Positions 1 through 64,000 of a stretch of DNA of 64,000 nucleotides are shown piece after piece; position 1 is the first letter of the stretch; each line of letters opens with the position of its first letter. The stretch is taken from positions 434,001 through 498,000 of the forward strand of contig NZ_FNWU01000001.1 of NCBI RefSeq assembly GCF_900108505.1, in the 5' to 3' direction. Position numbers and translations under genes: made by a program. The DNA is from Halopenitus malekzadehii (GTDB lineage: Archaea; Halobacteriota; Halobacteria; Halobacteriales; Haloferacaceae). Below the pieces are notes generated by a model. That model was not told the origin of the DNA. It ran no database searches and worked only from the letters and a program-made list of their open reading frames with translations.

Positions 1-1
1 C

Positions 2-115
2 GGTGGAATCGTGGTCTCCCTGCTCGGGGTCGCCCTGGCGTCGGATATGGGCGGCGACCGGCTTGAGGACGTGATCGACGCCGAGGAGGACGATCGCGGC
101 CGCCAGCCCCGATGA
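2..115 (+). CDS. C-terminal end of an unidentified membrane protein (partial)
   Basis: The reading frame is open from base 2 to the TGA at 113-115. It encodes a short hydrophobic stretch (GGIVVSLLGVALAS) followed by an acidic, charged tail ending in RGRQPR. This looks like the last membrane helix and cytoplasmic tail of a multi-pass transporter. The family cannot be told from 37 residues, and the rest of the gene lies to the left of the window. Confidence 0.55.
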   Translation, partial: GGIVVSLLGVALASDMGGDRLEDVIDAEEDDRGRQPR

Positions 116-202
116 CCTCAGTGGGGTGGGTCGGTACGTGGACCGGGTGAGGATGGACCGGATGAGGGTGGAACACCTGGAGCGCTCCCGCCGTGATGGC
201 GC

Positions 203-1132
203 TCACGCTTCAAGGATGTCGTCGTCGTCCGGCTCCGGAACGACGATCTCGCCGTCGAGGGCCTGCGCGGCCCGACCCGCGATCGAAACGCTCGTGTCGG
301 CGTCCGTTTCGGCGTCACGGACGCGAACGCGGACGCGCCCGGGACGGTCGAGAACGTGGCCCTGTTCGACCACGATCTCCGCCGGCGGGTCGCCGTCGAA
401 GGCCGCCTGCCGGTGGAGGTAGGCCCCGCACGCACCGCTTGCGGTGCCGGTTACTGGATCCTCGGGAACGCCGACGCCGGGCACCCACGCTCGTGCGTGG
501 ATCGTCGCGTCGGCTGCGACCGTATCGAACGTGAACGCGAAGATGCCGGCGACGTCGAGATCGTCGGTCAGCGTCTCGATCGCCGCCATCGACGGATCGG
601 CTTCCAGAAGTCGCTCGAGGAAGTTGACGGGGACCATCAGGAACGTCACTCCCGTCGAGGCACGCGCGATGGGGAGGTCGGCGCCCACGTCAGTGAGCGC
701 GGCCGGATCGATCCCGATCGTCTCGCCGACCCGATCGTAGGTCACCTCGACCGGCTCGACGGTCGGCGTCGACTGGGTCATCCGGACCACTCCGTCGTTG
801 GTCACCTCGATCGGCAACACGCCGACGTTCGTCTCGAGGTGATGGGACCCCGCCTCGATGGTTCCGGCTTCGAACAGGTGTGCGTGGCTGGCGACCGTCG
901 CGTGCCCACAGAGGTCGATCTCCTGTGTCGGCGTAAAGTATCTGATTCGGCGGTCGGCTTCGGGGTCGGTCGGCTCGGAGAGGAACGCCGTCTCGCTGAC
1001 GCCGAGTTCGGCGGCGATCGCCTGCGCCTGGTCGTCCGACAGATCGGTCGCGTCCGGGACCACGCCGGCGGCGTTCCCCGTGAACGGCTCCGCGGTAAAC
1101 GCGTCGACGAGGAGGGCCCGTCGTGTTTCCAT
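203..1132 (-). CDS. PhzF family isomerase/epimerase-like protein
   Basis: The 309-aa protein matches the PhzF (phenazine biosynthesis-like) family in length and in its N-terminal pattern: VDAFTAEPFTGNAAGVV, then GVSETAFLS, where Glu47 corresponds to the family's catalytic acid, then the FTPTQEIDLCGHAT segment. The second half repeats the fold, with GVPEDPVTGTASGA near residues 220-235. Most archaeal members have no assigned substrate and the family name does not imply phenazine synthesis. The gene is divergent from the phosphodiesterase gene at 1199. Start is the ATG at 1130-1132. Confidence 0.88.
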   Translation of the reverse strand: METRRALLVDAFTAEPFTGNAAGVVPDATDLSDDQAQAIAAELGVSETAFLSEPTDPEADRRIRYFTPTQEIDLCGHATVASHAHLFEAGTIEAGSHHLETNVGVLPIEVTNDGVVRMTQSTPTVEPVEVTYDRVGETIGIDPAALTDVGADLPIARASTGVTFLMVPVNFLERLLEADPSMAAIETLTDDLDVAGIFAFTFDTVAADATIHARAWVPGVGVPEDPVTGTASGACGAYLHRQAAFDGDPPAEIVVEQGHVLDRPGRVRVRVRDAETDADTSVSIAGRAAQALDGEIVVPEPDDDDILEA

Positions 1133-1168
1133 ACCTCACGGTCTCGCGGGGCGGTGAAAACCTCCACG

Positions 1169-1175
1169 CTTTTTA
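1169..1175 (+). promoter_or_regulatory. TATA-like box for the 1199 gene
   Basis: CTTTTTA is centred 27 bp upstream of the ATG at 1199, the spacing of a leaderless haloarchaeal transcript. It supports that internal start over in-frame codons further upstream. Confidence 0.5.
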
Positions 1176-1198
1176 CCGCGCTGGGTGGTATGTGTCGT

Positions 1199-2548
1199 AT
1201 GGGGTTGATCGACCGGTTACGAGGGACGGACGATCCCCGTGTGGCGTTCCTCGGGATCGACGGCGTGCCGTATCGGCTCATCGCCTCCGAGCCCGAGACG
1301 TTCCCGAACCTGACGGCGATGATCGAGTCGGGGTCTTCCGGGTCGATCGAGAGCATCTACCCGCCGGAGACGACCGCCTGCTGGCCGGCCATCACCACGG
1401 GGTCGAACCCCGGTGAAACCGGCGTCTACGGCTATCAAGACCGGGAGGTTGGGTCCTACGACACCTACGTCCCGATGGGTCGTGACGTCCAGCGTGAGCG
1501 GATCTGGGATCGCGTCACGGAAGCGGGTCGCGACGCGAGCGTGTTCAACGTTCCCGTGACCTTCCCGCCACAGCGGACCGTCCAGCGGATGGTGTCCGGC
1601 TTCCTTGCGCCCGACGTCGACGCGGCCGCGACGCCTGAGGAGCTGCGGTCGTATCTGGACTCGATCGACTACCTGATCGACGTCAACGCCAAGCTCGGCC
1701 ACCACACGGACAAGACCGACTTCCTCGACCACGCCCGACGGACGCTCGACCGCCGGCAGCAGGCGTTCCGTGAGTACGTCGATCGCGACGACTGGGACCT
1801 GTTCGTCGGCGTCTACCTCACGCCAGACCGCATCAACCACTTCCTGTTCGACCAGTACGTCTCCGACGGGCCCGACCGCGAGGCGTTCCTCGCGTTCTAT
1901 GAACGGCTCGACGAGCACATCGGCGCCATTCGCGACGCCCTCGGTCGCGATACGACCCTCGTCGTCGCCTCGGATCACGGATTCGCGCCGATCGACCGCG
2001 TCGTCAACTGCAACGAGTGGCTCGAACGGACCGACTGGCTATCCTTCACGGACCGCGATCACGCGAACCTGGGCGATATCGCCGACGAGGCGCGGGCCTA
2101 CTCGCTCGGCCCCGGACGATTCTACCTGAATCTCGAGGAGCGTGAACCCCGCGGGTCGGTTCCGCGTGAGGAGTACGAAGAGACCCGAGCGGCACTGAAA
2201 CGGGACCTCGAGGCCCTCGAATCCCCGGCCGGCGAACCCGTCGTTCGTCGCGTCGTCGAGACCGAGACCGCCTTCCGTGGCGATCACGACGAGATCGCCC
2301 CCGACCTCGTGGCGATCCCCCACGACGGGTTCGACCTCAAGGCCGACTTCACCGGCCACGAGGCGGTCTTCGAGGACCCGGGCCCGCGAACCGGGATGCA
2401 CAGCTTCGACGACGCCGCGCTGCTGATCGACGAGCCCGGCGTCACGATCGACGACGCCGACATCCTCGACATCGCACCCACGATCCTCCAGCTGTTGGAC
2501 ATACAGTTCGAGCGGACCGCCTTCGACGGCGCGAGCCTGGTGCAGTGA
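1199..2548 (+). CDS. Type I phosphodiesterase / alkaline phosphatase superfamily protein
   Basis: The 449-aa protein begins MGLIDRLRG. It carries FLGIDGVPYRLI with the first metal-binding Asp, YPPETTACWPAITTGSNPG with the candidate Thr nucleophile, a YLTPDRINHF segment, and ASDHGFAPI with the Asp-His metal ligands. These are marks of the nucleotide pyrophosphatase/phosphodiesterase branch of the alkaline phosphatase superfamily. A second metal His is likely in TGMHSFDD near the end. No signal peptide is seen, so it is probably cytoplasmic. The substrate is unknown. A longer in-frame reading is open upstream, but the TATA box favours the ATG at 1199. Confidence 0.87.
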   Translation: MGLIDRLRGTDDPRVAFLGIDGVPYRLIASEPETFPNLTAMIESGSSGSIESIYPPETTACWPAITTGSNPGETGVYGYQDREVGSYDTYVPMGRDVQRERIWDRVTEAGRDASVFNVPVTFPPQRTVQRMVSGFLAPDVDAAATPEELRSYLDSIDYLIDVNAKLGHHTDKTDFLDHARRTLDRRQQAFREYVDRDDWDLFVGVYLTPDRINHFLFDQYVSDGPDREAFLAFYERLDEHIGAIRDALGRDTTLVVASDHGFAPIDRVVNCNEWLERTDWLSFTDRDHANLGDIADEARAYSLGPGRFYLNLEEREPRGSVPREEYEETRAALKRDLEALESPAGEPVVRRVVETETAFRGDHDEIAPDLVAIPHDGFDLKADFTGHEAVFEDPGPRTGMHSFDDAALLIDEPGVTIDDADILDIAPTILQLLDIQFERTAFDGASLVQ

Positions 2549-2609
2549 CGATCGGCACGGAGAGTGGTCGGCGCGACGTTCCCGTCGCTACGACGATTCG
2601 GCCGACCGG

Positions 2610-2615
2610 TTTAAG
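2610..2615 (+). promoter_or_regulatory. TATA-like box for the 43-aa membrane protein gene
   Basis: TTTAAG is centred about 27 bp upstream of the ATG at 2639, as expected for a leaderless transcript. It is the main evidence that this very short frame is expressed on its own. Confidence 0.45.
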
Positions 2616-2638
2616 AGACGGGAGTTCGATACGCCGGT

Positions 2639-2770
2639 ATGGAGATCGATACGCTGTCACATCCCGGGTTCCGCGCCCTCCTCGGCGTGGGACTCGGATA
2701 CGGCGCCCTGCTCGCAATCATCCTTCTCGTGCTGTTTCTGGTTCCGTACGCGCTCTTCGTCGGCCTCTAG
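2639..2770 (+). CDS. Small single-pass membrane protein (43 aa)
   Basis: A short gene from ATG 2639 to TAG 2770. It encodes a polar N-terminus (MEIDTLSHPGFR) and one long hydrophobic helix of about 28 residues (roughly residues 14-42, including LLAIILLVLFLVPYALF). A TATA-like box sits at the right distance. The gene lies alone between the phosphodiesterase gene and the convergent pan gene. No family is recognised and no function can be proposed beyond a small membrane protein. Confidence 0.6.
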   Translation: MEIDTLSHPGFRALLGVGLGYGALLAIILLVLFLVPYALFVGL

Positions 2771-2819
2771 ACGGGGCGCGACGACGGCGACTCCGTCGAT
2801 CGACGTGATACGTTGCCGG

Positions 2820-4037
2820 TTACGCGAACGCGACCGAGTCGCCGACGTCGGCCTCGTCGGTCTGCTCGAGCTTCTCGTGGGCGTCCTCGAAGTCGGCCAT
2901 CGTCACCTCGGTCCGGTCGTCGCGGATCGCGAACATCCCGGCCTCGGTACAGATCGCCTTGATGTCGGCGCCGGACGCGTCGGAGATGGTCTCCGCGAGC
3001 TCGTCGAAGTCGACGTCGTCGGCGACGTTCATCTTGCGGGTGTGGATACGGAAGATGATCTCCCGTCCTGCGGCGTCGGGTTTGGGGACCTCGATGAGTC
3101 GATCGAAGCGCCCGGGCCGGAGGATCGCCTCGTCGAGCATATCGAACCGGTTGGTCGCGGCGATGATGCGGACCTCCCCGCGATCCTCGAAGCCGTCCAT
3201 CTCGGAGAGCAACTGCATCATCGTCCGCTGGACCTCGGCGTCGCCGGAGGTCTTTGAGTCGGTACGCTTGGAGGCGATGGCGTCGATCTCGTCGATGAAG
3301 ATCACCGCGGGCTCGTTCTCGCGGGCGACCTCGAAGAGATCGCGGACGAGCTTGGCACCCTCGCCGATGAACTTGTGGACCAGCTCGGATCCGGCCATCT
3401 TGATGAAGGAGGCGTCGGTCTGGTTGGCGACGGCCTTCGCGAGCATCGTCTTGCCGGTGCCCGGCGGCCCGTGCAACAGAACGCCGCTCGGCGGCTGAAT
3501 CCCGACGTCATCGAACGCTTCGGGTCGTTCGAGGGGCATCTCGACGGTTTCACGAACCTCGGTGAGCTGGTCGTCCAGGCCGCCGATGTCCTCGTAGGTG
3601 ACGTCCGGCGAGTGGTCGACCTGCATCACGCGGGCGCGGACGTCGGTCTCCTTCTCGAGCCGTTTGACCACGGACAGGGAGTTGTTGACCGCGACGCGGT
3701 CGTCGGGAGTCAGGTCCTCGCGCATCTCCTCTGTGACCTCGGTGAGCGCCTCCTGGTTGTTGCCGTGCTGTTTGATCACGACGCCGTCGTCGGTCAGCTC
3801 CTGGACGGTGGCGACGAACAGCGGCGACTGCTTCAGCTTCTTGTTCTCGTGGGTGAGCCGTTCGAGCTTCTGTTGATACTTGTTGTTCTCGGCGTTCGCG
3901 TCGAGGAGACGGTCGCGCATCTCCTCGTTTTGCGACTCGAGGATCTCGAGTCTGTCCTCGAGCACCTCGATCTTCTCCTGTTGCGACGTCGAATCCTCGT
4001 CATAAGGCATCTCGACGTCGTCCACAGTATCGGTCAT
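2820..4037 (-). CDS. pan: Proteasome-activating nucleotidase (PAN), AAA+ ATPase
   Basis: The 405-aa protein is the archaeal 19S-like unfoldase that feeds substrates to the 20S proteasome. It has an N-terminal coiled coil (about residues 20-75), an OB-like domain (about 75-150) and a AAA domain with Walker A GPPGTGKT, Walker B VIFIDEIDAI, sensor/second-region ATNRFD and arginine-finger region RPGRFDR. The C-terminus is SVAFA, so the penultimate position of the proteasome-docking HbYX-type tail is Phe rather than Tyr. Haloarchaea usually carry two PAN paralogues and I cannot say which one this is. Start is the ATG at 4035-4037; a TATA-like TTAG lies near 4064. Confidence 0.95.
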   Translation of the reverse strand: MTDTVDDVEMPYDEDSTSQQEKIEVLEDRLEILESQNEEMRDRLLDANAENNKYQQKLERLTHENKKLKQSPLFVATVQELTDDGVVIKQHGNNQEALTEVTEEMREDLTPDDRVAVNNSLSVVKRLEKETDVRARVMQVDHSPDVTYEDIGGLDDQLTEVRETVEMPLERPEAFDDVGIQPPSGVLLHGPPGTGKTMLAKAVANQTDASFIKMAGSELVHKFIGEGAKLVRDLFEVARENEPAVIFIDEIDAIASKRTDSKTSGDAEVQRTMMQLLSEMDGFEDRGEVRIIAATNRFDMLDEAILRPGRFDRLIEVPKPDAAGREIIFRIHTRKMNVADDVDFDELAETISDASGADIKAICTEAGMFAIRDDRTEVTMADFEDAHEKLEQTDEADVGDSVAFA

Positions 4038-4198
4038 CGAACCCTGTTACGTCGGTCGTCACTAAGAGGCTTCGGGTGCACCACCCGCCGTGTGAACCGT
4101 CGTGACTTGCCGACGCCGCCCGGCACCGGTTATGTCGGTGGCTCGTTCGAGACCCTGCCCGATATTGCCGGAGAATTCCTTATGGTAATATATATCGA

Positions 4199-4217
4199 TA
4201 GTAAATATTATTTACTA
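4199..4217. promoter_or_regulatory. Perfect inverted repeat (candidate operator) upstream of the 4241 HTH gene
   Basis: TAGTAAAT-ATT-ATTTACTA is an 8-bp perfect inverted repeat with a 3-nt spacer. It lies in an AT-rich stretch of the pan/HTH divergent promoter region and overlaps the place where the TATA box of the 4241 gene should be (about 27 bp upstream). The position suggests a repressor site, possibly for the adjacent HTH protein itself. Confidence 0.55.
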
Positions 4218-4240
4218 GCATTACTCACGTTGAAACACAC

Positions 4241-4516
4241 ATGAGTGCACCAGAGGCCGTTCACGCCGACAACGCCGAGACCGACGATCTCGCCGACCGA
4301 TGGAAGCCCGTTCGCGATCTTCCCCCGAGCGCCAAACTCGTCGCGAAGGTCCTCGATTACAACGAGACCCTCACACAGAGCGAGCTCGCCGAGGAAACGC
4401 TGCTCCCCCCGCGAACCGTTCGCTATGCCCTCTCACGGCTCGAGGACGCGGACGTCGTCGACTCTCGATTCTCCTTTGCCGACGCGCGAAAGCGGCTCTA
4501 CTCGCTGTCGATCTGA
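4241..4516 (+). CDS. Small winged-helix transcriptional regulator
   Basis: The 91-aa protein is almost entirely one winged-helix domain. Residues 28-90 give PPSAKLVAKVLDYNETLTQ, a helix-turn-helix with the recognition segment around LPPRTVRYALSRL, and a wing with KRLYSL. It resembles the MarR/TrmB-like one-domain regulators of haloarchaea. No ligand or dimerisation domain is present. Its promoter holds a perfect palindrome, which is consistent with autoregulation (inference). The target genes are unknown. Confidence 0.8.
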   Translation: MSAPEAVHADNAETDDLADRWKPVRDLPPSAKLVAKVLDYNETLTQSELAEETLLPPRTVRYALSRLEDADVVDSRFSFADARKRLYSLSI

Positions 4517-4545
4517 GGTATCTCGGTCGCGTGGCCACCCGTCCG

Positions 4546-4554
4546 TTTATATTT
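4546..4554 (+). promoter_or_regulatory. TATA box for the 4576-mre11-rad50 transcript
   Basis: TTTATATTT is centred 26-27 bp upstream of the ATG at 4576. It is the only good promoter ahead of the 4576, mre11 and rad50 genes, which are spaced closely enough to be one operon. Confidence 0.55.
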
Positions 4555-4575
4555 GAAGCCGCCACAGCGGCCGCT

Positions 4576-4971
4576 ATGGACTCACCAGGAACCCGCCGCA
4601 TCAAGCGAACCCTCGAAGAGCTTGCCGCCCGAACCGACACCGATCGTCCGCCGTACGTCACGATCATCGACGAGGCGGCCGCGGCGTGTGCGGATATCGA
4701 GCGTGCTGCCGGCTTCGTCGATGCCGACGGACTGGAGCGGCTCGACACGGCGATCGAATCCGCGATCGACGATGACGCACCCGAACCGGCAGCGCGTGGT
4801 CGACGCACACGATCGGCGTATCGGCGCTTCCGTCGCGCTGCCGCCGGAGAATCCCTGGACGACGCCGGCCTCGGCGACGACGGTTTCGATGGGAGTGCGG
4901 ACCGGGAGACGGATCAGTTTCACTCCGCCGGCGGAACGGCTAAAAGGCGGACGGCTCAAGGGTCGCAGTAA
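4576..4971 (+). CDS. Conserved hypothetical protein upstream of mre11
   Basis: The 131-aa acidic protein begins MDSPGTRRIKRTLEELAAR. It is predicted mostly helical in its first 70 residues and low-complexity toward the C-terminus. There are no membrane segments or metal motifs. It lies 28 bp ahead of mre11 behind the only strong TATA box, so it is probably the first gene of an mre11-rad50 operon and may have a helper role in repair (inference from position only). No family was recognised with confidence. Confidence 0.7.
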   Translation: MDSPGTRRIKRTLEELAARTDTDRPPYVTIIDEAAAACADIERAAGFVDADGLERLDTAIESAIDDDAPEPAARGRRTRSAYRRFRRAAAGESLDDAGLGDDGFDGSADRETDQFHSAGGTAKRRTAQGSQ

Positions 4972-4999
4972 TGACGCGGCGCTTGCGGGTGAGACGGCG

Positions 5000-6241
5000 A
5001 TGACGCGGGTGATCCACACCGGTGACACCCACATCGGCTACCGGCAGTACCACTCCTCGGCCCGCCGACAGGACTTCCTCGCGGCCTTCGAGGCCGTCGT
5101 CTCGGATGCGATCGAGTCGGACGTCGCGGCCGTGGTGCACGCCGGCGACCTCTTTCACGACCGTCGACCGGACCTTCCGGACCTGCTCGGGACGCTGTCC
5201 GCCCTTCGACGCCTCGAGGACGCGGGGATCCCCTTCCTCGCGATCGTCGGGAACCACGAATCGACCCGCCACGGACAGTGGCTCGACCTCTTCGAGCGCC
5301 TCGGCCTCGCCACCCGACTCGACGATTCGCCAACCGTCGTCGGCGACGTCGCCTTCTACGGGCTCGATCACGTTCCGCCCTCACAGCGTGACGACCTCGA
5401 GTACGCCTTCGACTCGTACGGGGCGGAACACGCAGCGCTGGTCGCACACGGCCTCTTCGAACCGTTCGCGTACGCCGATTGGGACACCGAAACCGTTCTC
5501 GCCGAGAGCGACGTCGACTTCGACGCGATGCTGCTTGGTGACAACCACGAGCCGGGGCAGACGACGGTTCGGGACACATGGGTCACCTATCCGGGATCGA
5601 CCGAGCGCGCAAGCGCGAGCGAACGCGAGGGACGGGGCTACAACCTGATAACCTTCGCCGACGAGGTCGACGTTCGGCGCCGCGCCATCGAGACCCGCCC
5701 GTTCGTGTACGTCGACGTCGAGCTTCGCGACGGCGAGGGGGCACGGCGGGTCCGGGAACAGCTCGGGCAACACGATCTGACCGACGCAGTCGTGATCGTC
5801 GAGATAACCGGATCGGGTGAGCCGGTGACGCCCGCGGCGATCGAGGAAGCGGCGACCGAGAATGGCGCCCTCATCGCTCGCGTGACCGATCGACGGGAGA
5901 TCGAGACGGATGCCGATCTGGACGTCAGCTTCGCGGACCCCGACGAAGCGGTCCGCGAGCGGCTCTCCGATCTCGATCCGTCGCCGGCCGCGGTGGACAT
6001 CGACGACACGGTACGATCCGAGACGGTCGCCGACAGCGCGGTTCGGTCGGCCGTGACGGAACGGATCGAGACCCGGCTCGATGCCGGCGATCTGGGGGCG
6101 GCGACGTCGCAGGAAATCGATCCCGAGGGCGTCGACGTCGAGGACGCCGACGCCGAAGACTCCGGAGATGGCGATGCTGTGGACGCCGGAGATGGCGACG
6201 TCTCCGGAGAGGGACAGGCCTCGATGGGGGAGTTCCGATGA
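5000..6241 (+). CDS. mre11: DNA double-strand break repair nuclease Mre11
   Basis: The 413-aa protein has the calcineurin-like phosphoesterase motifs in order: HTGDTHIGYRQY, VHAGDLFHDRRPD, IVGNHES, VAHGLF and LLGDNHEPG. These hold the two Mn ions of the nuclease site. With Rad50 it trims double-strand break ends. After about residue 300 comes a haloarchaeal acidic region, and the C-terminus has a low-complexity tail with repeated GDGDA/GDGDV units, likely flexible. Start is the ATG at 5000, just ahead of the first conserved motif; the frame is open further upstream, but that stretch only shadows the 4576 gene. The stop overlaps the rad50 start as ATGA. Confidence 0.95.
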   Translation: MTRVIHTGDTHIGYRQYHSSARRQDFLAAFEAVVSDAIESDVAAVVHAGDLFHDRRPDLPDLLGTLSALRRLEDAGIPFLAIVGNHESTRHGQWLDLFERLGLATRLDDSPTVVGDVAFYGLDHVPPSQRDDLEYAFDSYGAEHAALVAHGLFEPFAYADWDTETVLAESDVDFDAMLLGDNHEPGQTTVRDTWVTYPGSTERASASEREGRGYNLITFADEVDVRRRAIETRPFVYVDVELRDGEGARRVREQLGQHDLTDAVVIVEITGSGEPVTPAAIEEAATENGALIARVTDRREIETDADLDVSFADPDEAVRERLSDLDPSPAAVDIDDTVRSETVADSAVRSAVTERIETRLDAGDLGAATSQEIDPEGVDVEDADAEDSGDGDAVDAGDGDVSGEGQASMGEFR

Positions 6242-8931
6242 GGTTCGACCGGATCCGCCTCGAGAACTTCAAGCCGTACGGCGACGCGGACCTGTCCCTC
6301 ACGGAGGGAGTCACCGTGATCCACGGCGTCAACGGAAGCGGAAAGTCCTCGCTGCTTGAGGCGTGTTTCTTCGCCCTCTACGGCTCGCGCGCGCTCGAGG
6401 GAACCCTCGAGGACGTCGTCACGAACGGGACTGAGGAGGCATCGATCTCGCTCGAGTTCACACACGAGGGAACGACCTATCGGATCGACCGCGAGCTTCG
6501 CGTGTACGACGACCGCGTCGACCACCGCTGTACCCTCGAGGCCGAGGCGGAGGACGGACCGGCCCGCGAGGGCGCGCGTGCGGTTCGGGAGTTCGTCACC
6601 GAGTTGCTCCGGATGGACGCGGACGCCTTCGTCAACTGCGCGTACGTCCGGCAGGGCGAGGTCAACAAGTTGATCAACGCGACGCCGAGCCAGCGCCAGG
6701 ACACGATCGACGACCTGCTCCAGCTCGGCGTTCTCGAGGAATACCGCGAGCGGGCCGGGGAGGCACGCCTCGGCGTCGAGGACGTTCGGACCGCAAAGCG
6801 AGCCGTCCTCGAGGAAACCGAATCGCGGATCGAGCGGCTCGAGGACCGGGACCTCCACGCGACGCTGTCGGAACTCGAGACCGAACTCGAGGGCGTCTCC
6901 GAGAAGATCGACCACTACGAGAGCCAGCGCGATGCCGCCGAGCGGACGCGCGAGGAGGCGACGACCGTTCTGGAGGAGTACGAGGAGAAACGCGAGACGC
7001 TTGCGGCGATCGAGGACGACATCGACTCGCTCGCGGAGACGATCCGTGAGGCCGAAGCCGAGCGCGAGGAGCACCGTGAGTCGATCGCCGCGGCCCGCGA
7101 ACGGATCGCCGAGCACCGGTCGTCGATCGACGACCTGCTCGCCGAGACCGAACTCGAGGCGGCCGACGCGGACGCGATCGACCGGCGACGTGCCGAACTG
7201 GAGGAGCGCGAGGCAGTTCTCCGGGAGGATCGAACGGACGCAAAGACGGACGCGACCGGCTATCGGAACCAGGCGCGGAACCTGGTCGAGAAGGCCGACG
7301 ATCTCGAGGACCGGGCCGACGGGGCTCTGGAGGAGGCTGCGGATCTCGAGGACCGTGCCGCGGAGGCCGAGTCCGCGGCCGAGGACCACGAGACGCGGAT
7401 CGCGGAGATCGACGCGGAGATCGACGAGTTGACGGCGCGGTTCGACGACGCCGACGGCATCGATCGCGGCGAGGCGGCCGACCGGCTGGCGACGCGAACC
7501 GACGACCGTGTGGACTGCCGCGAGCGGATCGCCGAGTTGGAAACCCAACTGCAGAACGTACGCAACCGGGTGTCAGAGGCGGAGAACCTGCTTGCGGCGG
7601 GCAAGTGCCCGGAGTGTGGACAACCGGTCGCGGATTCTCCCCACACGGACCGGATCGAGGCGGACCGCGAACGGATCGCGGAACTCGAAGCCGACCTCGA
7701 GACGGCACGGACCCGGCTCTCGGCGATCGATGACGAGATCGAGACGCTCGAGGCCCTTGCCGATGCGGACGACCGGATCGACGAGCTGGAGGCCGAGCGT
7801 GACCGGCTCGCCGATCGGCTCGAAACGCGCCGCGAGGAGGCTGCGGACCGCCGTGAGGAGGCGACTGTGAAACGCGAGGATGCGGACGAGCTCCGCGAGG
7901 AGGCGGCGTCGACCCGGGAGGTCGCGGCCGAGAAACGCGCGGCCGCCGAGGAGGCCGACGACCGGGTCGACACGCTCGAAGAGCGTCTCGATGCGATCGC
8001 CGAAAATCGGGACCGTCTCGGGACGATCGAATCGCAGCTGTCGTCGATCGACGACCTCGAGGATCGAATCGAACGGCTCACGGAGAAACGTGAGTCGCTC
8101 GCCGAACTCGCGGACGAACGGCGCGATCGGCTCGCCGAGAAGCGCGAGCGACGTGACAAGCTTCGAGAGGCGGTCGACGAGGACGCGATCGAGGACGCCA
8201 GATCCCGCAAACGAAAGGCCGAGAACTACCTCGAGAACGTCGCGGAGACGCTGGTGGAACTCGCGGACCGTCGCGACGAGATCCAGACCCGGATCGGCAG
8301 CGTCACCGGCGACATCGAGACGCTCGAGTCCCTCCGTGACGAGCGGGACGAGCTGGCGGAGACGGTCGCGTCCCTTGATGCGATCCACGAGGAGACCCGG
8401 GAACTCGAGTCGATGTACGGGGATCTCCGTGCGGAACTCCGGCAACGAAACGTTCGAACCCTCGAGCGAATGCTCAACGAGACCTTCGAGCTGGTCTACG
8501 GGAACGACGCGTACTCACACATCGACCTCAACGGCGACTACGAGCTCACCGTCTACCAGAAGGACGGCGAGCCGCTCGAGCCCGAGCAGCTCTCGGGCGG
8601 GGAGCGGGCGCTGTTCAACCTCTCGTTGCGCTGTGCGATCTACCGGCTGCTGGCCGAGGGGATCGAGGGTTCGACGCCGACGCCCCCGCTCATCCTCGAC
8701 GAGCCGACGGTCTTTCTGGACTCGGGCCACGTCGCCCGATTGGTCGACCTCGTCGAGGAGATGCGTGGGTTCGGGGTCCGGCAGATCGTCATCGTGAGCC
8801 ACGACGAGGAGCTGATCGGCGCCGCCGACGAACTCGTCACGGTCGAGAAGGACCCGCGGTCGAACCGATCGACGGTCTCACGGACCGACGGCGCCACGGC
8901 GGCGACGCTCGTCGCCGAGTCGGGCGAGTAG
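6238..8931 (+). CDS. rad50: DNA double-strand break repair ATPase Rad50
   Basis: The 897-aa SMC-like ATPase is translationally coupled to mre11 by a 4-bp ATGA overlap. It has Walker A GVNGSGKSS near residue 30, a Q-loop region YVRQGEVNKLI, a very long antiparallel coiled coil, and the zinc hook KCPECGQP with Cys457 and Cys460 almost at the midpoint. The C-terminal half-domain has signature LSGGERALFNLSL, Walker B LILDEPTVFLD and VSHDEEL. All catalytic elements are intact. Two molecules dimerise through the zinc hook and bind Mre11 at the base of the coil. Confidence 0.97.
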   Translation: MRFDRIRLENFKPYGDADLSLTEGVTVIHGVNGSGKSSLLEACFFALYGSRALEGTLEDVVTNGTEEASISLEFTHEGTTYRIDRELRVYDDRVDHRCTLEAEAEDGPAREGARAVREFVTELLRMDADAFVNCAYVRQGEVNKLINATPSQRQDTIDDLLQLGVLEEYRERAGEARLGVEDVRTAKRAVLEETESRIERLEDRDLHATLSELETELEGVSEKIDHYESQRDAAERTREEATTVLEEYEEKRETLAAIEDDIDSLAETIREAEAEREEHRESIAAARERIAEHRSSIDDLLAETELEAADADAIDRRRAELEEREAVLREDRTDAKTDATGYRNQARNLVEKADDLEDRADGALEEAADLEDRAAEAESAAEDHETRIAEIDAEIDELTARFDDADGIDRGEAADRLATRTDDRVDCRERIAELETQLQNVRNRVSEAENLLAAGKCPECGQPVADSPHTDRIEADRERIAELEADLETARTRLSAIDDEIETLEALADADDRIDELEAERDRLADRLETRREEAADRREEATVKREDADELREEAASTREVAAEKRAAAEEADDRVDTLEERLDAIAENRDRLGTIESQLSSIDDLEDRIERLTEKRESLAELADERRDRLAEKRERRDKLREAVDEDAIEDARSRKRKAENYLENVAETLVELADRRDEIQTRIGSVTGDIETLESLRDERDELAETVASLDAIHEETRELESMYGDLRAELRQRNVRTLERMLNETFELVYGNDAYSHIDLNGDYELTVYQKDGEPLEPEQLSGGERALFNLSLRCAIYRLLAEGIEGSTPTPPLILDEPTVFLDSGHVARLVDLVEEMRGFGVRQIVIVSHDEELIGAADELVTVEKDPRSNRSTVSRTDGATAATLVAESGE

Positions 8932-8951
8932 CTGGCCGTCACCGTCCCCGC

Positions 8952-9389
8952 TCACTCCCTCTCGATCGACCGGAGGTCCGCAACCGCCGTCTCGGCGACC
9001 TCGGTCGCGGCGTAGCCACGGTGCCCGGCGATCTCTGTCTCAGCGATCAGTCCCGCGGCGCGGAGCTCCGCGAGCAGCCCGTGGAGGTCGGATTCACAGT
9101 AGTCGGTCCCATCGAGCAGCTCACGGACGGACAGCGGGCCACGGTCGACCAGGACGACGAGCAGCCCCAGGGACCGATCGTCGTGGATCGCGGTGAGGAC
9201 GCGGCGAACGGCCGTCGGTACGACCGCTGCAGCGGCGGTTTCGAGGCCGGATTCGTCGGCGACCGGTTCCAGGTCGGCGGTCGGAACGTATCGTTCCTCG
9301 CCCGTCTCGGGGTCGCAAACGCGGCTCGAGTCCGTCGACCGTTTCACGAGGAGATAGCGGTTTCCGGACGTGTCACGGACGGGTTGCAC
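8952..9389 (-). CDS. Haloarchaeal winged-helix-like protein
   Basis: The 145-aa protein starts MQPVRDTSGNRYLLVKRS. Its N-terminal 45 residues look like a small beta domain that may read a ligand or nucleic acid. The C-terminal 90 residues look like a winged helix (LVDRGPLSVRELLDGTDYCESDLHGLL, then a wing GHRGYAATEV). It is convergent with rad50 and followed by two other small haloarchaeal genes in the same orientation, 9422 and 10037. I believe this is a lineage-restricted family often found in this neighbourhood, but I have no assigned function. Confidence 0.65.
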   Translation of the reverse strand: MQPVRDTSGNRYLLVKRSTDSSRVCDPETGEERYVPTADLEPVADESGLETAAAAVVPTAVRRVLTAIHDDRSLGLLVVLVDRGPLSVRELLDGTDYCESDLHGLLAELRAAGLIAETEIAGHRGYAATEVAETAVADLRSIERE

Positions 9390-9421
9390 GGGTTACGACT
9401 GGGACGCAGCGAGGATGAGGG

Positions 9422-9925
9422 TTACGAACCGTTCGATGTCGGATCGGTTGGTTCCGAGTCCGTCGATCCCGGATCGGTTGGCTCCGGTTCGGTTGGTTCC
9501 GGATCGGTTTCGTTTCGGTCGACGCCAGCCTCATCCCTCGCATCACGCTCCCGGCGATACTGCTGCCACGATCGGTAGTGTTGGACCGTTCGGATGCCCG
9601 CGAGCACCCCCACGCCGACGACGCCGAGACCGATCGACCACTGCCCCCGGAAGTAGACGAGCATCACACCGAGGCTGACACAGAACAGCGCGACGTTGCT
9701 CAACAGGACGCAGACGATGAACGTTCGATGGGTCCGCGGATCGAGATCGGACCCGGCACCGAGGTCATCGACGTCCGGCTCCGGAAACCGGTTCTCGTAG
9801 TTCTCGACCGAGGGCGGGTCGGGCGCGAGATCCTCCTCCGCGGGGCTCGCCTCGTCGAACGCGAACTCGACGTCGTCATCGCCCTCGCTCGAAAGCACGT
9901 CTTCCGGTCCGTTCGAGGCACGCAA
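9422..9925 (-). CDS. Haloarchaeal two-helix membrane protein
   Basis: The 167-aa protein has an acidic cytoplasmic N-terminus (about 65 residues), then two membrane helices (about residues 68-92, TFIVCVLLSNVALFCVSLGV, and 96-112, IGLGVVGVGVLAGI), then a charged segment. The C-terminal tail is made of degenerate PTD/PTE/GSTD repeats, encoded by GGATCGGTTGG-like repeats at about 9437-9520. Function is unknown. It lies 32 bp upstream (in its own orientation) of the 8952 gene and may share its transcript. Confidence 0.65.
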   Translation of the reverse strand: MRASNGPEDVLSSEGDDDVEFAFDEASPAEEDLAPDPPSVENYENRFPEPDVDDLGAGSDLDPRTHRTFIVCVLLSNVALFCVSLGVMLVYFRGQWSIGLGVVGVGVLAGIRTVQHYRSWQQYRRERDARDEAGVDRNETDPEPTEPEPTDPGSTDSEPTDPTSNGS

Positions 9926-10036
9926 AGGCGTTCCGGTCGGATCGATGGACGGATCGCTGGAGGACTAGCAGCGGAACCGGGGTGAGTGAGCGTCGAAACG
10001 ACGCGAGCCGATCCGGTTAGGCGCGTGACGATCCGG

Positions 10037-10204
10037 TCAGGCCACGTCCTGTAGCCGAACCGTGCTGCTCGCTTCGACCCACGCCAGTGGATTGTCCGGA
10101 TCGAAGAGCACGACGTTGCCCCCGTCCTCATAGGCCTCGACGTCGGCCACGGCTGCTTGACCGCCCGAGCGCTGCCTCTCGTCCGTGTTGGGGGTGGACG
10201 TCAT
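10037..10204 (-). CDS. Small haloarchaeal protein (55 aa)
   Basis: The gene runs from ATG at 10202-10204 to TGA at 10037. The protein begins MTSTPNTDERQRSG and ends in a conserved-looking core, GGNVVLFDPDNPLAWVEASS. That core recalls a short haloarchaea-specific family (I think DUF7331) often found next to replication or transcription genes. No catalytic or metal motif is present. It is divergent from polB. A longer in-frame reading upstream would run into the polB promoter and is unlikely. Confidence 0.6.
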   Translation of the reverse strand: MTSTPNTDERQRSGGQAAVADVEAYEDGGNVVLFDPDNPLAWVEASSTVRLQDVA

Positions 10205-10336
10205 AGGGCGTGGTATGGTGTACCAGGATATATGCCTTTCCGTCGGAGGGGTGGTCGAAACCGGGTGATCCCGGCCGCGGCGAGCGACTCCGTCCGGTCC
10301 AGATGCCCGCGTGAGGTCCCCACCCGAATGGTCGAC

Positions 10337-10343
10337 CTTTTTA
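10337..10343 (+). promoter_or_regulatory. TATA-like box for polB
   Basis: CTTTTTAG is centred 27 bp upstream of the ATG at 10367. It selects that start over the longer frame open from 10157. Confidence 0.5.
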
Positions 10344-10366
10344 GCCGGGTACGACAAAGGCGGCAT

Positions 10367-13300
10367 ATGACGCAGACGGGGCTCTCCGAGTTCTCACCCG
10401 ACGGGGACGCCGCCACCGACGCGACCGGCGGGGACGGCGACGGCCGATCGGCCGACGTCGTTCGCGAGGAGGCGCGCGTCGTGGCCGGCGGTGGCGGCGG
10501 CCACGTCAACGACGTGATCGATGTCGACGACGCGAAGTTCCCCGACTCGACGGGAACCGTCGAGTTGGCGGTCACACAGGTCGATTACGCCGTCGAGGGG
10601 CGCGGCAGCGACGAGTATCCCGTCGTCCACGTGTTCGGACGGCGGCCGAATCCCGACGGGGAGGACGTCCGCGAACACCTCCGCGTGCTCGGGGTCGAGC
10701 CCTACTTCTACGTGCCGACGACCGACCTCGATCGCGACCCCGTCGACGAGTACGACGTCGTGATCGGGACCCGGGAGTCGGACGCCAACGACGTCGCCTA
10801 CGAGAGCATCCGGGGCGAGCCGCTCACCCGGATCGTGACCCGGACGCCGCGTGACGTCGGGAACATCCGTGACGACTTCGAGACGACCTTCGAGGCCGAC
10901 ATCCTGTTCCCCAACCGCTTCCTGATCGACAACGGGATCGCCGGTGGACTCCGTGTCGAGGAACGACGGCTCGAGGACGGCCGGATCCAGGTCGCCGAGG
11001 AGCATCTCGAGCCGGCCGACGTCGAGGCCGACGTTCGGGTGAACACCTTCGACATCGAGGTCGACGACCGGCGGGGATTCCCGGAGGACGGCGAGGAACC
11101 GATCGTCTGTTTGACCAGCCACGACTCCTACGACGACGAGTACGTCGTCTGGCTCTACGAGGCCCCCGACGGCGAGACGATCCCGCCAGAGGATCTACCG
11201 GGATATGAGGGGATCGAGGAGGGCGGTATCGACGCCCGCGTCGAGTCCTTCGGGACCGAGGAGGCGATGCTGGCGGCGTTCATCGACTACCTCAACGAGA
11301 CCGACCCCGACGTCCTCTGCGGGTGGAACTTCGAGGACTTCGACGCGCCCTATCTCCTCGATCGTCTCGAACGGCTCGACTCCCGGACCGATCACGACCT
11401 CTCGGTTGATCGCCTCTCGCGGATCGGCGAAGTCTGGCGGTCCGGGTGGGGCGGTCCGGACATCAAGGGTCGAGTCGTCTTCGACCTGCTGTACGCCTAC
11501 AAGCGCACGCAGTTCACCGAACTCGAGTCCTACCGGCTCGACGCCGTCGGGGAGACGGAACTCGATGTCGGCAAGGAACGGTACGCCGGCGACATCGGCG
11601 ACCTCTGGGAACAGGACCCGGAACGCCTCCTCGAGTACAACCTGCGCGACGTCGAGCTCTGCGTGGAGATCGACCGCAAACAGAACCTGATCGACTTCTG
11701 GAACGAGGTGAAGAAGTTCGTCGGCTGCAAACTCGAGGACGCACCGACGCCTGGCGACGCGGTCGACGTCTACGTCCTGCACAAGGCCCACGGCAAGTTC
11801 GCGCTCCCGACGAAGGGCCAACAGGAGTCCGAGGAGTTCGAGGGCGGGGCCGTCTTCGACCCGATCTCCGGGGTGAAGGAGATGGTGACCGTACTAGATT
11901 TGAAGTCACTCTATCCTATGTGCATGGTGACGATCAACGCGGGCCCGGAGACGAAGGTCGATCCCGACGAATACGACGGCGAGACGTACCTGGCGCCCAA
12001 CGGGACCCACTTCCGCAAGGAGCCGGACGGCATTATGCGCGAGATGGTCGACGAGCTCCTCTCCGAGCGGGAGCGGAAGAAGGAGCTCCGCAACGACCAC
12101 GATCCGGGCTCACAACCGTACGCGCAGTACGACCGTCAGCAGGCAGCTGTCAAGGTGATTATGAACTGTTTCACGCCGGACACCGATGTACTCACGCCAA
12201 ACGGCGTGCGGTCGATCACGGATCTCGCGGTCGGCGACGAGGTCTACTCCCTTGATCCGGACACGATGCGGATGGAGGTCAAGCCGGTCACGGAGACGCA
12301 CGCGTATCCGGAGTACCGCGGCGACCTCGTGAACATGGAGACCTCGAAGATCGACCTCAGCGTGACTCCGAACCACCGGATGCTCGTTCGCAAGAACGAG
12401 ACGAATGGGATCACCGAGGAGGACTACCGGTTCGTCGAGGCCGGCGATCTCGATCGCGCGACGAACTACGAACTGCCGCACGACTGGAACGGCCCGGACG
12501 ACGAACCGATCGAGGAGGTGGACCTCACGGAACTGCTCGACGGCGAGTACGAGGTGTGGGTCCGGCCGGAAGTACACGGACACACCTTCACCGCCGAGCT
12601 CGGTTGGACGCCCCGGCGCGTCCCGAAGGCAGATCTCGGGCAGGTCGGCTACGTCTTTACTGCCGAGGAGTTCGAGGAGCACCGCGAGTACATCGAGTCG
12701 GTCTGTGAGACGAGCTTCATCCACCGCGAATCCGGTCGAAAGTGGATCCCACGGACCTACGACGGCGACGACTTCCTCGACCTGTTGGCGTGGTATATCA
12801 CGGAGGGGAACGTCTACACGTCCGAGGAGAGGTCGTTCGGGGACCACCACCGCGGATCCGCGACGACCGTGAAGATCGCCCAGAACGCGATCCCCGACGG
12901 CGGCGGTCATCACGCAGCGATCGGCGATCTGCTCGACGGAATGGGGTTCGACTGCTACGTCGACGACCGTGCCCACCAGTTCACGTCGACACTTCTCGGT
13001 GGGCTGCTTCGGGACCGCTGTGGCAGCGACAGCTTCGACAAGCGGATCCCCGAGTTCGTCTTCGAGGTAAGCACGGAACAGAAGCGGCGGTTCCTCGAGA
13101 CGCTCATCGACGGCGACGGGGATCGACAACCTAACTCGTGGCGCTATACGACTTCGAGCGACCGGCTTCGGGACGACGTGCTTCGGCTCTGTGCGCACCT
13201 GGGGCTGACGGCGAAGTACGCCCGCGACAGCGGGAGTTGGCGGATCTATGGGAACGAAGGCGCGAAGAACACGCTTCGGATGCACCGGAGCGGATCGCGG

Positions 13301-14374
13301 AGCACGGCCGACGACGGTGTCTACTGCGTCACGATCGCCGACAACCACACGCTCCTCGCCGGCCGAAACGGAACGTTCCAGTTCGTCGGCCAATCGCTGT
13401 ACGGCGTGACGGGGTGGGATCGGTTCCGACTCTACGACAAGGAAGGCGCAGCGGCCGTGACGGCGACGGGACGTGAGGTGATTTCCTTCACGGAGGAGGC
13501 GGCGTCGGAACTTGATATGAAGGTGACATATGGGGATACTGACAGCATTATGTTGGAGCTCGGACAGGAAACCGGAGTCGAGTCCGCCATCGAGACGTCC
13601 TTCTCGATCGAGGACCACATCAACGGCCGCTACGACGACTTCGCGCGCGAGGAGTTGAACGCCGAGATGCACCGTTTCCAGATCGAGTTCGAGAAGCTCT
13701 ACCGGCGCTTCTTCCAGGCGGGACGCAAGAAGCGATACGCCGGCCACATCGTCTGGAAGGAGGGGAAGGACGTCGACGACATCGACATCACCGGCTTCGA
13801 GTACAAGCGATCGGACATCGCGCCGATCACGAAGGAGGTGCAAAAACACGTCATCGAGACGATCGTCACCGGGGACGACATCGAGGCGGACATCGCCGAC
13901 ATCAAGACGTACCTCTCGGACGTCATCGAGGACTTCCTCACCGGGGAGGTGGACCTCGACGAGATCGGCATTCCGGGCGGAATCGGGAAGCGACTCGACG
14001 CCTACGAGACCGACACCGCGCAGGTTCGGGGAGCGAAATACGCCAACCTGCTGCTCGGCACGAACTTCGATCGCGGTTCGAAACCGAAACGGCTCTATCT
14101 CGAGACGGTCCACCCCGACTTCTGGCGACGGATGGAGGACGAACGCGGGCTCGATCCCCACACCGATCCCCTGTACGGCGAGTTCAAACGCGATCCAGAC
14201 GTGATCTGCTATGAGTACGCCGACGAGATCCCCGAGGAGTTCACGATCGACTGGGAGCTGATGCTCGAGAAGACGTTGAAGGGGCCGATATCCCGGGTGA
14301 TCGAGGCCCTCGGAATGAGTTGGGACGAGATCAAGACCGGTCAAGAGCAAAGCGGTCTCGGACAGTTCATGTGA
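10367..14374 (+). CDS. polB: Family B replicative DNA polymerase with an intein
   Basis: The 1335-aa precursor has an exonuclease domain with Exo I FDIEVD (residues 228-233), Exo II GWNFEDFDAPYL and Exo III YNLRDVELC. The polymerase motifs are motif A DLKSLYP (about 511-517), motif B KVIMN/SLYG and motif C YGDTDS (1055-1060). An intein of 409 aa interrupts motif B exactly between Asn600 and Ser1010. Removing it leaves a 926-aa polymerase of normal family length. The N-terminal 50 residues are an acidic, glycine-rich extension. Start is chosen from the TATA box. The DNA at motifs A, B and C is unusually AT-rich in codon choice compared with the rest of the gene. Confidence 0.97.
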   Translation: MTQTGLSEFSPDGDAATDATGGDGDGRSADVVREEARVVAGGGGGHVNDVIDVDDAKFPDSTGTVELAVTQVDYAVEGRGSDEYPVVHVFGRRPNPDGEDVREHLRVLGVEPYFYVPTTDLDRDPVDEYDVVIGTRESDANDVAYESIRGEPLTRIVTRTPRDVGNIRDDFETTFEADILFPNRFLIDNGIAGGLRVEERRLEDGRIQVAEEHLEPADVEADVRVNTFDIEVDDRRGFPEDGEEPIVCLTSHDSYDDEYVVWLYEAPDGETIPPEDLPGYEGIEEGGIDARVESFGTEEAMLAAFIDYLNETDPDVLCGWNFEDFDAPYLLDRLERLDSRTDHDLSVDRLSRIGEVWRSGWGGPDIKGRVVFDLLYAYKRTQFTELESYRLDAVGETELDVGKERYAGDIGDLWEQDPERLLEYNLRDVELCVEIDRKQNLIDFWNEVKKFVGCKLEDAPTPGDAVDVYVLHKAHGKFALPTKGQQESEEFEGGAVFDPISGVKEMVTVLDLKSLYPMCMVTINAGPETKVDPDEYDGETYLAPNGTHFRKEPDGIMREMVDELLSERERKKELRNDHDPGSQPYAQYDRQQAAVKVIMNCFTPDTDVLTPNGVRSITDLAVGDEVYSLDPDTMRMEVKPVTETHAYPEYRGDLVNMETSKIDLSVTPNHRMLVRKNETNGITEEDYRFVEAGDLDRATNYELPHDWNGPDDEPIEEVDLTELLDGEYEVWVRPEVHGHTFTAELGWTPRRVPKADLGQVGYVFTAEEFEEHREYIESVCETSFIHRESGRKWIPRTYDGDDFLDLLAWYITEGNVYTSEERSFGDHHRGSATTVKIAQNAIPDGGGHHAAIGDLLDGMGFDCYVDDRAHQFTSTLLGGLLRDRCGSDSFDKRIPEFVFEVSTEQKRRFLETLIDGDGDRQPNSWRYTTSSDRLRDDVLRLCAHLGLTAKYARDSGSWRIYGNEGAKNTLRMHRSGSRSTADDGVYCVTIADNHTLLAGRNGTFQFVGQSLYGVTGWDRFRLYDKEGAAAVTATGREVISFTEEAASELDMKVTYGDTDSIMLELGQETGVESAIETSFSIEDHINGRYDDFAREELNAEMHRFQIEFEKLYRRFFQAGRKKRYAGHIVWKEGKDVDDIDITGFEYKRSDIAPITKEVQKHVIETIVTGDDIEADIADIKTYLSDVIEDFLTGEVDLDEIGIPGGIGKRLDAYETDTAQVRGAKYANLLLGTNFDRGSKPKRLYLETVHPDFWRRMEDERGLDPHTDPLYGEFKRDPDVICYEYADEIPEEFTIDWELMLEKTLKGPISRVIEALGMSWDEIKTGQEQSGLGQFM
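12167..13393 (+). mobile_element. Intein with LAGLIDADG homing endonuclease, inserted in polB motif B
   Basis: The 409-aa intein starts at Cys (CFTPDTDVLTPNG) and is followed by Ser of SLYG. Splicing block B has SVTPNHRML with the conserved Thr and His. Endonuclease motifs are LLAWYITEGN and FLETLIDGDGD; both acidic catalytic residues are present, so the endonuclease looks intact. Block F is VTIADNHTLLAG. Block G is FQFVGQ: the penultimate residue is Gly rather than His, and the last residue is Gln rather than Asn. Gln-terminated inteins are known in other archaeal polymerases and can splice through a modified cyclisation step. Confidence 0.93.
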
Positions 14375-14433
14375 GTTCCGGTACCGATACGGGGCCGATT
14401 CGGGACCGTGATTCACACGGTTTTTCGTTTCGG

Positions 14434-14449
14434 AAAGAAAATTTTCTTT
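14434..14449. promoter_or_regulatory. Perfect 16-bp palindrome in the suf operon promoter region
   Basis: AAAGAAAATTTTCTTT is a perfect palindrome in the AT-rich gap between polB and sufC. It may be a regulator site for the suf genes, or the T-rich part of the polB terminator. The DtxR-family regulator at the end of the suf cluster is a natural candidate for binding, but nothing in the sequence proves it. Confidence 0.5.
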
Positions 14450-14527
14450 TGACACCCATTTGCACGGGGTAATCCGTAACCATTAACCGCGGTAGCGACC
14501 ACTATTCGGATACGAGGAATCACAGCT

Positions 14528-15451
14528 ATGGCAACTCTTGAGATCAATAACCTCCACGCCGAAGTGGCAGAAGAGGGCGGAGAACAGATACTCCGTGGCG
14601 TCGACCTGGAGGTCGCCTCCGGGGAGATCCACGCACTGATGGGCCCGAACGGCTCCGGAAAGTCGACGACCGCGAAGGTCATCGCCGGCCACCCGGCCTA
14701 CGAGGTCACCGACGGCGAGATCGTGCTCGAACTCGACGAGGAGGACGTCGACGACATCGACGTCGAGCTCTCCGAGTCGGATTACCGGTGGAACCTCCTC
14801 GATATGGAGCCGAACGAGCGCGCAGCGCTCGGCATCTTCCTCGGCTTCCAGTATCCGGCGGAGATCGAGGGCGTCACGATGACGAACTTCCTCCGACAGG
14901 CGATCAACGCGAAACACGACGAGCGCCAGGAGCTCTTCGCGGACGAGGCCGACCTCGACGAGGCCGCAGACGAGGACGAGGACGCGGGCTATGAGACCTC
15001 CCCGATGGAGGGGCCCGCCGACGACGGCGAGATCGGCGTCGCCGAGTTCCAGGAGCTGCTCACGGCGAAGATGGAGCTGCTCGACATGGACGAGAAGTTC
15101 ATGCAGCGATACCTCAACGCCGGATTCTCCGGCGGCGAGAAGAAGCAGAACGAGGTCCTGCAGGCCGCGCTGCTCGAGCCGGCGATCGCTGTCCTCGACG
15201 AGATCGACTCGGGGCTCGACATCGATCGCCTCCAGGACGTCTCGGAGGGCATCAACGCGCTTCGGGACGAGCAGGGTACCGGAATCCTCCAGATCACCCA
15301 CTATCAGCGCATCCTCGACTACGTCGAGCCCGACCACGTGCACGTGATGCTCGACGGGAAGATCGCGAAAAGCGGCGGCGCGGAGTTGGCGACCGAACTC
15401 GAGGACGAGGGGTACGACTGGGTCCGCGAGGAAGCCTACGAGGCGGCGTAA
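14528..15451 (+). CDS. sufC: Fe-S cluster assembly ATPase SufC
   Basis: The 307-aa ABC ATPase has Walker A GPNGSGKST, signature FSGGEKKQNEVLQ, Walker B AVLDEIDSGLD and the H-loop QITHYQRIL. It is longer than typical bacterial SufC (about 250 aa) because of a very acidic insertion at about residues 140-168, usual for haloarchaea. It powers the SufBCD scaffold that builds iron-sulfur clusters in the cytoplasm. It is the first gene of a sufC-sufB-sufD cluster; no cysteine desulfurase gene is nearby. Confidence 0.96.
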   Translation: MATLEINNLHAEVAEEGGEQILRGVDLEVASGEIHALMGPNGSGKSTTAKVIAGHPAYEVTDGEIVLELDEEDVDDIDVELSESDYRWNLLDMEPNERAALGIFLGFQYPAEIEGVTMTNFLRQAINAKHDERQELFADEADLDEAADEDEDAGYETSPMEGPADDGEIGVAEFQELLTAKMELLDMDEKFMQRYLNAGFSGGEKKQNEVLQAALLEPAIAVLDEIDSGLDIDRLQDVSEGINALRDEQGTGILQITHYQRILDYVEPDHVHVMLDGKIAKSGGAELATELEDEGYDWVREEAYEAA

Positions 15452-15502
15452 TCACTCGTGGTTACACATAGAGCTATCCGACAGGAGACGTAACTACTAC
15501 AT

Positions 15503-16927
15503 ATGAGTTCAGAAGACCTGCAAGACACCGATACCGAGGCCCGCTTCGAGTTCAAGAAGGAACAGAAGTCGGCGTTAAAAGCGGACAAGGGCCTTACCGA
15601 GGAGACCATCCGCCTCATCTCGGATGACAAGGACGAACCGGAGTGGATGCTTGAGCGGCGCCTTCGTGCCCTCAAGCAGTTCCAGGAGATGCCGATGCCG
15701 ACCGATTGGCCCGGCCAGCCCGACCTTTCGGAGGTCGACGTCGACGAGATCGTTCCGTACATCCGCCCCGACGTGGACGTCCGCGCCGGCGTGGACGACT
15801 GGACGGAGCTCCCGGACGACATCAAGGACACCTTCGACAAGCTGGGCATCCCCGAAGCCGAGAAGAACGCCCTCTCGGGCGTCGGCGCCCAGTACGAATC
15901 CGAGGTCGTCTATCAGAACATGCGCGACCGATGGGAGGAGAAGGGCGTCATCTTCTGCAATATGGACGAGGCGGTCCAGGAACACGAGGAGATCGTTCGC
16001 GAGCACTTCATGACGAAGTGCGTGCCGCCGTCGGACAACAAGTTCGCGGCGCTCCACGGCGCGATCTGGTCCGGCGGATCGTTCGTGTACGTTCCCGAGG
16101 ACACGACCGTCGATATGCCCGTCCAGGCGTACTTCCGAATGAACTCGGAGGGGATGGGCCAGTTCGAGCACACGCTCATCATCGCCGAGGAGAACTCCGA
16201 GGTGCACTACATCGAGGGCTGTTCGGCGCCGAAATACTCGGCGTTCAACCTCCACTCCGGCGGCGTCGAGGTGTTCGTCGGCGAGGACGCCCACGTCCAG
16301 TACTCGACCGTGCAGAACTGGTCGAAGAACACCTACAACCTCAACACGAAGCGCGCGATCGTCGAGGAGAACGGCCGGATGGAGTGGATCTCCGGTTCGA
16401 TGGGGTCGAAGGCGACGATGCTGTACCCCTCTACGATCCTGAAGGGCCGTGGCGCCTCCGACAACCACATCACGATCGCCTTCGCCGGCGAGGGCCAGGA
16501 TATCGACACCGGCGCGAAGGTCTACCACAACGCGCCGAACACCAAATCCACGATCGAATCGAAGTCGATCTCCAAGGACGGCGGCCGCACCAACTACCGC
16601 GGGCTCGTCCACATCGCCGACGGGGCCGAGGGCTCCTCAACGGCCGTCGAGTGTGACGCGTTGATGTTCGACAACGAGTCCACCTCCGACACGATGCCGT
16701 ACATGGAGATCAACGAGTCGAACGTCGACGTCGCCCACGAGGCGACCGTCGGGAAGATCGGCGACGAGGACATCTTCTACCTCCAGTCACGCGGTCTCGA
16801 CGACGACGACGCCAAGCAGATGATCGTCTCGGGCTTCATCGAGCCGATCACGGAGGAACTGCCCATCGAGTACGCCGTCGAGTTGAACCGACTGGTCGAA
16901 CTCGAGATGGAGGGTTCACTCGGATAA
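15503..16927 (+). CDS. sufB: Fe-S cluster assembly scaffold SufB
   Basis: The 474-aa protein is a full-length SufB. It has the N-terminal acidic/helical part, the beta-helix core with segments such as SFVYVPEDTTVDMPVQAYF and VHYIEGCSAPKYSAFNLHSG (conserved Cys and His region), and the C-terminal RGLDDDDAKQMIVSGFIEP typical of SufB/SufD. It forms the scaffold on which the cluster is assembled, together with SufD and SufC. It lies 51 bp after sufC and 1 bp before sufD. Confidence 0.96.
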   Translation: MSSEDLQDTDTEARFEFKKEQKSALKADKGLTEETIRLISDDKDEPEWMLERRLRALKQFQEMPMPTDWPGQPDLSEVDVDEIVPYIRPDVDVRAGVDDWTELPDDIKDTFDKLGIPEAEKNALSGVGAQYESEVVYQNMRDRWEEKGVIFCNMDEAVQEHEEIVREHFMTKCVPPSDNKFAALHGAIWSGGSFVYVPEDTTVDMPVQAYFRMNSEGMGQFEHTLIIAEENSEVHYIEGCSAPKYSAFNLHSGGVEVFVGEDAHVQYSTVQNWSKNTYNLNTKRAIVEENGRMEWISGSMGSKATMLYPSTILKGRGASDNHITIAFAGEGQDIDTGAKVYHNAPNTKSTIESKSISKDGGRTNYRGLVHIADGAEGSSTAVECDALMFDNESTSDTMPYMEINESNVDVAHEATVGKIGDEDIFYLQSRGLDDDDAKQMIVSGFIEPITEELPIEYAVELNRLVELEMEGSLG

Positions 16928-16928
16928 T

Positions 16929-18158
16929 ATGAGCACGCAGGTACTCGATAGCCTCTCAGAGGACACGGTCCGACGCATCGCCGAGGAACGCGACGAGCCC
17001 GACTGGCTCCTCGAAACGCGACTGGACGCGTTCGACGAGCTCGACGAGCTCGATCTGCCGGACGTTATCCAGACGCCCGGCCGCCGCTGGACGAACCTCG
17101 AGGGGCTCGACTTCGAGTCGCTCGTCGACCCGCTCAACCAGGCCGACGTCACCGAGCGCGACGGCGAGGACGACGTCGTCGTCCTTCCCTTCACGGAGGC
17201 GTTCGCGGAGTACGGGGACGTCATCGAGGCGAACTTCGGCTCCGTCCTGGATCCCCAGGAGAACTACCTCACCGCGCTCTCGGTCGCGCTCTTTACGACC
17301 GGAACGTTCGTCTACGTCCCCGCCGGCGTCGACGCCGAGGACGTGACGATCCGCGCGGAGATGAACTCCCGGTCGCTGTTCAGCCAGACGCTCGTCGTCA
17401 CCGAGGAGTCCTCGTCGGTTACGATCCTCGAGGGGATCGAATCCGGCGCGGACGCGGCGGCGGACGTGAGTCCGGCCAATGCCGACCGGTACTTCTCAAA
17501 CCTCGTCGAGGTCGCTGCCGGGGAGAACTCCTACGTCCAGTACGGGTCGCTGCAGAACCTCGCGGAGGACACCTACACCTACACGCTCAAGCGTGGGTCG
17601 ACGGATACGTACGCGACGATCAACTGGATCGAGGGGAACCTCGGATCCGCGCTCACCCGGTCGGACGTCGAGACGGAACTCGACGGCGACGGCTCGGAGA
17701 CCCAGATCGTCGGCGCCTTCTTCGGTCACGACGACCAGCACCTCGATCTCAACGCGCGCGTCTGGCACAACGCCGAGAACACGACCGCCGACCTCGTCAC
17801 GCGCGGCGTGCTCGACGAGGAGGCCCGGTCGGTCTACGAGGGCGTCCAGGACGTCGGTCGTGACGCCTGGAACACTTCCTCCTACCAGCGGGAGAACACG
17901 CTGATGCTCTCCGACGACGCCGAGGCGGACGCGTCGCCGAAGCTCATCATCCACAACCACGACACCGAGGCGTCCCACTCGGCGACCGTGGGACAGGTGG
18001 ACGCCGAGGAGCTGTTCTATATGAAGAGCCGCTCGATCGACCCCGAGACCGCGCGGAACATGCTCGTCGAGGGCTTCTTCGTGCCGGTTCTCGAGGAGAT
18101 CCGCGTTGACGAGTTCCGCGACGATCTCGAGGAGCTCGTGCAGGCACGGCTGGAGTAG
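16929..18158 (+). CDS. sufD: Fe-S cluster assembly protein SufD
   Basis: The 409-aa paralogue of SufB starts 1 bp after the sufB stop. The beta-helix core includes TGTFVYVPAGVDAEDVTIRAEMN and VWHNAENTTADLVTRGVLD. The C-terminal part has NHDTEASHSATVGQVDAEELFYMKSRS-like sequence, where His and Glu residues contribute to the SufB-SufD interface. It completes the SufBCD complex. Confidence 0.94.
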   Translation: MSTQVLDSLSEDTVRRIAEERDEPDWLLETRLDAFDELDELDLPDVIQTPGRRWTNLEGLDFESLVDPLNQADVTERDGEDDVVVLPFTEAFAEYGDVIEANFGSVLDPQENYLTALSVALFTTGTFVYVPAGVDAEDVTIRAEMNSRSLFSQTLVVTEESSSVTILEGIESGADAAADVSPANADRYFSNLVEVAAGENSYVQYGSLQNLAEDTYTYTLKRGSTDTYATINWIEGNLGSALTRSDVETELDGDGSETQIVGAFFGHDDQHLDLNARVWHNAENTTADLVTRGVLDEEARSVYEGVQDVGRDAWNTSSYQRENTLMLSDDAEADASPKLIIHNHDTEASHSATVGQVDAEELFYMKSRSIDPETARNMLVEGFFVPVLEEIRVDEFRDDLEELVQARLE

Positions 18159-18283
18159 CCGCGGCTCGACCCGGCCTGCGTTACGGTATCGGACCGGGTA
18201 GCTCCGGCCCGAGGGGAACTCCTTAAGTCGATCACTGCCTGAGAACCGTGTATGCGACCGGTATCGCCGATCGGGGGTGTTCG

Positions 18284-18769
18284 ATGAGCGTCGGAAACCG
18301 GATCACCTCCGACGACCAACTCGCGCGCCTCCTACAGATCGGGATCGTCCTTGAGGAAGTCGTCGAGGCGCGCGCGTACCACCACTACTCCAGCCTGGAC
18401 GCCGAGCTCGACGCGGCGGTCGAGGACCTGCTGGAACACGCCGCCGAGGAGTCGGCCGACCATCGTCGGCGGCTCGAGGACCTCATCGAGGACCTCGACG
18501 TCGAGAGCGTTCCCTTCGACGAGATCGAGGGGCTCGTGGAGGCCCGATACGGGCGGACCCAGCCCGACGACTTCGACGGCGTGCTCTACGACGCCCTGTG
18601 TAACGAGGAGACGGCCTACAAGTTCTACGACGACCTCATCGAGGCGATCGAGGCCTCGGACGCCGAATTCTCGGTCAACCGCGAGGAGTTGATCGCGACG
18701 CTGTCGGCGATCCGCGAGGAGGAGGCCGAGGGCGTCGAGGAGGTCACGGCGATCATGGAGAAACGATGA
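18284..18769 (+). CDS. Ferritin-like / rubrerythrin-type helical protein
   Basis: The 161-aa all-helical protein has ferritin-like carboxylate patterns: LEEVVEARAYHHY, EHAAEESADHRRRLEDL and LCNEETAYKFYDDLIEAIE. The Glu and His residues could bind a di-iron centre. It follows sufD and precedes a DtxR regulator, so a role in iron handling or cluster protection is likely (inference). An in-frame GTG at 18248 is also possible: a TATA-like CTTAAG at 18222-18227 sits about 25 bp before it. I preferred the ATG because MSVGNRITSD looks like a natural N-terminus. Confidence 0.78.
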   Translation: MSVGNRITSDDQLARLLQIGIVLEEVVEARAYHHYSSLDAELDAAVEDLLEHAAEESADHRRRLEDLIEDLDVESVPFDEIEGLVEARYGRTQPDDFDGVLYDALCNEETAYKFYDDLIEAIEASDAEFSVNREELIATLSAIREEEAEGVEEVTAIMEKR

Positions 18770-18827
18770 GGCAGCCGAGAACCCACAGCGACGACCGACC
18801 GACCGGGACGACCCAGGAGGGTCAGCC

Positions 18828-19259
18828 GTGAACACCGCCGACCAGTATCTCAAGACGATCTATCTGATCCAGAACCAGGAGGACGGGCCAGCCTCGACGG
18901 GATCGATCGCCGACGCGCTCGACGTCAGTCCCGCCAGCGCCAACGAGATGATCGGCAAGCTCGAGGGGCGTGGCCTGGCCGACCACGAGAAGTACAAGGG
19001 CGTCACGCTCTCCGAGGAGGGGATCGTCCGCGCCCGGGACGCGCTCCAGACCTACTGCATCATCGAGCGCTTCCTCGCGAACGTGCTCGGCGTCGAGGAG
19101 TTCCGCGCCGAGGCGCGCCAGCTGGAGGCCGTGATCGACGACACCGTCGCCGACCGCCTCGACACGATCATCGATCGGGAGCCGGAGTGTCCCGACTGCT
19201 TCGACGCCGAGGCCGACGCCTGCGCCTGTCTGGAGGCGGCCTTCGAGGGCGCGGACTGA
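18828..19259 (+). CDS. DtxR/SirR family metal-dependent transcriptional regulator
   Basis: The 143-aa protein begins (GTG) MNTADQYLKTIYLI, the classic start of DtxR/MntR/SirR proteins. It has a winged helix (TGSIADALDVSPASANEMIGKLEGRGL, KGVTLSEEG) and then the dimerisation/metal domain (CIIERFLANVLG, EEFRAEARQLEAVIDD). The C-terminal tail has several Cys and acidic residues (CPDCFD, CACLEAAF) instead of an SH3-like domain. A Shine-Dalgarno-like GGAGG lies about 8 nt before the GTG. The position behind sufCBD and a ferritin-like gene suggests iron-responsive control of this cluster. Confidence 0.9.
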   Translation: MNTADQYLKTIYLIQNQEDGPASTGSIADALDVSPASANEMIGKLEGRGLADHEKYKGVTLSEEGIVRARDALQTYCIIERFLANVLGVEEFRAEARQLEAVIDDTVADRLDTIIDREPECPDCFDAEADACACLEAAFEGAD

Positions 19260-19282
19260 TGGGGAAATTTTTCTTGTTTTAG
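19260..19282 (+). terminator. T-rich stretch after the DtxR gene
   Basis: The sequence just after the stop codon contains ATTTTTCTTGTTTTAG, a T-rich tract of the kind that ends archaeal transcripts. It also marks a drop in GC content that continues to about 20700. Confidence 0.4.
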
Positions 19283-19576
19283 GAAAACGTAGTTGGTGAA
19301 TCACATCATCAATTTCGGGAAGGAGACACAAAATACCGCGGAGATTGGTGGCGTGTCCGGCGTACAGCGCTTTCTCGGGACGATCATAAATGGCAGAATT
19401 GTGTCATTAATACGGAAGAGATCGGGCGGGAACCTGATGTTCACCATCTCAAACCGGTCCGGGAGTTTGAGGACCCCCAGGATACCCATACACTTTCGAA
19501 CGCGGTAACACTATGTCGCTTATGTCATCGGCTGGCGGAAGCGGGAACGATTGAAATCACAAGTCCGAAACAGTAA
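19283..19576 (+). pseudogene. 5'-truncated, degenerate HNH endonuclease gene
   Basis: A 97-codon frame with no start codon, closed upstream by TAG at 19280, ends at TAA 19574-19576. It reads YRGDWWRVRRTALSRDD, then DVHHLKPVREFEDPQD and NAVTLCRLCHRLAEAG. This is the arrangement of haloarchaeal HNH nucleases, with the HH of the active site and the downstream CxxCH. The first zinc CxxC expected after RDD has become WQNC, so one metal ligand is lost. The lack of a start codon and this loss point to a broken gene. It sits directly before tRNA-Gln and is probably debris from a mobile element. Confidence 0.75.
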
Positions 19577-19610
19577 GTCTATTTGTCGTCGATGGTTTGT
19601 GTGTAATTGA

Positions 19611-19713
19611 AGTCCCGTGGTGTAGCTGGCCAATCATATGGGCCTTTGGACGCTTACTGTTCAACAGGGGCGAGAGACAGCCCATGACGGCGGTTCGAAT
19701 CCGCCCGGGACTA
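19611..19713 (+). tRNA. tRNA-Gln (anticodon TTG) with an intron
   Basis: Acceptor AGTCCCG (19611-19617) pairs with CGGGACT (19706-19712), followed by discriminator A. Other arms are D-arm GTGT/TCAT, anticodon stem TGGGC/GCCCA, anticodon TTG at 19646-19648, and T-arm GGCGG-TTCGAAT-CCGCC. About 29 nt (19650-19678, boundaries within about 2 nt) interrupt the anticodon loop after position 37. An internal CGCT/GGCG pairing could form the central helix of a bulge-helix-bulge splice site. An intron in tRNA-Gln(UUG) is known in Haloferax. No CCA is encoded. Its 3' end is copied twice more downstream, so it is a likely integration site. Confidence 0.9.
19650..19678 (+). other. tRNA-Gln intron
   Basis: An insertion of about 29 nt lies between canonical tRNA positions 37 and 38. 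Without it the anticodon loop is CTTTGGA and the stem TGGGC/GCCCA closes perfectly. It would be removed by the archaeal splicing endonuclease. Confidence 0.8.
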
Positions 19714-19714
19714 T
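19691..19714 (+). repeat. attL-like direct repeat: 3' end of tRNA-Gln (copy 1)
   Basis: This 24-bp stretch covers the T-arm and 3' acceptor strand of tRNA-Gln. It recurs without mismatch at 20885-20908, in the same orientation. Duplication of a tRNA 3' end is the normal trace of tyrosine-integrase insertion into a tRNA gene. Confidence 0.8.
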
Positions 19715-19715
19715 C

Positions 19716-19743
19716 CTGCGGCGAACGGTATCGTGAGCCGCAG
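19716..19743. terminator. Hairpin directly after tRNA-Gln
   Basis: CTGCGGC at 19716-19722 pairs perfectly with GCCGCAG at 19737-19743 across a 14-nt loop. It starts 3 nt after the tRNA and may act in transcription termination or 3' processing. Confidence 0.4.
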
Positions 19744-19749
19744 ATATTA

Positions 19750-19803
19750 GCGGATTCGAACCGCGAGGACTCGCGTTCGCTCGTCCTCTGGATTCGAATC
19801 CGC
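19750..19803. repeat. Long inverted repeat built from two opposed tRNA T-arm copies
   Basis: GCGGATTCGAA (19750-19760) and TTCGAATCCGC (19793-19803) are perfect complements. Inside them GAGGAC (19765-19770) pairs with GTCCTC (19783-19788). The outer arms resemble the T-arm of tRNA-Gln, and the right arm is part of the degenerate att copy at 19790-19812. It also lies just past the stop codon of the convergent PIN gene, where it could act as a terminator. Confidence 0.6.
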
Positions 19804-19812
19804 TCGGGACTA
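19790..19812 (+). repeat. Degenerate copy of the tRNA-Gln 3' end (copy 2)
   Basis: Over 22 bp (19791-19812) it differs from the true tRNA 3' end (19692-19713) at two positions (A for G and T for C). Its last three bases, CTA, form the TAG stop codon of the PIN-domain gene on the other strand. Confidence 0.7.
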
Positions 19813-20352
19813 CACCAAATCGTCGTCGGAGGCGTCGTCGCTAGCTTGTCGGAGGGTTCGGGTCGCTTGCGCGACGTAGGTGTTAGTGTCCCAGCTCCGC
19901 GCATCACTCATCTCCGAGACCAGCGCTTGAGCGTCATTCGACGAGAGAAACTCGTTTCGGACGAGTATGGTTACGAGCGTCGGCGTCGTCACGAGGCGGG
20001 TATCCGCAAGGGACGCGTGTATAAGAGCGAGGCGATTGAATTCGTCGCAGAGAAACTGCGTCGCGCCGAGGTCGTTAGCGAGAGAAACCGCTGCGTTCTC
20101 GCCGTCATCGAGCGGGAAATCCGCATCGAGAGCTGCAGTCCGGACACGGAACGTGGTTCGGCGATCGAGAACCGCCCGTGCAGCGGTTCCCGACTGATCA
20201 TCGTATGATGCGGTTTCCTCCAACTCCGCGAGCACTCGATCGGGGACGATGACTCGATGTGCATCGAGAATGATATCAAGCGGGTTCCGCTCGTGGGTGG
20301 CGACGGTGCCAAGCGTCACGAGAGCGGACGTATCCGCGACGAGAAGCACCAT
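19810..20352 (-). CDS. PIN-domain toxin (VapC-like ribonuclease)
   Basis: The 180-aa protein begins MVLLVADTSALVTLG, the PIN-domain opening with the first catalytic Asp. Further acidic residues follow at the expected places (ELEE near residue 42, DDGENAAVSLANDLGA near 85 and CDEFNRLA near 103). PIN toxins of toxin-antitoxin pairs cut RNA. The start codon follows the antitoxin stop with no gap, the usual antitoxin-then-toxin order. The stop codon lies inside the degenerate att copy at 19790-19812, so the present C-terminus may have been set by an integration or deletion event. Confidence 0.82.
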   Translation of the reverse strand: MVLLVADTSALVTLGTVATHERNPLDIILDAHRVIVPDRVLAELEETASYDDQSGTAARAVLDRRTTFRVRTAALDADFPLDDGENAAVSLANDLGATQFLCDEFNRLALIHASLADTRLVTTPTLVTILVRNEFLSSNDAQALVSEMSDARSWDTNTYVAQATRTLRQASDDASDDDLV

Positions 20353-20670
20353 CTATGAGTCTGCCAGCTCCTCCGCGGCTTCTTCGAGAAACTCCTCACG
20401 AAGTTGTCCTTTTAAAACACGAAAGTTCGCAGCCTCCTCGTGACCGACGAGTTCCGTTAATTGCTCGAACGTAATATCATCCTCGTAGTATGCGCCGGCG
20501 ATCTCCTGTTTGATATCGTCATCGTGAGATGCTTCTCGGAGGTATTCACGGAGTGCGTCGGTAAGGATGTCCGTACGGTCCGTCTCGAGGACGGTCGCGA
20601 GTGCGTCCGCTCGGTCGATCAAACCTCGCGGCGCGCGGAACTGCACGCGTTTCTTGCTCTCCGAGCTCAT
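20353..20670 (-). CDS. Ribbon-helix-helix-type antitoxin
   Basis: The 105-aa protein begins MSSESKKRVQFRAPRGLIDRADALA: a short basic beta-strand region (KKRVQFRAP) and then helices, as in RHH DNA-binding antitoxins. The C-terminal half (FEQLTELVGHEEAANF, LREEFLEEAAEELADS) is acidic and helical and probably wraps the PIN toxin. An earlier in-frame start near 20811 would add a basic, unrelated stretch and cross the promoter, so I chose the ATG at 20668-20670. It is the first gene of the pair and probably represses it. Confidence 0.8.
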   Translation of the reverse strand: MSSESKKRVQFRAPRGLIDRADALATVLETDRTDILTDALREYLREASHDDDIKQEIAGAYYEDDITFEQLTELVGHEEAANFRVLKGQLREEFLEEAAEELADS

Positions 20671-20741
20671 ATGTGTACAATGTGAGTGCAGTTGGGTAAC
20701 TCTTTCTACAGGCGGAACAGGCCGAGTGCCTCGGGGTCGGA

Positions 20742-20760
20742 CGGAAATCAAAGATTTCCG
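20742..20760. promoter_or_regulatory. Perfect inverted repeat upstream of the antitoxin gene
   Basis: CGGAAATC-AAA-GATTTCCG has 8-bp perfect arms with a 3-nt spacer, inside the tRNA-bounded island and about 70 bp upstream of the antitoxin start. It could be an operator or a transcript hairpin. The remaining bases from 20671 to 20984 hold no convincing gene. Confidence 0.4.
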
Positions 20761-20884
20761 TAATGACGAGAGATGGAGTCTCTCGAACCACTTGACCCCG
20801 AGCCGGTTCACCGACTGGATCCAGCACTGGGATGGTGACGACGTCGCCTCGCACGCTGCTTTATAAGGGAAAAGACCTCCTACT

Positions 20885-20908
20885 CGGTTCGAATCCGCCC
20901 GGGACTAT
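20885..20908 (+). repeat. attR-like direct repeat of the tRNA-Gln 3' end (copy 3, exact)
   Basis: This copy is identical over 24 bp to 19691-19714, in the same orientation, and is not part of any tRNA: the upstream half needed for a cloverleaf is missing. It marks the right border of the island. Confidence 0.8.
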
Positions 20909-20986
20909 TCACTCCACGCCGGGTCCGCGATCGGTGACTCCGGAACGTCGAGCCGAACGAGCCCACCTCCGAACCCCGATCCCGCC

Positions 20987-22987
20987 TCAGTCGCCCTGGA
21001 CGGTCCGCTGGATGTCCTCGACGACCTCGGGATTTCGCAGGGTGCTCGTGTTGCCGAGCTCCTCGTCGTTCGCGATGTTCTCGAGGAGGCGGCGCATGAT
21101 CTTCCCGGAGCGCGTCTTGGGGAGTTCGGGCGTGAAGATCACCTGCTCGGGCTTGGCGATCGGGCCGATCGCCTCGTTGACGCCGTCGATGATCCGCTGG
21201 CGAAGGTCGTCGGTCTCCGCATAGCCCTCCTCGGTGATGACGTACGCGTAGACGGCCTCGCCCTTGATCTCGTGGTTGCCGCCGACCACGGCGGCCTCGG
21301 CGACGCCCTCGACGCCGACGATCGCCGACTCGATCTCCATCGTCCCGAGGCGGTGGCCGGAGACGTTGATCACGTCGTCGACGCGACCGAGAACGGTGAT
21401 GTAGCCGTCGTCGTCGATCTTCGCGCCGTCCTCGGGGAAGTAGACCCAGTCGTCGGGGTCGTCGCTGTCGACGTCGGAGTACTCCGCCCAGTATTCCTCG
21501 ATGTAGCGTTCGTCGTTGTTGTAGAGGGTTCGCAACATTCCCGGCCAGGGCTTTTGAACGGTGAGGTAGCCAGCCTCGCCGGCGCCGATCTCCTCGCCGG
21601 CGGTGTCGACGATCCGGACGTCGAGTCCCGGCAGCGGCGGGCCGGCCGACCCGGGCTTCATGTCTCCGATCCCGGGCAGCGTGGTGATCATCATCCCGCC
21701 CGTCTCGGTTTGCCACCAGGTGTCGACGATCGGACAGTCCTCGCCGCCGATGTGTTTGTAGTACCACTTCCACGCGCGCGGGTTGATCGGCTCGCCGACG
21801 GTCCCGAGCAGCCGAAGGCTCGAGAGGTCGTGCTCGGCCGGGTACTCCTCGCCCCACTTCATGAACGCCCGGATCGCGGTCGGGGCGGTGTACAGCTGGG
21901 TCGCCTCGTACTCCTCGACGATCTCCCAGAGTCGATCCCGGTCGGGCTGGTCGGGGGCACCCTCGTACATCATCGTCGTCGTTCCGAGCGCGAGGGGTCC
22001 ATAGACGATGTAGGAGTGGCCCGTGATCCAGCCGATGTCGGCCGAACAGAAGTAGGTGTCCTCCGGTTTGACGTCGAGGACGGATTGGGAGGTCCAGCTC
22101 GCCCACGCGAGGTAGCCGCCGGTCGTGTGCTTGACCCCCTTCGGCTTGCCGGTCGTTCCGGAGGTGTACATCAGGAACAGCATGTCCTCGGCGTCGCGGC
22201 TGACGGGCTCGACGGTGGCGCCCTCGTGGCCCGCAAGCAGGTCGTCGTAGGTCCGCTGGTCGGGCCCGAGGTCGTGGTCGACGCCGTCGCCGTTGGCCGC
22301 GAGCCGTTCGACGACCACGGTTTCGGTGTCGTGTTCGACCCCGTCGAGTCCCTCGGTGGCCTTCTCGAGGTGGTCGAGGGCGTCACCGCGCCGGTAGTAG
22401 CCGTCACAGGTGACCAGGTATTCGGAGTCGGCCGCGTTCATCCGGGTCGCGAGCGCGTCCGCGGAGAACCCCGCGAAGACGACGCTGTGTGGGGCGCCGA
22501 TCCGGGCGCAGGCCAACATCACGATCGGCAACTCGGGGATCATCGGCATATACAGCGTGACGACATCGTCCTCGCCGACGCCCAGATCCCGGAGTGCTGC
22601 GGCGGCCTCGTTGACCTCGCGATGGAGTTCCTCGTAGGTGTAGGTTCGGTTCGCCTCGTCGACCGGTTCGCCGACCCATTCGATGGCGGCCTCGTCGCCG
22701 CGCTCCGCGAGGTGACGGTCGATGCAATTGGCCGACGCGTTCAGTTTTCCGCCCGTGAACCACTCGTAGAAGGGTGGGTTGTCGTCGTCGAGTACCCGAT
22801 CGTAGGAGTCCTCCCACTCGAGGAGGTCGGCCGCGGCCGCCCAACAGTCGGGCCAGTTCTCCTCGAACTCCTCGTAGATCGCCGGATCGGTCACGTTGGC
22901 CTGGTCGGTGAACGACGCCGGCGGTTCGAAGACGTCCTGTTCGGCGAGTCGCGCTTCCAGTTCGGGTCCCTCGTCCGAGTCTGACAT
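20987..22987 (-). CDS. acs: Acetyl-CoA synthetase (AMP-forming)
   Basis: The 666-aa enzyme activates acetate to acetyl-CoA through acetyl-AMP. It has the adenylate-forming P-loop YTSGTTGKPKG, the NIDRH-type motif NCIDRHL near residue 82, TWWQTETGG, DEGYLxRD-type region DGYITVLGRVDDVINVSGHRLGT (A8 hinge) and the C-terminal PKTRSGKIMRR with the catalytic, acetylatable Lys. Length matches the family. A TATA box lies at 23014-23019. The gene stop is about 80 bp from the right border of the tRNA-Gln island. Confidence 0.96.
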   Translation of the reverse strand: MSDSDEGPELEARLAEQDVFEPPASFTDQANVTDPAIYEEFEENWPDCWAAAADLLEWEDSYDRVLDDDNPPFYEWFTGGKLNASANCIDRHLAERGDEAAIEWVGEPVDEANRTYTYEELHREVNEAAAALRDLGVGEDDVVTLYMPMIPELPIVMLACARIGAPHSVVFAGFSADALATRMNAADSEYLVTCDGYYRRGDALDHLEKATEGLDGVEHDTETVVVERLAANGDGVDHDLGPDQRTYDDLLAGHEGATVEPVSRDAEDMLFLMYTSGTTGKPKGVKHTTGGYLAWASWTSQSVLDVKPEDTYFCSADIGWITGHSYIVYGPLALGTTTMMYEGAPDQPDRDRLWEIVEEYEATQLYTAPTAIRAFMKWGEEYPAEHDLSSLRLLGTVGEPINPRAWKWYYKHIGGEDCPIVDTWWQTETGGMMITTLPGIGDMKPGSAGPPLPGLDVRIVDTAGEEIGAGEAGYLTVQKPWPGMLRTLYNNDERYIEEYWAEYSDVDSDDPDDWVYFPEDGAKIDDDGYITVLGRVDDVINVSGHRLGTMEIESAIVGVEGVAEAAVVGGNHEIKGEAVYAYVITEEGYAETDDLRQRIIDGVNEAIGPIAKPEQVIFTPELPKTRSGKIMRRLLENIANDEELGNTSTLRNPEVVEDIQRTVQGD

Positions 22988-23013
22988 ACATGTCGATGAT
23001 TCGCATCGTCCGC

Positions 23014-23019
23014 TATAAA
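23014..23019 (-). promoter_or_regulatory. TATA box for acs
   Basis: TATAAA on the + strand (TTTATA on the coding strand) lies 27-32 bp upstream of the acs ATG at 22985-22987. Confidence 0.5.
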
Positions 23020-23110
23020 CGTGTGGTACTCTCGCTCGTGATGCGCACTCACATATACGAAAATCGTTTATATTCGGTCCGCGAACGCTACCGATCGACG
23101 TGGAAGCTCG

Positions 23111-23758
23111 CTACCCGAAGTTCTCGATCTTCGCGCCGTCGGTACTCGATCCGATCGCTTCGAGTGCGTCCTCGACGTCCTCGATGAAGGAGGCGAAGCC
23201 GTACACGAATACCTGTTCCTCCGGATCGTCGGTGACGACGTCGTCAACCGCGTCGGCGAGGTCGGTGGTCCCGTCCTCGAGCAGCCGCACCGTTGCGCCG
23301 CGGTCCGCAAGCGTTTCGAGCCGCGCGCGATGCGCGAGCTCCTCGTCCCGGTACACGATCGCCGCCTCGTTCCCGTCAGCGAGCGCGCGCTCGCCGATCC
23401 CGACGGCGGGGCCGATGCCGGGTCCGCCGGCGATCACCACGACTCGCGGTTCGCCCTCGTAGTGATCGCTGCCGTATGGGCCGCTCATCTCGATCTCGTC
23501 GCCGGGTTCGAGCGCGGCGAGGTATGCCGAGAACGGGCCCCCCTCCTCGTGGTCGATCTCGATCGTCGTCTCGAAGGTTTCGTCGGTGTTCGGCGAGGAG
23601 AGCGTATAGAACCGTGAGTACTCCTCGTCGTCGACGGTTCCGGTGAGTTTGATGAACTGCCCGGGTTCCGCCGAGAACCCGTCCGGCGTCTCGAGTTCGA
23701 GGGCGATCGTGTCCGTACCGACGTCGTCGATCGACGCGATGACTACGTGTGCGTCCAT
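23111..23758 (-). CDS. Ferredoxin reductase-like FAD/NAD(P)-binding protein
   Basis: The 216-aa protein is a minimal FNR-type flavoprotein. An FAD-binding barrel with SRFYTLSSP (the RxYS-type motif) comes first, then a NAD(P)-binding half with VVIAGGPGIGPAVGIGERAL and a terminal VYGFASFIEDVEDALEAIG. No iron-sulfur domain is attached, so it must work with a separate ferredoxin or other acceptor. An in-frame GTG at 23780-23782 would add 8 residues; I chose the ATG (MDAHVVIASI) because it begins right before the first strand. Confidence 0.85.
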   Translation of the reverse strand: MDAHVVIASIDDVGTDTIALELETPDGFSAEPGQFIKLTGTVDDEEYSRFYTLSSPNTDETFETTIEIDHEEGGPFSAYLAALEPGDEIEMSGPYGSDHYEGEPRVVVIAGGPGIGPAVGIGERALADGNEAAIVYRDEELAHRARLETLADRGATVRLLEDGTTDLADAVDDVVTDDPEEQVFVYGFASFIEDVEDALEAIGSSTDGAKIENFG

Positions 23759-23944
23759 ACGTCCGGTTGTGGGTTGAGACACAAACCAGTTCCCGTCCCG
23801 GCCGAGGCTGCGGACATCGATGACGGATCGATCGCGGACGCATTCGGACGGTCAGCGAGCACGACCCACCGGCACGCTTGCCGGACCAAACTGGTTCGAC
23901 GATCGTCGAATACGGTGCGGTCCGGAACTCGTCGATCCGCCACG

Positions 23945-23958
23945 AAACGTTGACGTTT
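23945..23958. promoter_or_regulatory. Inverted repeat next to a TATA-like element, upstream of korA
   Basis: AAACGT-TG-ACGTTT is a perfect inverted repeat directly followed by GGATATAATGG. It lies in the AT-rich 340-bp gap between the flavoprotein gene and korA, about 140 bp before the korA start. A second, weaker TATA-like TTTTGATT sits at 24064-24071, the right distance for a leaderless korA mRNA. No gene is seen in this gap. Confidence 0.4.
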
Positions 23959-24096
23959 GGATATAATGGACTCGAATATGGAGAAATAAAACAACACTAG
24001 TGCCCATATGTCGACGTTACTGACCAAACGTGAAATGTGGCGGTAGGACGCCTTTCAGAAGTCTTTTGATTGGTGCAACAGAAGAACCGGAATAGT

Positions 24097-25842
24097 ATGG
24101 TCGCGGACTTCAACTGGGCCATCGGCGGGGAAGCCGGCGATGGCATCGACTCGACGGGCAAGATCTTCGCCCAGGCGCTGTCTCGCTCGGGTCGGCACGT
24201 CTTCACCTCCAAGGATTTCGCCTCCCGGATCCGGGGCGGGTACACCGCCTATAAGGTGCGGACGTCCGTCGACAGAGTACAAAGCGTCGTCGACCGACTC
24301 GACGTCCTGATCGCGTTGACGCCACGGACGATCGAGGAGAACCTTCCGGAGCTTCACGAGGGGTCGGTCATCATCTACGACGGCGAACGAACCACGATGG
24401 CGAACGCCGAGATTCCCGAGGAGATGGTGGGTCTCGACGTTCCGCTCAAGCGCCTCGCGGAGGAAGCCGGTGGCGCCATCATGCGCAACGTGGTCGCCCT
24501 CGGCGCCGCCTGTGAGGTCACCGACTTCCCGATCGAGAACCTCGATTCGGCCCTGGAGAAGCGGTTCAAGGACAAAGGTCAGAAGCTGGTTGACAACAAC
24601 CAGGAGGCCGCCCGCGCCGGGCAGTCCTATGTCGCCGAGGAGTTCGACCACGAGTTCGATTACGAACTCGAGACGACCGACAACGACTACGTCCTGTTGA
24701 ACGGCGACGAGGCGATCGGTATGGGCGCCATCGCGGCCGGCTGCCGGTTCTACTCCGGCTACCCGATCACGCCCGCGACGGACGTGATGGAGTACCTCAC
24801 CGGACGGATCGAACGGTATGGCGGCCACGTCGTGCAGGCGGAGGACGAGCTGTCGGCGATCAATATGGCCCTCGGCGCCGCCCGCGGCGGTGCCCGATCG
24901 ATGACCGCGACCTCCGGCCCGGGTATCGACCTGATGACGGAGACGTTCGGCCTCGTGGCGACCTCCGAGACCCCGCTCGTCATCTGTAACGTGATGCGCT
25001 CGGGTCCCTCCACCGGGATGCCGACGAAACAGGAACAGGGCGATTTGAACGGGATGCTCTATGGCGGTCACGGCGAGATCCCGCGGTTCGTCCTCGCGCC
25101 GACGACGATCGACGAATGCTTCTGGAAGACCGTCGAGGCGTTCAACCTTGCCGAGAAGTACCAGACGCCGGTCTATCTCACCGCGGATCTCTCGCTTGCG
25201 GTCACTGAACAGACCTACGAGCCCGACGCGTTCGATATGGATGCCGTCGAGATCGACCGTGGATTCGTGGTCGACGAGGAGACGATCGGCGACCACCAGA
25301 CCGACGCCGAGCAGTTCAAGCCGCACGAGATCACCGACGACGGAATCTCCCCGCGTGCGTTCCCTGGCACGAGCGGCGGCGCTCACATGTCGACGGGGCT
25401 CGAACACGACGAGCTCGGACGACGGACCGAGGAGCAGGAGATGCGCGTTGAGCAGGTCGACAAGCGCAACCGGAAGGTCGAGACGGCCGAGGAACGTGAG
25501 GACTGGAGCCCGCGCGAATTCGGCGACGCCGAGGCCGACACGCTCGTCGTTTCGTGGGGTTCGAACGAGGGCGCGCTCATCGAGGCGCTCGAGTATCTCG
25601 AGGAGGACGACATCGACGTCCGCGTGATCTCGGTGCCCTACATCTTCCCCCGACCGGACCTCACCGAGGCGGTCGAGGCCGCCGAGGAGACGATCGTCGT
25701 CGAGTGTAACGCGACCGGGCAGTTCGCCGACCTCGTCGAACACGACGTTCTCGAACGCGTCGAACGGATAAACAAGTACACGGGCGTGCGGTTCAAGGCC
25801 GACGAGCTCGCACGCGACATCAAGGCGACCCTGGAGGCGTAA
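24097..25842 (+). CDS. korA: 2-oxoacid:ferredoxin oxidoreductase, fused gamma-alpha subunit
   Basis: The 581-aa protein joins a gamma domain (residues 1-190; WAIGGEAGDGIDSTGKIFAQAL and FASRIRGGYTAYKVR) to an alpha domain (from about 200; GDEAIGMGAIAAGCRFYSGYPITPATDVMEYL). With the beta subunit encoded next, it oxidises a 2-oxoacid to its acyl-CoA using thiamine diphosphate and reduces ferredoxin. Size and the 287-aa partner fit the haloarchaeal 2-oxoglutarate enzyme (KorAB) better than the larger pyruvate enzyme, but the substrate is inferred. The acidic linker around 380-470 is haloarchaeal in style. Confidence 0.88.
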   Translation: MVADFNWAIGGEAGDGIDSTGKIFAQALSRSGRHVFTSKDFASRIRGGYTAYKVRTSVDRVQSVVDRLDVLIALTPRTIEENLPELHEGSVIIYDGERTTMANAEIPEEMVGLDVPLKRLAEEAGGAIMRNVVALGAACEVTDFPIENLDSALEKRFKDKGQKLVDNNQEAARAGQSYVAEEFDHEFDYELETTDNDYVLLNGDEAIGMGAIAAGCRFYSGYPITPATDVMEYLTGRIERYGGHVVQAEDELSAINMALGAARGGARSMTATSGPGIDLMTETFGLVATSETPLVICNVMRSGPSTGMPTKQEQGDLNGMLYGGHGEIPRFVLAPTTIDECFWKTVEAFNLAEKYQTPVYLTADLSLAVTEQTYEPDAFDMDAVEIDRGFVVDEETIGDHQTDAEQFKPHEITDDGISPRAFPGTSGGAHMSTGLEHDELGRRTEEQEMRVEQVDKRNRKVETAEEREDWSPREFGDAEADTLVVSWGSNEGALIEALEYLEEDDIDVRVISVPYIFPRPDLTEAVEAAEETIVVECNATGQFADLVEHDVLERVERINKYTGVRFKADELARDIKATLEA

Positions 25843-25845
25843 CCA

Positions 25846-26709
25846 ATGAGTTCAGACGTTCGATTCACCGACTTCAAATCCGACAAGCAGCCGACGTGGT
25901 GTCCAGGATGTGGCGACTTCGGGACGATGAACGGGATGATGAAGGCCCTCGCGGAGACGGGCAACGATCCCGACAACACCTTCGTCGTCGCCGGGATCGG
26001 CTGTTCGGGCAAGATCGGGACGTACATGCGAAGCTACGCGCTCCACGGCGTCCACGGCCGCGCGCTCCCGGTCGGGACCGGCGTCAAGCTCGCCCGGCCC
26101 GACATCGAGGTGATGGTCGCCGGCGGTGACGGCGACGGCTACTCCATCGGTGCCGGCCACTTCGTCCACGCCGTCCGCCGGAACGTGGACATGACCTACG
26201 TCGTGATGGACAACCGGATCTACGGATTGACCAAAGGGCAGGCCTCTCCGACCTCCCGGTCCGACTTCGAGACGTCGACGACGCCCGAGGGGTCGAAACA
26301 GCCGCCGGTCAACCCGCACGCGCTCGCGTTGGCCTCCGGAGCGAGTTTCATCGCCCAGTCGTTCTCCTCGGACGCGCTGCGTCACCAGGAGATCATCCAG
26401 GAGGCGATCGAACACGATGGGTTCGGGTTCGTCAACGTCTACTCGCCGTGTGTCACGTTCAACGACGTCGACACCTACGACTACTTCCGCGACTCGCTGG
26501 TCGACCTCCAGGAGACCGACCACGACCGTCACGACTACGAGGACGCCAAGGAGGTCATCCTCGACGCCGACAAGGAGTATCAGGGCATCATCTACCAGGA
26601 CGAGGACTCGGTTCCCTACGCCGAACAGCACGGGATCAGCGCGGATATGTCCGACATCCCGGACGGCGCACCGGAGAACGCGACGGATCTCGTCCGCGAG
26701 TTCTACTGA
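25846..26709 (+). CDS. korB: 2-oxoacid:ferredoxin oxidoreductase, beta subunit (TPP-binding)
   Basis: The 287-aa beta subunit starts 3 bp after korA. It has WCPGCGDFG with Cys19 and Cys22, GIGCSGKIG and SPCVTFN, which together supply the four Cys of the [4Fe-4S] cluster. The thiamine diphosphate site is GGDGDGYSIGAGHF followed by VVMDNRIYGLTKGQ. It is part of the same operon as korA. The downstream region holds a strong hairpin at 26778-26806. Confidence 0.92.
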   Translation: MSSDVRFTDFKSDKQPTWCPGCGDFGTMNGMMKALAETGNDPDNTFVVAGIGCSGKIGTYMRSYALHGVHGRALPVGTGVKLARPDIEVMVAGGDGDGYSIGAGHFVHAVRRNVDMTYVVMDNRIYGLTKGQASPTSRSDFETSTTPEGSKQPPVNPHALALASGASFIAQSFSSDALRHQEIIQEAIEHDGFGFVNVYSPCVTFNDVDTYDYFRDSLVDLQETDHDRHDYEDAKEVILDADKEYQGIIYQDEDSVPYAEQHGISADMSDIPDGAPENATDLVREFY

Positions 26710-26777
26710 ACGACGGCGACGTTCGGCCGCCGTCGATAGCCTCTCCCAAGCGGCGCGTGATCGGAGTCCTCAGAGCC

Positions 26778-26806
26778 GTTTTCGACCCTTTCAAGGGGAC
26801 GAAAAC
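26778..26806. terminator. Strong inverted repeat downstream of korAB
   Basis: GTTTTCG plus CCCTT on the left pairs with AAGGG plus CGAAAAC on the right, with a 2-nt loop and one internal asymmetry (A opposite GA). It lies between the korB stop and the next gene and is likely an RNA hairpin at the end of the kor transcript. Confidence 0.5.
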
Positions 26807-26864
26807 CCCGGGACGGACGGGGCGTATCAACAACACTCATTAGCGGCACGCGACACGTTCGGGT

Positions 26865-28124
26865 ATGAGCGATCGTTTCGACGTGGTCATCGCCGGGGCC
26901 GGCCCAGCGGGCGCCCAGTGTGCCCGCGACCTCGCCGCGCGGGACTACGACGTTCTCGTTCTCGAGACGGAACCTGAGGCGGAGTTCCCGCGCCAGAGCA
27001 ACAAATCCACCGCGGGCACGTTCCCGTCGATGATGGCTTCCTTCGGGGTCCCCGACGACGTCGTGATGCAGTTCACCGACTCGGTGGTCCTCGAGTCGCC
27101 TAACGATTTCTACGTCCAGAACCAGCCGGGAGCGGTCCTCGAGTTCGCGGAGTTCAAACGGTGGCTCGTCGCCGACGGACGCGAGCAGGGCGCCGAGTAC
27201 CGCTTCGATTCCCGGGCGACCGCGCCGATCGAGTCGGACGGGTCGGTCGTCGGGATCCGGTACGACGGGTCCGAGGAGGTGTATGCCGACGTGGTCGTCG
27301 ACGCGACCGGCCCCGCCGCGCCGCTGGCGAAGGCGCTGGACGTCTGTGACCTGCACCGCGAGAACCAGGCGATCGGCATCGAGTGGGAACTCGAGGGCAT
27401 CGACGTGGACCACACCGGCTACGCCGATCTCCACGACGCGATGATGCTGCGGCTCGACCACGACGTCGCGCCGGGCGGCTACTCGTGGATCTTCCACACC
27501 GGCGGGGATACCGCCAAGGTCGGGGTCTGTTACATCCAGAACGACCGCCACCGTGAGCACGCCGACGAGGACCTCACGATCGACGGGTACCTCGAGCGCT
27601 GGCTCGAGTCGGACCCGCGGTTCGCCGACGCCGAGAAGATCGAGGGGAAGGTCCACCGTGGATCCGCCCACATTCAGCAGCCGGCCGAGATGAGCACGGA
27701 CGGTTTCGTCGCGATCGGCGATACGGTCCCCTCGATCGACCCCCTCTGGGGAGAGGGGATCCACAAGGGGATGAAGTCCGCCCGCGCGGCGGCGGCGGCG
27801 ATCGACCGCTGTCTGAGTCCCACCGAACCGGACACCTCCGCCGCACAGCTGTCGACCTACGACGACCTCTGGCACCGCGATGTCGCGCCGAAGGCCCGAC
27901 AGCGGCTGTTGATGACCGAGCTCCTCTATCTCGCCTCCAACGACCGGTACGACCGCCTGATGCGTGATCTTCGGGCGACCGAGGAGGACACTCTGGCGGA
28001 GATAAACGGCGGCAACCTCGCCGCCTTCCCGAATCTCATTCATCTCGATGACCTCTCGCTGCTTGCCACCTTCGGCAAGGAGCGATTCCTCGAGGGATCG
28101 CCTCGCTGGCTCGGCGACGACTGA
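26865..28124 (+). CDS. FAD-dependent oxidoreductase, geranylgeranyl reductase family
   Basis: The 419-aa flavoprotein opens with FDVVIAGAGPAGAQCARDLAARDYDVLVLE (dinucleotide-binding GxGxxG and Glu). It has the second FAD segment GFVAIGDTVPSIDPLWGEGIHKGMKSARAAA, typical of the geranylgeranyl reductase/halogenase-like group. Members saturate isoprenoid chains of archaeal lipids or act on quinones and carotenoids; the exact substrate is not visible. It follows korAB, which suggests that reduced ferredoxin could supply its electrons (inference). A TATA-like TCATTAG sits 27 bp before the ATG. Confidence 0.82.
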   Translation: MSDRFDVVIAGAGPAGAQCARDLAARDYDVLVLETEPEAEFPRQSNKSTAGTFPSMMASFGVPDDVVMQFTDSVVLESPNDFYVQNQPGAVLEFAEFKRWLVADGREQGAEYRFDSRATAPIESDGSVVGIRYDGSEEVYADVVVDATGPAAPLAKALDVCDLHRENQAIGIEWELEGIDVDHTGYADLHDAMMLRLDHDVAPGGYSWIFHTGGDTAKVGVCYIQNDRHREHADEDLTIDGYLERWLESDPRFADAEKIEGKVHRGSAHIQQPAEMSTDGFVAIGDTVPSIDPLWGEGIHKGMKSARAAAAAIDRCLSPTEPDTSAAQLSTYDDLWHRDVAPKARQRLLMTELLYLASNDRYDRLMRDLRATEEDTLAEINGGNLAAFPNLIHLDDLSLLATFGKERFLEGSPRWLGDD

Positions 28125-28224
28125 TCGGTTCCAGCGCGTTCCGTCGCCGATCGACGGCGATCGTCGCACATCCACCATCGCCCGTCCCACAACCTCTTTC
28201 TCACGCGCGCGCCTCGGATCGGCT

Positions 28225-29067
28225 ATGACGGACACACCGCAGCACGGTGGCGACCCGGAGGCGATGCCGACCCACGACGGGATGGCGATGCTCGGATACG
28301 GCACCTGGAAGCTGGCCGACCGGGACACCTGTATCGACGCGATCACGACCGCACTCGAGACTGGCTACCGCCACATCGACACGGCGCGGATGTACGACAA
28401 CGAGACCCACGTCGGGGAGGCGATCGCGAATGCCGGCGTCGACCGCGATGAGGTCTTCCTCGCGACCAAGATCTGGCCGGACGACCTCGCGTACGACGAC
28501 GCGATCGACGCCGCCTACGACAGCCTCGACCGGCTGAACACCGACCATCTGGACCTCCTGTACGTTCACTGGCCGGCGAGGGCATACGACCCGGCGGAGA
28601 CGCTCGATGCCTTCGACCGGCTCGTCGAGGAGGGCGTCACGGACCGGATCGGCGTCTCGAACTTCACTCCCGAGCTGCTCGCGGACGCCTGCGATCGGAC
28701 CACGGCGCCGATCTTTGCGAACCAGTTCGAGTGTCATCCCCTGCTTCCCCGTCAAGGGTGGCGTGATGCATGTGCCGAACACGACGTCCAGCCGGTGGCG
28801 TACGCCCCGATCGCGCGCCAGGAGGTCTTCGAGGTCGAGACGATCGTCGAGATCGCTGACGCACACGACGTCTCGCCGGCGCAGGTCTCGCTCGCCTGGC
28901 TCCGCCAGCACGACGTGACCGCGATCCCGAAGGCCGCAAGCGCGGACCACATCCGTGACAACTGGGCGTCGCTGTCGTGCACCCTCACGGAGGCGGAGCT
29001 GGACGCCATCAACGCGATCGAAACGCGGTCCCGGAAGGTGAATCCGGAGTTCGCGCCGTGGAACTGA
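28225..29067 (+). CDS. Aldo/keto reductase
   Basis: The 280-aa (beta/alpha)8 oxidoreductase has the catalytic tetrad in order: Asp and Tyr in HIDTARMYDNE, Lys in FLATKIWPDD and His in YVHWPAR. The NADPH-binding region is AIPKAASADHIRDN near residues 237-250. The family reduces aldehydes and ketones; the substrate is unknown. The frame is open upstream of 28225, but the ATG there places the first strand (MAMLGYGTWKL) at the usual distance. Confidence 0.92.
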   Translation: MTDTPQHGGDPEAMPTHDGMAMLGYGTWKLADRDTCIDAITTALETGYRHIDTARMYDNETHVGEAIANAGVDRDEVFLATKIWPDDLAYDDAIDAAYDSLDRLNTDHLDLLYVHWPARAYDPAETLDAFDRLVEEGVTDRIGVSNFTPELLADACDRTTAPIFANQFECHPLLPRQGWRDACAEHDVQPVAYAPIARQEVFEVETIVEIADAHDVSPAQVSLAWLRQHDVTAIPKAASADHIRDNWASLSCTLTEAELDAINAIETRSRKVNPEFAPWN

Positions 29068-29176
29068 CCCACGCCGGCAGCCCCCGACCGATCGCCGCCG
29101 ACGGCGGTGGTTCGATCCGCCCCGCGATCGACACGAGGCACAAGGTTCACGTTCCACCACGCGAGAGTTGACGCCG

Positions 29177-29914
29177 ATGGAACGACGGTCCCCGGGGTTG
29201 CTCGGCGCGATACGCATCGACGTCACCCGGCTACACGATACGTGGATGGAGGTCGCCTTTCCCCGCCAGCTCGACGCCAGCAGCGTGCTTGGCAAGTGGC
29301 AACCGGAGACGACCCCGCAGCGGATCGCCTACAAGCTGTGGGCGGCGATCGGGATTCCCCTCGTCCTGTTCGGCTACCCGTTGCTGCTGGTCGGGTTCGC
29401 GACGCGGTATTACGCGACACGGCTCGACTCCGCGGTGACACGGATCGGCGTCCTCGGCGTCCTCCTCGTCGCGACGCTCGTCTGGGGTACCCTGACGCTC
29501 ATCACGCGGCTACAGCTCACCACGGAGGCGTTTCTCGCGGTGGGGGCCGCCAGCGTGGTCGCGATCGTGTCCGCGGGGCTTGCCGCGCTGTTCTCGAAGG
29601 TCGGCGGCCGAGCCACGAGCGTCCTGCTTGCGTACCCGTTCGCGATGACGGCGCTGTTCCTGCCGCCGGTCGTCGCCGCCCTCTTTACGCCCTCGCTCGG
29701 GGAGGTCATCTTCCCGAACAGCACCGAGCTCGCCGTCTGGATCCTCGATACGCTGTTGGCCGTCGGCGGACTCAACGACTGGCTGCGCGCCAACTTCACG
29801 CTTGAAGGGACCGGCTACGTCCTGATGTGGTTCGGCCTCGCGATCCCGACCGGTTGGCTGCTCGGCCTGCTCGTGGCGCTCGCCGACGTCATCCGACCGA
29901 AACCGGACGAGTGA
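29177..29914 (+). CDS. Multi-pass membrane protein of unknown function
   Basis: The 245-aa protein has about 45 soluble N-terminal residues and then about five membrane helices (near 52-75, 90-112, 120-145, 155-175 and 212-236). No transport or catalytic signature is recognised. The first residues MERRSPGLLGAIRIDVTRLHDTWMEV may form an amphipathic helix. A TTG start three codons earlier (29168) is also possible. Downstream, 29915-30094 contains no supported gene. Confidence 0.7.
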   Translation: MERRSPGLLGAIRIDVTRLHDTWMEVAFPRQLDASSVLGKWQPETTPQRIAYKLWAAIGIPLVLFGYPLLLVGFATRYYATRLDSAVTRIGVLGVLLVATLVWGTLTLITRLQLTTEAFLAVGAASVVAIVSAGLAALFSKVGGRATSVLLAYPFAMTALFLPPVVAALFTPSLGEVIFPNSTELAVWILDTLLAVGGLNDWLRANFTLEGTGYVLMWFGLAIPTGWLLGLLVALADVIRPKPDE

Positions 29915-30094
29915 ACGTCTCCACCGCTCGGCATCAGTCCGGTGATCACGGACTCCCACGACGTCGGAGGGGTCGTCGACGCCGACGGGCGTCCCGTTCG
30001 GTGTCCGCTCCATACCACCGCGTGCGAGCGACCGTCAAAAACGCGCCGCCGACGGTGGTCAGGGCCAGCGGTGGCGAGAGGTCCGAACCGGAAG

Positions 30095-30229
30095 CTAGCG
30101 CCGCACTATCGACACCGTGACCGCATACAGCGCGCCACAGTCACACGGGATCGTGGTGTTCGGTTCGGGGTCTTCGGTGACGTATTCGATCGTCGATCCA
30201 CACGACGGGCATTCGAGTCCGATATCCAT
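30095..30229 (-). CDS. 44-aa zinc-ribbon protein
   Basis: A short gene from ATG at 30227-30229 to TAG at 30095. The product MDIGLECPSCGSTIEYV...IPCDCGALYAV has two CxxC/CxC-type knuckles about 23 residues apart, enough to bind one zinc ion. The downstream strand pattern (ALYAVTVSIV) completes a rubredoxin-like zinc ribbon. Haloarchaea encode many such mini zinc fingers, some of which affect swarming or biofilm formation. No target is evident here. Confidence 0.7.
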   Translation of the reverse strand: MDIGLECPSCGSTIEYVTEDPEPNTTIPCDCGALYAVTVSIVRR

Positions 30230-30388
30230 TGGGTGGTCTCCTCTCCGCGGTGAACACCCCTGGGAAGGCGACGATCACGTCGATACCGGCGGCGTTCCGC
30301 CCTGAAGCGGGATGGTATACCGTGGCAACACGCCACATCTTTACCGTCGCACCGGTAACGCTCGACCGCTCCCACCGTGGGGGCTGTT

Positions 30389-30430
30389 CGAGAGGGAACG
30401 CCGAAGCTTGGTGGGCTCCGTTCCCTCTCG
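30389..30430. promoter_or_regulatory. 12-bp perfect inverted repeat upstream of the carotenoid genes
   Basis: CGAGAGGGAACG at 30389-30400 and CGTTCCCTCTCG at 30419-30430 are perfect complements separated by 18 nt. The site lies about 120 bp upstream of crtY, in a gene-free stretch (30230-30547). An ATTAAGAAG element at about 30470 may be the TATA box. It could be an operator, or a leader or terminator hairpin. Confidence 0.45.
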
Positions 30431-30547
30431 CGCACCTGTCGTGCGCACGCCTGGCTTTTTCGTACAGCATTAAGAAGCTACGGGCCGAGTTATCGATACG
30501 GATAGTGAACCCCCGGTTCGGGACGGGGGATCGGCCCGAACTCATCG

Positions 30548-31306
30548 ATGACCACTCCAACAACGTATTTCGACGTTCATCTGCTGTTTCTGTTCCCGCC
30601 GATCGCCGGTCTCGGCTTCCTCGCGTGGCGTCGATCGGTGCTCGATCGACGGTTTCTCGGCGCAGTCGCGATACTGACCGTGCTCGCGGTCGGATACACG
30701 ACGCCGTGGGACGCACGGCTCATCGCGGTTGGTGTCTGGTGGTACGGGGATGGCTCCGTGTCTCGACGATTCCTCGGAGTGCCCCTCGGCGAGTACGCCT
30801 TCTTCCTGCTACAATCGGTGGTGACGCTGTTGTGGGTGGGCTGTATCACTCGCGGGGATCGACTCCGCGTTCCAGCGCGACCGTCCCGCAGCGACCGGAT
30901 CGTCGGCTTCCTGGCGGGGGTCTCCGTCGGCGTCGGCGGCTGGCTGCTTCTTGCTGGCCCACGAACGTGGTTGTACCTCGGTGCCATCCTTCTGTGGGCG
31001 GGGCCGGTGCTCGCGATCCAGTGGGCCTACGACTGGCCGAGCCTCCGCCGTCGTCGGTGGCCCCTCACGGTCGGCGTCCTCGTACCGACCGGCTATCTCT
31101 GTCTGGTCGATCGGGTCGCGATCGACGCCGGCGTCTGGAACGTTTCGAGGACGTACACGACCGGCCTCACGGTCGGCGGACTGCCCGTGGAGGAGGCCGT
31201 CTTCTTTCTCGTGACCAACGTGTTCCTCGTCCAGGGCTACCTGTTGTACGACGACCTGTTGGACCGACGAGAGATCGAACGCCCGACGGCGGAGGATGAG
31301 GGATGA
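30548..31306 (+). CDS. crtY: Lycopene beta-cyclase (CrtYcd type)
   Basis: The 252-aa membrane protein has six to seven helices and the internally repeated CrtYc/CrtYd architecture. The second half has the conserved GLPVEEAVFFLVTN motif (PxE(E)) and the first half the related GVPLGEYAFFLLQ. Members convert lycopene to beta-carotene. It overlaps the Brp/Blh gene by 11 bp, so the two are co-translated and together turn lycopene into retinal. The branch competes with bacterioruberin synthesis for lycopene. Confidence 0.9.
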   Translation: MTTPTTYFDVHLLFLFPPIAGLGFLAWRRSVLDRRFLGAVAILTVLAVGYTTPWDARLIAVGVWWYGDGSVSRRFLGVPLGEYAFFLLQSVVTLLWVGCITRGDRLRVPARPSRSDRIVGFLAGVSVGVGGWLLLAGPRTWLYLGAILLWAGPVLAIQWAYDWPSLRRRRWPLTVGVLVPTGYLCLVDRVAIDAGVWNVSRTYTTGLTVGGLPVEEAVFFLVTNVFLVQGYLLYDDLLDRREIERPTAEDEG

Positions 31307-32408
31307 GACCGTGACCGCCACCGGCGAGGCCGATCGCACGCTCGCCGCGTTCGCCCTCGTTCCCGGCTGGATCGCCGTCGGCGTGCTCATCAGTATCGTC
31401 GCCGCTGGGGTATCGATCCCGCTCCGGTATCGGTGGGTTCCGCTGGCCGTGAGCGTGCTCGTGGTCGGGTTCCCACACGGGGCGGTCGATCATCACCTCC
31501 TTGCTCGAGTGCGAGACGACTCCACACCCCGTGGATCCCTGGCGCGCGTCGGAGCCACCTACGCCGTCCTTGGCGGCGGATACGCGTTTGTGTGGTTCTT
31601 CCTGCCGCGGGTAGCCGTCACCGTATTCCTTCTGGTGACGATCGTCCACTGGGGAACCGGTGAACTGTATCCACTCATCGAGATCGCGGGCGTCCACCAC
31701 CTCGGATCGTCGACATCCCGACTCGCCACCGCGACGATCCGGGGTTGCCTTCCCATCCTCGGGCCCCTCGTCGCTTTTCCGGACCGGTTTTCGACGGTGG
31801 TTTCGCTGCTCGTCACTCCGTTCCTCGGAACGCCACCGGCGTGGATCGCCGCCCTGGGCGACCCACACGTTCGTGCCGCGATCGCCGCGTCGGTCGGGGG
31901 TGGCGTCGTCGCGACGCTGGCGCTCGGTGCTGCCCGGGCTCGCGCGGTGGATGCGGCGCTAATCCACAGGGCCCAGCCCACCTCCCAGGTGGACGCGATC
32001 GTTCGGCCACGGACCGCAGTCGGCGGCTGGCTGCTGGATGCCTGTGAGACCGTGCTGTTGTGTGCGTTCTTCCTCGTCGTTCCGCCGGTTTTGGCGGTCG
32101 GGACGTACTTCTGTCTCTGGCACTCGCTGCGTCACGTTGCCCGGCTGATCACGTTCGACGACCGTTCGACCACCGACCTCGCTGACGGTCGAATCGGCCG
32201 GCCCCTGTGGCGGTTCACGCGGGATGCGCTCCCACTCACTGCGGGCGGCCTGCTCGTCATCGCGGGAGTGTTCGTTGCCGTTCCTCGGTCTCCCGGAACG
32301 CCGACCGAGTCGATCGGCGTCTACCTCGTGGCGATCGCCGTCCTGACGCTCCCCCACACCGTTCTCGTGGCGATCGCTGATCGCGAGCAGGGGATCGGCC
32401 CCTGGTGA
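31296..32408 (+). CDS. brp: Brp/Blh family beta-carotene 15,15'-dioxygenase
   Basis: The 370-aa polytopic membrane protein has the family's iron-binding His motifs GFPHGAVDHHLL, VHWGTGELYPL and LWHSLRHVARL. The family cleaves beta-carotene into two retinal molecules, the chromophore of microbial rhodopsins. It is coupled to crtY by an 11-bp overlap. No opsin gene lies in this window, so the retinal must serve one encoded elsewhere. Confidence 0.92.
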   Translation: MRDETVTATGEADRTLAAFALVPGWIAVGVLISIVAAGVSIPLRYRWVPLAVSVLVVGFPHGAVDHHLLARVRDDSTPRGSLARVGATYAVLGGGYAFVWFFLPRVAVTVFLLVTIVHWGTGELYPLIEIAGVHHLGSSTSRLATATIRGCLPILGPLVAFPDRFSTVVSLLVTPFLGTPPAWIAALGDPHVRAAIAASVGGGVVATLALGAARARAVDAALIHRAQPTSQVDAIVRPRTAVGGWLLDACETVLLCAFFLVVPPVLAVGTYFCLWHSLRHVARLITFDDRSTTDLADGRIGRPLWRFTRDALPLTAGGLLVIAGVFVAVPRSPGTPTESIGVYLVAIAVLTLPHTVLVAIADREQGIGPW

Positions 32409-32456
32409 CCCACGCGGTGGGCGGGTGTGGTTCCTGGCGGCGGCCGCTCACGGGTG

Positions 32457-32521
32457 AGCTCGAACGGGCGTGGACTCGAACGGGTGTGGACTCAAGCGAG
32501 TGGCGAACTCGAACCGGTGGG
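32457..32521 (+). repeat. Four degenerate 16-17-bp tandem repeats upstream of gatB
   Basis: The unit CTCGAACGGG plus GTGGA recurs at about 32459, 32475, 32491 and 32508, with increasing divergence. The array ends about 30 bp before the TATA-like CTTTACACC (32548-32556) of gatB. It may be an upstream regulatory array or slippage-derived filler. Confidence 0.45.
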
Positions 32522-32578
32522 TGAGCACCAGCGGGCGACTCGACACGCTTTACACCCCACACGCACAACGACTCCGCA

Positions 32579-34066
32579 ATGAGTACGCGGACCGCGACCG
32601 ACGAGCGGGCGGTCGTCATCGGCCTCGAGGTGCACGTGCAACTCGAGACGGACACGAAGATCTTCTGCGGCTGTTCGACCGAACCGGCCGAGGACGAGGA
32701 GCCGAACACCCGGACCTGTCCGGTCTGTCTCGGGCTGCCGGGTGCCCTCCCGGTGCTCAACGAGGGCGCCGTCGAGGCGGCGGTCAAGATCGGCAAGGCC
32801 CTCGAGGCCGACATCCCCGAACGGACCGACTTCCACCGGAAGAACTACTACTACCCCGACCTCCCGAAGAACTTCCAGATCACCCAGTACGACGCACCGA
32901 TCTGTGCCGACGGCGAACTCGAGGTCGCCGTGGAGGACTCCCGACGAACGATCGGGATCACCCGTGCCCACCTCGAGGAGGACCCGGGGAGCCTCCAGCA
33001 CGCGGGTGGGTCGATCGACACCGCCGACCACACGCTCGTCGATTACAACCGCGCCGGGACCCCGCTCGTCGAGATCGTCACGGAGCCGGATTTCCGGTCG
33101 CCCGCCGAGACGCGCGCGTTCCTCGCGAAGCTCGAGGAGGTCCTCGAGTATCTCGGCGTCTTCGATGCGACCCGCGACGGCAGTCTCCGAGTGGACGCGA
33201 ACATCTCACTCGTGCCCGGCGAGTCGGTCGCCGGGGACGGGTCGATCGACGACGACGCGCTCGCGGCGGCCAATCGGACCGAAGTCAAGAACATCTCGAG
33301 CCACAAAGGTGCCGAGAAGGCGCTCGCCTACGAAGTCACCCGGCAGCGGAACGCCCTGCGCCGCGGGCGCGCGGTCGAACAGGAGACGCGCCACTGGGAC
33401 GAATCGCGGGGAATCACCGTCTCGATGCGCTCGAAGGAGGCCGAAAAGGACTACCGGTACTTCCGCGAGGCGGACCTGCCGCCCCTCGAGGTGAGTGACT
33501 GGCGCGAGTCGATCCCGATCCCCGAGCTGCCGGATGCCCGCCGCGAACGCTTCCGTGCGGAGTACGGCCTGGGTGCCGAGGCGGCCGACAAACTCACCTC
33601 ACGGAAGGCCGTCGCGGACTTTTATGAGGACGTCGCCGACCGATTCGACCCGGATCTCGCGGCCACCTGGGTCGCGGATAACCTCCTCGGCGAGCTCAAC
33701 TATCGCGATATGGCGATCACCGACGTCGACGACCGCCTCGAGGAGTTCGCCCGCCTGATCGAGCTCGTCGACGCCGATGATCTCACGACGAAGAACGCCG
33801 AGGAGGTCGTGCTCCGCGGGATGTTGGACGACGGCGACGACCCCGACACGATCGTCGAGCGTGAGGGACTCGGAACCGCCGACACCGGCGAGGTCGAGGC
33901 CGCCGTCGCGGACGCGATCGACGAGAACCCCGAGGCTGTCGACGACTACCACGACGGCGACGACGGCGCGATCAACTTCCTCGTCGGCCAGGTGATGCAG
34001 CGGACCGGCGGATCCGCCGACCCCGGCGAGGTCAACGCGCTGCTGCGCGAGCGGCTCGCGGAGTGA
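32579..34066 (+). CDS. gatB: Asp-tRNA(Asn)/Glu-tRNA(Gln) amidotransferase subunit B
   Basis: The 495-aa protein has the GatB signature GLEVHVQLETDTKIFCGCS and the zinc-binding CGC...TCPVC arrangement near residues 34-48. It also has the kinase-like core (FHRKNYYYPDLPKNFQITQYD, DPGSLQHAGG) and a C-terminal YqeY-like tail (about 350-495). With GatA and GatC it amidates misacylated Glu-tRNA-Gln or Asp-tRNA-Asn. gatA and gatC are not adjacent. Start agrees with a TATA box 27 bp upstream. Confidence 0.96.
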   Translation: MSTRTATDERAVVIGLEVHVQLETDTKIFCGCSTEPAEDEEPNTRTCPVCLGLPGALPVLNEGAVEAAVKIGKALEADIPERTDFHRKNYYYPDLPKNFQITQYDAPICADGELEVAVEDSRRTIGITRAHLEEDPGSLQHAGGSIDTADHTLVDYNRAGTPLVEIVTEPDFRSPAETRAFLAKLEEVLEYLGVFDATRDGSLRVDANISLVPGESVAGDGSIDDDALAAANRTEVKNISSHKGAEKALAYEVTRQRNALRRGRAVEQETRHWDESRGITVSMRSKEAEKDYRYFREADLPPLEVSDWRESIPIPELPDARRERFRAEYGLGAEAADKLTSRKAVADFYEDVADRFDPDLAATWVADNLLGELNYRDMAITDVDDRLEEFARLIELVDADDLTTKNAEEVVLRGMLDDGDDPDTIVEREGLGTADTGEVEAAVADAIDENPEAVDDYHDGDDGAINFLVGQVMQRTGGSADPGEVNALLRERLAE

Positions 34067-34143
34067 GTCGACCGCGACGTGGTCGTCGCAGTCGATCCGG
34101 CTTTTTCGCCTTCCGCCCCTTCTGTTTCCGTCCGTTGCCCGGC

Positions 34144-35595
34144 TCAGTCATCGACCGGCACGACGTCGGGCTCGGCGGTCTCCGTCTCGCCGTCCCCCTC
34201 GAGGACGCCCTCCCGCCACGTTCCGCGCAGGAACCACGCGATCCCGACGACGAACGACGCCACGGCCGCGGCCGCATAGGCCCACCAGAGCCCGACGACG
34301 CCCCGGTCGAGCCCGGTGTAGGTGAGGCCGATCACGGGGATCGTGACGGTCCCGAACGCCAGGATCGCGGCGAGCGGAATCCGCAGGATCCACCGCGAGA
34401 GCAGCGAGAGCACCATCGCGATCCGGGTGTCGCCGGCGCCGCGGAACGCACCCTGTAACACCATCAAACCGCCGAAGAAGCCCCACGAGAGCGCGATGAC
34501 GCGGAGAAACACGACGCCCTCCCCGATCACGGCGGGATCGTCGATGAACACGCCGATCGCGGCGGCCGGCCGGAGCCACACGGCACCTCCGGCGGCCGTC
34601 AGGAGGGCCATCGTCGCCGCCGTCGCGACCATCGTCACCCGGTGGGCGCGGTCGGGCGTCTCCGCGCCCAGGTTCTGCCCGACGCCGGTCGCGGTCGCCT
34701 GCCCGACGGCGCCCGAGACGGTCCAGGAGACGGACATCAGTCGCACGCCGATGCCGTAGGCTGCGGTGGCGACGGGGCCGAACCGGGCGACGAGCGCGGC
34801 CATCGCCACCGCGGCGAACGACCGGGCCCACCCGTCGAGCGTCGCCGGGTAGCCGACGTCGACGAGCCGGCCGAGGATCGCCGGATCCGGCCGGAGGTCA
34901 CGGGGGTAAAGCTGGACGCCCCAGTCGCCCCGGACGAGGACGTAGATCCCGATCACCGCGGCGAAGAGCCGCGAGACGAACGTGGCGATCGCAGCACCCC
35001 GGGTCCCCATTGCGGGAACCGGCCCCCAGCCGAGGACGAGGAACGGATCGATCACGATGTTGAGGCCTGCGGAGGCCGCCACGAGCCACATCGCGGTCTT
35101 GGTGTCGCCGGCCCCCTGCAGGGAGGCCCGGAACGCGAAGAAGAGGAAGGTCAACGGGAGCGCCGCGAGGATCACCTCGATGTACGCGAGCGACTCGGCC
35201 AAGACCTGCCCGCGGGCACCGATCCAGTAGAGCAGCCAGTGGCGGCCGAGAAACCCGACGACCGCGAGGACGACCGAGACGACCGTCGCGAGCAGGCACG
35301 TCTGGGCGACGATCCGGTCGGCCCGTCGATCGTTGCCGGCCCCGACGTGCTGGGACACCAGCGCGATCGTGGCGGCGGTGACGCCCATCGCCGTCGAGAC
35401 GAACATCCACGACAGCGGGAACATCAACGAGACCGCCGCGACCGCCTCGGGGCTCACTCGGCCGACCCAGAACATATCCGCGAGGTTGTACAGCGTCTGC
35501 AGCAGGTTCCCGAGCACGAGCGGCCAGGCCAGGGTGAACAGTCTGGGCGTGATCGCCCCCGTCGTCATATCCACGCGCGTGTCCTGGTTGGCCAC
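34144..35595 (-). CDS. MATE family efflux transporter
   Basis: The 483-aa protein has 12 predicted membrane helices in two similar halves. Each half starts with the typical pattern (TLAWPLVLGNLLQTLYNLADMFWVGR in the first; VDVGYPATLDGWARSFAAVAMAALV in the second). It also has SQHVGAGNDRRADRI-like and GQNLGAETPDRA loops. MATE proteins export cationic drugs or metabolites using a sodium or proton gradient; in a halophile sodium is more likely (inference). The C-terminus has a short acidic tail. Confidence 0.93.
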   Translation of the reverse strand: MANQDTRVDMTTGAITPRLFTLAWPLVLGNLLQTLYNLADMFWVGRVSPEAVAAVSLMFPLSWMFVSTAMGVTAATIALVSQHVGAGNDRRADRIVAQTCLLATVVSVVLAVVGFLGRHWLLYWIGARGQVLAESLAYIEVILAALPLTFLFFAFRASLQGAGDTKTAMWLVAASAGLNIVIDPFLVLGWGPVPAMGTRGAAIATFVSRLFAAVIGIYVLVRGDWGVQLYPRDLRPDPAILGRLVDVGYPATLDGWARSFAAVAMAALVARFGPVATAAYGIGVRLMSVSWTVSGAVGQATATGVGQNLGAETPDRAHRVTMVATAATMALLTAAGGAVWLRPAAAIGVFIDDPAVIGEGVVFLRVIALSWGFFGGLMVLQGAFRGAGDTRIAMVLSLLSRWILRIPLAAILAFGTVTIPVIGLTYTGLDRGVVGLWWAYAAAAVASFVVGIAWFLRGTWREGVLEGDGETETAEPDVVPVDD

Positions 35596-35718
35596 GTGTC
35601 TCGCTCCGTCGATCGGATGGGCTGGCGACCGTGTAGGTCTTGTGACTTCATAGCGTGGCCCGATTCGGGATCGACCGCGGACAACGCGCTTTTACTCGCC
35701 CCGGCCCTGCGATCGAAT

Positions 35719-36468
35719 ATGGACTGTCGGCGGTGTGGCACGCCACTCGAGAAACCGGGGGACTACTGTCTCACCTGTGACACCGCCAACTGCGACGGCG
35801 TCGTCATCGAGTTCCGGCCGGACCACGCCGAGGTGACGATGCTCGAGGAGGACGACGTCGTCGGCCGGACGACCGTCACCACGACGCCGGAGCGCGAGGA
35901 CCTCGGCGAGCGCGGCGTCGTGCAGGTTCGGAACTTCGCCGGACGCGTCGCCGACGAGGTGCGCCGAAAGCGCCCCGAAACCGTCTACGCCGCCGGCGAG
36001 CGCGATCCGCTTCGGGAGGCGCGAGCGCAACTACATTACGAGTTCTACCGCGTCCCGAACGCGGACCGGCGCGACGGCGACGGCCTCGTCGAGTGGGTTC
36101 GGGATCGACGCGGGGAGCGCTCGCTCGCGGTCGTCGATGCCGCCCCCAGGGAGAAGATCGGCGGCACCCACTCGACGCTCATCGGCGGGCGGACCGGTCG
36201 GACGGCGATCCGCACCGTGGCCGAACACCCCCACGTCAAGAAGATCGTTCCCGGACCGATCGACGCCGGCGGGACGGGCTCGCGGACCGGCCTCCGCGCG
36301 AAGGCGACCCGCGCCGACACGAACGGGAACGTCCGCCTCCTCCTGCGTGACGGCTCGAGCGTGCAGGAGAACCGCGTCGTGACGACCGCGATGGACCGGG
36401 AGACCGGCGAGCGCGTCCGGGAGGACCTGAACGAGGCGCTCGTCGAGGCAGAGCTCCGTGAGGCGTGA
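35719..36468 (+). CDS. DUF2103 protein with N-terminal zinc ribbon
   Basis: The 249-aa protein has an N-terminal zinc ribbon (CRRCGTPLEKPGDYCLTC) followed by a domain with KIGGTHSTLIGG and HPHVKKIVPGPIDAGG, marks of the DUF2103 predicted metal-binding family of archaea. Basic residues are frequent in the C-terminal 60 aa (RLLLRDGSSVQENRVV), so nucleic-acid binding is possible. Function is not established. A TATA-like CTTTTACT (35690-35697) lies 27 bp before the ATG and rejects the long upstream extension of the frame. Confidence 0.82.
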   Translation: MDCRRCGTPLEKPGDYCLTCDTANCDGVVIEFRPDHAEVTMLEEDDVVGRTTVTTTPEREDLGERGVVQVRNFAGRVADEVRRKRPETVYAAGERDPLREARAQLHYEFYRVPNADRRDGDGLVEWVRDRRGERSLAVVDAAPREKIGGTHSTLIGGRTGRTAIRTVAEHPHVKKIVPGPIDAGGTGSRTGLRAKATRADTNGNVRLLLRDGSSVQENRVVTTAMDRETGERVREDLNEALVEAELREA

Positions 36469-36531
36469 GGTCGGAGTCGGCGGCGGGGTCGGAGCCGACC
36501 GCAGCGGGCTCGGTGCCGCCCACGAACCGAC

Positions 36532-37632
36532 TCACTCGAAGTACGCGGCCAGCCGCTCGGCCGCCTCTCGCGCTCGCGGCGTCACGAGCGCGAACCGGAT
36601 CCACTCCTCGCGGGCGGTTCCGAACGTCTCGCCGGGCATCCCGGCGACCCCTGCCTCGTCGATCAGTCGCTCGACGTTCGCCATCGTCCCGGGGAAATCA
36701 TCGAACCGCGCAAGCACGTAGAACCCGCCATCCGGCGTTGTGTACTCGGCGCCCGCGGCCTCGAGGGCGTCAGTGAACGCGTCGATCCGGTCGGACAGCA
36801 GCTCGCGGGACGCCGCGAAGTACTCGTGCTCGGTCGCCTGCAGCGCGTGGTGGACCGCGTACTGTGAGGGCGCGGGGCCGGTGACGTTGACGAGCATATG
36901 TCGCGCGCGAAGGGAATCGGCGTGTTCGGGCGGCGTGATGGCGTAACCGACCCGGAATCCGGTGATCGCCAGCGACTTCGAGAAGCCACCGGTGACGATC
37001 CGGTTCGGGGAGTCGATGGCGAGCGCGCTCTCGAAGCGTCCGGAGTGGTCGAACCGGTCGTAGACTTCGTCGACGACGACGAGCGCGTCGTGTCGCTCCG
37101 CCAGCCGGACCACCTCGGCGACCGCGTCGGGGTCGTAGACCGCGCCGGTCGGGTTGTTCGGCGTGTTCACCATCACGAGCGCGGTTCGGTCGCTCATCGC
37201 CTCCCGGATCGCCGCGAGGTCGATGCCACCGTCGCGGGCGGTCGGGACCAGTCGCTGGGTCCCACCGAGCAGCTCGACCTTGCCGGGGTAGTACGGGTAG
37301 ACCGGGTCGAGCAGGATCGCCTCGTCGCCGGCGTCGCGCTCGAAGGCGCGCGCCATCGCGAGGTAGTTCGCCTCGCCGGTGCCGACGGTGACGACCACCT
37401 GGTCCGGGTCGACTCCTCGCCGGTCGGCGATCGCCTCGCGCAGCTCGGGCAGTCCGTCGCTGGCCGGGTACTGGAACGCCGCCGGGTCGAGCCCGGCGTA
37501 CTCCCGGAGCGCGTCCCGGAGCGCCTCGGGTGGCTCCCAGTCCGGGTTGCCGCTCACCATATCGATCACGTCCCGGTCCGCGGTCGCCGCGTACTGCATC
37601 ACGCGAAAGAACTGCGGCTCCTCGTAGTCCAT
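36532..37632 (-). CDS. PLP-dependent class I/II aminotransferase
   Basis: The 366-aa fold-type I enzyme has the PLP Lys in TGGFSKSLAITGFRVGYA, the cofactor-binding MVNTPNNPTGAVYD and VVDEVYDRFDHSG with the conserved Asp and Tyr. Substrate-binding Arg is probable in the final third. It is of the aspartate/aromatic aminotransferase type; the donor and acceptor cannot be told from sequence. aroE lies two genes away, but on the other strand and separated by an exchanger gene. Confidence 0.9.
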   Translation of the reverse strand: MDYEEPQFFRVMQYAATADRDVIDMVSGNPDWEPPEALRDALREYAGLDPAAFQYPASDGLPELREAIADRRGVDPDQVVVTVGTGEANYLAMARAFERDAGDEAILLDPVYPYYPGKVELLGGTQRLVPTARDGGIDLAAIREAMSDRTALVMVNTPNNPTGAVYDPDAVAEVVRLAERHDALVVVDEVYDRFDHSGRFESALAIDSPNRIVTGGFSKSLAITGFRVGYAITPPEHADSLRARHMLVNVTGPAPSQYAVHHALQATEHEYFAASRELLSDRIDAFTDALEAAGAEYTTPDGGFYVLARFDDFPGTMANVERLIDEAGVAGMPGETFGTAREEWIRFALVTPRAREAAERLAAYFE

Positions 37633-37715
37633 GGGTGCCGATCGTCGCGGATCCCCGTGTGTGTTTCGCGATCACTCGAGGGTCCTTCCCCGTGGTCGCC
37701 GCCGGCAGCCACGTC

Positions 37716-38666
37716 TCACGGGAACAGGAGATACACGAACGCCACGTAGGCGACGAGCAGGATCGCGCCGTCGACTCGGGAGATCCACCGACCGCGAAGC
37801 ATCAGGGCGACGACGAGGAGGGTGAACGCGATGAGGGCGGGGAACTCGAAGGACCGTACCCCGGCCGAGATCTCGACGGGCGTGATCACGGCGAGGACGC
37901 CGATCACGGCGAGGACGTTGTAGATGTTCGAGCCGACGACGTTGCCGACGCTGAACTCGGCTTCACCCCGGATCGCGGAGACGGCCGAGGCGGCGAGTTC
38001 GGGCAGCGAGGTTCCGAGGGCTAACACCGTAAGCCCGATGAACAGCTCGGAGAACCCGGCGGCGACGAGCAGTCCCTGCCCGCCGTCGATGAGCCAGCTC
38101 GAGCCGGCAAGCAGGGCGACCAGTCCCCCGACGATGTAGCCGACGTCGAGGAGGGTCGGGTCCGGCATCCGGTCGCGCTCGGCCGCGGAGATGGAGGCCT
38201 GCGTTCGCTGAATACGCCGCAGGACGACCCACGTGAACGCGACGAGCGCCGCGAGCAGGATCACTCCGTCGACCGCGTCCAGCCGTCCGTCGAGTCCGAG
38301 TCCCACGAGCAGGAGCGCGGCGAGGATCATGAACGGAACGTGGCTCTTCAACACGGTCTCGGTGACATCCAACGGCCGGATGAGCGCGGAGATCCCGAGG
38401 ACGAGGCCGATGTTGGCCACGTTCGACCCGAGGATCGCGCCGAGGCCGATGTCCGTCGAGACGGTGAACGCGCCCACGAGCGTGACGAACAGCTCCGGGG
38501 TCGTCGTCGCGAACGCGACCACCGTGACGCCGACGGTCGAGGCACGTAGGCCGAACCCCAACGCGAGCTCGGCGGCACCCTTCACGAGCAGCTCCGCGCC
38601 GGCGTACAGGAGGGCGATCCCCGCTGCCAGCAGCAACACGTCGACGATCGGCGCGGCGAGTGGCAC
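37716..38666 (-). CDS. CaCA family sodium/calcium exchanger-like protein
   Basis: The 316-aa protein has about 10 helices in two inverted halves. Each half carries a signature alpha repeat: [19 protein letters not shown] and [13 protein letters not shown] in the first, [19 protein letters not shown] and [13 protein letters not shown] in the second. Acidic residues within these motifs bind the cations. The family exchanges sodium for calcium. I chose the GTG at 38664-38666, preceded by a GGAAGG ribosome-binding-like site 7 nt upstream; a TTG at 38693 is also in frame. Confidence 0.9.
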
Positions 38667-38818
38667 GCCCGTTCCTTCCGGTACCGGCGGCAAAACGGCG
38701 TCGGTCCGGGTCGCGGATTCGTGCCGCGCGTCCCGTTCGCGTGGTCCGGCCCGTGTCGGGCGCGTGGTCCGGACCGATCGAACCGCGGATTTTTGCTCCC
38801 CGGGGCGCCCGTTCCGGT

Positions 38819-39670
38819 ATGGACGTCTACGGTCTGATCGGGAACCCGGTCGAGCACTCCCTGTCGCCGCCGTTGCACGAGGCGGCCTACGCGGAGCTGG
38901 GGATCGACGCGCGATACGTCACGTTCGAGCCCGACCGCGACGCAGCGGGGCAGGCGATCGACGGCGCCGCCGCGCTCGGCGTTCGCGGGCTCAACGTCAC
39001 GATCCCCTTCAAACGGGACGTCGTCAAGCACGTTCGAACCGACGACCTTGCCGAGCGAATCGGCGCGGTGAACACGATCGATTTCGGTCCGGTGGCGGAC
39101 GACGACCACGAAACGGGTACCGACGCCGATCCACCTCGTCCGCGAGGCTACAACACCGACGCGGCCGGCGTTCAGCGCGCCTTCGCCCATCACGACGTGG
39201 CGCTCCCGGGAACCGACGCCGTCGTGGTCGGTGCCGGCGGGGCGGGCCGTGCCGCCGCGTTCGCGCTCGCCGACGCGGGATCGCGCGTGCACGTCGCCAA
39301 CCGGACCGCCGAGCGCGCGCACTCGCTCGCCGAGGCGGTTCCGAACGCCACCGGCGGCGGCCTCGACACGCTCGCCGACCGGGTCCCGGCGGCGGACGTA
39401 CTCGTCAACGCGACCAGCGTCGGGATGGAGTCGGACGAGACGCCGGTCGATCCGGATCTGCTGCACGCCGACCTCGCCGTGCTCGACGCTGTCTACTCGC
39501 CCATCGAGACGCGGCTTCTCCGGGCGGCGAACGCGGCCGGGGCGACGACGATCGACGGCGCGTGGATGCTGCTGTTTCAGGGCGTCGAGGCCTTCGAGAT
39601 CTGGACCGGCCGCGACGCGCCGGTCGACGTGATGAACGAGGCGCTTCGGGCCGGGTTGGACCGATCGTGA
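38819..39670 (+). CDS. aroE: Shikimate dehydrogenase
   Basis: The 283-aa enzyme reduces 3-dehydroshikimate to shikimate with NADPH. It has the substrate motif [31 protein letters not shown] with the catalytic Lys, [11 protein letters not shown] with the Asp, the dinucleotide loop [12 protein letters not shown] and VANRTAERA, and C-terminal [20 protein letters not shown]-like ATTTTTGC at 38789-38796 lies 27 bp before the ATG and rules out the longer open frame. Confidence 0.95.
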
Positions 39671-39748
39671 ACCATACCATCCCGAACGCGGTCGAGAGTC
39701 CTCCGTCCTCAGCGGAAGGGGACGTCAAAACGTGCAGAATCAGTAGGC

Positions 39749-40138
39749 TCAGTACGTTTCGACGTCGACGCCGAGGCGTTCGAAGTCCGCGACGTTTCGC
39801 GTGAGAACAGGCTCTTCCACGACATCGGCGGTCGAGCCAATGATCACGTTACCATCGCCCACGGGAGCTCCGTCGTTCTGCAACTCTCCTGCAAGTCGCC
39901 CTGCCTTCCGCATAACGGCGGTATCTGCGGGATGAACGGGTTTTGACGCGAGGACTTGTTCCACCTTCTCCCGCTCGGTTTCGGCATTGACTGCCCGGGC
40001 GATGCCATAATACAGCTCGAACAGCGTCATCGAGGAGAGACGTTGCTGAACGAGGTCGTTTTCCAACGTCTCCGCCTTCGTGATGGCGTCCTCGTCGCCA
40101 TTCATCAGATCGATGAGGAAGGACGTATCGAGCAGCAC
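39749..40138 (-). CDS. vapC: PIN-domain toxin VapC
   Basis: The 129-aa PIN-domain ribonuclease toxin begins (GTG) MLLDTSFLIDLMNGDEDA, with the first catalytic Asp. It has SSMTLFELYYGIARA with the conserved Glu, and DGNVIIGSTADVVEEPVLTRNVADFERL with the C-terminal Asp/Asn cluster. The start is 1 bp past the antitoxin stop. The frame continues upstream, but that part is the antitoxin gene read out of frame. It is convergent with aroE. Confidence 0.88.
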   Translation of the reverse strand: MLLDTSFLIDLMNGDEDAITKAETLENDLVQQRLSSMTLFELYYGIARAVNAETEREKVEQVLASKPVHPADTAVMRKAGRLAGELQNDGAPVGDGNVIIGSTADVVEEPVLTRNVADFERLGVDVETY

Positions 40139-40139
40139 G

Positions 40140-40376
40140 TCACGCTCCCCGCATCCGGTCCGCGACCTCCTCAAGTCCGTTCGCGCGGCGTTCACGACGG
40201 TCATCGATGGCATCACGGAGTGCGTCGGCTTCCTCGTCGCTTAGAATCCCCGCGATTTCCAGTAGCGATCGCTCACCGGCCAGCCGAAGAACGACTTCGG
40301 AGAACGTCTCGTCCTCTGTTTTATGAGCCGCAAGGCGATCGTAGGCCTCCTCCGAGAGGCGAATGCTTTTCGACAT
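40140..40376 (-). CDS. vapB: VapB-type antitoxin
   Basis: The 78-aa protein begins MSKSIRLSEEAYDRLAAHKTEDETFSEVV, an RHH-like N-terminus of the archaeal VapB (UPF0330/DUF217-like) antitoxins. A C-terminal toxin-binding stretch rich in Glu and Arg follows (DEEADALRDAIDDRRERR). An ATG two codons earlier (40380-40382) is possible. A perfect palindrome overlaps these start codons and is probably its operator. Confidence 0.85.
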   Translation of the reverse strand: MSKSIRLSEEAYDRLAAHKTEDETFSEVVLRLAGERSLLEIAGILSDEEADALRDAIDDRRERRANGLEEVADRMRGA

Positions 40377-40378
40377 AT

Positions 40379-40394
40379 GCATACAGTTGTATGC
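40379..40394. promoter_or_regulatory. Palindromic operator at the vapBC start
   Basis: GCATACA-GT-TGTATGC has 7-bp perfect arms and a 2-nt centre. It covers the upstream alternative ATG of vapB. A VapB dimer bound here would block initiation of the toxin-antitoxin transcript. A second short repeat, CCCAAA/TTTGGG (40400-40419), lies just upstream around the TATA position. Confidence 0.55.
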
Positions 40395-40456
40395 TCTCTC
40401 CCAAATGCTTTTCTTTGGGCGTTCTTTCTAAGTGCCTCTCCCAGTCGTTCAGGCCC

Positions 40457-41356
40457 TTATAAATACTCCCGGACGATCCGGGCGGCCTCGACGGCGTCAC
40501 CGGCGAGGACGTAGACGATCGGCTCGACGCCGACCGCGCCCGTCTGGTAGATCACGACCGGCGCGTCGCCGGTCCAGCCGTCGAGCGCGTCCCGGACGGC
40601 CTCGGCGGAGGGGGCCTCCGCGTCGAACTCCACGGTCGGATGGTCCTCGCCGAGCGCCGCGAGGAGATCCGGGTCGTACCGGAGGTTGACCGCGCCGCGG
40701 ACGGGGGCGCCGGCCGCCCGCGCTGCGAGCAGCACGGTGGCGACGTGTTCGCTCACGCCGAACTCGGGGTCCCCGGGGACCATCGTGGAGCCCTTGACGT
40801 CGACGAGTCGGCCCGGGATCGCCGCGACGTCGTCGATCGTTTCCGCGTTGGGGAGGGATTCCGCGACGTTCGCACCGACGTTCGGGATGAGCGCGGCGAA
40901 GCCGGAAGCGTTCTCCAGCGTGCGGAGCCCGCGTCGGACCGACGCGAGCACGCGCTCGCGCTCCCGGAGCGCGTTGTCCGGGTCGTGAACCGCGAACTCG
41001 ACGTCCGCGTCCGCGAGCTCGGGCATCGCCTCCTCGTGGAGCTCCGCCAGCAGGTCGCCCGCCTCCAGCCGGCGGATCAGGACCTCGATCTCCACGAGCG
41101 CCGCGACTCGGCTCACGTCGCCGGTGGCCAACCCCTTCCCCACCCGGTCGACGAGCTCCTGAACGCGGTCGTCGTCGACGATCCGGGGGTGTCGGGCGAC
41201 CTCGCCGTGGGCATACTTCGAGACTGCCGACTGGGAGATGCCGAGCGCCTCCGCGACCTCGTGTTGGGTCAGCCCGCGCTCGCGGAGGTCCTCGGCCAGC
41301 ATCGACCGAACGGTCGGGAGGAACTCCTCGACGACGACCTCCTCGATGAAGCGCAT
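40457..41356 (-). CDS. HTH-ThiN protein, probable thiamine-responsive regulator (ThiR-like)
   Basis: The 299-aa protein has an N-terminal Xre-like helix-turn-helix (RERGLTQHEVAEALGISQSAVSKYAHG, residues 26-52). After a helical linker comes a ThiN domain (about 130-299; VGANVAESLPNAETIDDVAAIPGRLVD, GGxxHV-like GVSEHVATVLLAARA). ThiN alone is a thiamine phosphate synthase; HTH-ThiN fusions act as archaeal thiamine regulators (ThiR). I favour the regulator role. It starts 3 bp after dcd and lies 4 kb from thi4, whose promoter has a matching type of inverted repeat. Confidence 0.82.
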   Translation of the reverse strand: MRFIEEVVVEEFLPTVRSMLAEDLRERGLTQHEVAEALGISQSAVSKYAHGEVARHPRIVDDDRVQELVDRVGKGLATGDVSRVAALVEIEVLIRRLEAGDLLAELHEEAMPELADADVEFAVHDPDNALRERERVLASVRRGLRTLENASGFAALIPNVGANVAESLPNAETIDDVAAIPGRLVDVKGSTMVPGDPEFGVSEHVATVLLAARAAGAPVRGAVNLRYDPDLLAALGEDHPTVEFDAEAPSAEAVRDALDGWTGDAPVVIYQTGAVGVEPIVYVLAGDAVEAARIVREYL

Positions 41357-41359
41357 GGC

Positions 41360-42010
41360 TTATCGCTCCCGGTCCACGCCGTCGGCGCCAGCGTCGGCAT
41401 CGACGTCCCCCTCGTCGACCTCCGGATCGTTGTCGTCGAACTCCGGATCGCTGCCGATCCGGGAGGCTTGAGGGCCGTCCTGGTTCTGATACTTCGATCC
41501 GCGCTCCTCGCCGTAGGGGCGATCGGCGGGCGTGGTCAGCTTCGTGAAGGTGAGCTGGGAGACGCGCATTCCCGGCGAGAGCGCGACCGGCGCGGTTCCG
41601 AGATTCGACAGCTCGAGGGTGATCTGGCCCTCGTACCCCGGATCCGCCAGCCCCGCGGTCGCGTGCACGACGATCGCGAGGCGGCCGAGCGAGGACCGCC
41701 CCTCGACGTGCGCGACGAGGTCGTCGGGGATCGCCACGCGCTCCGTGGTCGTCCCAAGGACGAAATCACCCGGATGGAGGACGAACTCGTCGCCCTCCTC
41801 GACGAAGGTTTCCGTGACGTACTCGCTCACCTCGTCCGCGCTGGCGGGGTGGATGCAGGGGATGTTCGCGCGCTGGAACTCCAGAAACCGCTCGCCGAGC
41901 CGGAGGTCGACGCTTGCGGGTTGCACCTGCTGGTCGAGGTCGTCGATCGGCTCGATGGCGAGATCCCCCTCCTCGAGGCGGCGAAGGATGTCGACGTCCG
42001 AGAGTATCAT
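41360..42010 (-). CDS. dcd: dCTP deaminase
   Basis: The 216-aa dUTPase-fold enzyme begins [19 protein letters not shown]. It has the conserved [15 protein letters not shown], the core [33 protein letters not shown] with the catalytic Glu, and [16 protein letters not shown] at the nucleotide-covering tail. A haloarchaeal acidic tail of about 30 residues follows. It supplies dUMP/dUTP for thymidylate synthesis. It forms an apparent operon with the HTH-ThiN gene, 3 bp downstream. Confidence 0.94.
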
Positions 42011-42096
42011 ACCGGTACCACGGATCGCCGCAACCTTAATGCTCGGAAATCCCGCGGGGGGCACACGGCGGGTGGGGAGCCCACAGCCATCGGGAG

Positions 42097-42894
42097 TCAC
42101 ACCGCGATCAGTAACGTGATCACGGCGAAGGCGCCTGCCACGGTTCCGGCCGCGAGCGTCGAGACGTCGTGCCGTTCCGTGACCCCGCCCCGAAGGATCC
42201 ACCACTGCCACGCGATCGTGGCGACGGAGACGACGAGCAGCGGCGTCTCGATCCCGGCGAAGGCGACGAGCAGCTCGTCCCGGAACGCCTCCGGCGAAGC
42301 CGCCTCGATCGTCGTGTTCTCGATGGCGTAGTAGATGGCCGAAATCCCCACCGCCAGTCTGAGCAGTTCGGGGACGAGCGCCCACGCCGCCACCGTCAGT
42401 GAGTCTCGGATCGTCCCTCCCCCGCCGGCGGCGCGAGCGCCAACGTGAACGACGCCGGCAGCCAGCAACCACCAGAGCCCGACGCCGAGGAACCCGTAGT
42501 GGAGGAACCCGGACGTCGCTTCCCGAAGCATCGACCCGAGATCGCGGTCGATCTGTTCCGGCTCCTGGCAGGCCTCGTACATCCGCGAGTCGGCGTCCCC
42601 ACCCAGTTGCTTGCAGACCCAGTCGTCGGGGCGGTCGGGGTTGTCCACCGTGACCGTCGCGTCGATCGTCGCGTCGAAGACGACACCGAGCGCGAGGATT
42701 CCGACGGTGAGCGCGATTGCGACGAGCAGGACCACGCCGATCCCGATCGCGAGGGAGTCGCCGTATGGGGACGATCTGAAGAACCGACGCGGCCTGAGAA
42801 GGGCGGTCCGAACCGCTCCGAGACCGGCTTGACCCGTTGCGAGGGCGGAGCGGGCGCTGGCGAGCAGCGCACGCACGTCGCGTTGGAGGGACAC
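42097..42894 (-). CDS. YIP1-like multi-pass membrane protein
   Basis: The 265-aa protein begins at GTG 42892-42894 ([19 protein letters not shown]), with a soluble amphipathic N-terminus (about 40 residues) and then about five helices. The loop after the first helix carries two Cys (WVCKQL and YEACQEP) about 17 residues apart that could form an extracytoplasmic disulfide. It resembles YIP1-type membrane proteins, with no assigned function. The start is set by the shared TATA box at 42917-42925. Longer frames upstream run into pth2. Confidence 0.75.
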
Positions 42895-42916
42895 GGATCG
42901 CGTTTTCCAAAGCGCG

Positions 42917-42925
42917 TATATAAAA
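42917..42925. promoter_or_regulatory. Bidirectional TATA box between the 42097 gene and pth2
   Basis: TATATAAAA is centred at 42921, exactly 27 bp from the ATG of pth2 (42948) and 27 bp from the GTG of the leftward gene (42894). With leaderless transcription in both directions, one element would serve both genes. Confidence 0.6.
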
Positions 42926-42947
42926 CCGTGGCCACGAACGATGGAGT

Positions 42948-43286
42948 ATGAAACAGGCCATCGTCGCCCGGGCGGATCTCGGAATGGGCGAGGGGAAGCT
43001 GGCAGCACAGGTCGCACACGCCTCGCTGTCCGCGTACGAGGACGCGGGCCGCAAGGCACGCAAGCGGTGGAAGGGAAGCGGACAGAAGAAGGTCGTTCTC
43101 CGGGGCGACTCCGAGAGCCAGCTCTTCGAGCTCGCCGATAAAGCCGAGCGCAAGGGGCTCCCGTACGCGATCGTCCGGGATGCCGGCCACACCGAACTCG
43201 ATCCAGGAACGGTCAGCGCGCTCGCGGTCGGGCCGGGCTCCGAGGAACTGGTCGACCGCGTCACCGGCGACCTCCCCCTGTACTGA
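42948..43286 (+). CDS. pth2: Peptidyl-tRNA hydrolase, Pth2 family
   Basis: The 112-aa archaeal/eukaryotic-type hydrolase frees tRNA from stalled peptidyl-tRNA. It has the conserved [21 protein letters not shown], the Lys-rich [17 protein letters not shown] and [19 protein letters not shown]. Length is typical. It is followed 3 bp later by truD, so the two probably share a transcript from the bidirectional TATA box. Confidence 0.95.
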
Positions 43287-43289
43287 CCG

Positions 43290-44768
43290 ATGCGCGAGGC
43301 ACACCCCCGTGAGCGGGCGGTCGGGATCGACCGTTACGTCTCTGAGACGGACGGGATCGGCGGCCGGCTCCGCGTCTCGCCCGAGGACTTCCGCGTTCGC
43401 GAGCTGGAGGCCTTCGACGCCGAACCGATCGGCGACGAAAGCGACGCCGAACCGATCGACGATGGCACGGCCCCCGACCGGGGTGCGTACCCGGAGCTTG
43501 TGGTCCGCGTCCGGCTGTTCGACTGGGACACGAACGACTTCGCACGTCGGCTCTCGGACGCCCTCGGGATCAGCCGCGAGCGCGTCTCGTGGGCCGGCAC
43601 GAAGGACAAACGCGCCGTGACGACCCAGTTGATGACCGTCCGCGACGCGGACCCGGCTGCGGTCCGCGAGATCGCGGGCGGGATCGACGGCGCGTCGATC
43701 GAGGTCCTCGGCGTAGCCGGCCGGCCGATCTCCTTCGGCGACCTCGCCGGCAACGCCTTCGAGATCCGGGTTCGCGATCCGGACGTCGGCGGCGGCGAGG
43801 GGCGACGTACCGACGCCGGTGCCGCCCCCGACGATCGGGCTGCCGCGATCGCCGACGAGCTGCGCGCGTTCGCGACCGGTGCCGACGACCCCGATTCGGT
43901 CGACCCCGACGATCCCGCCGCCGCGCCGAACTACTTCGGCCAACAGCGGTTCGGGAGCATTCGCCCGGTCACCCACGAGGTCGGGCTGGCGATCGCCCGC
44001 GGCGAGTGGCGCGAGGCGGTCCGAACCTACGTCGGGAACCCCGACGACGCCGAGCCGGCGGACACCCGCGAGGCCCGGGCGTTCGTCGACGAACAGTTCG
44101 CGAGCGAGTCGCCCGACTGGGAGGCCTGTCTCGACCGGATCCCGGGCCGGCTCCGGTTCGAGCGGGCGATGCTCCACCGGCTGACGGAGCCGACGCCCGA
44201 GGAATACGCCGATTCGGAAACGGCCGGCGGCCGCTGGCGGCACGCGCTCGAGGCGGTTCCCTCGAACCTCCAGCGGCTATTCGTGAACGCCGCCCAGTCG
44301 GTGCTGTTCAACCGGATCCTGAGCGAGCGCCTCGATCGCGGGATCCCCTTCCACGAGCCGGTCTCCGGCGACGTGGTCTGTTTCGCGGACGATGAGGCGC
44401 CCGCGGAGCTGTACGCGCCGGACGTCGACCGCCTCCAGCGCGTCACCGAGGACCGCGTGCCGGTGTTGCGACGCCACTGTGCCCGGCAGCGTGCGTTCGT
44501 CACCGCGCCCCTGATCGGGACCGAGACGGAGCTCGGCGACGGCGAGCCCGGCGAGATCGAGCGCGAGGTGCTTGCGGAGGCCGGGATCGAGCCGGCGGAC
44601 TTCTCGCTGCCCGGCGAGTTCGACTCGACCGGGACTCGTCGGGCGATCCTCGTGACGACGGACCTGTCCGTCTCCGAGGACCTCGAGTTCGCGTTCGCGC
44701 TGCCGAGCGGGAGCTACGCGACCGTCCTGCTGCGTGAGTTTTTGAAGAGCGGTCCAGTCGATCTATGA
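43290..44768 (+). CDS. truD: tRNA pseudouridine synthase TruD
   Basis: The 492-aa protein has [15 protein letters not shown] at the start and the catalytic segment [19 protein letters not shown] with the active-site Asp. It also has [11 protein letters not shown] and LRRFVNAAQS-like [16 protein letters not shown], all typical of TruD/Pus7, which modifies U13 of tRNA. Two acidic insertions (about 40-60 and 170-205) are haloarchaeal. It lies in an operon with pth2. Confidence 0.94.
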
Positions 44769-44844
44769 GGCCGACTCGAGTGCCGAGGGCGGTCCGTCGG
44801 GACGGGTGAACGGTATTTAAGGATCCGGCGATCCTACCGTGGTT

Positions 44845-45303
44845 ATGGACCTCATTCCTGCGGCGGTGTGGACGCTCCACGTCGCCTTCGCGGCCCTGTG
44901 GACCGGCAGCGTGCTGTTCGTCTCGGCGACGGTGGTGCCCGCGGCGACCAGCGCGACGATCGGGACCGACGCGATCGCCTCGATCGTCGGCCGGTTGCAG
45001 TTGGTGACGCGGCTGTCGGCGGTCGTGCTGTTCGCGACCGGCGGCCACATGGCCGGGACGACCTACACGATCGAGCGGCTGACCGGCACCGGACGCGGCC
45101 ACCTCGTGTTGACGATGCTCGTCCTCTGGTTCGTGCTCGCCGCACTGGTCGAGATCGGCTCGAAGAAACTTCTGTCGGGCGTCTCAACCGACAAACTCCG
45201 TGAACCCGCCCGTGACGCTCGACCCCTCTTCCTGGGTGCGGCGGTGGTCTCCGTCCTCCTGCTCGTCACGGCCGGCGTGCTCGCGAGCAACGTCGTCGCG
45301 TGA
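44845..45303 (+). CDS. CopD-like membrane protein
   Basis: The 152-aa protein has four predicted helices, with TLHVAFAALWTGSVLFVSATVV near the start and VTRLSAVVLFATGGHMAGTTYTI in the second. The buried His and Trp residues resemble the CopD/CtaG-like group of small membrane proteins linked to copper handling or haem-enzyme biogenesis. No direct evidence of metal binding is seen. A TATA-like TATTTAA at 44814-44820 sits 27 bp before the ATG; a GTG two codons earlier is also in frame. Confidence 0.72.
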   Translation: MDLIPAAVWTLHVAFAALWTGSVLFVSATVVPAATSATIGTDAIASIVGRLQLVTRLSAVVLFATGGHMAGTTYTIERLTGTGRGHLVLTMLVLWFVLAALVEIGSKKLLSGVSTDKLREPARDARPLFLGAAVVSVLLLVTAGVLASNVVA

Positions 45304-45336
45304 CGTTCGGACCGGGTTGGTGACGTTCGGACCGTC

Positions 45337-46263
45337 TCAGTCGTCGGCGGGCGCGGGCGAGGAGAACCCGACGTCCGCGGCGTCGACGCCGAGCTCGTCG
45401 ATGGCGGCCTGGGCGGCGCGCTTGCCGGAGACGAGCATCGCGCCGAAGGTTGGCCCCATCCGTGGAAGCCCGTAGGCCGTCGCGACCGACATCCCGGTGG
45501 CGATCAGGCCGTCGTGGACGACGCCGGTGTGGTCGACGACGGCGTCCTCGCTCTCGGAGACCCACATCGAGTCGTGACCGGGCGAGTCGTGACCGGGCGC
45601 GCCGTACTGGTCGTCACCGGTCGCGTCCATTCCCGTGTTGTGCTCCTTGGCGTGCTCGATACCGGGCGCCTCGAAGACGCCGCGCTCGTCGAGCTTGCTG
45701 ATCGCGACTGCCTCGTGGCCCGTCGCGTCGATGACGAGATCGGACTCGACCGCGATCGGGTCGACGCAGGTGATCTCGCGGGGCAGCGCGTGGACCGGCG
45801 TCCAGTTCATCACGATTCCGCCGACGCGGTGGTCGTCGCGGACCACGATGTCGGTGAACTCCGTCATGTTCTGGATCTTCGCGCCGGCGTCACAGGCCGC
45901 CTTGATCAGTCCGGAACAGGCCTCGGGCCCGTTCGAGACGTAGAGCCCGTCGGCCTCCTCGGTCGGCTCGTAGTCGACATCGAGTTCGTCGAGGACCTCC
46001 TGGGCCGGGTCCCGGACGGTCACCTTGTTCATCAGGAAGCCGCCGAGCCAGAAGCCGCCGCCGAGGTAGTTGTTCTTCTCGACGACCATCACCTTCACGC
46101 CGCGCTCGGCCAGCTCCTTGGCGGCCATCAGCCCGGATGGCCCGCCCCCGACGATGATCACCTCGGACTCGGTGAACTCCTGGAACTCCTCGCTCCAGGC
46201 GTTGCCGATCGCCTTGGTCACGTTCGCCTCGCTGACGTCGCTGAACGAATCGAAGTCGCTCAT
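45337..46263 (-). CDS. thi4: Thiazole synthase Thi4
   Basis: The 308-aa enzyme makes the thiazole precursor of thiamine from NAD and glycine. It has [30 protein letters not shown] (NAD-binding), [14 protein letters not shown], the [10 protein letters not shown] segment with Cys166, and the C-terminal [29 protein letters not shown] Cys at this place is the sulfur donor in the eukaryotic enzyme, and the Haloferax enzyme also has it, whereas methanogen enzymes have His and use sulfide. An inverted repeat covers the promoter and start. Confidence 0.95.
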
Positions 46264-46291
46264 ACAACTAATGAATATTCACGAGTTGTAT
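46262..46291. promoter_or_regulatory. Inverted repeat over the thi4 start and TATA region
   Basis: ATACAACT at 46262-46269 and AGTTGTAT at 46284-46291 are perfect complements 14 nt apart. The left arm begins in the thi4 start codon and the right arm overlaps the expected TATA position 27 bp upstream. It is a candidate site for the ThiR-like regulator encoded at 40457-41356. Confidence 0.5.
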
Positions 46292-46427
46292 TAGTGGTTG
46301 TGGTCGACATCCGCCACCGGAACTCGTGGTCACTCTTCGGTGGCGACGGGCTCTGGCGCAGGCCCGGGCGCGGACCGCGGATCGTGGGGGGAAACGCTTG
46401 AGTCGGTCCGCCTTCGAGCATTCGGTG

Positions 46428-46922
46428 ATGAACAAACGCGGTCACGTGCTCAACGCGTTATTGCTTGCCGTCGGCGTCGGATTCGTCCTCGAACCGGCCG
46501 TCGACCGCAACACGGCGATCAAGATCGCCCAGGTCACCGTCCCGATCGTCCTGGGTGCGCTGTTCCCGGACGTCGACACCGCCTTCGGGAAGCATCGAAA
46601 GACGTTGCACAGCCTCACCGTGCTCGGGATCGTGGCGGCGTACCCCATCGTCTTCAACAACCTGCAGTACGTCTGGGTCGGCGTTCTCACGCACTACATC
46701 CTCGACCTGATCGGGAGCCGGCGCGGGATCGCGCTGTTTCACCCGCTGTCGAGTTCGGAGTACTCGCTGCCGTTCGGCGTCACGACCTCGAGCGACTACG
46801 CCGACCTCGTCACCGTCGTCATCACGGCCCTGGAGATCGCCGCGTTCTGGGCGGTCCACACCTACGTCGTCGACCTGAACGTCGACGTCGCGACGGTTTC
46901 ACAGGCCATCGGGATGTCGTGA
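46428..46922 (+). CDS. DUF457-type membrane-bound metal-dependent hydrolase-like protein
   Basis: The 164-aa protein begins MNKRGHVLNALLLAVGVG. It has LGALFPDVDTAFGKHRKTLHSLTVLG and GVLTHYILDLIGSRRGIALFHPLSS, the conserved Asp and His residues of the YdjM/DUF457 family (predicted membrane metal hydrolases). Four to five helices are expected. The substrate is unknown. The longer open frame upstream lies over the thi4 promoter region and is not favoured. Confidence 0.8.
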   Translation: MNKRGHVLNALLLAVGVGFVLEPAVDRNTAIKIAQVTVPIVLGALFPDVDTAFGKHRKTLHSLTVLGIVAAYPIVFNNLQYVWVGVLTHYILDLIGSRRGIALFHPLSSSEYSLPFGVTTSSDYADLVTVVITALEIAAFWAVHTYVVDLNVDVATVSQAIGMS

Positions 46923-46967
46923 TCACGCACCCGACCTCCCACCGGGTCAGCACACGTCTCGCTGGGG

Positions 46968-47756
46968 TCAGTACACGGCGACGTCGTCGAACCGACCCTC
47001 GTAGAAGACGCTGTGTGGATTCGTCGGGTCGTCGCCCGACAGGAAGAGCCGGTCAAGGCGCTTCCAGGTGTTCTCGTAGGCGAGATGGGCGTACTCGATC
47101 GCGCCCCGTGCGCGGTGTTCGATCCCGGCCCGGTGAACCACGCGGCGGTCGACGTCGCTTTTGAATGCCTCGACGACCGCCGCCGGCGTCTCCAGGTCCG
47201 TCTCGAAGGCGGTCCAGGCCTCGCCGACGGTGGCCCTGAGGTGGGCGTATGAGCTGCCGAACGCCGGCAGATCGAGGTCACGAGCCACCCGGCGAGCCCG
47301 CCGGTTCTGGTGGGGCAACAGTTTCGCGTTGTATCCCCCGACCGCGTCGATCCGGTCGCGGTGTGCGTCCAGCTCCGGCCGGGTGAGCGAGACGGTCGCG
47401 AACGTCGGATGCGGGACGAGAATCGCCGCGTCCTGGCGCTCCAGCTCCGCCATCGCTCCCTCGAAGGTGATGAAGTCCGGGATCGGCTCGGAGAGTCCGA
47501 GCGCGAGGAGGTGCCGGCGGTTCCGCCAGTCGCCGGTGAAGACCTCTCGAGCGGGGACGACGAGCAGTTCGTCGTCGGAGAACCGATCGGCACGCTCGCG
47601 GATCGTCGGCAGCCGCTCGAAGTGTGGCGCGTAGACGATCGCGTCGAGCCCGCGTTCCTTCGCGCGCTCGACGACGGTCTCGTCGAGTACCTTCACGTGG
47701 GCGTCGATCCGGGTCCCGGTGTGTGGCACGTTCGGGACGTCGGCGTCGTCCAGCAA
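46968..47756 (-). CDS. PHP-domain phosphoesterase-like protein
   Basis: The 262-aa protein has the PHP metal-site order: RIDAHVKVLDE, IVYAPHFERLP, LLVVPAREVFTGDW, ILVPHPTFATVS and a distal SSYAHLRATVG. These His, Asp and Glu residues would hold two or three metals. The first motif has a single His (DAHVKV) rather than the common HxH. PHP proteins hydrolyse phosphoesters such as nucleotides; the substrate is unknown. The C-terminal 70 residues belong to the PHP-associated region. Confidence 0.82.
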   Translation of the reverse strand: MLDDADVPNVPHTGTRIDAHVKVLDETVVERAKERGLDAIVYAPHFERLPTIRERADRFSDDELLVVPAREVFTGDWRNRRHLLALGLSEPIPDFITFEGAMAELERQDAAILVPHPTFATVSLTRPELDAHRDRIDAVGGYNAKLLPHQNRRARRVARDLDLPAFGSSYAHLRATVGEAWTAFETDLETPAAVVEAFKSDVDRRVVHRAGIEHRARGAIEYAHLAYENTWKRLDRLFLSGDDPTNPHSVFYEGRFDDVAVY

Positions 47757-47847
47757 ATGCGTGTCGTTCCCCGACGACGGTGTCCGTGGTGACGGCTCAG
47801 CGTCTGCGGGGAAAACCGTTAATGCGACTCGGTCCGTCGCTTCGGGT

Positions 47848-48138
47848 ATGCCCGGCTGGACGTGTGGGATCAGCGGATGTCGCGCCGCCTTTGAGGACGT
47901 CGAGTCGGCGATCGTTCACCAGACGACCGAGCACCAGCGTCACGAGTGTAAGGTGTGTGGCACCGTCATTCCGGACGGTTACTTTGCGATCCGCCATGCC
48001 TTCGACGAGCACACCCGCGCCGAGTACGTCCGCGCGTACGACGCCGACTCCGAGGACGTCCGCGAGCGCGAGCAGATCAAGGAGACGGTCGAGTCGACTG
48101 CCGACCTCCAGTCGGTCGTCGACCGGATCAACGGGTGA
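47848..48138 (+). CDS. Small haloarchaeal zinc-finger protein (96 aa)
   Basis: The protein begins MPGWTCGISGCRAAFEDVESAIVHQTTEH, a C2H2-like finger, and continues HECKVCGTVIPDGYFAIRHAFDEHTRAEYVRAY, a second CxxC...HxxxxH finger. The last 30 residues are acidic. I think this is the DUF7565-type haloarchaeal family. Two tandem fingers suggest nucleic-acid or protein binding. A TATA-like TTAATG near 47820 supports the ATG at 47848. Confidence 0.8.
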   Translation: MPGWTCGISGCRAAFEDVESAIVHQTTEHQRHECKVCGTVIPDGYFAIRHAFDEHTRAEYVRAYDADSEDVREREQIKETVESTADLQSVVDRING

Positions 48139-48233
48139 TCCAACCCGGTTTTGGGCTCGATCGGTGATCGGAACTGACGCCTCGCCGTCCGCGATCGACG
48201 CCTATTCAATCGCGCCCCGTCGACCATTCGTCA

Positions 48234-49748
48234 GTGATCGCGATCGTCGTCAGCCGCGCGGACCGCGCGTCCGAACACATCCGCGACCGGCTCCTTGAGC
48301 TCGACGACTGGGACGTCTGCGTGGACGAGTCACGTCCCGACGCCGACGGCGGTGGGACCGTTTACCGCCGTCCGGGCGCGGAGCTGCGAACGTTCGAGGA
48401 CCTCCACATCCACCTCGACGACCCGACGCCCGCCTTTGGGACGGTTACGTCGGCAGTCGATGAGGCGAACGGCTCGGCACCCTCCACTCCCGAGGATCGC
48501 GAGCCCGGTCTCCTCGCCGACCGTGAGCCCGAGCTGCTCGTCTTCGTCTCCAGGCACGCCGGCGAGACGGGGCCCCTGTTGACCGCCCACTTCACCGGAA
48601 ACTTCGGGCCCGCAGAGTACGGCGGGGACGACGGGGCGCTCGCACGCGCTGCCCCGGCGGCCCAGAAGCGGCTGGTCGCCGGGTTCACCGAGCACGCCCC
48701 GGCCGACTATGACGTCGGGATCGAGTGTACCCATCACGGTCCCAGCGAGACCGCCGTTCCCTCGCTGTTCGCGGAGCTCGGGTCGGACGACGATCAGTGG
48801 GATGATCCCGCGGGTGCCCGGGCCGTCGCCCGTGCCGTCTCGGATCTGATCGACGACTTCGTCACCGGTCGGTCGGCGGATTCGATCGACGCGGCGAACC
48901 TCCTCGGTGACGACGGGGTACCCCGACACGTCGTCGGGTTCGGCGGCGGTCACTACGCGCCGCGGTTCACTCGGATCGTCGAGGAGACGGCGTGGGGCGT
49001 CGGCCACATCGGCTCGGACTGGCAGCTCGCTGAGCTGGGGTCCCCCGCCGAGCACGCCGACGTCGTCGAGCGGGCCTTCACGGCGAGCGCCGCCGAGTAC
49101 GCCGTCATCGAGGGCGACCGACCGACCCTCCGTGAGACGATCGACGACCGCGGCTACCGCGTCGTCGGCGAGACGTGGGTCCGGGCGGTCGGCGACCGTC
49201 CGCTCGCGCTCGTCGAGCGCCTCGAGGCGGCGATCGCGACCGTTTCGGACGGGCTGCGGTTCGGCGACGTCGTCCCGGAGTCCCCCGATTCGATCACGGT
49301 TCGGGAGCTCCCTGCGGACCTGATCTCGCGGGCACAGGGGATCGACCACGAGACGACTCGGGCAGTCGTCGAGCGACACACGGTCGCCTTCGAGACGGAG
49401 GAATCGGGGACGCGAGCTGCCGGGAAGGCGGCGTTTGCGCCCGATGGCACCGACGCCGACGCTGCCGATACCGCCGACGACGGTGACAACGACGCCGCCG
49501 ATGGATACGACGTCCTCGTCCGGGCACTCGCCGACGTCCTTCGGGAGCGGTTCGACGAGGTGACGCTCACTGCGGACGCGGTCGTCGCCAGCGAGGCGGC
49601 GTTCGATCCGGAGCTGGCGGCCGAGCACGGCGTCCCCGAGGGGCCGAAGTTCGGTCGACTCACTGCGGGTGACGCCGTCGAGGTCGACGGGCGGACCGTG
49701 ACGCCCGAGGACGTCACGCGCGATCGAGACGTTCGGTTCCCACGGTGA
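48234..49748 (+). CDS. dtdA: D-aminoacyl-tRNA deacylase (DtdA/GEK1 family)
   Basis: The 504-aa protein starts with GTG (MIAIVVSRADRASEHIRDRL). It has ELLVFVSRHAGETGPLLTAHFTGNF, YDVGIECTHHGPSETAVPSLFAELGS and HVVGFGGGHYAPRFTRI, the His-rich motifs of archaeal/plant DtdA, which uses zinc to remove D-amino acids from tRNA. Haloarchaeal acidic inserts occur around residues 405-425. The C-terminal extension to about 500 aa is longer than in many archaea. Confidence 0.92.
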   Translation: MIAIVVSRADRASEHIRDRLLELDDWDVCVDESRPDADGGGTVYRRPGAELRTFEDLHIHLDDPTPAFGTVTSAVDEANGSAPSTPEDREPGLLADREPELLVFVSRHAGETGPLLTAHFTGNFGPAEYGGDDGALARAAPAAQKRLVAGFTEHAPADYDVGIECTHHGPSETAVPSLFAELGSDDDQWDDPAGARAVARAVSDLIDDFVTGRSADSIDAANLLGDDGVPRHVVGFGGGHYAPRFTRIVEETAWGVGHIGSDWQLAELGSPAEHADVVERAFTASAAEYAVIEGDRPTLRETIDDRGYRVVGETWVRAVGDRPLALVERLEAAIATVSDGLRFGDVVPESPDSITVRELPADLISRAQGIDHETTRAVVERHTVAFETEESGTRAAGKAAFAPDGTDADAADTADDGDNDAADGYDVLVRALADVLRERFDEVTLTADAVVASEAAFDPELAAEHGVPEGPKFGRLTAGDAVEVDGRTVTPEDVTRDRDVRFPR

Positions 49749-49833
49749 CGCGAAACGCCGTTCCGGTTTCCATTCTTCGGGTCCGTTGAACGTCGAGAAC
49801 ACCCGTCTCGGCGTCTGACGGGAGTCTGACGAA

Positions 49834-49873
49834 TGGGGAAAGGTAATTAACCTCGCTGCACAACCCTTCCCCA
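49834..49873. promoter_or_regulatory. Inverted repeat flanking the ftsZ TATA box
   Basis: TGGGGAAAGG (49834-49843) and CCCTTCCCCA (49864-49873) are complementary with one mismatch. The right arm ends 2 bp before the ftsZ ATG and the TATA-like TAATTAAC (49844-49851) lies between the arms. A dimeric regulator bound to both arms would control cell-division gene expression (inference). Confidence 0.45.
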
Positions 49874-49875
49874 AG

Positions 49876-51087
49876 ATGGACTCTATCGTTGAGGACGCGA
49901 TCGACGAGGCCGAGGAGTCCGGATCCGCGGGATCCGGCGAGATCGGCGAGGCGGACGCGAACGGGGGATCGAGCGCCGGCGGCTCGAACGCCGGCGGAGC
50001 GCCACAGACCGGAATGATGACCGACGACGAGCTGCAGGACGTCCTCCAGGACCTGCAGACGAACATCACCGTGGTCGGCTGTGGCGGCGCCGGCGGTAAC
50101 ACCGTCAACCGGATGACCGAGGAGGGGATCCACGGCGCAAAACTTGTGGCGGCCAACACCGATGTCCAGCACCTCGTGAACATCGAGGCGGACACGAAGA
50201 TCCTGATGGGCCAACAGAAGACCCAGGGCCGCGGCGCCGGGTCGCTCCCGCAGGTGGGCGAGGAGGCCGCCATCGAGTCCCAAGAGGAGATCTACGACGC
50301 CATCGAGGGCTCGGACATGGTCTTCGTCACCGCCGGCCTCGGCGGCGGGACCGGGACCGGCTCGGCGCCGGTCGTCGCGAAGGCCGCCCGCGAGTCGGGC
50401 GCGCTCACGATCGCGATCGTCACGACGCCGTTCACCGCCGAGGGCGAGGTCCGCCGGACCAACGCCGAGGCGGGCCTCGAGCGTCTCCGCGACGTCGCCG
50501 ACACCGTCATCGTCGTCCCCAACGACCGGCTGCTCGACGCGGTCGGCAAGCTTCCCGTCCGCCAGGCGTTCAAGGTCTCCGACGAAGTGCTGATGCGCTC
50601 GGTGAAGGGGATCACGGAGCTCATCACCAAGCCCGGCCTCGTCAACCTCGACTTCGCCGACGTCCGGACCGTGATGGAGAAGGGCGGCGTCGCGATGATC
50701 GGCCTCGGCGAGTCCGACTCCGACTCGAAGGCGCAGGACTCCGTGAAGTCGGCCCTGCGGTCGCCCCTGCTCGACGTCGACATCTCCGGCGCCAACTCCG
50801 CGCTCGTCAACGTCACCGGCGGCTCCGACATGAGCATCGAGGAGGCCGAGGGCGTCGTCGAGGAGATCTACGACCGGATCGACCCCGACGCGCGGATCAT
50901 CTGGGGGACCTCGGTCGACGAGGAGATCGACGGCCAGATGCGGACGATGATCGTCGTCACCGGCGTCGAGTCGCCCCAGATCTACGGCCGGAACGGCGAG
51001 GAGGCGCCACAGCCGCAGGGCGTCGACGGGCCTGCCGAAGGCGACGCCGTCGAGGATCCGACCGACGACATCGACTACGTCGAGTAG
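49876..51087 (+). CDS. ftsZ1: Cell division protein FtsZ (FtsZ1 type)
   Basis: The 403-aa tubulin homologue begins with about 50 acidic, Gly/Ser-rich residues. The GTPase domain follows: [17 protein letters not shown], the tubulin signature [29 protein letters not shown] and the T7 synergy loop [13 protein letters not shown]. The C-terminal tail (PQPQGVDG...DDIDYVE) is disordered and acidic. Haloarchaea have FtsZ1 and FtsZ2; the neighbouring secE and spt5 and the long acidic N-terminus fit FtsZ1. Confidence 0.94.
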
Positions 51088-51097
51088 TCGTCAGTCC

Positions 51098-51135
51098 GAC
51101 GCTCGCACCTCGTTCTGACGCTCGTACCTCGTTCT
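51098..51135 (+). repeat. 19-bp tandem duplication between ftsZ and secE
   Basis: GACGCTCGCACCTCGTTCT is followed at once by a second copy with one change (T for C at position 9). It lies just after the ftsZ stop, in the 160-bp gap before secE. It looks like a recent slippage duplication. Confidence 0.6.
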
Positions 51136-51247
51136 GACGCCGTCGAACCCGTCCCGAGATCGCCAGACACGACGGCCCCTCTCCGCGTTTCCGGCCGGGA
51201 GACACATCACAAGGTAAAAAACGCCCCGTCGTGTACGGTCTTCCAAT

Positions 51248-51424
51248 ATGGACGTTCCCTACGACCTCAACAGTTACATTCGGGTGCTGAAGCTGGCGAG
51301 TACCCCATCCTCCGAGGAGTTCCTGCAGGTGTCGAAGATCGCCGGCGCCGGCATTCTCCTCATCGGCTTCCTCGGCTTCCTGATCTACATGATCATGAGC
51401 CTGCTGCCGGGGGTCGGCGTCTGA
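51248..51424 (+). CDS. secE: Protein translocase subunit SecE/Sec61 gamma
   Basis: The 58-aa protein begins [20 protein letters not shown], with the amphipathic surface helix typical of SecE. It then has one membrane helix ([20 protein letters not shown]). It clamps SecY in the protein-conducting channel. The stop overlaps the spt5 start (TGATG). A TATA-like GGTAAAAAAC near 51215-51224 gives the pair its own promoter. This secE-spt5 pairing is general in archaea. Confidence 0.9.
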
Positions 51425-51879
51425 TGTCGTCGATCTTCGCGGTCAAGACGACCGCGAGCCAGGAACGGACGGTCGCGGACATGCTCGCCGAAAAGGAGAT
51501 GCCGGAGATCCACGCGGTCCTCGCACCCGACCAGCTCACGAGCTACGTGATGGTCGAGGCCGACGACGGCAGCGTCTTCGCCCGCGTCCTCGACGAGATC
51601 CCGCACGCTCGCGGCGTCATCTCCGGCTCCGACGGCCCCGCCGAGAGCGGCTTCTCGGAGGTCGAACACTTCCTCTCGCCGACCCCCGACGTCGAGGGGA
51701 TCGCCGAGGGCGACATCGTCGAGCTCATCGCCGGCCCGTTCAAGGGCGAGAAGGCGCGCGTCCAGCGGATCGACGAGGGGAAAGATCAGGTCACCGTCGA
51801 GCTCTACGAGGCGACCGTTCCCATCCCGGTGACGGTTCGGGGCGACCAGATCCGCGTGCTCGACAGCGACGAACGGTAG
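51424..51879 (+). CDS. spt5: Transcription elongation factor Spt5 (NusG family)
   Basis: The 151-aa protein has an NGN domain (residues 1-85; IFAVKTTASQERTVADML, YVMVEADDGSVFARVLDEIPHARGVI) and a KOW domain (about 92-148; EGDIVELIAGPFKGEKARVQRID). With Spt4 it clamps RNA polymerase and supports processive elongation. It overlaps secE and is co-translated with it. Confidence 0.95.
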   Translation: MSSIFAVKTTASQERTVADMLAEKEMPEIHAVLAPDQLTSYVMVEADDGSVFARVLDEIPHARGVISGSDGPAESGFSEVEHFLSPTPDVEGIAEGDIVELIAGPFKGEKARVQRIDEGKDQVTVELYEATVPIPVTVRGDQIRVLDSDER

Positions 51880-52024
51880 CAACCGCTCGTTCACGCGACG
51901 AGGGAAGCGAGAGCGCTCGAACGGAACCGCCCACGACGAACCCGGCCGTGTCGACCCCAGTCGCGGCAGTGTCCGGTCGATCCGTCGGTGCCTTTTAACT
52001 GTCCACCGTTCATACGGAGTCACA

Positions 52025-52630
52025 ATGGCACTCCTACAGAAGCTCAAAGAGAAACTCGGGATCGGCGGCACGTCGACGACCGACCATACCGACACCGACA
52101 CCGAGGTCACCGTCGAGCACGACCCCGACGAGGCGGTCGCGCAGGACGCCGGCGATCCGGCCGCGGACCCGGATCAGGGTGCCGCGGCGGAGACGGACGC
52201 GGCCGCCTCGACGGAGACGCTCGTCGACGAGGCGGCCGCCACGGAGCCCGATGAGGCGGCCGAACCGGCCGAGGCCGCCGGTCCGGACGCGCAGGATCGC
52301 GAGGCGACGGCCGACGGTGCTGACGCGGAGACGACCGCAGAGGACGGGGATGCCTCCGAGACCGTCGACACGGAGTCGGCTGCGGCGGACGGGAACGAGT
52401 CCACCACGGAGGAGGACGACGTGGACGAACCCGAGGACGCCGACGGTGCCTCCGGCACGCCGGTCGACACGATCAAGGGTATCGGCCCCGCCTACGCCGA
52501 GCGACTCGCCGAGATCGGGATCGGCTCGGTCGGGGACCTCGCCGACGCGGACGCCGCTGCGGTCGGCGAGGGCGCGAACGTCGGGGAGTCCCGGGCAGCC
52601 ACCTGGATCGAGCGCGCGAACGAGGCCTGA
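52025..52630 (+). CDS. Acidic helix-hairpin-helix protein
   Basis: The 201-aa protein has a short basic amphipathic start (MALLQKLKEKLGIGG), then about 125 residues of extremely acidic Ala/Asp/Glu/Thr low-complexity sequence. A C-terminal HhH motif domain follows (VDTIKGIGPAYAERLAEIGIGSVGDLADADAAAV, about 148-190). HhH pairs bind DNA without sequence specificity. The acidic spacer probably keeps the domain on a flexible tether. A TATA-like TTTTAAC sits 27 bp upstream. Function is unknown. Confidence 0.78.
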   Translation: MALLQKLKEKLGIGGTSTTDHTDTDTEVTVEHDPDEAVAQDAGDPAADPDQGAAAETDAAASTETLVDEAAATEPDEAAEPAEAAGPDAQDREATADGADAETTAEDGDASETVDTESAAADGNESTTEEDDVDEPEDADGASGTPVDTIKGIGPAYAERLAEIGIGSVGDLADADAAAVGEGANVGESRAATWIERANEA

Positions 52631-52749
52631 TCCCGACTGTCCCCCCGGTCGGGGATCGGAGCGGGGTGGCGTCGCCGGAGCGGCGTCGGAGGCACAGCAG
52701 ACCGTGAGCGTCTCGCAACGTTCAAACCGCCCGCCGAGCACCGGATCGT

Positions 52750-53205
52750 ATGGACGAGGATCGTCGGATGCTTCCCGCGGCGGACGTGCCGAGGGACGGA
52801 ACGGTACTCGTGACGCTACGGCCGGTCGGGGACGTCGAAACCGGAACCGGAGACCAGGGCGGCGACGGCGAGGAGCTCGAGGCGATGCTCATCGAGCTGG
52901 CCGACGGCATCGCCTGCTACCGCAACTACTGTCAACACTGGACGGACGTTCGGATCGATCGTGGAAACGGCGCGACCGTTCGCAACGGGGAGATCGTCTG
53001 TGAGAAACATGGCGCGTACTTCGCGTCCGACACCGGCGTCTGTTCGTTCGGCCCGTGTGAGGGTTCGGTCCTGGATGCGATCGACGTGGCGGTTCGAGAC
53101 GGCCACGTGGTGTTGGCCGATCCCGATTACGCCTTCGAACGGCTCGGTCCCACGGAGCGGCCGGACGCCGCAGGCGGATCCCGGATCGATTTCACCGGAT
53201 CGTAG
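52750..53205 (+). CDS. Rieske-type [2Fe-2S] protein
   Basis: The 151-aa protein has the Rieske cluster motifs CYRNYCQHWTD (Cys-x-His) and EIVCEKHGAYFASDTGVC (Cys-x2-His), about 20 residues apart. There is no signal peptide or membrane anchor, so it is a soluble ferredoxin-like Rieske protein. It probably transfers electrons to an oxygenase or reductase encoded elsewhere. The variable first loop includes a Gly/Asp-rich insertion (VETGTGDQGGDGEE). Confidence 0.85.
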   Translation: MDEDRRMLPAADVPRDGTVLVTLRPVGDVETGTGDQGGDGEELEAMLIELADGIACYRNYCQHWTDVRIDRGNGATVRNGEIVCEKHGAYFASDTGVCSFGPCEGSVLDAIDVAVRDGHVVLADPDYAFERLGPTERPDAAGGSRIDFTGS

Positions 53206-53261
53206 CGACGCGATCGACGTCCGGAGTAACATTCAGGTAGCGGTGTCGAGAAGGGATAGGT

Positions 53262-53555
53262 ATGCCACCCGCGACCGACGACGATGACGCCGACGGAACC
53301 CAGGGCGGACTGACCGAAGCGGACCTCCAGGAGCTGACCGACGGACTCGTGAAACACTCCTCCGGCGGCGGGACGACGGTGTACAAGAACGCCGCGGGTG
53401 TCGGCTGTCCGAACCCGAACTGCGACCGCGGCATCTTCCGGACGCTGTTCGTCAGCGACACGGGCTGGCAGGAGCTCGGCGCCACCCGCGAGGGCGTCCA
53501 CCTCTGTCTCACCTCGACCGACGACACGCGGCTCGTGTTCATCCACGAGGAGTGA
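53262..53555 (+). CDS. Small haloarchaeal Cys-containing protein (97 aa)
   Basis: The protein has an acidic N-terminus and a central segment VYKNAAGVGCPNPNCDRGIFRTLFVSD with a CPxxxC pair, then EGVHLCLTSTDDTRLVFIHEE. It resembles short haloarchaeal proteins annotated as flagella cluster proteins (DUF7385-like), although no motility genes are near. The CxxxxC arrangement may bind zinc or be redox active. Its stop overlaps the start of the next gene (GTGA). Confidence 0.7.
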   Translation: MPPATDDDDADGTQGGLTEADLQELTDGLVKHSSGGGTTVYKNAAGVGCPNPNCDRGIFRTLFVSDTGWQELGATREGVHLCLTSTDDTRLVFIHEE

Positions 53556-54280
53556 TCCCGGTGGACGGCACACCCGATCAGCACGAGGAGGCTGCCGGCC
53601 GAGGACCGTCCGGCGACGCCGAGCGCGGGACCCCCGGCGCCGGCGTCACCCCGACCGCGCGGGAGATCGCCCCGGCCGCCCCCGAGGATTTCGGCCTCGT
53701 CCAGGTCTGGTGGGGCGACGGCAAGGGGAAGACCACCGCGGCGCTCGGGATGGGAATGCGGGCCGCCGGACACGGCTATCGGGTCCACCTCCTGCAGTTC
53801 ATGAAGGGCGGCGCCGACTCCGTCGAGCCGGACCGCGGCGAGTACAACGCGATCGCCGCACTACCCGGGATGTCCTACGAGAACACCGGCCACTACGGCT
53901 GGCACGGATTTCGGGACGGTTCGGCCGACGACGACCACGCCGCGAAGGCCGCCGGCGGACTGGCGCGAGCCCGGGAGCTGATCGACGCGGCCGCCGACGC
54001 CGACCTGACCGATCCGCTCCCCCTGGCCGGCGATCCCGAGGACGGGGTTCACCTGTTGATCCTCGATGAGGTCCTGTATGCCGCCGATAAGGGGCTCATC
54101 GACGCCGCCGACGTCCGCGAGTTGATCGACGCGAAGCCGGCCGATCTCGAACTCGTCGTGACCGGGAGCCACACGCGTCCCGACTACCTCGAGGACGACG
54201 TCGATCTGATGACCCGCGTCGGCAAGGAGAAACACCCGATCGACGCCGGGATCCGGGCGCGAAAGGGGACCGAGTTCTGA
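53552..54280 (+). CDS. cobA: Cob(I)alamin adenosyltransferase (CobA/CobO type)
   Basis: The 242-aa protein has an N-terminal acidic extension of about 45 residues and then the P-loop FGLVQVWWGDGKGKTTAALGMGMRAAGHG. It also has HLLQFMKGGADS and HLLILDEVLYAADKGLID with the Walker B acids, and LELVVTGSHTRPDYL near the end. The family transfers the adenosyl group of ATP to corrinoids. It starts with GTG inside the previous stop and lies 18 bp before cbiP, so the cobalamin genes form an operon. Confidence 0.9.
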   Translation: MIPVDGTPDQHEEAAGRGPSGDAERGTPGAGVTPTAREIAPAAPEDFGLVQVWWGDGKGKTTAALGMGMRAAGHGYRVHLLQFMKGGADSVEPDRGEYNAIAALPGMSYENTGHYGWHGFRDGSADDDHAAKAAGGLARARELIDAAADADLTDPLPLAGDPEDGVHLLILDEVLYAADKGLIDAADVRELIDAKPADLELVVTGSHTRPDYLEDDVDLMTRVGKEKHPIDAGIRARKGTEF

Positions 54281-54298
54281 GCCGGAACCCGTGATTCG

Positions 54299-56020
54299 AT
54301 GACCCGATCGGACACGCGTACGCTGCTCGTCGCCGGCACGGCCAGCCACGTCGGCAAAAGCACCGTCGCCGCCGGGCTCTGTCGGCTCCTCGCCGACCGG
54401 GGCGTCGACGTCGCGCCGTTCAAGGCACAGAACATGTCGAACAACGCTCGAGCCGTCCCCCGCGCGACCGGGTCGGATCACTCCCCGGCGGCCGAGTCGG
54501 ATGCCGGCTCCGGCTTCGGCGAGATCGGCGTCTCCCAGTACACCCAGGCGCGTGCGGCCCGCGTGCCTCCGACGACCGACCACAACCCCGTGTTGCTCAA
54601 GCCCAGCGGTGGCGGCGAATCGCAGGTCGTCATCGACGGCGTGCCGGCGGCGACCGTTCCCGCCGGGGAGTATTATGACGACCACTGGGAGACAGCTCGA
54701 ACCGCGGTTGACGACGCCCATGCCAGACTCGCCGCTGATGCGGAGATGATCGTCGCCGAGGGGGCCGGATCGATCGCGGAGATCAACCTTCACGATCGGG
54801 ACCTCGCCAACATCGAGACCGCACGGATCGCCGACGCCGACGTGCTCCTCGTGGCCGACATCGAGCGTGGCGGCGTCTTCGCGTCGCTCGTGGGGACTCT
54901 CGAGTTGCTTCCGGACGACGTTCGGGACCGCGTCGTCGGCGTCGTGATAACCAAGTTCCGCGGGGATCGATCCCTCCTGAAGCCCGGTCTCGAGGCGTTC
55001 GAGGACCGGACGGGCGTGCCGGTTCGCGGGGTGCTCCCCTTCGACGATCCGGGCTTGCCGGCGGAGGACAGCGTCGACCTCCCGGCGGCCGATGCCCGGA
55101 CGCCGACGGTTCGCGGGGATGATGACGGCGTTCCCCCCACCGATGCGATCACGATCGCGGTACCGCGGCTGCCGCGGATCTCCAACGTCACGGACCTCGA
55201 ACCGCTTGCGGCCGAACCGGGCGTCCACGTGCAGTACCTGCCGGTTGGGGACCGCCGAGACGTCGGCTCCGGATCCGCCGCACCGCTCGCGGACGCCGAC
55301 GCCGTCGTCCTCCCCGGAACGAAGAACACCGTCGACGACCTGATCGCCCTTCGGGATGCCGGGCTTGCCGCGGCGATCCGCGACTTCGAGGGGCCGGTCG
55401 TCGGCCTCTGTGGCGGCTACCAGCTGCTCGGCGACCGGATCCTGAACGCCGATGTCGAGGGGACGACCGACGTCTCGACGGTCGAGGGGCTGGGGCTGTT
55501 GCCGGTCGAGACGGTCTTTTCACACGACAAGCACGTCGTCGAGACCACCCGTCGGATCGACGGAGTCGGTCCGCTTGCCGGCGCGACGGGGACGGTCCGG
55601 GGTTATGAGATCCATATGGGCGAGACGCGACCGGCGTCTCGCGACGCTCCTCTTGCGGCGGGCGTCGACCCGGCGCTGCAGACCCCGTTCTCGGCGATGA
55701 CCGACACCGACGTCGTCGGTGACGATGCCGACGACGGTGGCGCTGCTGACGGCGGTGACGTGGATCGGGACGACCGGGACGGCGTCGCCCTCGGGGCCGC
55801 GCTCGGCGGCCGGTCCGGGGTCGTCGGGACCTATCTCCATGGGCTCTTCGAGAACCGTGACGCTCGGTCCGCGTTCCTCGCAGCGGCGGGCGGTTCGGAT
55901 CCGGATCGATCGATCGACCGATTCCGCGACTCCGCTGGCGAGGACCCCTCTCCGTATGACGCGGCCGCCGATCTGCTCGTCGAACACGTCGACCTCGATG
56001 GACTGCTTCCGGACCGATAG
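54299..56020 (+). CDS. cbiP: Cobyric acid synthase
   Basis: The 573-aa amidotransferase adds four amide groups to adenosylcobyrinic acid diamide. It has the ATP-binding start [33 protein letters not shown], and [22 protein letters not shown] in the synthetase half. The triad-type glutaminase half has [15 protein letters not shown] (Cys nucleophile), GYEIHMGET and [12 protein letters not shown] with the His. It is longer than the usual 480-510 aa because of acidic insertions (about 60-75, 265-285 and 470-500). Confidence 0.94.
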
Positions 56021-56114
56021 GTTCGGACCGGTACCCGACCGATGCGTTCGGGCGGCGTCGCTCGGCGTACCGGATGGCGTGGATTTTTATCGTCCGGCGA
56101 CGACCCGTCCACGT

Positions 56115-57173
56115 ATGCGTGTCGCGTTCGTCTCGCTTTTCACTCCACACCACGGCGACACCCCTGCCCGACGTCGAACGCGACGACTCGCCGACGCACT
56201 CGCCGACCGCGGCCACGACGTCGCATGGCTGTGTACCCAGTGGTGGGGTGGCGACCACGGTGCGTTCACCGAGGACGGGATCGAGTACCGGCGCGTCGGT
56301 GCCGACCCGGAACCGATCGCGTTCACAGCCCGGGTTCCGGCGGCGTTGCGGCGGTTCGACCCGGACGTCGTCCACGCCGTCAACAGCCCACCCGGCGGCG
56401 CCATCGCGGCGACCGTGAGCCGGCCGATCCACGGCGCGCCGGTCGTCGTCGACTGGTGGCGCGACCGTCCCGAGGACGGCACGGTCGGATACCGGATCCT
56501 GGCTCGACGTGCGGACGCGGTCGTGACGCCGGCCAAGACGGTGGCGACGCGGGTCCGCGAACACGGCGCGCCCGATGACGGCGTCGAGACGATCCCCGAA
56601 AGCGTCGACCTCGACGCCGTCGACTCCACCCCCGTCGATGACCGGTTCGACGTGGTCTACTCCCGACGGCTCGACCGGCACGCGAACGTCGACTCGTTCT
56701 TACTGGGTCTCGCGGAGCTGCGTGATACGGACTGGTCGGCGGCGGTCATCGGCGACGGCCCCGAGCGCGCTGCCGCCGAGGCGACTGCCGCCGACCTTCG
56801 GCTCGCGGACCGGGTCGAGTTCCTCGGCGAGCAGCCGCTTGCCGATCGCCTCGCGACGTTCAAGGGCGCCCACGTGTTCGCCCAAACTGCGACCAGCGAG
56901 GCGTTCGCGGGCGATCTCCTCCGGGCGCTCGCGTGTGGTTGCGTCGGCCTCGTCGAGTACCAGGCCGGATCCAGCGCACACGAGCTCGTCGAGGGCGACG
57001 CCCGTTCCAGCCTCGTCACGAGCCCCCAAGAGCTCGCGACCGCCTTCCGGGAGGCCGCTACACAGCCACACCGGACGACCGGTGACGGGTTCGAGGCGTA
57101 CGACCGCCGCACGGTGTTGGAGCGGTATCTCGAACGCTATCGCTCGGTCCGCTCCGATCGCGGCCTGTTGTAG
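56115..57173 (+). CDS. Glycosyltransferase family 4-like protein
   Basis: The 352-aa GT-B protein begins MRVAFVSLFTPHHGDTPARRR, with a Rossmann N-half (DVVHAVNSPPGGAIAATVSR, VVDWWRDRPED). The C-half has VIGDGPERAAAEATAADLRLADRVEFLGEQP and TSEAFAGDLLRALACGCVGLVEYQ, the donor-binding E-x7-type segment, slightly altered from the usual EGFG form. It may build cell-surface glycans or glycolipids. A TATA-like TTTTTATCG at 56084-56092 sits 27 bp before the ATG. Confidence 0.88.
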   Translation: MRVAFVSLFTPHHGDTPARRRTRRLADALADRGHDVAWLCTQWWGGDHGAFTEDGIEYRRVGADPEPIAFTARVPAALRRFDPDVVHAVNSPPGGAIAATVSRPIHGAPVVVDWWRDRPEDGTVGYRILARRADAVVTPAKTVATRVREHGAPDDGVETIPESVDLDAVDSTPVDDRFDVVYSRRLDRHANVDSFLLGLAELRDTDWSAAVIGDGPERAAAEATAADLRLADRVEFLGEQPLADRLATFKGAHVFAQTATSEAFAGDLLRALACGCVGLVEYQAGSSAHELVEGDARSSLVTSPQELATAFREAATQPHRTTGDGFEAYDRRTVLERYLERYRSVRSDRGLL

Positions 57174-57194
57174 TCCGCTCCCGACTGGATGGAC

Positions 57195-57218
57195 GTCGAC
57201 GACTGGCTGATCGTCGAC
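57195..57218. terminator. Inverted repeat between convergent genes
   Basis: GTCGACGA (57195-57202) and TCGTCGAC (57211-57218) are perfect complements with an 8-nt loop. They lie between the end of the glycosyltransferase gene and the end of the convergent halocyanin gene. A role in transcript ends is likely. Confidence 0.35.
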
Positions 57219-57277
57219 GATCGCGACATCGCCTCGGTGGCGGTGTTCGGGACACGAGGACGGTCCGGCGCCGGTGG

Positions 57278-57898
57278 CTATTCGTCGCCGCCGTCGCCGC
57301 CGTATCGGAGGAAGAAGAACGCCATTCCGAGCGTCGAGACCATCGCGATGAACGTCGCGATGCCGAGTGCCTTTGCCCCCTCGGGAACGAAGACGACGCC
57401 GGAGGCGCTGTCCCCGCCGCCGGTCGATTCGGTTTCGATGTCTCCGCCGACGGCGATGCCGCCGTGCATACCGACCTGGGAGTGTGGGTCACACTGGTAG
57501 TGGGTGATGCCGGCGTCCTCCTCGGAGGTTTCGTACTCGAAGGTGAACCCTTCCTCGCCGGTGATCTCGCTCTCGAAGGAGGCGGGGCCGTCGACCGCGT
57601 GGACGTTGTGGTCGCCGCCGTTGCCCGTCCACTCCCAGACGATCGTGGTTCCGGGGTCGACCCAGACCTTCGTGGGGTCGAACGCGAGGCCGTCGCCCGC
57701 GCCGACCGCGATCGTTACCTCGTCCTGTCCGCGGGCGTCCGTGTAGCTATCCACGTTCCCCTCGACCGACGAGGGCCACACCGGGACCTCCTCCTGTGCC
57801 GCCGCCGATCCGGCGGCACCGGCGGCGACCCCAGCCGCGGCAGCGGTGCCGCCGGCCGTGCGAAGCAGCGCCCGTCGCGAGACGTCCTCCGTACTCAT
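57278..57898 (-). CDS. Halocyanin-type blue copper protein
   Basis: The 206-aa protein has a twin-arginine signal (SRRALLRTAGGTAAAAG) and Ala-rich cleavage region, then a plastocyanin fold (about 45-150). The copper ligands are His in GGDHNVHAV and Cys-His-Met in YQCDPHSQVGMHG. A Gly/Ser linker and one C-terminal membrane helix (ALGIATFIAMVSTLGMAFFFL) with a cytoplasmic tail follow. It is exported folded with copper by Tat, anchored at the C-terminus, and carries electrons between respiratory complexes. Confidence 0.93.
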   Translation of the reverse strand: MSTEDVSRRALLRTAGGTAAAAGVAAGAAGSAAAQEEVPVWPSSVEGNVDSYTDARGQDEVTIAVGAGDGLAFDPTKVWVDPGTTIVWEWTGNGGDHNVHAVDGPASFESEITGEEGFTFEYETSEEDAGITHYQCDPHSQVGMHGGIAVGGDIETESTGGGDSASGVVFVPEGAKALGIATFIAMVSTLGMAFFFLRYGGDGGDE

Positions 57899-58049
57899 AC
57901 CCGTGGCTTGGAGACGCCCTGTAGTGAATACTTTGGTTCGCGGTCCGCCGATCGAGCGCCTCGGTCACACGATGCGGCATCGGCGAGCCGTTCATCAAAC
58001 CACGCTCCCGGCCGTCGTAGGCGGTTCGTGGACCTGTTTACGAGACCGG

Positions 58050-58766
58050 TCAGTGATCCGCGCTTGGCGCCTCCTCGACGAACGCCACCGCGCGCACGGG
58101 CGCGCCGTCGGCGCCGGCGATCGGCAGGGGAAACGCGTACAGCGTGAACCGGTCGGGAAGCCCGTCGAGGTTCGTGAGGTTCTCGACGATCGGGAGGCCG
58201 GCCCCGAGAAGCGCGTGGTGGACCGGAAATCCGTCGGGTTCGTCCGGCTGATCCGGGTCGTCCGACCCGTCGGACGTGGCGTCCCCGGAGGGCGTCGGAT
58301 CCGGGTTGAGCACGTCGATCGCGACCCCACAGTCGGCCTCGCGGAGCGCTCGTGCCGCTGCCGGCGTCAGGTAGGGATGATCCCGGTAGCAGTCGGCGTT
58401 CCAGTGGGCGTCCCAGCCGGTTCGGACCACGAGGAGGTCGGCGGCCGCGAGCGCGTCCGGGTTCGGGAGGGCGTCGGCACCGATGGGCTCGCGGGCCGAA
58501 CACGGCGTGACGTCGAGGAACCGGGCGTCGAAGACGTACTCGCCGACCGGCCGGTCATTGAGGTCCGCCCCGCCGGATTCGGTGTGGCTCGGCGCGTCGA
58601 TGTGCGTGCCGGTGTGGCTGCCGCAGTGCAGTTCGTGGACGGCGGCGCCGTCGTCGGCGATCGTCGCGGCCGGCGTGAGTTCGACCGGCGGATCGCCGGG
58701 GAACGTGGACATTCCGGACTCGATCGGCTGTGAGAGGTCGCGATACGCGTCGGATCGGTGGGGCAT
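58050..58766 (-). CDS. Cyclase family protein (kynurenine formamidase-like hydrolase)
   Basis: The 238-aa protein has the metal-binding SHTGTHIDAPSHTE motif (HxGTHxDxP) that defines the cyclase/KynB family. It also has MSTFPGDPPVEL near the start and AIDVLNPDPTPSG later. Members hydrolyse formyl-kynurenine, isatin or similar amides with bound metal. The start and size match the family, apart from an acidic insertion at about 170-190. The substrate is unknown. Confidence 0.88.
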   Translation of the reverse strand: MPHRSDAYRDLSQPIESGMSTFPGDPPVELTPAATIADDGAAVHELHCGSHTGTHIDAPSHTESGGADLNDRPVGEYVFDARFLDVTPCSAREPIGADALPNPDALAAADLLVVRTGWDAHWNADCYRDHPYLTPAAARALREADCGVAIDVLNPDPTPSGDATSDGSDDPDQPDEPDGFPVHHALLGAGLPIVENLTNLDGLPDRFTLYAFPLPIAGADGAPVRAVAFVEEAPSADH

Positions 58767-58872
58767 ACCGAGCCCTTCGACGAGGATCCCCGAGAAACGT
58801 GCGGATCGTGAGAATGGTCAGTCAACGGAGGAGGCGGAGGGCCGGTAGTGGCCAACCCGTCGCGCTACGCGG

Positions 58873-60306
58873 TCACTCGATCGACGGTCCGTCGGAGATG
58901 CTCTCGAGCCAGGCCTCGAGCTTCTCACGCGGCGGCGGGCCGGTGACCAGGCTCACGCTCACGAAGAGCACGAGGCTGGCGACGAGCCCGTAGATGATCG
59001 GGCGGTTCGAGCCGAAGCCGTAGACGGCCATCGACGCCACGACGACGACGGAACTGCCGAGGATCGACGCGACGGCGCCCTGCCAGGTCCCGCCGCGCCA
59101 GAAGAACGCCGCCATCAGGGGCACGAAGATCGCGCCCGTCAGCAGGTTGTACGCCAGCGTGAGCGCGTTGACGACGTCCCCGATGAGGATCGCCACTCCG
59201 ATCATCCCGATGCCGAGCACGAGGATCCCGACCCGGGAGACCAACGTATACCGTCGCTCGCTGGCGTCGGGGTCGATGAACCGCTTGTACACGTCGTTGG
59301 TGAACAGCGTGCTCGAGGCGAGCAGCGCCGAGTCGGCGGTCGACATCATCGCCGAGATGAACCCGGCCAGGATGAGCCCCGAGAGGCCGGTGGGAACCGT
59401 CTCGAGGACCAGCTGCGGAAGCGCGAGATCGGCGTTCTCGAGCCCGGGGAACAGCACCAGGGCGATCATCCCGAGCACCGCGGTCGCGATCCCGTAGACG
59501 ACCGCGTACGCGCCCGTGGCAATGTTCCCGACCCGAGCCGTCCGCGGGCTGTCGGCCGTGAAGACGCGCTGCCAGATGTCCTGGCCGATCATGATCCCCA
59601 GGAAGTACAGCAGGAAGTAGCTGATCACGGTGTCGATCCCGATGCCGGTCGGGCTGAAGTAGGAGGGATCCAGTTCCGCCGTGAGCCCCGAGATCCCGCC
59701 GACCTCGAGCAGACCAAGCGGCAAGGCAAACACGAAGACGCCGATCGTCATGATGATCCACTGAACGAAGTCGGTGATCGTGACCGAGAACATCCCGCCG
59801 AGTGCGGTGTACCCGATGACGATGATTCCAGCCACGAGGATCATCGTGTTGAGCTGGTAGTCGAGCAGCGCCGTGAGCACGGTTCCGATCGATATCACCT
59901 GCGTGATCGCAATCGTCAGCGCGTAGATGCCGGCGACGAGCGCGCCGACGGTCGCCGAGTACTTCTCGAAGCGTCGTTCGAGGATCTCGCCGAGCGTGTA
60001 CGCCTTGAGGTTCGCGAGTTCGGTCGAGATGAGAAAGCCGATCGCCGCGACGCCCAGCCCGAGCCAGACGACGAGCCAGGCGCCGGAGACGCCGTGTTGG
60101 TACCCCAATCCGCCGCCGCCGATCGTCGATGCGCCGCCGAGGATGACCGCGGACATCACCGGCACGTACATCCAGATCGGGATGTCCCGTCCGGCGACGA
60201 GATAGTCGTCGAGGGTATCCGAACGTCGGTACCCCCAGTAACCGACGCCCAACAGGCCGATCATGTAGAGCACGATGATGCCGAAGTCGATGCCGACGAG
60301 TGACAT
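58873..60306 (-). CDS. Sodium:solute symporter family protein
   Basis: The 477-aa protein has about 13 helices of the SSS family. The early helix pattern is VLYMIGLLGVGYWGYRRSDTLDDYLVAGRDIP and the conserved GGASTIGGGGLGYQHG follows. The sodium-site helix is LILAGFISAMMSTADSALLASSTLFTNDVYKRF. It imports a solute (carboxylate, amino acid or similar) with sodium; which one is not visible. A TATA-like TTTACA lies about 27 bp upstream, and a tandem-repeat array at 60358-60425 sits behind it. Confidence 0.93.
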   Translation of the reverse strand: MSLVGIDFGIIVLYMIGLLGVGYWGYRRSDTLDDYLVAGRDIPIWMYVPVMSAVILGGASTIGGGGLGYQHGVSGAWLVVWLGLGVAAIGFLISTELANLKAYTLGEILERRFEKYSATVGALVAGIYALTIAITQVISIGTVLTALLDYQLNTMILVAGIIVIGYTALGGMFSVTITDFVQWIIMTIGVFVFALPLGLLEVGGISGLTAELDPSYFSPTGIGIDTVISYFLLYFLGIMIGQDIWQRVFTADSPRTARVGNIATGAYAVVYGIATAVLGMIALVLFPGLENADLALPQLVLETVPTGLSGLILAGFISAMMSTADSALLASSTLFTNDVYKRFIDPDASERRYTLVSRVGILVLGIGMIGVAILIGDVVNALTLAYNLLTGAIFVPLMAAFFWRGGTWQGAVASILGSSVVVVASMAVYGFGSNRPIIYGLVASLVLFVSVSLVTGPPPREKLEAWLESISDGPSIE

Positions 60307-60357
60307 GGAAATTGTTTGCCACCAGTCCGGTTGTAAACGTTTCGCTCCACGAGCGAT

Positions 60358-60425
60358 CGCTCATCAGTCAGCGCCGCTCATCAGTCAGCGCCGCTCATCA
60401 GTCAGCGCCGCTCATCAGTCAGCGC
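60358..60425. repeat. Four perfect 17-bp tandem repeats upstream of the symporter gene
   Basis: CGCTCATCAGTCAGCGC occurs four times without change (60358-60374, 60375-60391, 60392-60408, 60409-60425), then a broken fifth copy, then two copies of a CCGGTCGTCCCGCTT-like unit reaching the end of the NrpR-like gene. Each unit has short CGCT/AGCG arms. The array lies between the symporter promoter and the 3' end of the regulator gene. Confidence 0.75.
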
Positions 60426-60444
60426 CGCTCACCGGTCGTCCCGC

Positions 60445-61581
60445 TTACCGGTCGTCCCCGAACGGTCCGTCAGTCTCGAGTCGGTCGGCCGGGCGGAGCC
60501 GATCCCGATCGATCGTGTCGTACAGCGTGTCCCACTCCGACGACAGGCCGCGTTCGGCGAGCACGGCGATGGCGAGTTCGCCGGATCCGCCGTACGTCGC
60601 GGCCCCGAACTCCCAGCCCGGTGGCCCGAGGGGGAAGGGACCGCCCTCCCGGGGGCGACGAACGTCGATCACGCCGCCGAGCGCGTCGCGGGTCGCGACC
60701 ACGAGATCGCGAGCTTCGGAGTATCGAGTGAGCGGAAACTCCCGGTAGTCGACAGCGAGAACGCCGCTATCACCCTCCTCGAGGATCGGGGTCGTGTCGG
60801 TACGGCCCGCCTCGATGAGGAGCGAGAGGACGTCGACGGAGGCGTCCTCGCCGCTGATCACGTCGACGTATCGGTCGATCCGGCCGCCGAATCGACCCTC
60901 CTCGTCGGTTCCATCGCCCTCGCCGTCGTCTCCGTCCTCGGAACCGTCCGCATCCGTGCTCGCCACGTCCACGTCGGCGGCGCCTCCGGCCTCGGCGTCG
61001 TCGGAGCGATCGGGTCGGGCCGTAGGTGGCGTGTACGCCACCACACCGGCGGTCCGGAGGTCGGTGTCGATCCCGTGTGAGAGGAGGACCCCGTCGAGGG
61101 TGAGACTCGAGGGAACGAGGACGCGATGGCGGTCGGCGCCGTCACCGACCGGCTCGATCGCGGCGGGGACGGGACCGAGCGGACTCGTGTGCAGCGACCG
61201 GATCGCCTCCAGGGCGGGATCGAGGTCGGCGGTGTCGACGAGCGCGCTCGAGACGAGCAGCACGCCGGTATCCTCGAGGGGATCGTAGGTCACCCGGCTT
61301 CGCAACGTCGCGATCCGCGAGCGAACGTGGTCGAGCCGGCTGCTGACGTTTCCCCGTTCGAGCTCGGTCCGTCCGGCAGCGGTGAGGCGGCGTCCCTGGC
61401 CGGGGACCTTCTCGGTGAGCCCCGCCTCGTCGAGGTCGGCAAGCGTGAGCCGGATCGTCCGTCCGGTGATCGAGTAGCCGTGCCGCCGCATCAGTTCGAC
61501 GAGCCGGATGCTCCCGACCGGCTCGTGTCGGTCGACGAGCCACAGCAGGTCGTACGTCCGACCGTCGAGGTCGCGGTCCAT
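60445..61581 (-). CDS. NrpR-like (DUF128) winged-helix regulator
   Basis: The 378-aa protein has an N-terminal RNase R-type winged helix (LVELMRRHGYSITGRTIRLTLADLDEAGL, residues 28-57) and then a DUF128-like domain (about 95-378; GVLLVSSALVDTADLDPALEAI, GRIDRYVDVISGEDASVDVLSLLIEAGR, GELAIAVLAERGL). A very acidic insertion occurs at about 190-225. In methanogens NrpR represses nitrogen genes and senses 2-oxoglutarate through this domain. Haloarchaeal members have only one such domain and their targets are unknown. The upstream symporter gene is a possible target. Confidence 0.78.
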   Translation of the reverse strand: MDRDLDGRTYDLLWLVDRHEPVGSIRLVELMRRHGYSITGRTIRLTLADLDEAGLTEKVPGQGRRLTAAGRTELERGNVSSRLDHVRSRIATLRSRVTYDPLEDTGVLLVSSALVDTADLDPALEAIRSLHTSPLGPVPAAIEPVGDGADRHRVLVPSSLTLDGVLLSHGIDTDLRTAGVVAYTPPTARPDRSDDAEAGGAADVDVASTDADGSEDGDDGEGDGTDEEGRFGGRIDRYVDVISGEDASVDVLSLLIEAGRTDTTPILEEGDSGVLAVDYREFPLTRYSEARDLVVATRDALGGVIDVRRPREGGPFPLGPPGWEFGAATYGGSGELAIAVLAERGLSSEWDTLYDTIDRDRLRPADRLETDGPFGDDR

Positions 61582-61697
61582 CGTTCCGTCCCACGGGCAC
61601 GGCCTACAAGACTTCGGCGGTCTCCCGGGCGCGGTGGCGTCCCGTTCGCGACGCTGTCCACGCTTGCGGGGACGCGATCGCCGATCGAGGAGGAAGG

Positions 61698-61703
61698 TTT
61701 ATG
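61698..61703 (+). promoter_or_regulatory. TATA-like box for the speB transcript
   Basis: TTTATG is centred 27-28 bp upstream of the ATG of a five-codon ORF at 61729. A leaderless transcript would therefore begin at that mini-ORF and not at speB. Confidence 0.45.
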
Positions 61704-61728
61704 CGAGTTCCGTGACGAATCGGTGGCA

Positions 61729-61746
61729 ATGAGGTTCCACCAATGA
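61729..61746 (+). CDS. Five-codon upstream ORF (MRFHQ)
   Basis: ATG AGG TTC CAC CAA TGA starts at the predicted transcription start. Its stop codon overlaps the ATG of the next small ORF (ATGA at 61743-61746). A role in controlling translation of the downstream genes is possible. It may also be chance. Confidence 0.35.
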   Translation: MRFHQ

Positions 61747-61841
61747 CGGTCATGCGACCCGATTCGACCGACGCAGAACACACGGGGCGGGCAACGATCA
61801 CCCACCGATTCGACGGAAGTCGCTTCGAGGTGGTCCGATGA
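61743..61841 (+). CDS. 32-aa upstream ORF coupled to speB
   Basis: The ORF encodes MTVMRPDSTDAEHTGRATIT... ending FEVVR, 32 residues. Its stop overlaps the speB ATG (ATGA at 61838-61841), and its own start overlaps the stop of the five-codon ORF. No family is recognised. It may be a leader peptide for agmatinase or a tiny protein of its own. Confidence 0.45.
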   Translation: MTVMRPDSTDAEHTGRATITHRFDGSRFEVVR

Positions 61842-62842
61842 GTCGCGAGACGCCCGCCGGTCGTTTCCGCGGGGACCACCCCGCCTCGTCGCTCGAGTTC
61901 GCGTACGCGGGGATCCCGACCTTCCTGAAGGCCGATCATCGCGACGTCGAGGACATCGCGGACTATAACGCCGGCGTCGTCGGCGTCCCGTACGACTCGG
62001 CCGTCAGCAACCGCCCCGGGGCACGGTACGGGCCGCGGGCGGTCCGGGAGGCCAGCGGCTGGTGGGATTACCTCTCGGGGTACAAGGGCGGGTTGACGAA
62101 CATGCGAACCGGCGAGGACGTCGACTTCGGCGCGCTCTCGGTCGCCGACTGTGGCGACGTGCCGGTGTTCCCGATGGACCAGAAGACGACCGCCGAAAGC
62201 ATCACGGCCCACGTCGCGACCGTTGCCGAGCGGGCGTTCCCCGTCCTCATCGGCGGCGACCACTACTGTACGTTCCCCGCGTTCCGCGGGTTCGCGGAGG
62301 GGGCCGGTCACGACGACGTCGGACTCGTTCAGATCGATGCCCACACCGACACCGTCTCCGAGAGTCCGATCTTCGGCCGGGAGTTCCACGGCTCGAGCAC
62401 GGCGCTGATGGCCGACTCGCCGTACGGCGATCTCGAGAACGTGAGCCAGGTCGCCATTCGTGGCTACGAATCCCCGGCGTTCTTCGAGTTCGCCGAGGAG
62501 ACCGGACTCAACCTCTTCGCGATGCCCGAGATCGAGGAGCGCGGACTGGACGCGGTGATCCGCGACGCGATCGCGGCTGCCGCCGAGGGGACCGACGCGG
62601 TCTACGTCACCTTTGACATCGACTCCGTCGACCCGAGCGTGGCGCCCGGAACGGGGACACCCGAACCGGCCGGGCTCTCGGCCTCGCAGGCGTTGACCGC
62701 GATGGAGGTCCTGGGCGGCCACGACGCCGTCGGCGCCGTCGATCTGATGGAGGTCGCTCCGGACTACGACCCGGCCGGGAACACCTCGCGGCTGGCGGCG
62801 AACCTGCTCGTGGCGTTCCTCGAGCGCAAGTTCGCGGTCTAA
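61838..62842 (+). CDS. speB: Agmatinase / arginase-family ureohydrolase
   Basis: The 334-aa protein has the manganese motifs of ureohydrolases: VLIGGDHYCTF, VQIDAHTDT and VTFDIDSVDPSVAPGTGTPEP. An N-terminal NRPGARYGPRAVREAS loop is also present. In archaea the family's agmatinase makes putrescine, or the agmatine product is used to modify eIF5A. The eIF5A gene that is often adjacent in haloarchaea is not seen here. Its ATG overlaps the preceding mini-ORF. Substrate (agmatine or guanidino acid) is inferred from the family. Confidence 0.88.
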   Translation: MSRETPAGRFRGDHPASSLEFAYAGIPTFLKADHRDVEDIADYNAGVVGVPYDSAVSNRPGARYGPRAVREASGWWDYLSGYKGGLTNMRTGEDVDFGALSVADCGDVPVFPMDQKTTAESITAHVATVAERAFPVLIGGDHYCTFPAFRGFAEGAGHDDVGLVQIDAHTDTVSESPIFGREFHGSSTALMADSPYGDLENVSQVAIRGYESPAFFEFAEETGLNLFAMPEIEERGLDAVIRDAIAAAAEGTDAVYVTFDIDSVDPSVAPGTGTPEPAGLSASQALTAMEVLGGHDAVGAVDLMEVAPDYDPAGNTSRLAANLLVAFLERKFAV

Positions 62843-62867
62843 CCCTGACGCCGCCGCTGCCCGCGGA

Positions 62868-64000
62868 TCACTCCGCTTCGAGCAGCCCGGACAGCGTCCG
62901 CGTGACCGCGTCGCCGGCCCACTCCACCTCGCGAACGCGGACGTACTCGCGGTCGGCGTGGGCCACGGCGCCCTCGGCGTCCGCCAGATCGCCCGGACCG
63001 AAGACCACGGTCGGGGCCGGCGAGAAGTAGGACGCTTCGGTCGCGGCCGAGAACGGACGGACCGCTCCGCCCCGATCGCGAACGGCGGCAGGAGCGTCCT
63101 GGACCCCGTGAGCGTCCTCGTCCTCGTCCGCGGGCGTGTCCTCTCCCGCAGATGTGTCCCCACCCGCAGGACGCGCCGCATCGATCGCGTCCGCGAGCAG
63201 CCGAACGAACTCGTGGTCGGGGTCGGTCGAGAAGGCCTCCAGAAACGGCGACTCGCGGTCGGTGAGTTCGAACGCGACGCCGACGTCATCCGGGACGGCC
63301 GCCCGGATGTCGTTCGCCAGCGACTCGCGGAAGCCCGCGGCCGTCTCGGGTGGGATCGACCGCCGGTCGACGACGATCGCACACCGGTCGGGGACCTGGT
63401 TGGTCGCGCCGCCGCCGTCGATCACGGTCGGCGTGAGCCGCGCCGGGCCGAGTTGGTCGTGGGACGGCCGGTCCGCGTCGAACTCGCGGACGGCGCCGAG
63501 CGCCCCTTCGGCGGCCGCCACCGCGTTGGTTCCTTCGTCCTCGGCGGCGTGGGCGGTTTCACCCGACAACTCGATCGTCCCCTCGAAGCGTCCCTTCGCG
63601 GCCGTACAGACGTCGAGGCCGGTCGGTTCGCCGACGATGTACAGATCCCCGTCGAGCTCGTCCCCGGTTCCCTCGAGTCCGCCGGTGAGCGCCGCGGCGC
63701 CGAGGGAGTGTACCTCCTCGTCGGGCGTGATCGCGAGCGTGAGCCGACCGCGATCGGGATCGGTCGCGAGAAAGCCGACGAGCAGCGCTGCAAGCGGACC
63801 CTTGGCGTCACAGGACCCACGGCCGCGGATCACGTCGACGCCCGATTCGCCCTCGACAGTCGCATCCGGGTCGCGTTCGAACGGGATGTGGGGCGTCACG
63901 GTGTCGATGTGGGTGTTACAGACCACGTGTGGTCCGGTGTCGGGGTCGATCGACGGCTTGCTCGCGAGCACGTTGCCGGCGTCGTCGACCCGGGCCTCGA
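62868..64000 (-). CDS. M20 family metallopeptidase (ArgE/DapE type), 5' end missing
   Basis: The gene reads leftward from beyond the window to TGA at 62868. The visible 377 residues contain HVVCNTHIDTVTPHIPF (metal-binding His and Asp), IRGRGSCDAKGPLAALL, ITPDEEVHSLGA (catalytic and metal Glu pair) and LYIVGEPTGLDVCTAAKG. They also include the dimerisation domain (about 150-270) and an acidic insertion. Family members hydrolyse N-acyl amino acids in arginine or lysine synthesis, or dipeptides. The codon at 63971 reads Val within a continuous frame, so the true start lies outside. Confidence 0.85.
   Translation of the reverse strand, partial: EARVDDAGNVLASKPSIDPDTGPHVVCNTHIDTVTPHIPFERDPDATVEGESGVDVIRGRGSCDAKGPLAALLVGFLATDPDRGRLTLAITPDEEVHSLGAAALTGGLEGTGDELDGDLYIVGEPTGLDVCTAAKGRFEGTIELSGETAHAAEDEGTNAVAAAEGALGAVREFDADRPSHDQLGPARLTPTVIDGGGATNQVPDRCAIVVDRRSIPPETAAGFRESLANDIRAAVPDDVGVAFELTDRESPFLEAFSTDPDHEFVRLLADAIDAARPAGGDTSAGEDTPADEDEDAHGVQDAPAAVRDRGGAVRPFSAATEASYFSPAPTVVFGPGDLADAEGAVAHADREYVRVREVEWAGDAVTRTLSGLLEAE

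Follow-up and report, generated by a model that had tools for sequence, protein, structure and literature searches.

Codon choice and rapid silent change at intein insertion sites in haloarchaeal replication genes, with a possible origin in intein homing

The window analysed here is a stretch of 64,000 nucleotides from the archaeon Halopenitus malekzadehii (contig NZ_FNWU01000001.1 of assembly GCF_900108505.1, positions 434,001 to 498,000 of the forward strand), in which the polB gene, encoding a family B DNA polymerase, is interrupted by one intein. The gene starts with the ATG at 10367 and has 1335 codons with the intein, while the extein comprises 926 codons and has a GC3 of 0.867. The features of the locus are given below, with a slash marking the insertion point within each motif.

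10367-14374, + strand: polB, family B DNA polymerase, from the open reading frame and its translation (Pfam DNA_pol_B, 1.9e-42; DNA_pol_B_exo1, 2.6e-23)
11891-11917, + strand: motif A patch around an empty intein site, junction 11905/11906 (LDLK/SLYP), with 6 of 9 codons A/T-ending
12143-12166, + strand: weakly A/T-ending codons just before the occupied motif B site (KVIMN/S; junctions 12166/12167 and 13393/13394)
12167-13393, + strand: intein at the motif B site KVIMN/S, 409 aa, from Cys1 to a C-terminal Gln, from Pfam and NCBIfam matches
13076-13249, + strand: core of a LAGLIDADG homing endonuclease, intein residues 304-361 (Pfam LAGLIDADG_3, 8.9e-7)
13394-13426, + strand: extein flank to the right of the occupied site at motif B, from sequence comparison
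13502-13573, + strand: motif C patch around an empty intein site, junction 13537/13538 (YGD/TDS), from the count of A/T-ending codons

The intein begins with a Hint domain (Pfam Hint_2, 1.1e-9, and Hint, 6e-7; NCBIfam TIGR01445 intein_Nterm, 1.1e-6), and its nearest relative is the intein of a congener, with which it is 88% identical. The canonical C-terminal His-Asn before Cys, Ser or Thr is not found in it, and it ends instead in FVGQ/S, with Gln in place of Asn and the +1 Ser present. As Gln is a known non-canonical intein ending, the missing His-Asn does not disqualify it. The intein is predicted to contain an endonuclease domain, the presence of which is in itself no proof of activity. 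The other two sites of this gene, at motifs A and C, are empty.

A sequence-only reading of the gene had described A/T-ending patches at its three conserved motifs, in positions that proved correct. The enrichment itself held up at motifs A and C, each at the border of significance, and was weak at motif B. The patches at A and C (up to 9 of 18 scorable codons about the insertion point at C) rank among the A/T-densest windows of the extein, with within-gene rank p-values of 0.004 for motif A (±5 codons) and 0.003 for motif C (±10 codons). When the same gene was shuffled, the 95th percentile of the maximum was 6 in a 9-codon window and 7 in an 11-codon window; because a shuffled gene attains similar maxima in about 5% of cases, each of these two patches is borderline when taken alone. 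At motif B the enrichment was not significant (within-gene rank p = 0.27-0.68), and a joint test over the three sites of the gene gave p = 0.003-0.014.

Searching 391 Halobacteria, we aligned 170 polB genes, a sample deliberately enriched for occupied genes, in which 24 carried an intein at site A, 94 at site B and 48 at site C, and 54 had none at any of the three. These genomes are related and not phylogenetically independent, so all p-values are to be taken as indicative. The insertions were found exactly at LDLK/S, MN/S and YGD/T, and the insertion points within the Halopenitus patches are thus fixed by the inteins that other genomes carry at those very codons (24 of 170 at A and 48 of 170 at C), as the sequence-only reading had supposed. 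Judging by their N-to-C order and frequency, the three sites are probably the polB-a, -b and -c sites of PMC4071816. The occupied site B of the window reads AAC/TCG, as in most occupied alleles; the +1 codon at its empty site A is TCA (usually TCG in occupied alleles) and that at its empty site C is ACT (usually ACC). The empty site B of the congener Hpn. persicus reads AAT/TCT.

Across the class, the A/T-ending excess was corrected for the amino acid and for the mean of each gene and is given as a residual. The polB profile of the 170 genomes has two peaks, one of about +0.14 around site B and one of +0.26 around site C in intein-free genes, the latter being the maximum of the whole profile, and no class-wide peak was found at site A. 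The comparison of haloarchaea with and without inteins, codon by codon, thus upheld an excess at B and C as a property of the class; at A the residual over all genomes is only about +0.02, and the A/T excess there is a property of the window gene itself. At site C, an A/T-ending excess is present in 114 of 122 empty alleles, and the residual is +0.245 in empty alleles against +0.100 in occupied ones, a difference far outside that of control windows. The effect recurs at the insertion sites of other haloarchaeal genes. Among MCM genes, 30 without inteins have their highest value (+0.25) at the insertion site in Walker A and reach +0.13 at the second site; in 20 intein-free DP2 genes there is a peak of up to +0.18 around the main insertion site; and RFC has its maximum (+0.078) at Walker A, the motif in which rfc-a inteins usually sit and from which we take the insertion coordinate, occupied RFC loci being incomplete in the sample. 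The occupied samples of MCM and DP2 were small, with 10 genes each. For intein-free alleles at nine sites in the four genes polB, MCM, DP2 and RFC, a circular-shift test for peaks at insertion sites gave p = 5e-5. Sites of low occupancy (polB A and DP2 986) have little or zero excess, and the affected zone extends for about 12 codons on either side of the insertion sites.

Every one of the insertion sites lies within an active-site motif, which would be expected if the excess were unrelated to inteins and the catalytic motifs of replication proteins used rare codons for reasons of slow translation or mRNA, with inteins simply sharing these motifs. We consider this explanation highly improbable. 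Seven non-intein controls (Rad50, SufB, SufC, SufD, PAN, RadA, and EF-2) have no such internal peak, their highest internal values being just 0.035-0.095, and RadA, PAN, Rad50, and SufC are flat at their P-loops (-0.035 to +0.004), whereas the P-loops of MCM and RFC carry the excess. It was likewise not seen in the other invariant blocks of polB and MCM, and the +1 codon varies with occupancy (discussed below). A cluster of rare codons for pausing at P-loops or catalytic motifs was ruled out on the values of the control P-loops.

The silent sites in the insertion motifs also turn over fastest, while the protein is unchanged. Counting only synonymous differences, with correction for the amino acid, 628 close pairs of polB have hot spots of 2.03, 2.90, and 3.55 times the expectation at sites A, B, and C and are near baseline outside them, so that the three synonymous hot spots of polB coincide exactly with its three intein sites. 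Synonymous identity is lowest in the gene at B and C and has a local minimum at A; at site C it is 0.43 between close relatives and 0.42 between distant ones, whereas elsewhere close pairs are mostly at 0.80-0.90. The suggestion that the patches are DNA held constant as the target of a homing endonuclease fails on these values, and a conserved nucleotide element was ruled out in the same way. In a second set of 75 named polB genes, from which inserts of more than 150 aa are absent and which overlaps in part with the 170-genome sample, the top windows were again C (0.52) and B (0.41); the acceleration at site A was absent from these intein-free genes, though synonymous divergence there is doubled in the 170-genome set. 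The top windows of MCM and RFC lie at or near insertion sites, and so do those of DP2 if a variable acidic stretch is disregarded.

Several observations connect the flanks with the inteins themselves. The +1 codon is more uniform in occupied alleles, being TCG in 18 of 24 occupied against 57 of 146 other alleles at site A (p = 0.0015), TCG in 61 of 94 against 35 of 76 empty alleles at site B (p = 0.019), and ACC in 39 of 48 against 66 of 122 empty alleles at site C (p = 0.0014). At all three sites, an altered target is therefore commoner among unoccupied alleles, in a test without full phylogenetic correction. With the background removed, flank similarity follows intein similarity (partial rho of -0.23 at B and -0.30 at C, compared to -0.10 and -0.04 in control windows), although the effect is modest and the pairs are not independent. 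Among close pairs, those with differing occupancy show the largest differences at the flank, and at site A long rare-codon haplotypes are common to 65 pairs of distant genomes, compared to 1.2 expected and 8-24 in control windows. The motif A patch of the window has its best non-congeneric match in L073, a genome of another genus in which the A intein is present and with which it has GTACTAGATTTGAAG and TAT in common; L088, which is without the A intein, is nearly as close. The rare codons GTA, GAT, TTG, and TAT of the patch are common to L073 and L088, and CTA is found in L073 as well. From this comparison, the motif A patch is possibly a circulating flank haplotype.

One alternative is co-conversion alone. 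Each gain or loss of an intein would swap a short flank from another lineage into the gene, leaving a patchwork of donors with no selection for resistance, and codon preference would erode because flanks spread with the drive whatever the quality of their codons. Besides the coupling of flank and intein similarity, the mixed-occupancy pairs and the strong haplotype sharing at site A, the co-conversion of flanking residues described for MCM-d (PMC10643990) speaks for it. However, long haplotypes shared between distant genomes are no commoner at sites B and C than in control windows, and at site C the A/T-ending excess is greater in alleles that lack the intein than in those that carry it, which is the reverse of hitchhiking with a drive. 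The proposal of the sequence-only reading that the patches are co-conversion scars is thus carried by the flanks and the mixed-occupancy pairs, but a simple scar fails at site C, as it is the alleles without an intein that are the most recoded there. We regard co-conversion alone as rather unlikely.

The acceleration is also present in close pairs in which both sites are empty, and the zone around the sites is narrow. Both would fit with mutagenesis by break repair, in which error-prone repair closes the cuts that homing leaves open, so that mutations become more frequent nearby and are biased towards A/T. Against this, A- and T-ending codons are both increased on either side of the site and lack the strand asymmetry that deamination of resected ends should leave; some flanks also gain G-ending codons at the expense of C-ending ones. 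Furthermore, in general theory a higher mutation rate alone leaves equilibrium codon use unaltered. We therefore view break-repair mutagenesis as a very unlikely source of the pattern. Strand-asymmetric deamination around a break was rejected as well, as its pattern is not seen in the flanks.

On balance, we favor the explanation that the patches are a local footprint of intein homing on the host gene, recoded empty alleles included. Homing endonucleases circulating in haloarchaea would cut empty insertion sites, and repair would copy in the intein together with a short donor flank, so that short flanks are replaced at gain and loss. Alleles whose silent sites are mismatched to the target would be cut less and remain empty. 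Repeated over the class, this would make the 25-70 bp about each heavily used site turn over faster at silent positions than the rest of the gene; codon preference would be eroded there, and empty alleles would become enriched for non-standard codons with an unchanged protein sequence. The coupling of flanks to inteins would be explained by co-conversion, and since the intein-free alleles at site C are the most recoded, co-conversion by itself is insufficient, which suggests filtering or selection for altered targets. We infer from the sequences that the recoding lowers cutting and is itself driven by it.

Homing of a haloarchaeal polB intein has been demonstrated in Haloferax (PMC3024317), and work cited there indicates that homing endonucleases tolerate single synonymous changes. 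MCM endonucleases of Hfx. mediterranei are reported to cleave the target of Hfx. volcanii although it differs at several, mostly synonymous positions (PMC10643990). As single changes are tolerated, resistance would need many changes together; several accumulated changes are seen here, which is no proof. Several observations count against the homing explanation or its resistance component: alleles at site B are A/T-ending to the same degree whether occupied or empty, and close pairs that are both occupied still differ strongly there; site A is accelerated in the 170-genome set only, and lacks the class-wide A/T excess; and the motif C patch is kept within Halopenitus. Weighing these, we believe that homing is very probably the cause of the pattern, with roughly even chances that resistance-like recoding is a major component. 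A wider reading is a class-wide natural gene-drive arms race, with diversifying selection at the silent positions of the targets, empty alleles acting as functional resistance alleles, and codon usage revealing past and present homing targets; this we offer tentatively, as somewhat less probable than its opposite.

Related systems provide some context for these results. The WHO elements of Torulaspora and Lachancea yeasts home into FBA1 (PMC7282813), and as in the haloarchaeal case an essential gene is the target, nuclease-sensitive and nuclease-resistant alleles exist, and host coding sequence at the target is repeatedly replaced. In contrast to haloarchaeal inteins, which interrupt the gene, WHO elements adjoin it and carry a replacement 3' end, and the haloarchaeal change is confined to a short zone at the codon level, in element-free alleles across a whole class. 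Similar, too, are the functional resistance alleles that arise against synthetic homing gene drives, in that the target is altered, the protein preserved and such alleles enriched among those that are unconverted, but the haloarchaeal case is natural and reduced cutting in it is inferred. The MCM-a and MCM-d inteins of Haloferacales match the MCM genes analysed here in gene family, class of host, and sites of insertion, and PMC10643990 treats co-conversion of flanking codons and discusses resistant alleles. Resistance there is an amino-acid effect, however, in which a proline at +1 blocks splicing and not cutting, and no synonymous or codon-usage signature for MCM-a or MCM-d is described in the accessible part of that paper. 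For the haloarchaeal polB inteins, with the same three insertion sites and host class and with homing active in Hfx. volcanii, PMC3024317 and PMC4071816 in their accessible parts treat the presence, absence, and activity of the inteins rather than the silent-site evolution of their flanks.

Location in conserved motifs is commonly taken to make homing targets durable. Here the protein is indeed conserved, but no other silent sequence of the gene changes as fast as the target DNA. For dating or phylogeny, silent positions within motifs of this kind are accordingly not neutral markers. If homing drives the pattern, it would be a long-running natural experiment on gene-drive resistance in essential genes, codon usage alone could serve to locate homing targets and to gauge how far they were exposed in the past, and the testable claim would be that recoded empty sites are cut less.

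Scans of viral contigs using either the polB exons or the intein as query gave zero matches, and a profile search yielded only distant viral PolBs of 35-42% identity on ten viral contigs (L449-L458), leaving an A/T-rich viral donor unsupported. One genome (L379 C27:70500-78500; L369 C21; L391 C27:317029) has an MCM gene with three inteins of 177, 523, and 649 aa, a DP2 gene with a mini-intein of 228 aa, and an RFC frame of 1110 aa that suggests RFC inteins too. In two further cases (G161:C6 and G366:C112), the match to polB breaks in two inside its C-terminal part, and one of the two has an internal stop; these are possibly a rarer fourth insertion site or broken genes. Close to polB in the window lies a gene for a PAN-type AAA ATPase (proteasome-activating nucleotidase; 2820-4037, - strand), and no A/T-ending excess was found at the P-loop in the PAN family alignment. 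The first 15 or so codons of PAN and of SufC, SufB, and SufD (starts at 14528, 15503, and 16929) are strongly A/T-ending class-wide, with residuals of +0.20 to +0.30, probably as a 5' initiation effect.

Follow-up and report, generated by a model that had tools for sequence, protein, structure and literature searches.

The interval from 19,715 to 20,908 of the window, the whole 64,000-nt stretch of Halopenitus malekzadehii DNA that was analyzed, is best explained, with somewhat better than even confidence, as a minimal, integrase-less, CIME-like slot behind tRNA-Gln that houses a type II RHH/PIN cassette, spread horizontally and exchanged through copies of the tRNA tail (Table 1). In the proposed mechanism, the slot would be built of repeated T-arm and acceptor-tail sequence from tRNA-Gln, which belongs to a family of ~100-bp hairpin units spread across the haloarchaea. 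These tails and units would serve as recombination sites, and the toxin–antitoxin (TA) pair would be the minimal cassette swapped through them, such that cargo is gained, lost, or replaced by tail–tail recombination. The reaction may be catalyzed in trans by a host tyrosine recombinase, or may proceed by host homologous recombination. If the PIN protein is a VapBC-like RNase toxin as predicted, loss of the island via the tails would remove the antitoxin gene while the stable toxin remains; the pair is therefore expected to keep the island, and probably does so by addiction.

Table 1. The tRNA-Gln slot and its flanks, in window coordinates
Feature	Position	Strand	Basis or remark
DtxR-family regulator, left conserved flank, after SufD and a rubrerythrin-like gene	18828..19259	+	Pfam; family-wide synteny
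tRNA-Gln(UUG), with ~29-nt intron at 19651-19679	19611..19713	+	RF00005 match, G000:C27:453611-453713
Tail copy A (attL-like)	19691..19714	+	Covers the T-arm and 3′ acceptor strand; exact 24-bp repeat
Tail unit: hairpin 1, then inverted T-arm/inner hairpin/T-arm, and copy B	19715..19812	+	Fold; covariance model
Tail copy B, imperfect (83%)	19790..19813	+	Holds the PIN stop codon
PIN-domain toxin (predicted), 180 aa	19810..20352	-	AlphaFold, Foldseek, PADLOC, 46-homologue alignment
RHH (CopG-like) antitoxin (predicted), 105 aa	20353..20670	-	Directly upstream of PIN
RHH/PIN promoter region and non-coding right part of island	20671..20884	.	No intact ORF by inspection
Tail copy C (attR-like), exact	20885..20908	+	Repeat match
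Acetyl-CoA synthetase (acs), right flank	20987..22987	-	Common to both congeners

The boundaries of the island are defined by copies A and C, which are identical over 24 bp, with the second 1,194 bp downstream of the first. An earlier note on this DNA had pointed out this exact repeat of the tRNA-Gln 3′ end, and both copies are indeed present and otherwise unmatched in the genome: exact matches to the 22-bp core, GGTTCGAATCCGCCCGGGACTA, are limited to these two sites in the 3.14 Mb searched. The best match to the 24-mer elsewhere, in the 425 kb downstream of tRNA-Gln genes of other haloarchaea, has six mismatches. Since the best comparable match is that poor, a copy with none is not due to chance. 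Copy C is also not part of a conserved gene, the second objection that the earlier note had raised against itself, as it is intergenic and lies before acs. The imperfect copy B starts 99 bp after copy A. The sequence from 19,715 to 20,884 has a GC content of 0.579 compared to 0.665 and 0.664 in the flanks, bearing out the lower GC content previously reported, and its only intact genes are the RHH and PIN genes, with neither an integrase nor transfer genes between the repeats. Homology to relatives stops ~45 bp upstream of RHH. Farther out, upstream of the RHH promoter, 20,705–20,820 contains nested inverted repeats, CTCGGGGTC...GACCCCGAG, around two smaller hairpins.

The tRNA gene itself was undetected by an ARAGORN run without introns because it carries one, whose bounds were set by comparison with the intronless copy in the congener G001. 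To its left, the order SufB/D, rubrerythrin-like gene, DtxR, tRNA-Gln is kept in most family members, and AlaX is found on the right side, 0.7–8 kb away, in 18 loci. The AT-rich anomaly extends upstream of the tRNA (19,260–19,610, GC 0.476), and this segment includes the remnant of an HNH endonuclease C-terminus at 19,436–19,573 (Pfam HNH, 3.7e-06). Directly upstream of the intronless tRNA-Gln of G001 is an ORF that encodes a PDDEXK_5 endonuclease domain (L032 6882-7388).

The cargo has the organization of a VapBC-type system. The AlphaFold model of the PIN protein has a pLDDT of 94 and retrieves PIN and VapC structures in Foldseek, albeit at low identity, while a search of solved structures by sequence found none. 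Its acidic residues D7, E43, D82, E85, and D103 are conserved across the 46 aligned homologues, and PADLOC matches it to the candidate system PDC-S70 (4e-9). The adjacent upstream gene encodes a predicted DNA-binding-domain antitoxin with a weak match to Pfam RHH_1 (E = 0.0086, under the family cut-off). The antitoxin–toxin order, PIN fold, acidic site, and RHH-like antitoxin all resemble VapBC-type pairs, including PDC-S70. Unlike those, the window pair has no NCBIfam match and scores under the curated Pfam cut-offs, one subclade is tied to tRNA-Gln, and its RNase toxicity is a prediction. RHH and PIN are kept together in nearly all homologous loci, and dN/dS in close PIN homologue pairs ranges from 0.06 to 0.35, well below 1, so that by the measure of sequence the pair is intact and under purifying selection. 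The window PIN is ~10 residues longer than in relatives because its stop codon falls inside copy B.

PIN homologues occur in 152 of the 243 genomes of the order, and 21 loci were found in named genomes. The closest lie just downstream of tRNA-Gln in G151, G201, G003, Halegenticoccus tardaugens, and Halalkalirubrum salinum, the last at a distance of 3.8 kb owing to an insertion in between; the G156 homologue (61% identity) is likewise downstream of tRNA-Gln, whereas the remaining homologue loci examined are not at this tRNA. Together with the window, these seven PINs form one clade spanning the window genus and five further genera in two families. The branch that joins them has moderate support (92/80), and none of 500 label shuffles was equally clustered. 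In all seven loci, the RHH–PIN order is identical and convergent with the tRNA, while the right flanks vary between acetyl-CoA synthetase, guaB, Zn-ribbon/thiolase, and MiaB-like genes, as named from translations. The presence of the same pair at tRNA-Gln in other genomes, which the earlier note had proposed to look for, is thus established for five further genera, where no integrase was found either. In the second family (f7), tRNA-Gln lies outside the Suf–DtxR neighborhood, and the surroundings of tRNA-Gln in the two families are non-syntenic. PIN and RHH are no less similar to their other-family counterparts in G151 and G201 (71–72% and 83–84% identity) than to those within the window's own family (70–73% and 84–86%), while the identity of SufD falls from ~77% within that family to ~71% between the two. 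These comparisons are fitted best by horizontal spread of the pair with tRNA-Gln as its constant landing place. A right-hand tail copy is clear in the window only, is weak in Halegenticoccus, and was not seen in G151, G201, G003, or G156, for which site-specific integration is consequently not claimed.

Comparison of loci further indicates that the cargo at this slot is replaceable. Among three congeners, which are separate species, the space before acs is occupied by RHH/PIN in the window, by two ORFs in G002, and by another TA pair in G001. The G002 slot (L031 5196-6868) encodes proteins of 358 and 199 aa, neither with a Pfam, NCBIfam, or PADLOC match, and retains a 13-bp part of the tail at the homologous position before the homologous flank (score 78, shuffle maximum 37.5). 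The 358-aa ORF has a motif that, judged by eye, resembles a PD-(D/E)XK nuclease. The pair in G001 consists of a UPF0175 protein and a DUF3368-like PIN protein, without a right tail. An empty tRNA-Gln site had been proposed as a check, and G029 provides essentially one, with an FkbM-type gene 77 bp past tRNA-Gln followed by AlaX. The scenario in which all relatives share one layout and no empty site is found, named earlier as fatal to the island, is contradicted by this genome and by the differing cargo of the congeners. A further comparison is that of Halalkalirubrum with G003. In the former, a ~3.65-kb insert comprising a nucleotidyltransferase (with its frame interrupted), a small ORF, and an S9 peptidase is flanked by imperfect ~87-nt unit copies. 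In the latter, there is a single chimeric unit, which follows the left copy as far as GGTTCGAATCC and corresponds to the right copy from there on; the switch occurs at GTGGTTCGAATCC, at the tRNA T-arm. Such a chimeric unit is the product expected of recombination between two tails. In Halegenticoccus, the TA pair is flanked on either side by units, as detected by the covariance model described below.

A recombinase is not encoded at the slot. The genome has 14 Phage_integrase (PF00589) matches, the only ones on the island contig being ~0.6 Mb away, and a profile search of 54 tRNA-Gln loci found nothing integrase-like among the ORFs of the first 9 kb downstream (the integrase profile comprising 30 loci, nearly all from the window's own genus). 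The foremost rival explanation, though a rather improbable one, is that the island is a decayed CIME: an integrase-bearing plasmid or provirus at tRNA-Gln would have lost its integrase and other genes, leaving the TA pair between attL and attR. Decay to attL/attR-flanked remnants is the usual origin of CIMEs (PMC5704250), and the HNH remnant indicates gene decay close by. Two IMG/VR contigs (L162 6302-6375 and L163 12222-12295) carry a complete tRNA-Gln beside a gene whose product is a large primase-like protein, with no tail unit and with a common sequence, CTCAAAATTC(C/T)TACATAGTCC, after the tRNA. They are probable elements integrated at tRNA-Gln, and suggest that integrative elements do use this gene. 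Against decay, the units and the PIN/RHH pair alone recur in further genera whose right flanks differ, homology stops just upstream of the RHH promoter, and no remnant of a larger element is shared, while both reading frames are intact and purifying selection acts on them. No parent element bearing the pair was found among the PIN homologues of the 243 genomes of the order and the named genomes, though the island may still derive from an ICE or IME by loss. The earlier note had offered two alternatives, a relic kept by its addiction module or a minimal element moved in trans. The same minimal content in five other genera, the purifying selection, and the lack of a shared larger-element remnant make the former the less likely half, and movement in trans is plausible. 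Of that interpretation as a whole, the tRNA-bounded, integrase-less island with att-like ends and an intact TA pair stands, while the relic and the tail copy as an integrase trace fare worse.

The difficulty with the latter is that cognate-tail units follow many haloarchaeal tRNA genes, making a tail copy near a tRNA ordinary and a downstream 3′-tRNA copy insufficient by itself as evidence of an integrase. The unit behind the window tRNA consists of hairpin 1 (19,716–19,743) and a long hairpin (19,749–19,804) in which a reverse-complement T-arm pairs with the T-arm. Its fold has a z-score of -5.73, and it scores 67 bits with R1, a covariance model built from 13 units that has matches in the genomes of 33 of 40 relatives. 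In many other genera, too, tRNA-Gln is followed by related units. Among 19 unit loci examined elsewhere than at tRNA-Gln, ARAGORN found a tRNA in 18, of the Arg, Leu, Pro, Met, Val, and Ser types, nearly always immediately before the unit or tandem array, with both the inverted T-arm and the tail matching the cognate tRNA. The same kind of inner hairpin occurs with different tRNA types. Units of this family, often arranged in tandem, are seen for example at L077 (G016), L063 (G046), L078 (G001), L071 (G009), and L048 (G026), among many more loci. Cognate-tail units follow few tRNAs in the window's own genome and about a third of the 30 examined in G014, and tandem arrays have up to five further tail copies, a number reached after one tRNA-Arg. 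The window unit has no Rfam match at the gathering score and no relevant match in known phages, plasmids, or viral contigs. No description of such units was found in the open-access literature, which is weak evidence of novelty.

This propensity to amplify suggests another explanation, albeit an unlikely one, in which slippage or template switching generated copy C as a by-product and the TA pair came to lie between units by chance, with no mobile unit involved. The up to five additional copies in arrays speak for it. So does the spacing of the exact tRNA-Gln tail, which is 80–133 bp in 20 of the 22 multi-copy genomes among the matches listed; of the other two, one has them on separate contigs, and the other is the window, with its 1,194 bp. 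In the window unit, the inner hairpin has the opposite orientation to that of other units, and the break points fall within the inverted T-arm copies; this also fits such activity, while under the exchange mechanism proposed above it suggests recombination between those copies. Apparent inner-hairpin inversions in other units were considered and set aside, as the other pattern matches appear to be opposite-strand readings. Yet copy C has no mismatch, lies 1.2 kb off, and lacks a recognizable unit before it: the covariance model returns only a weak match there (5 bits, E 0.18), and copy C is unlikely to be the end of a second full unit. A distant exact copy enclosing cargo, unlike a nearby tail copy, is exceptional in haloarchaea, and chance would leave the same TA subclade at tRNA-Gln in six genera unexplained. 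Least probable is vertical inheritance from an ancestor of the two families with the pair already beside tRNA-Gln, mostly lost since, and with tail copies as unrelated local repeats; while the single PIN clade, the constant order and orientation, and the moderately supported joining branch are formally compatible with one ancient origin and many losses, both congeners lack the pair, the relatives sampled have it at tRNA-Gln in G003 alone besides the window's own genome, and the between-family identities and non-syntenic neighborhoods run counter to it.

The preferred reading, a slot with exchangeable cargo, places the island as a CIME in architecture and, by its predicted products, VapBC-like in content. 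A CIME is an island without integration and transfer genes in which attL and attR are retained (PMC5704250). The window island likewise is bounded by att-like direct repeats, one of them at the 3′ end of a tRNA; it lacks an integrase, and its cargo is replaceable and accretes at the same site. Unlike CIMEs of the bacterial ICE and IME families, it is archaeal, 1.2 kb long, and limited to one TA pair amid tRNA-tail hairpin units. CIMEs are generally much larger than this. With the archaeal tRNA-integrated elements (SSV-, pNOB8-, and SNJ2-type elements and proviruses such as those of Haloquadratum), the island shares a tRNA 3′-end duplication as the mark of insertion; unlike all of these, which carry an integrase (a tyrosine recombinase in the SSV, pNOB8, and SNJ2 types), it has none of its own, and its far copy is located past a local tail unit. 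Exchangeable cassettes beside hairpin-forming recombination sites recall integrons, a mere resemblance, as the island has neither an integron integrase nor attC. In the same genome, the tail of tRNA-Phe recurs with one mismatch 1.5 kb downstream (G000:C16:51359-52930; L288 ~860-2434), delimiting an integrase-less mini-island with an RHH-like 138-aa ORF inside and an Mrr-like nuclease gene after it.

Integration at tRNA genes is usually inferred from an integrase together with a duplicated tRNA end. Here, duplicated tRNA ends are common without an integrase, and small TA cargo is replaced between them. More tentatively, the ~100-bp units themselves may be non-coding mobile elements of an undescribed family, distributed throughout the haloarchaea, that carry the tails of their cognate tRNAs, multiply behind them, and provide docks where integrase-less TA cassettes are inserted and exchanged by trans-acting recombinases; the window island would be one occupied dock. 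The presence of such structured units across many haloarchaeal families and tRNA species calls for an explanation. If cassettes of one or two genes do move without a recombinase of their own, tRNA-linked arrays would constitute a route for shuffling TA and defense genes in archaea, one that would escape integrase-based island finders.
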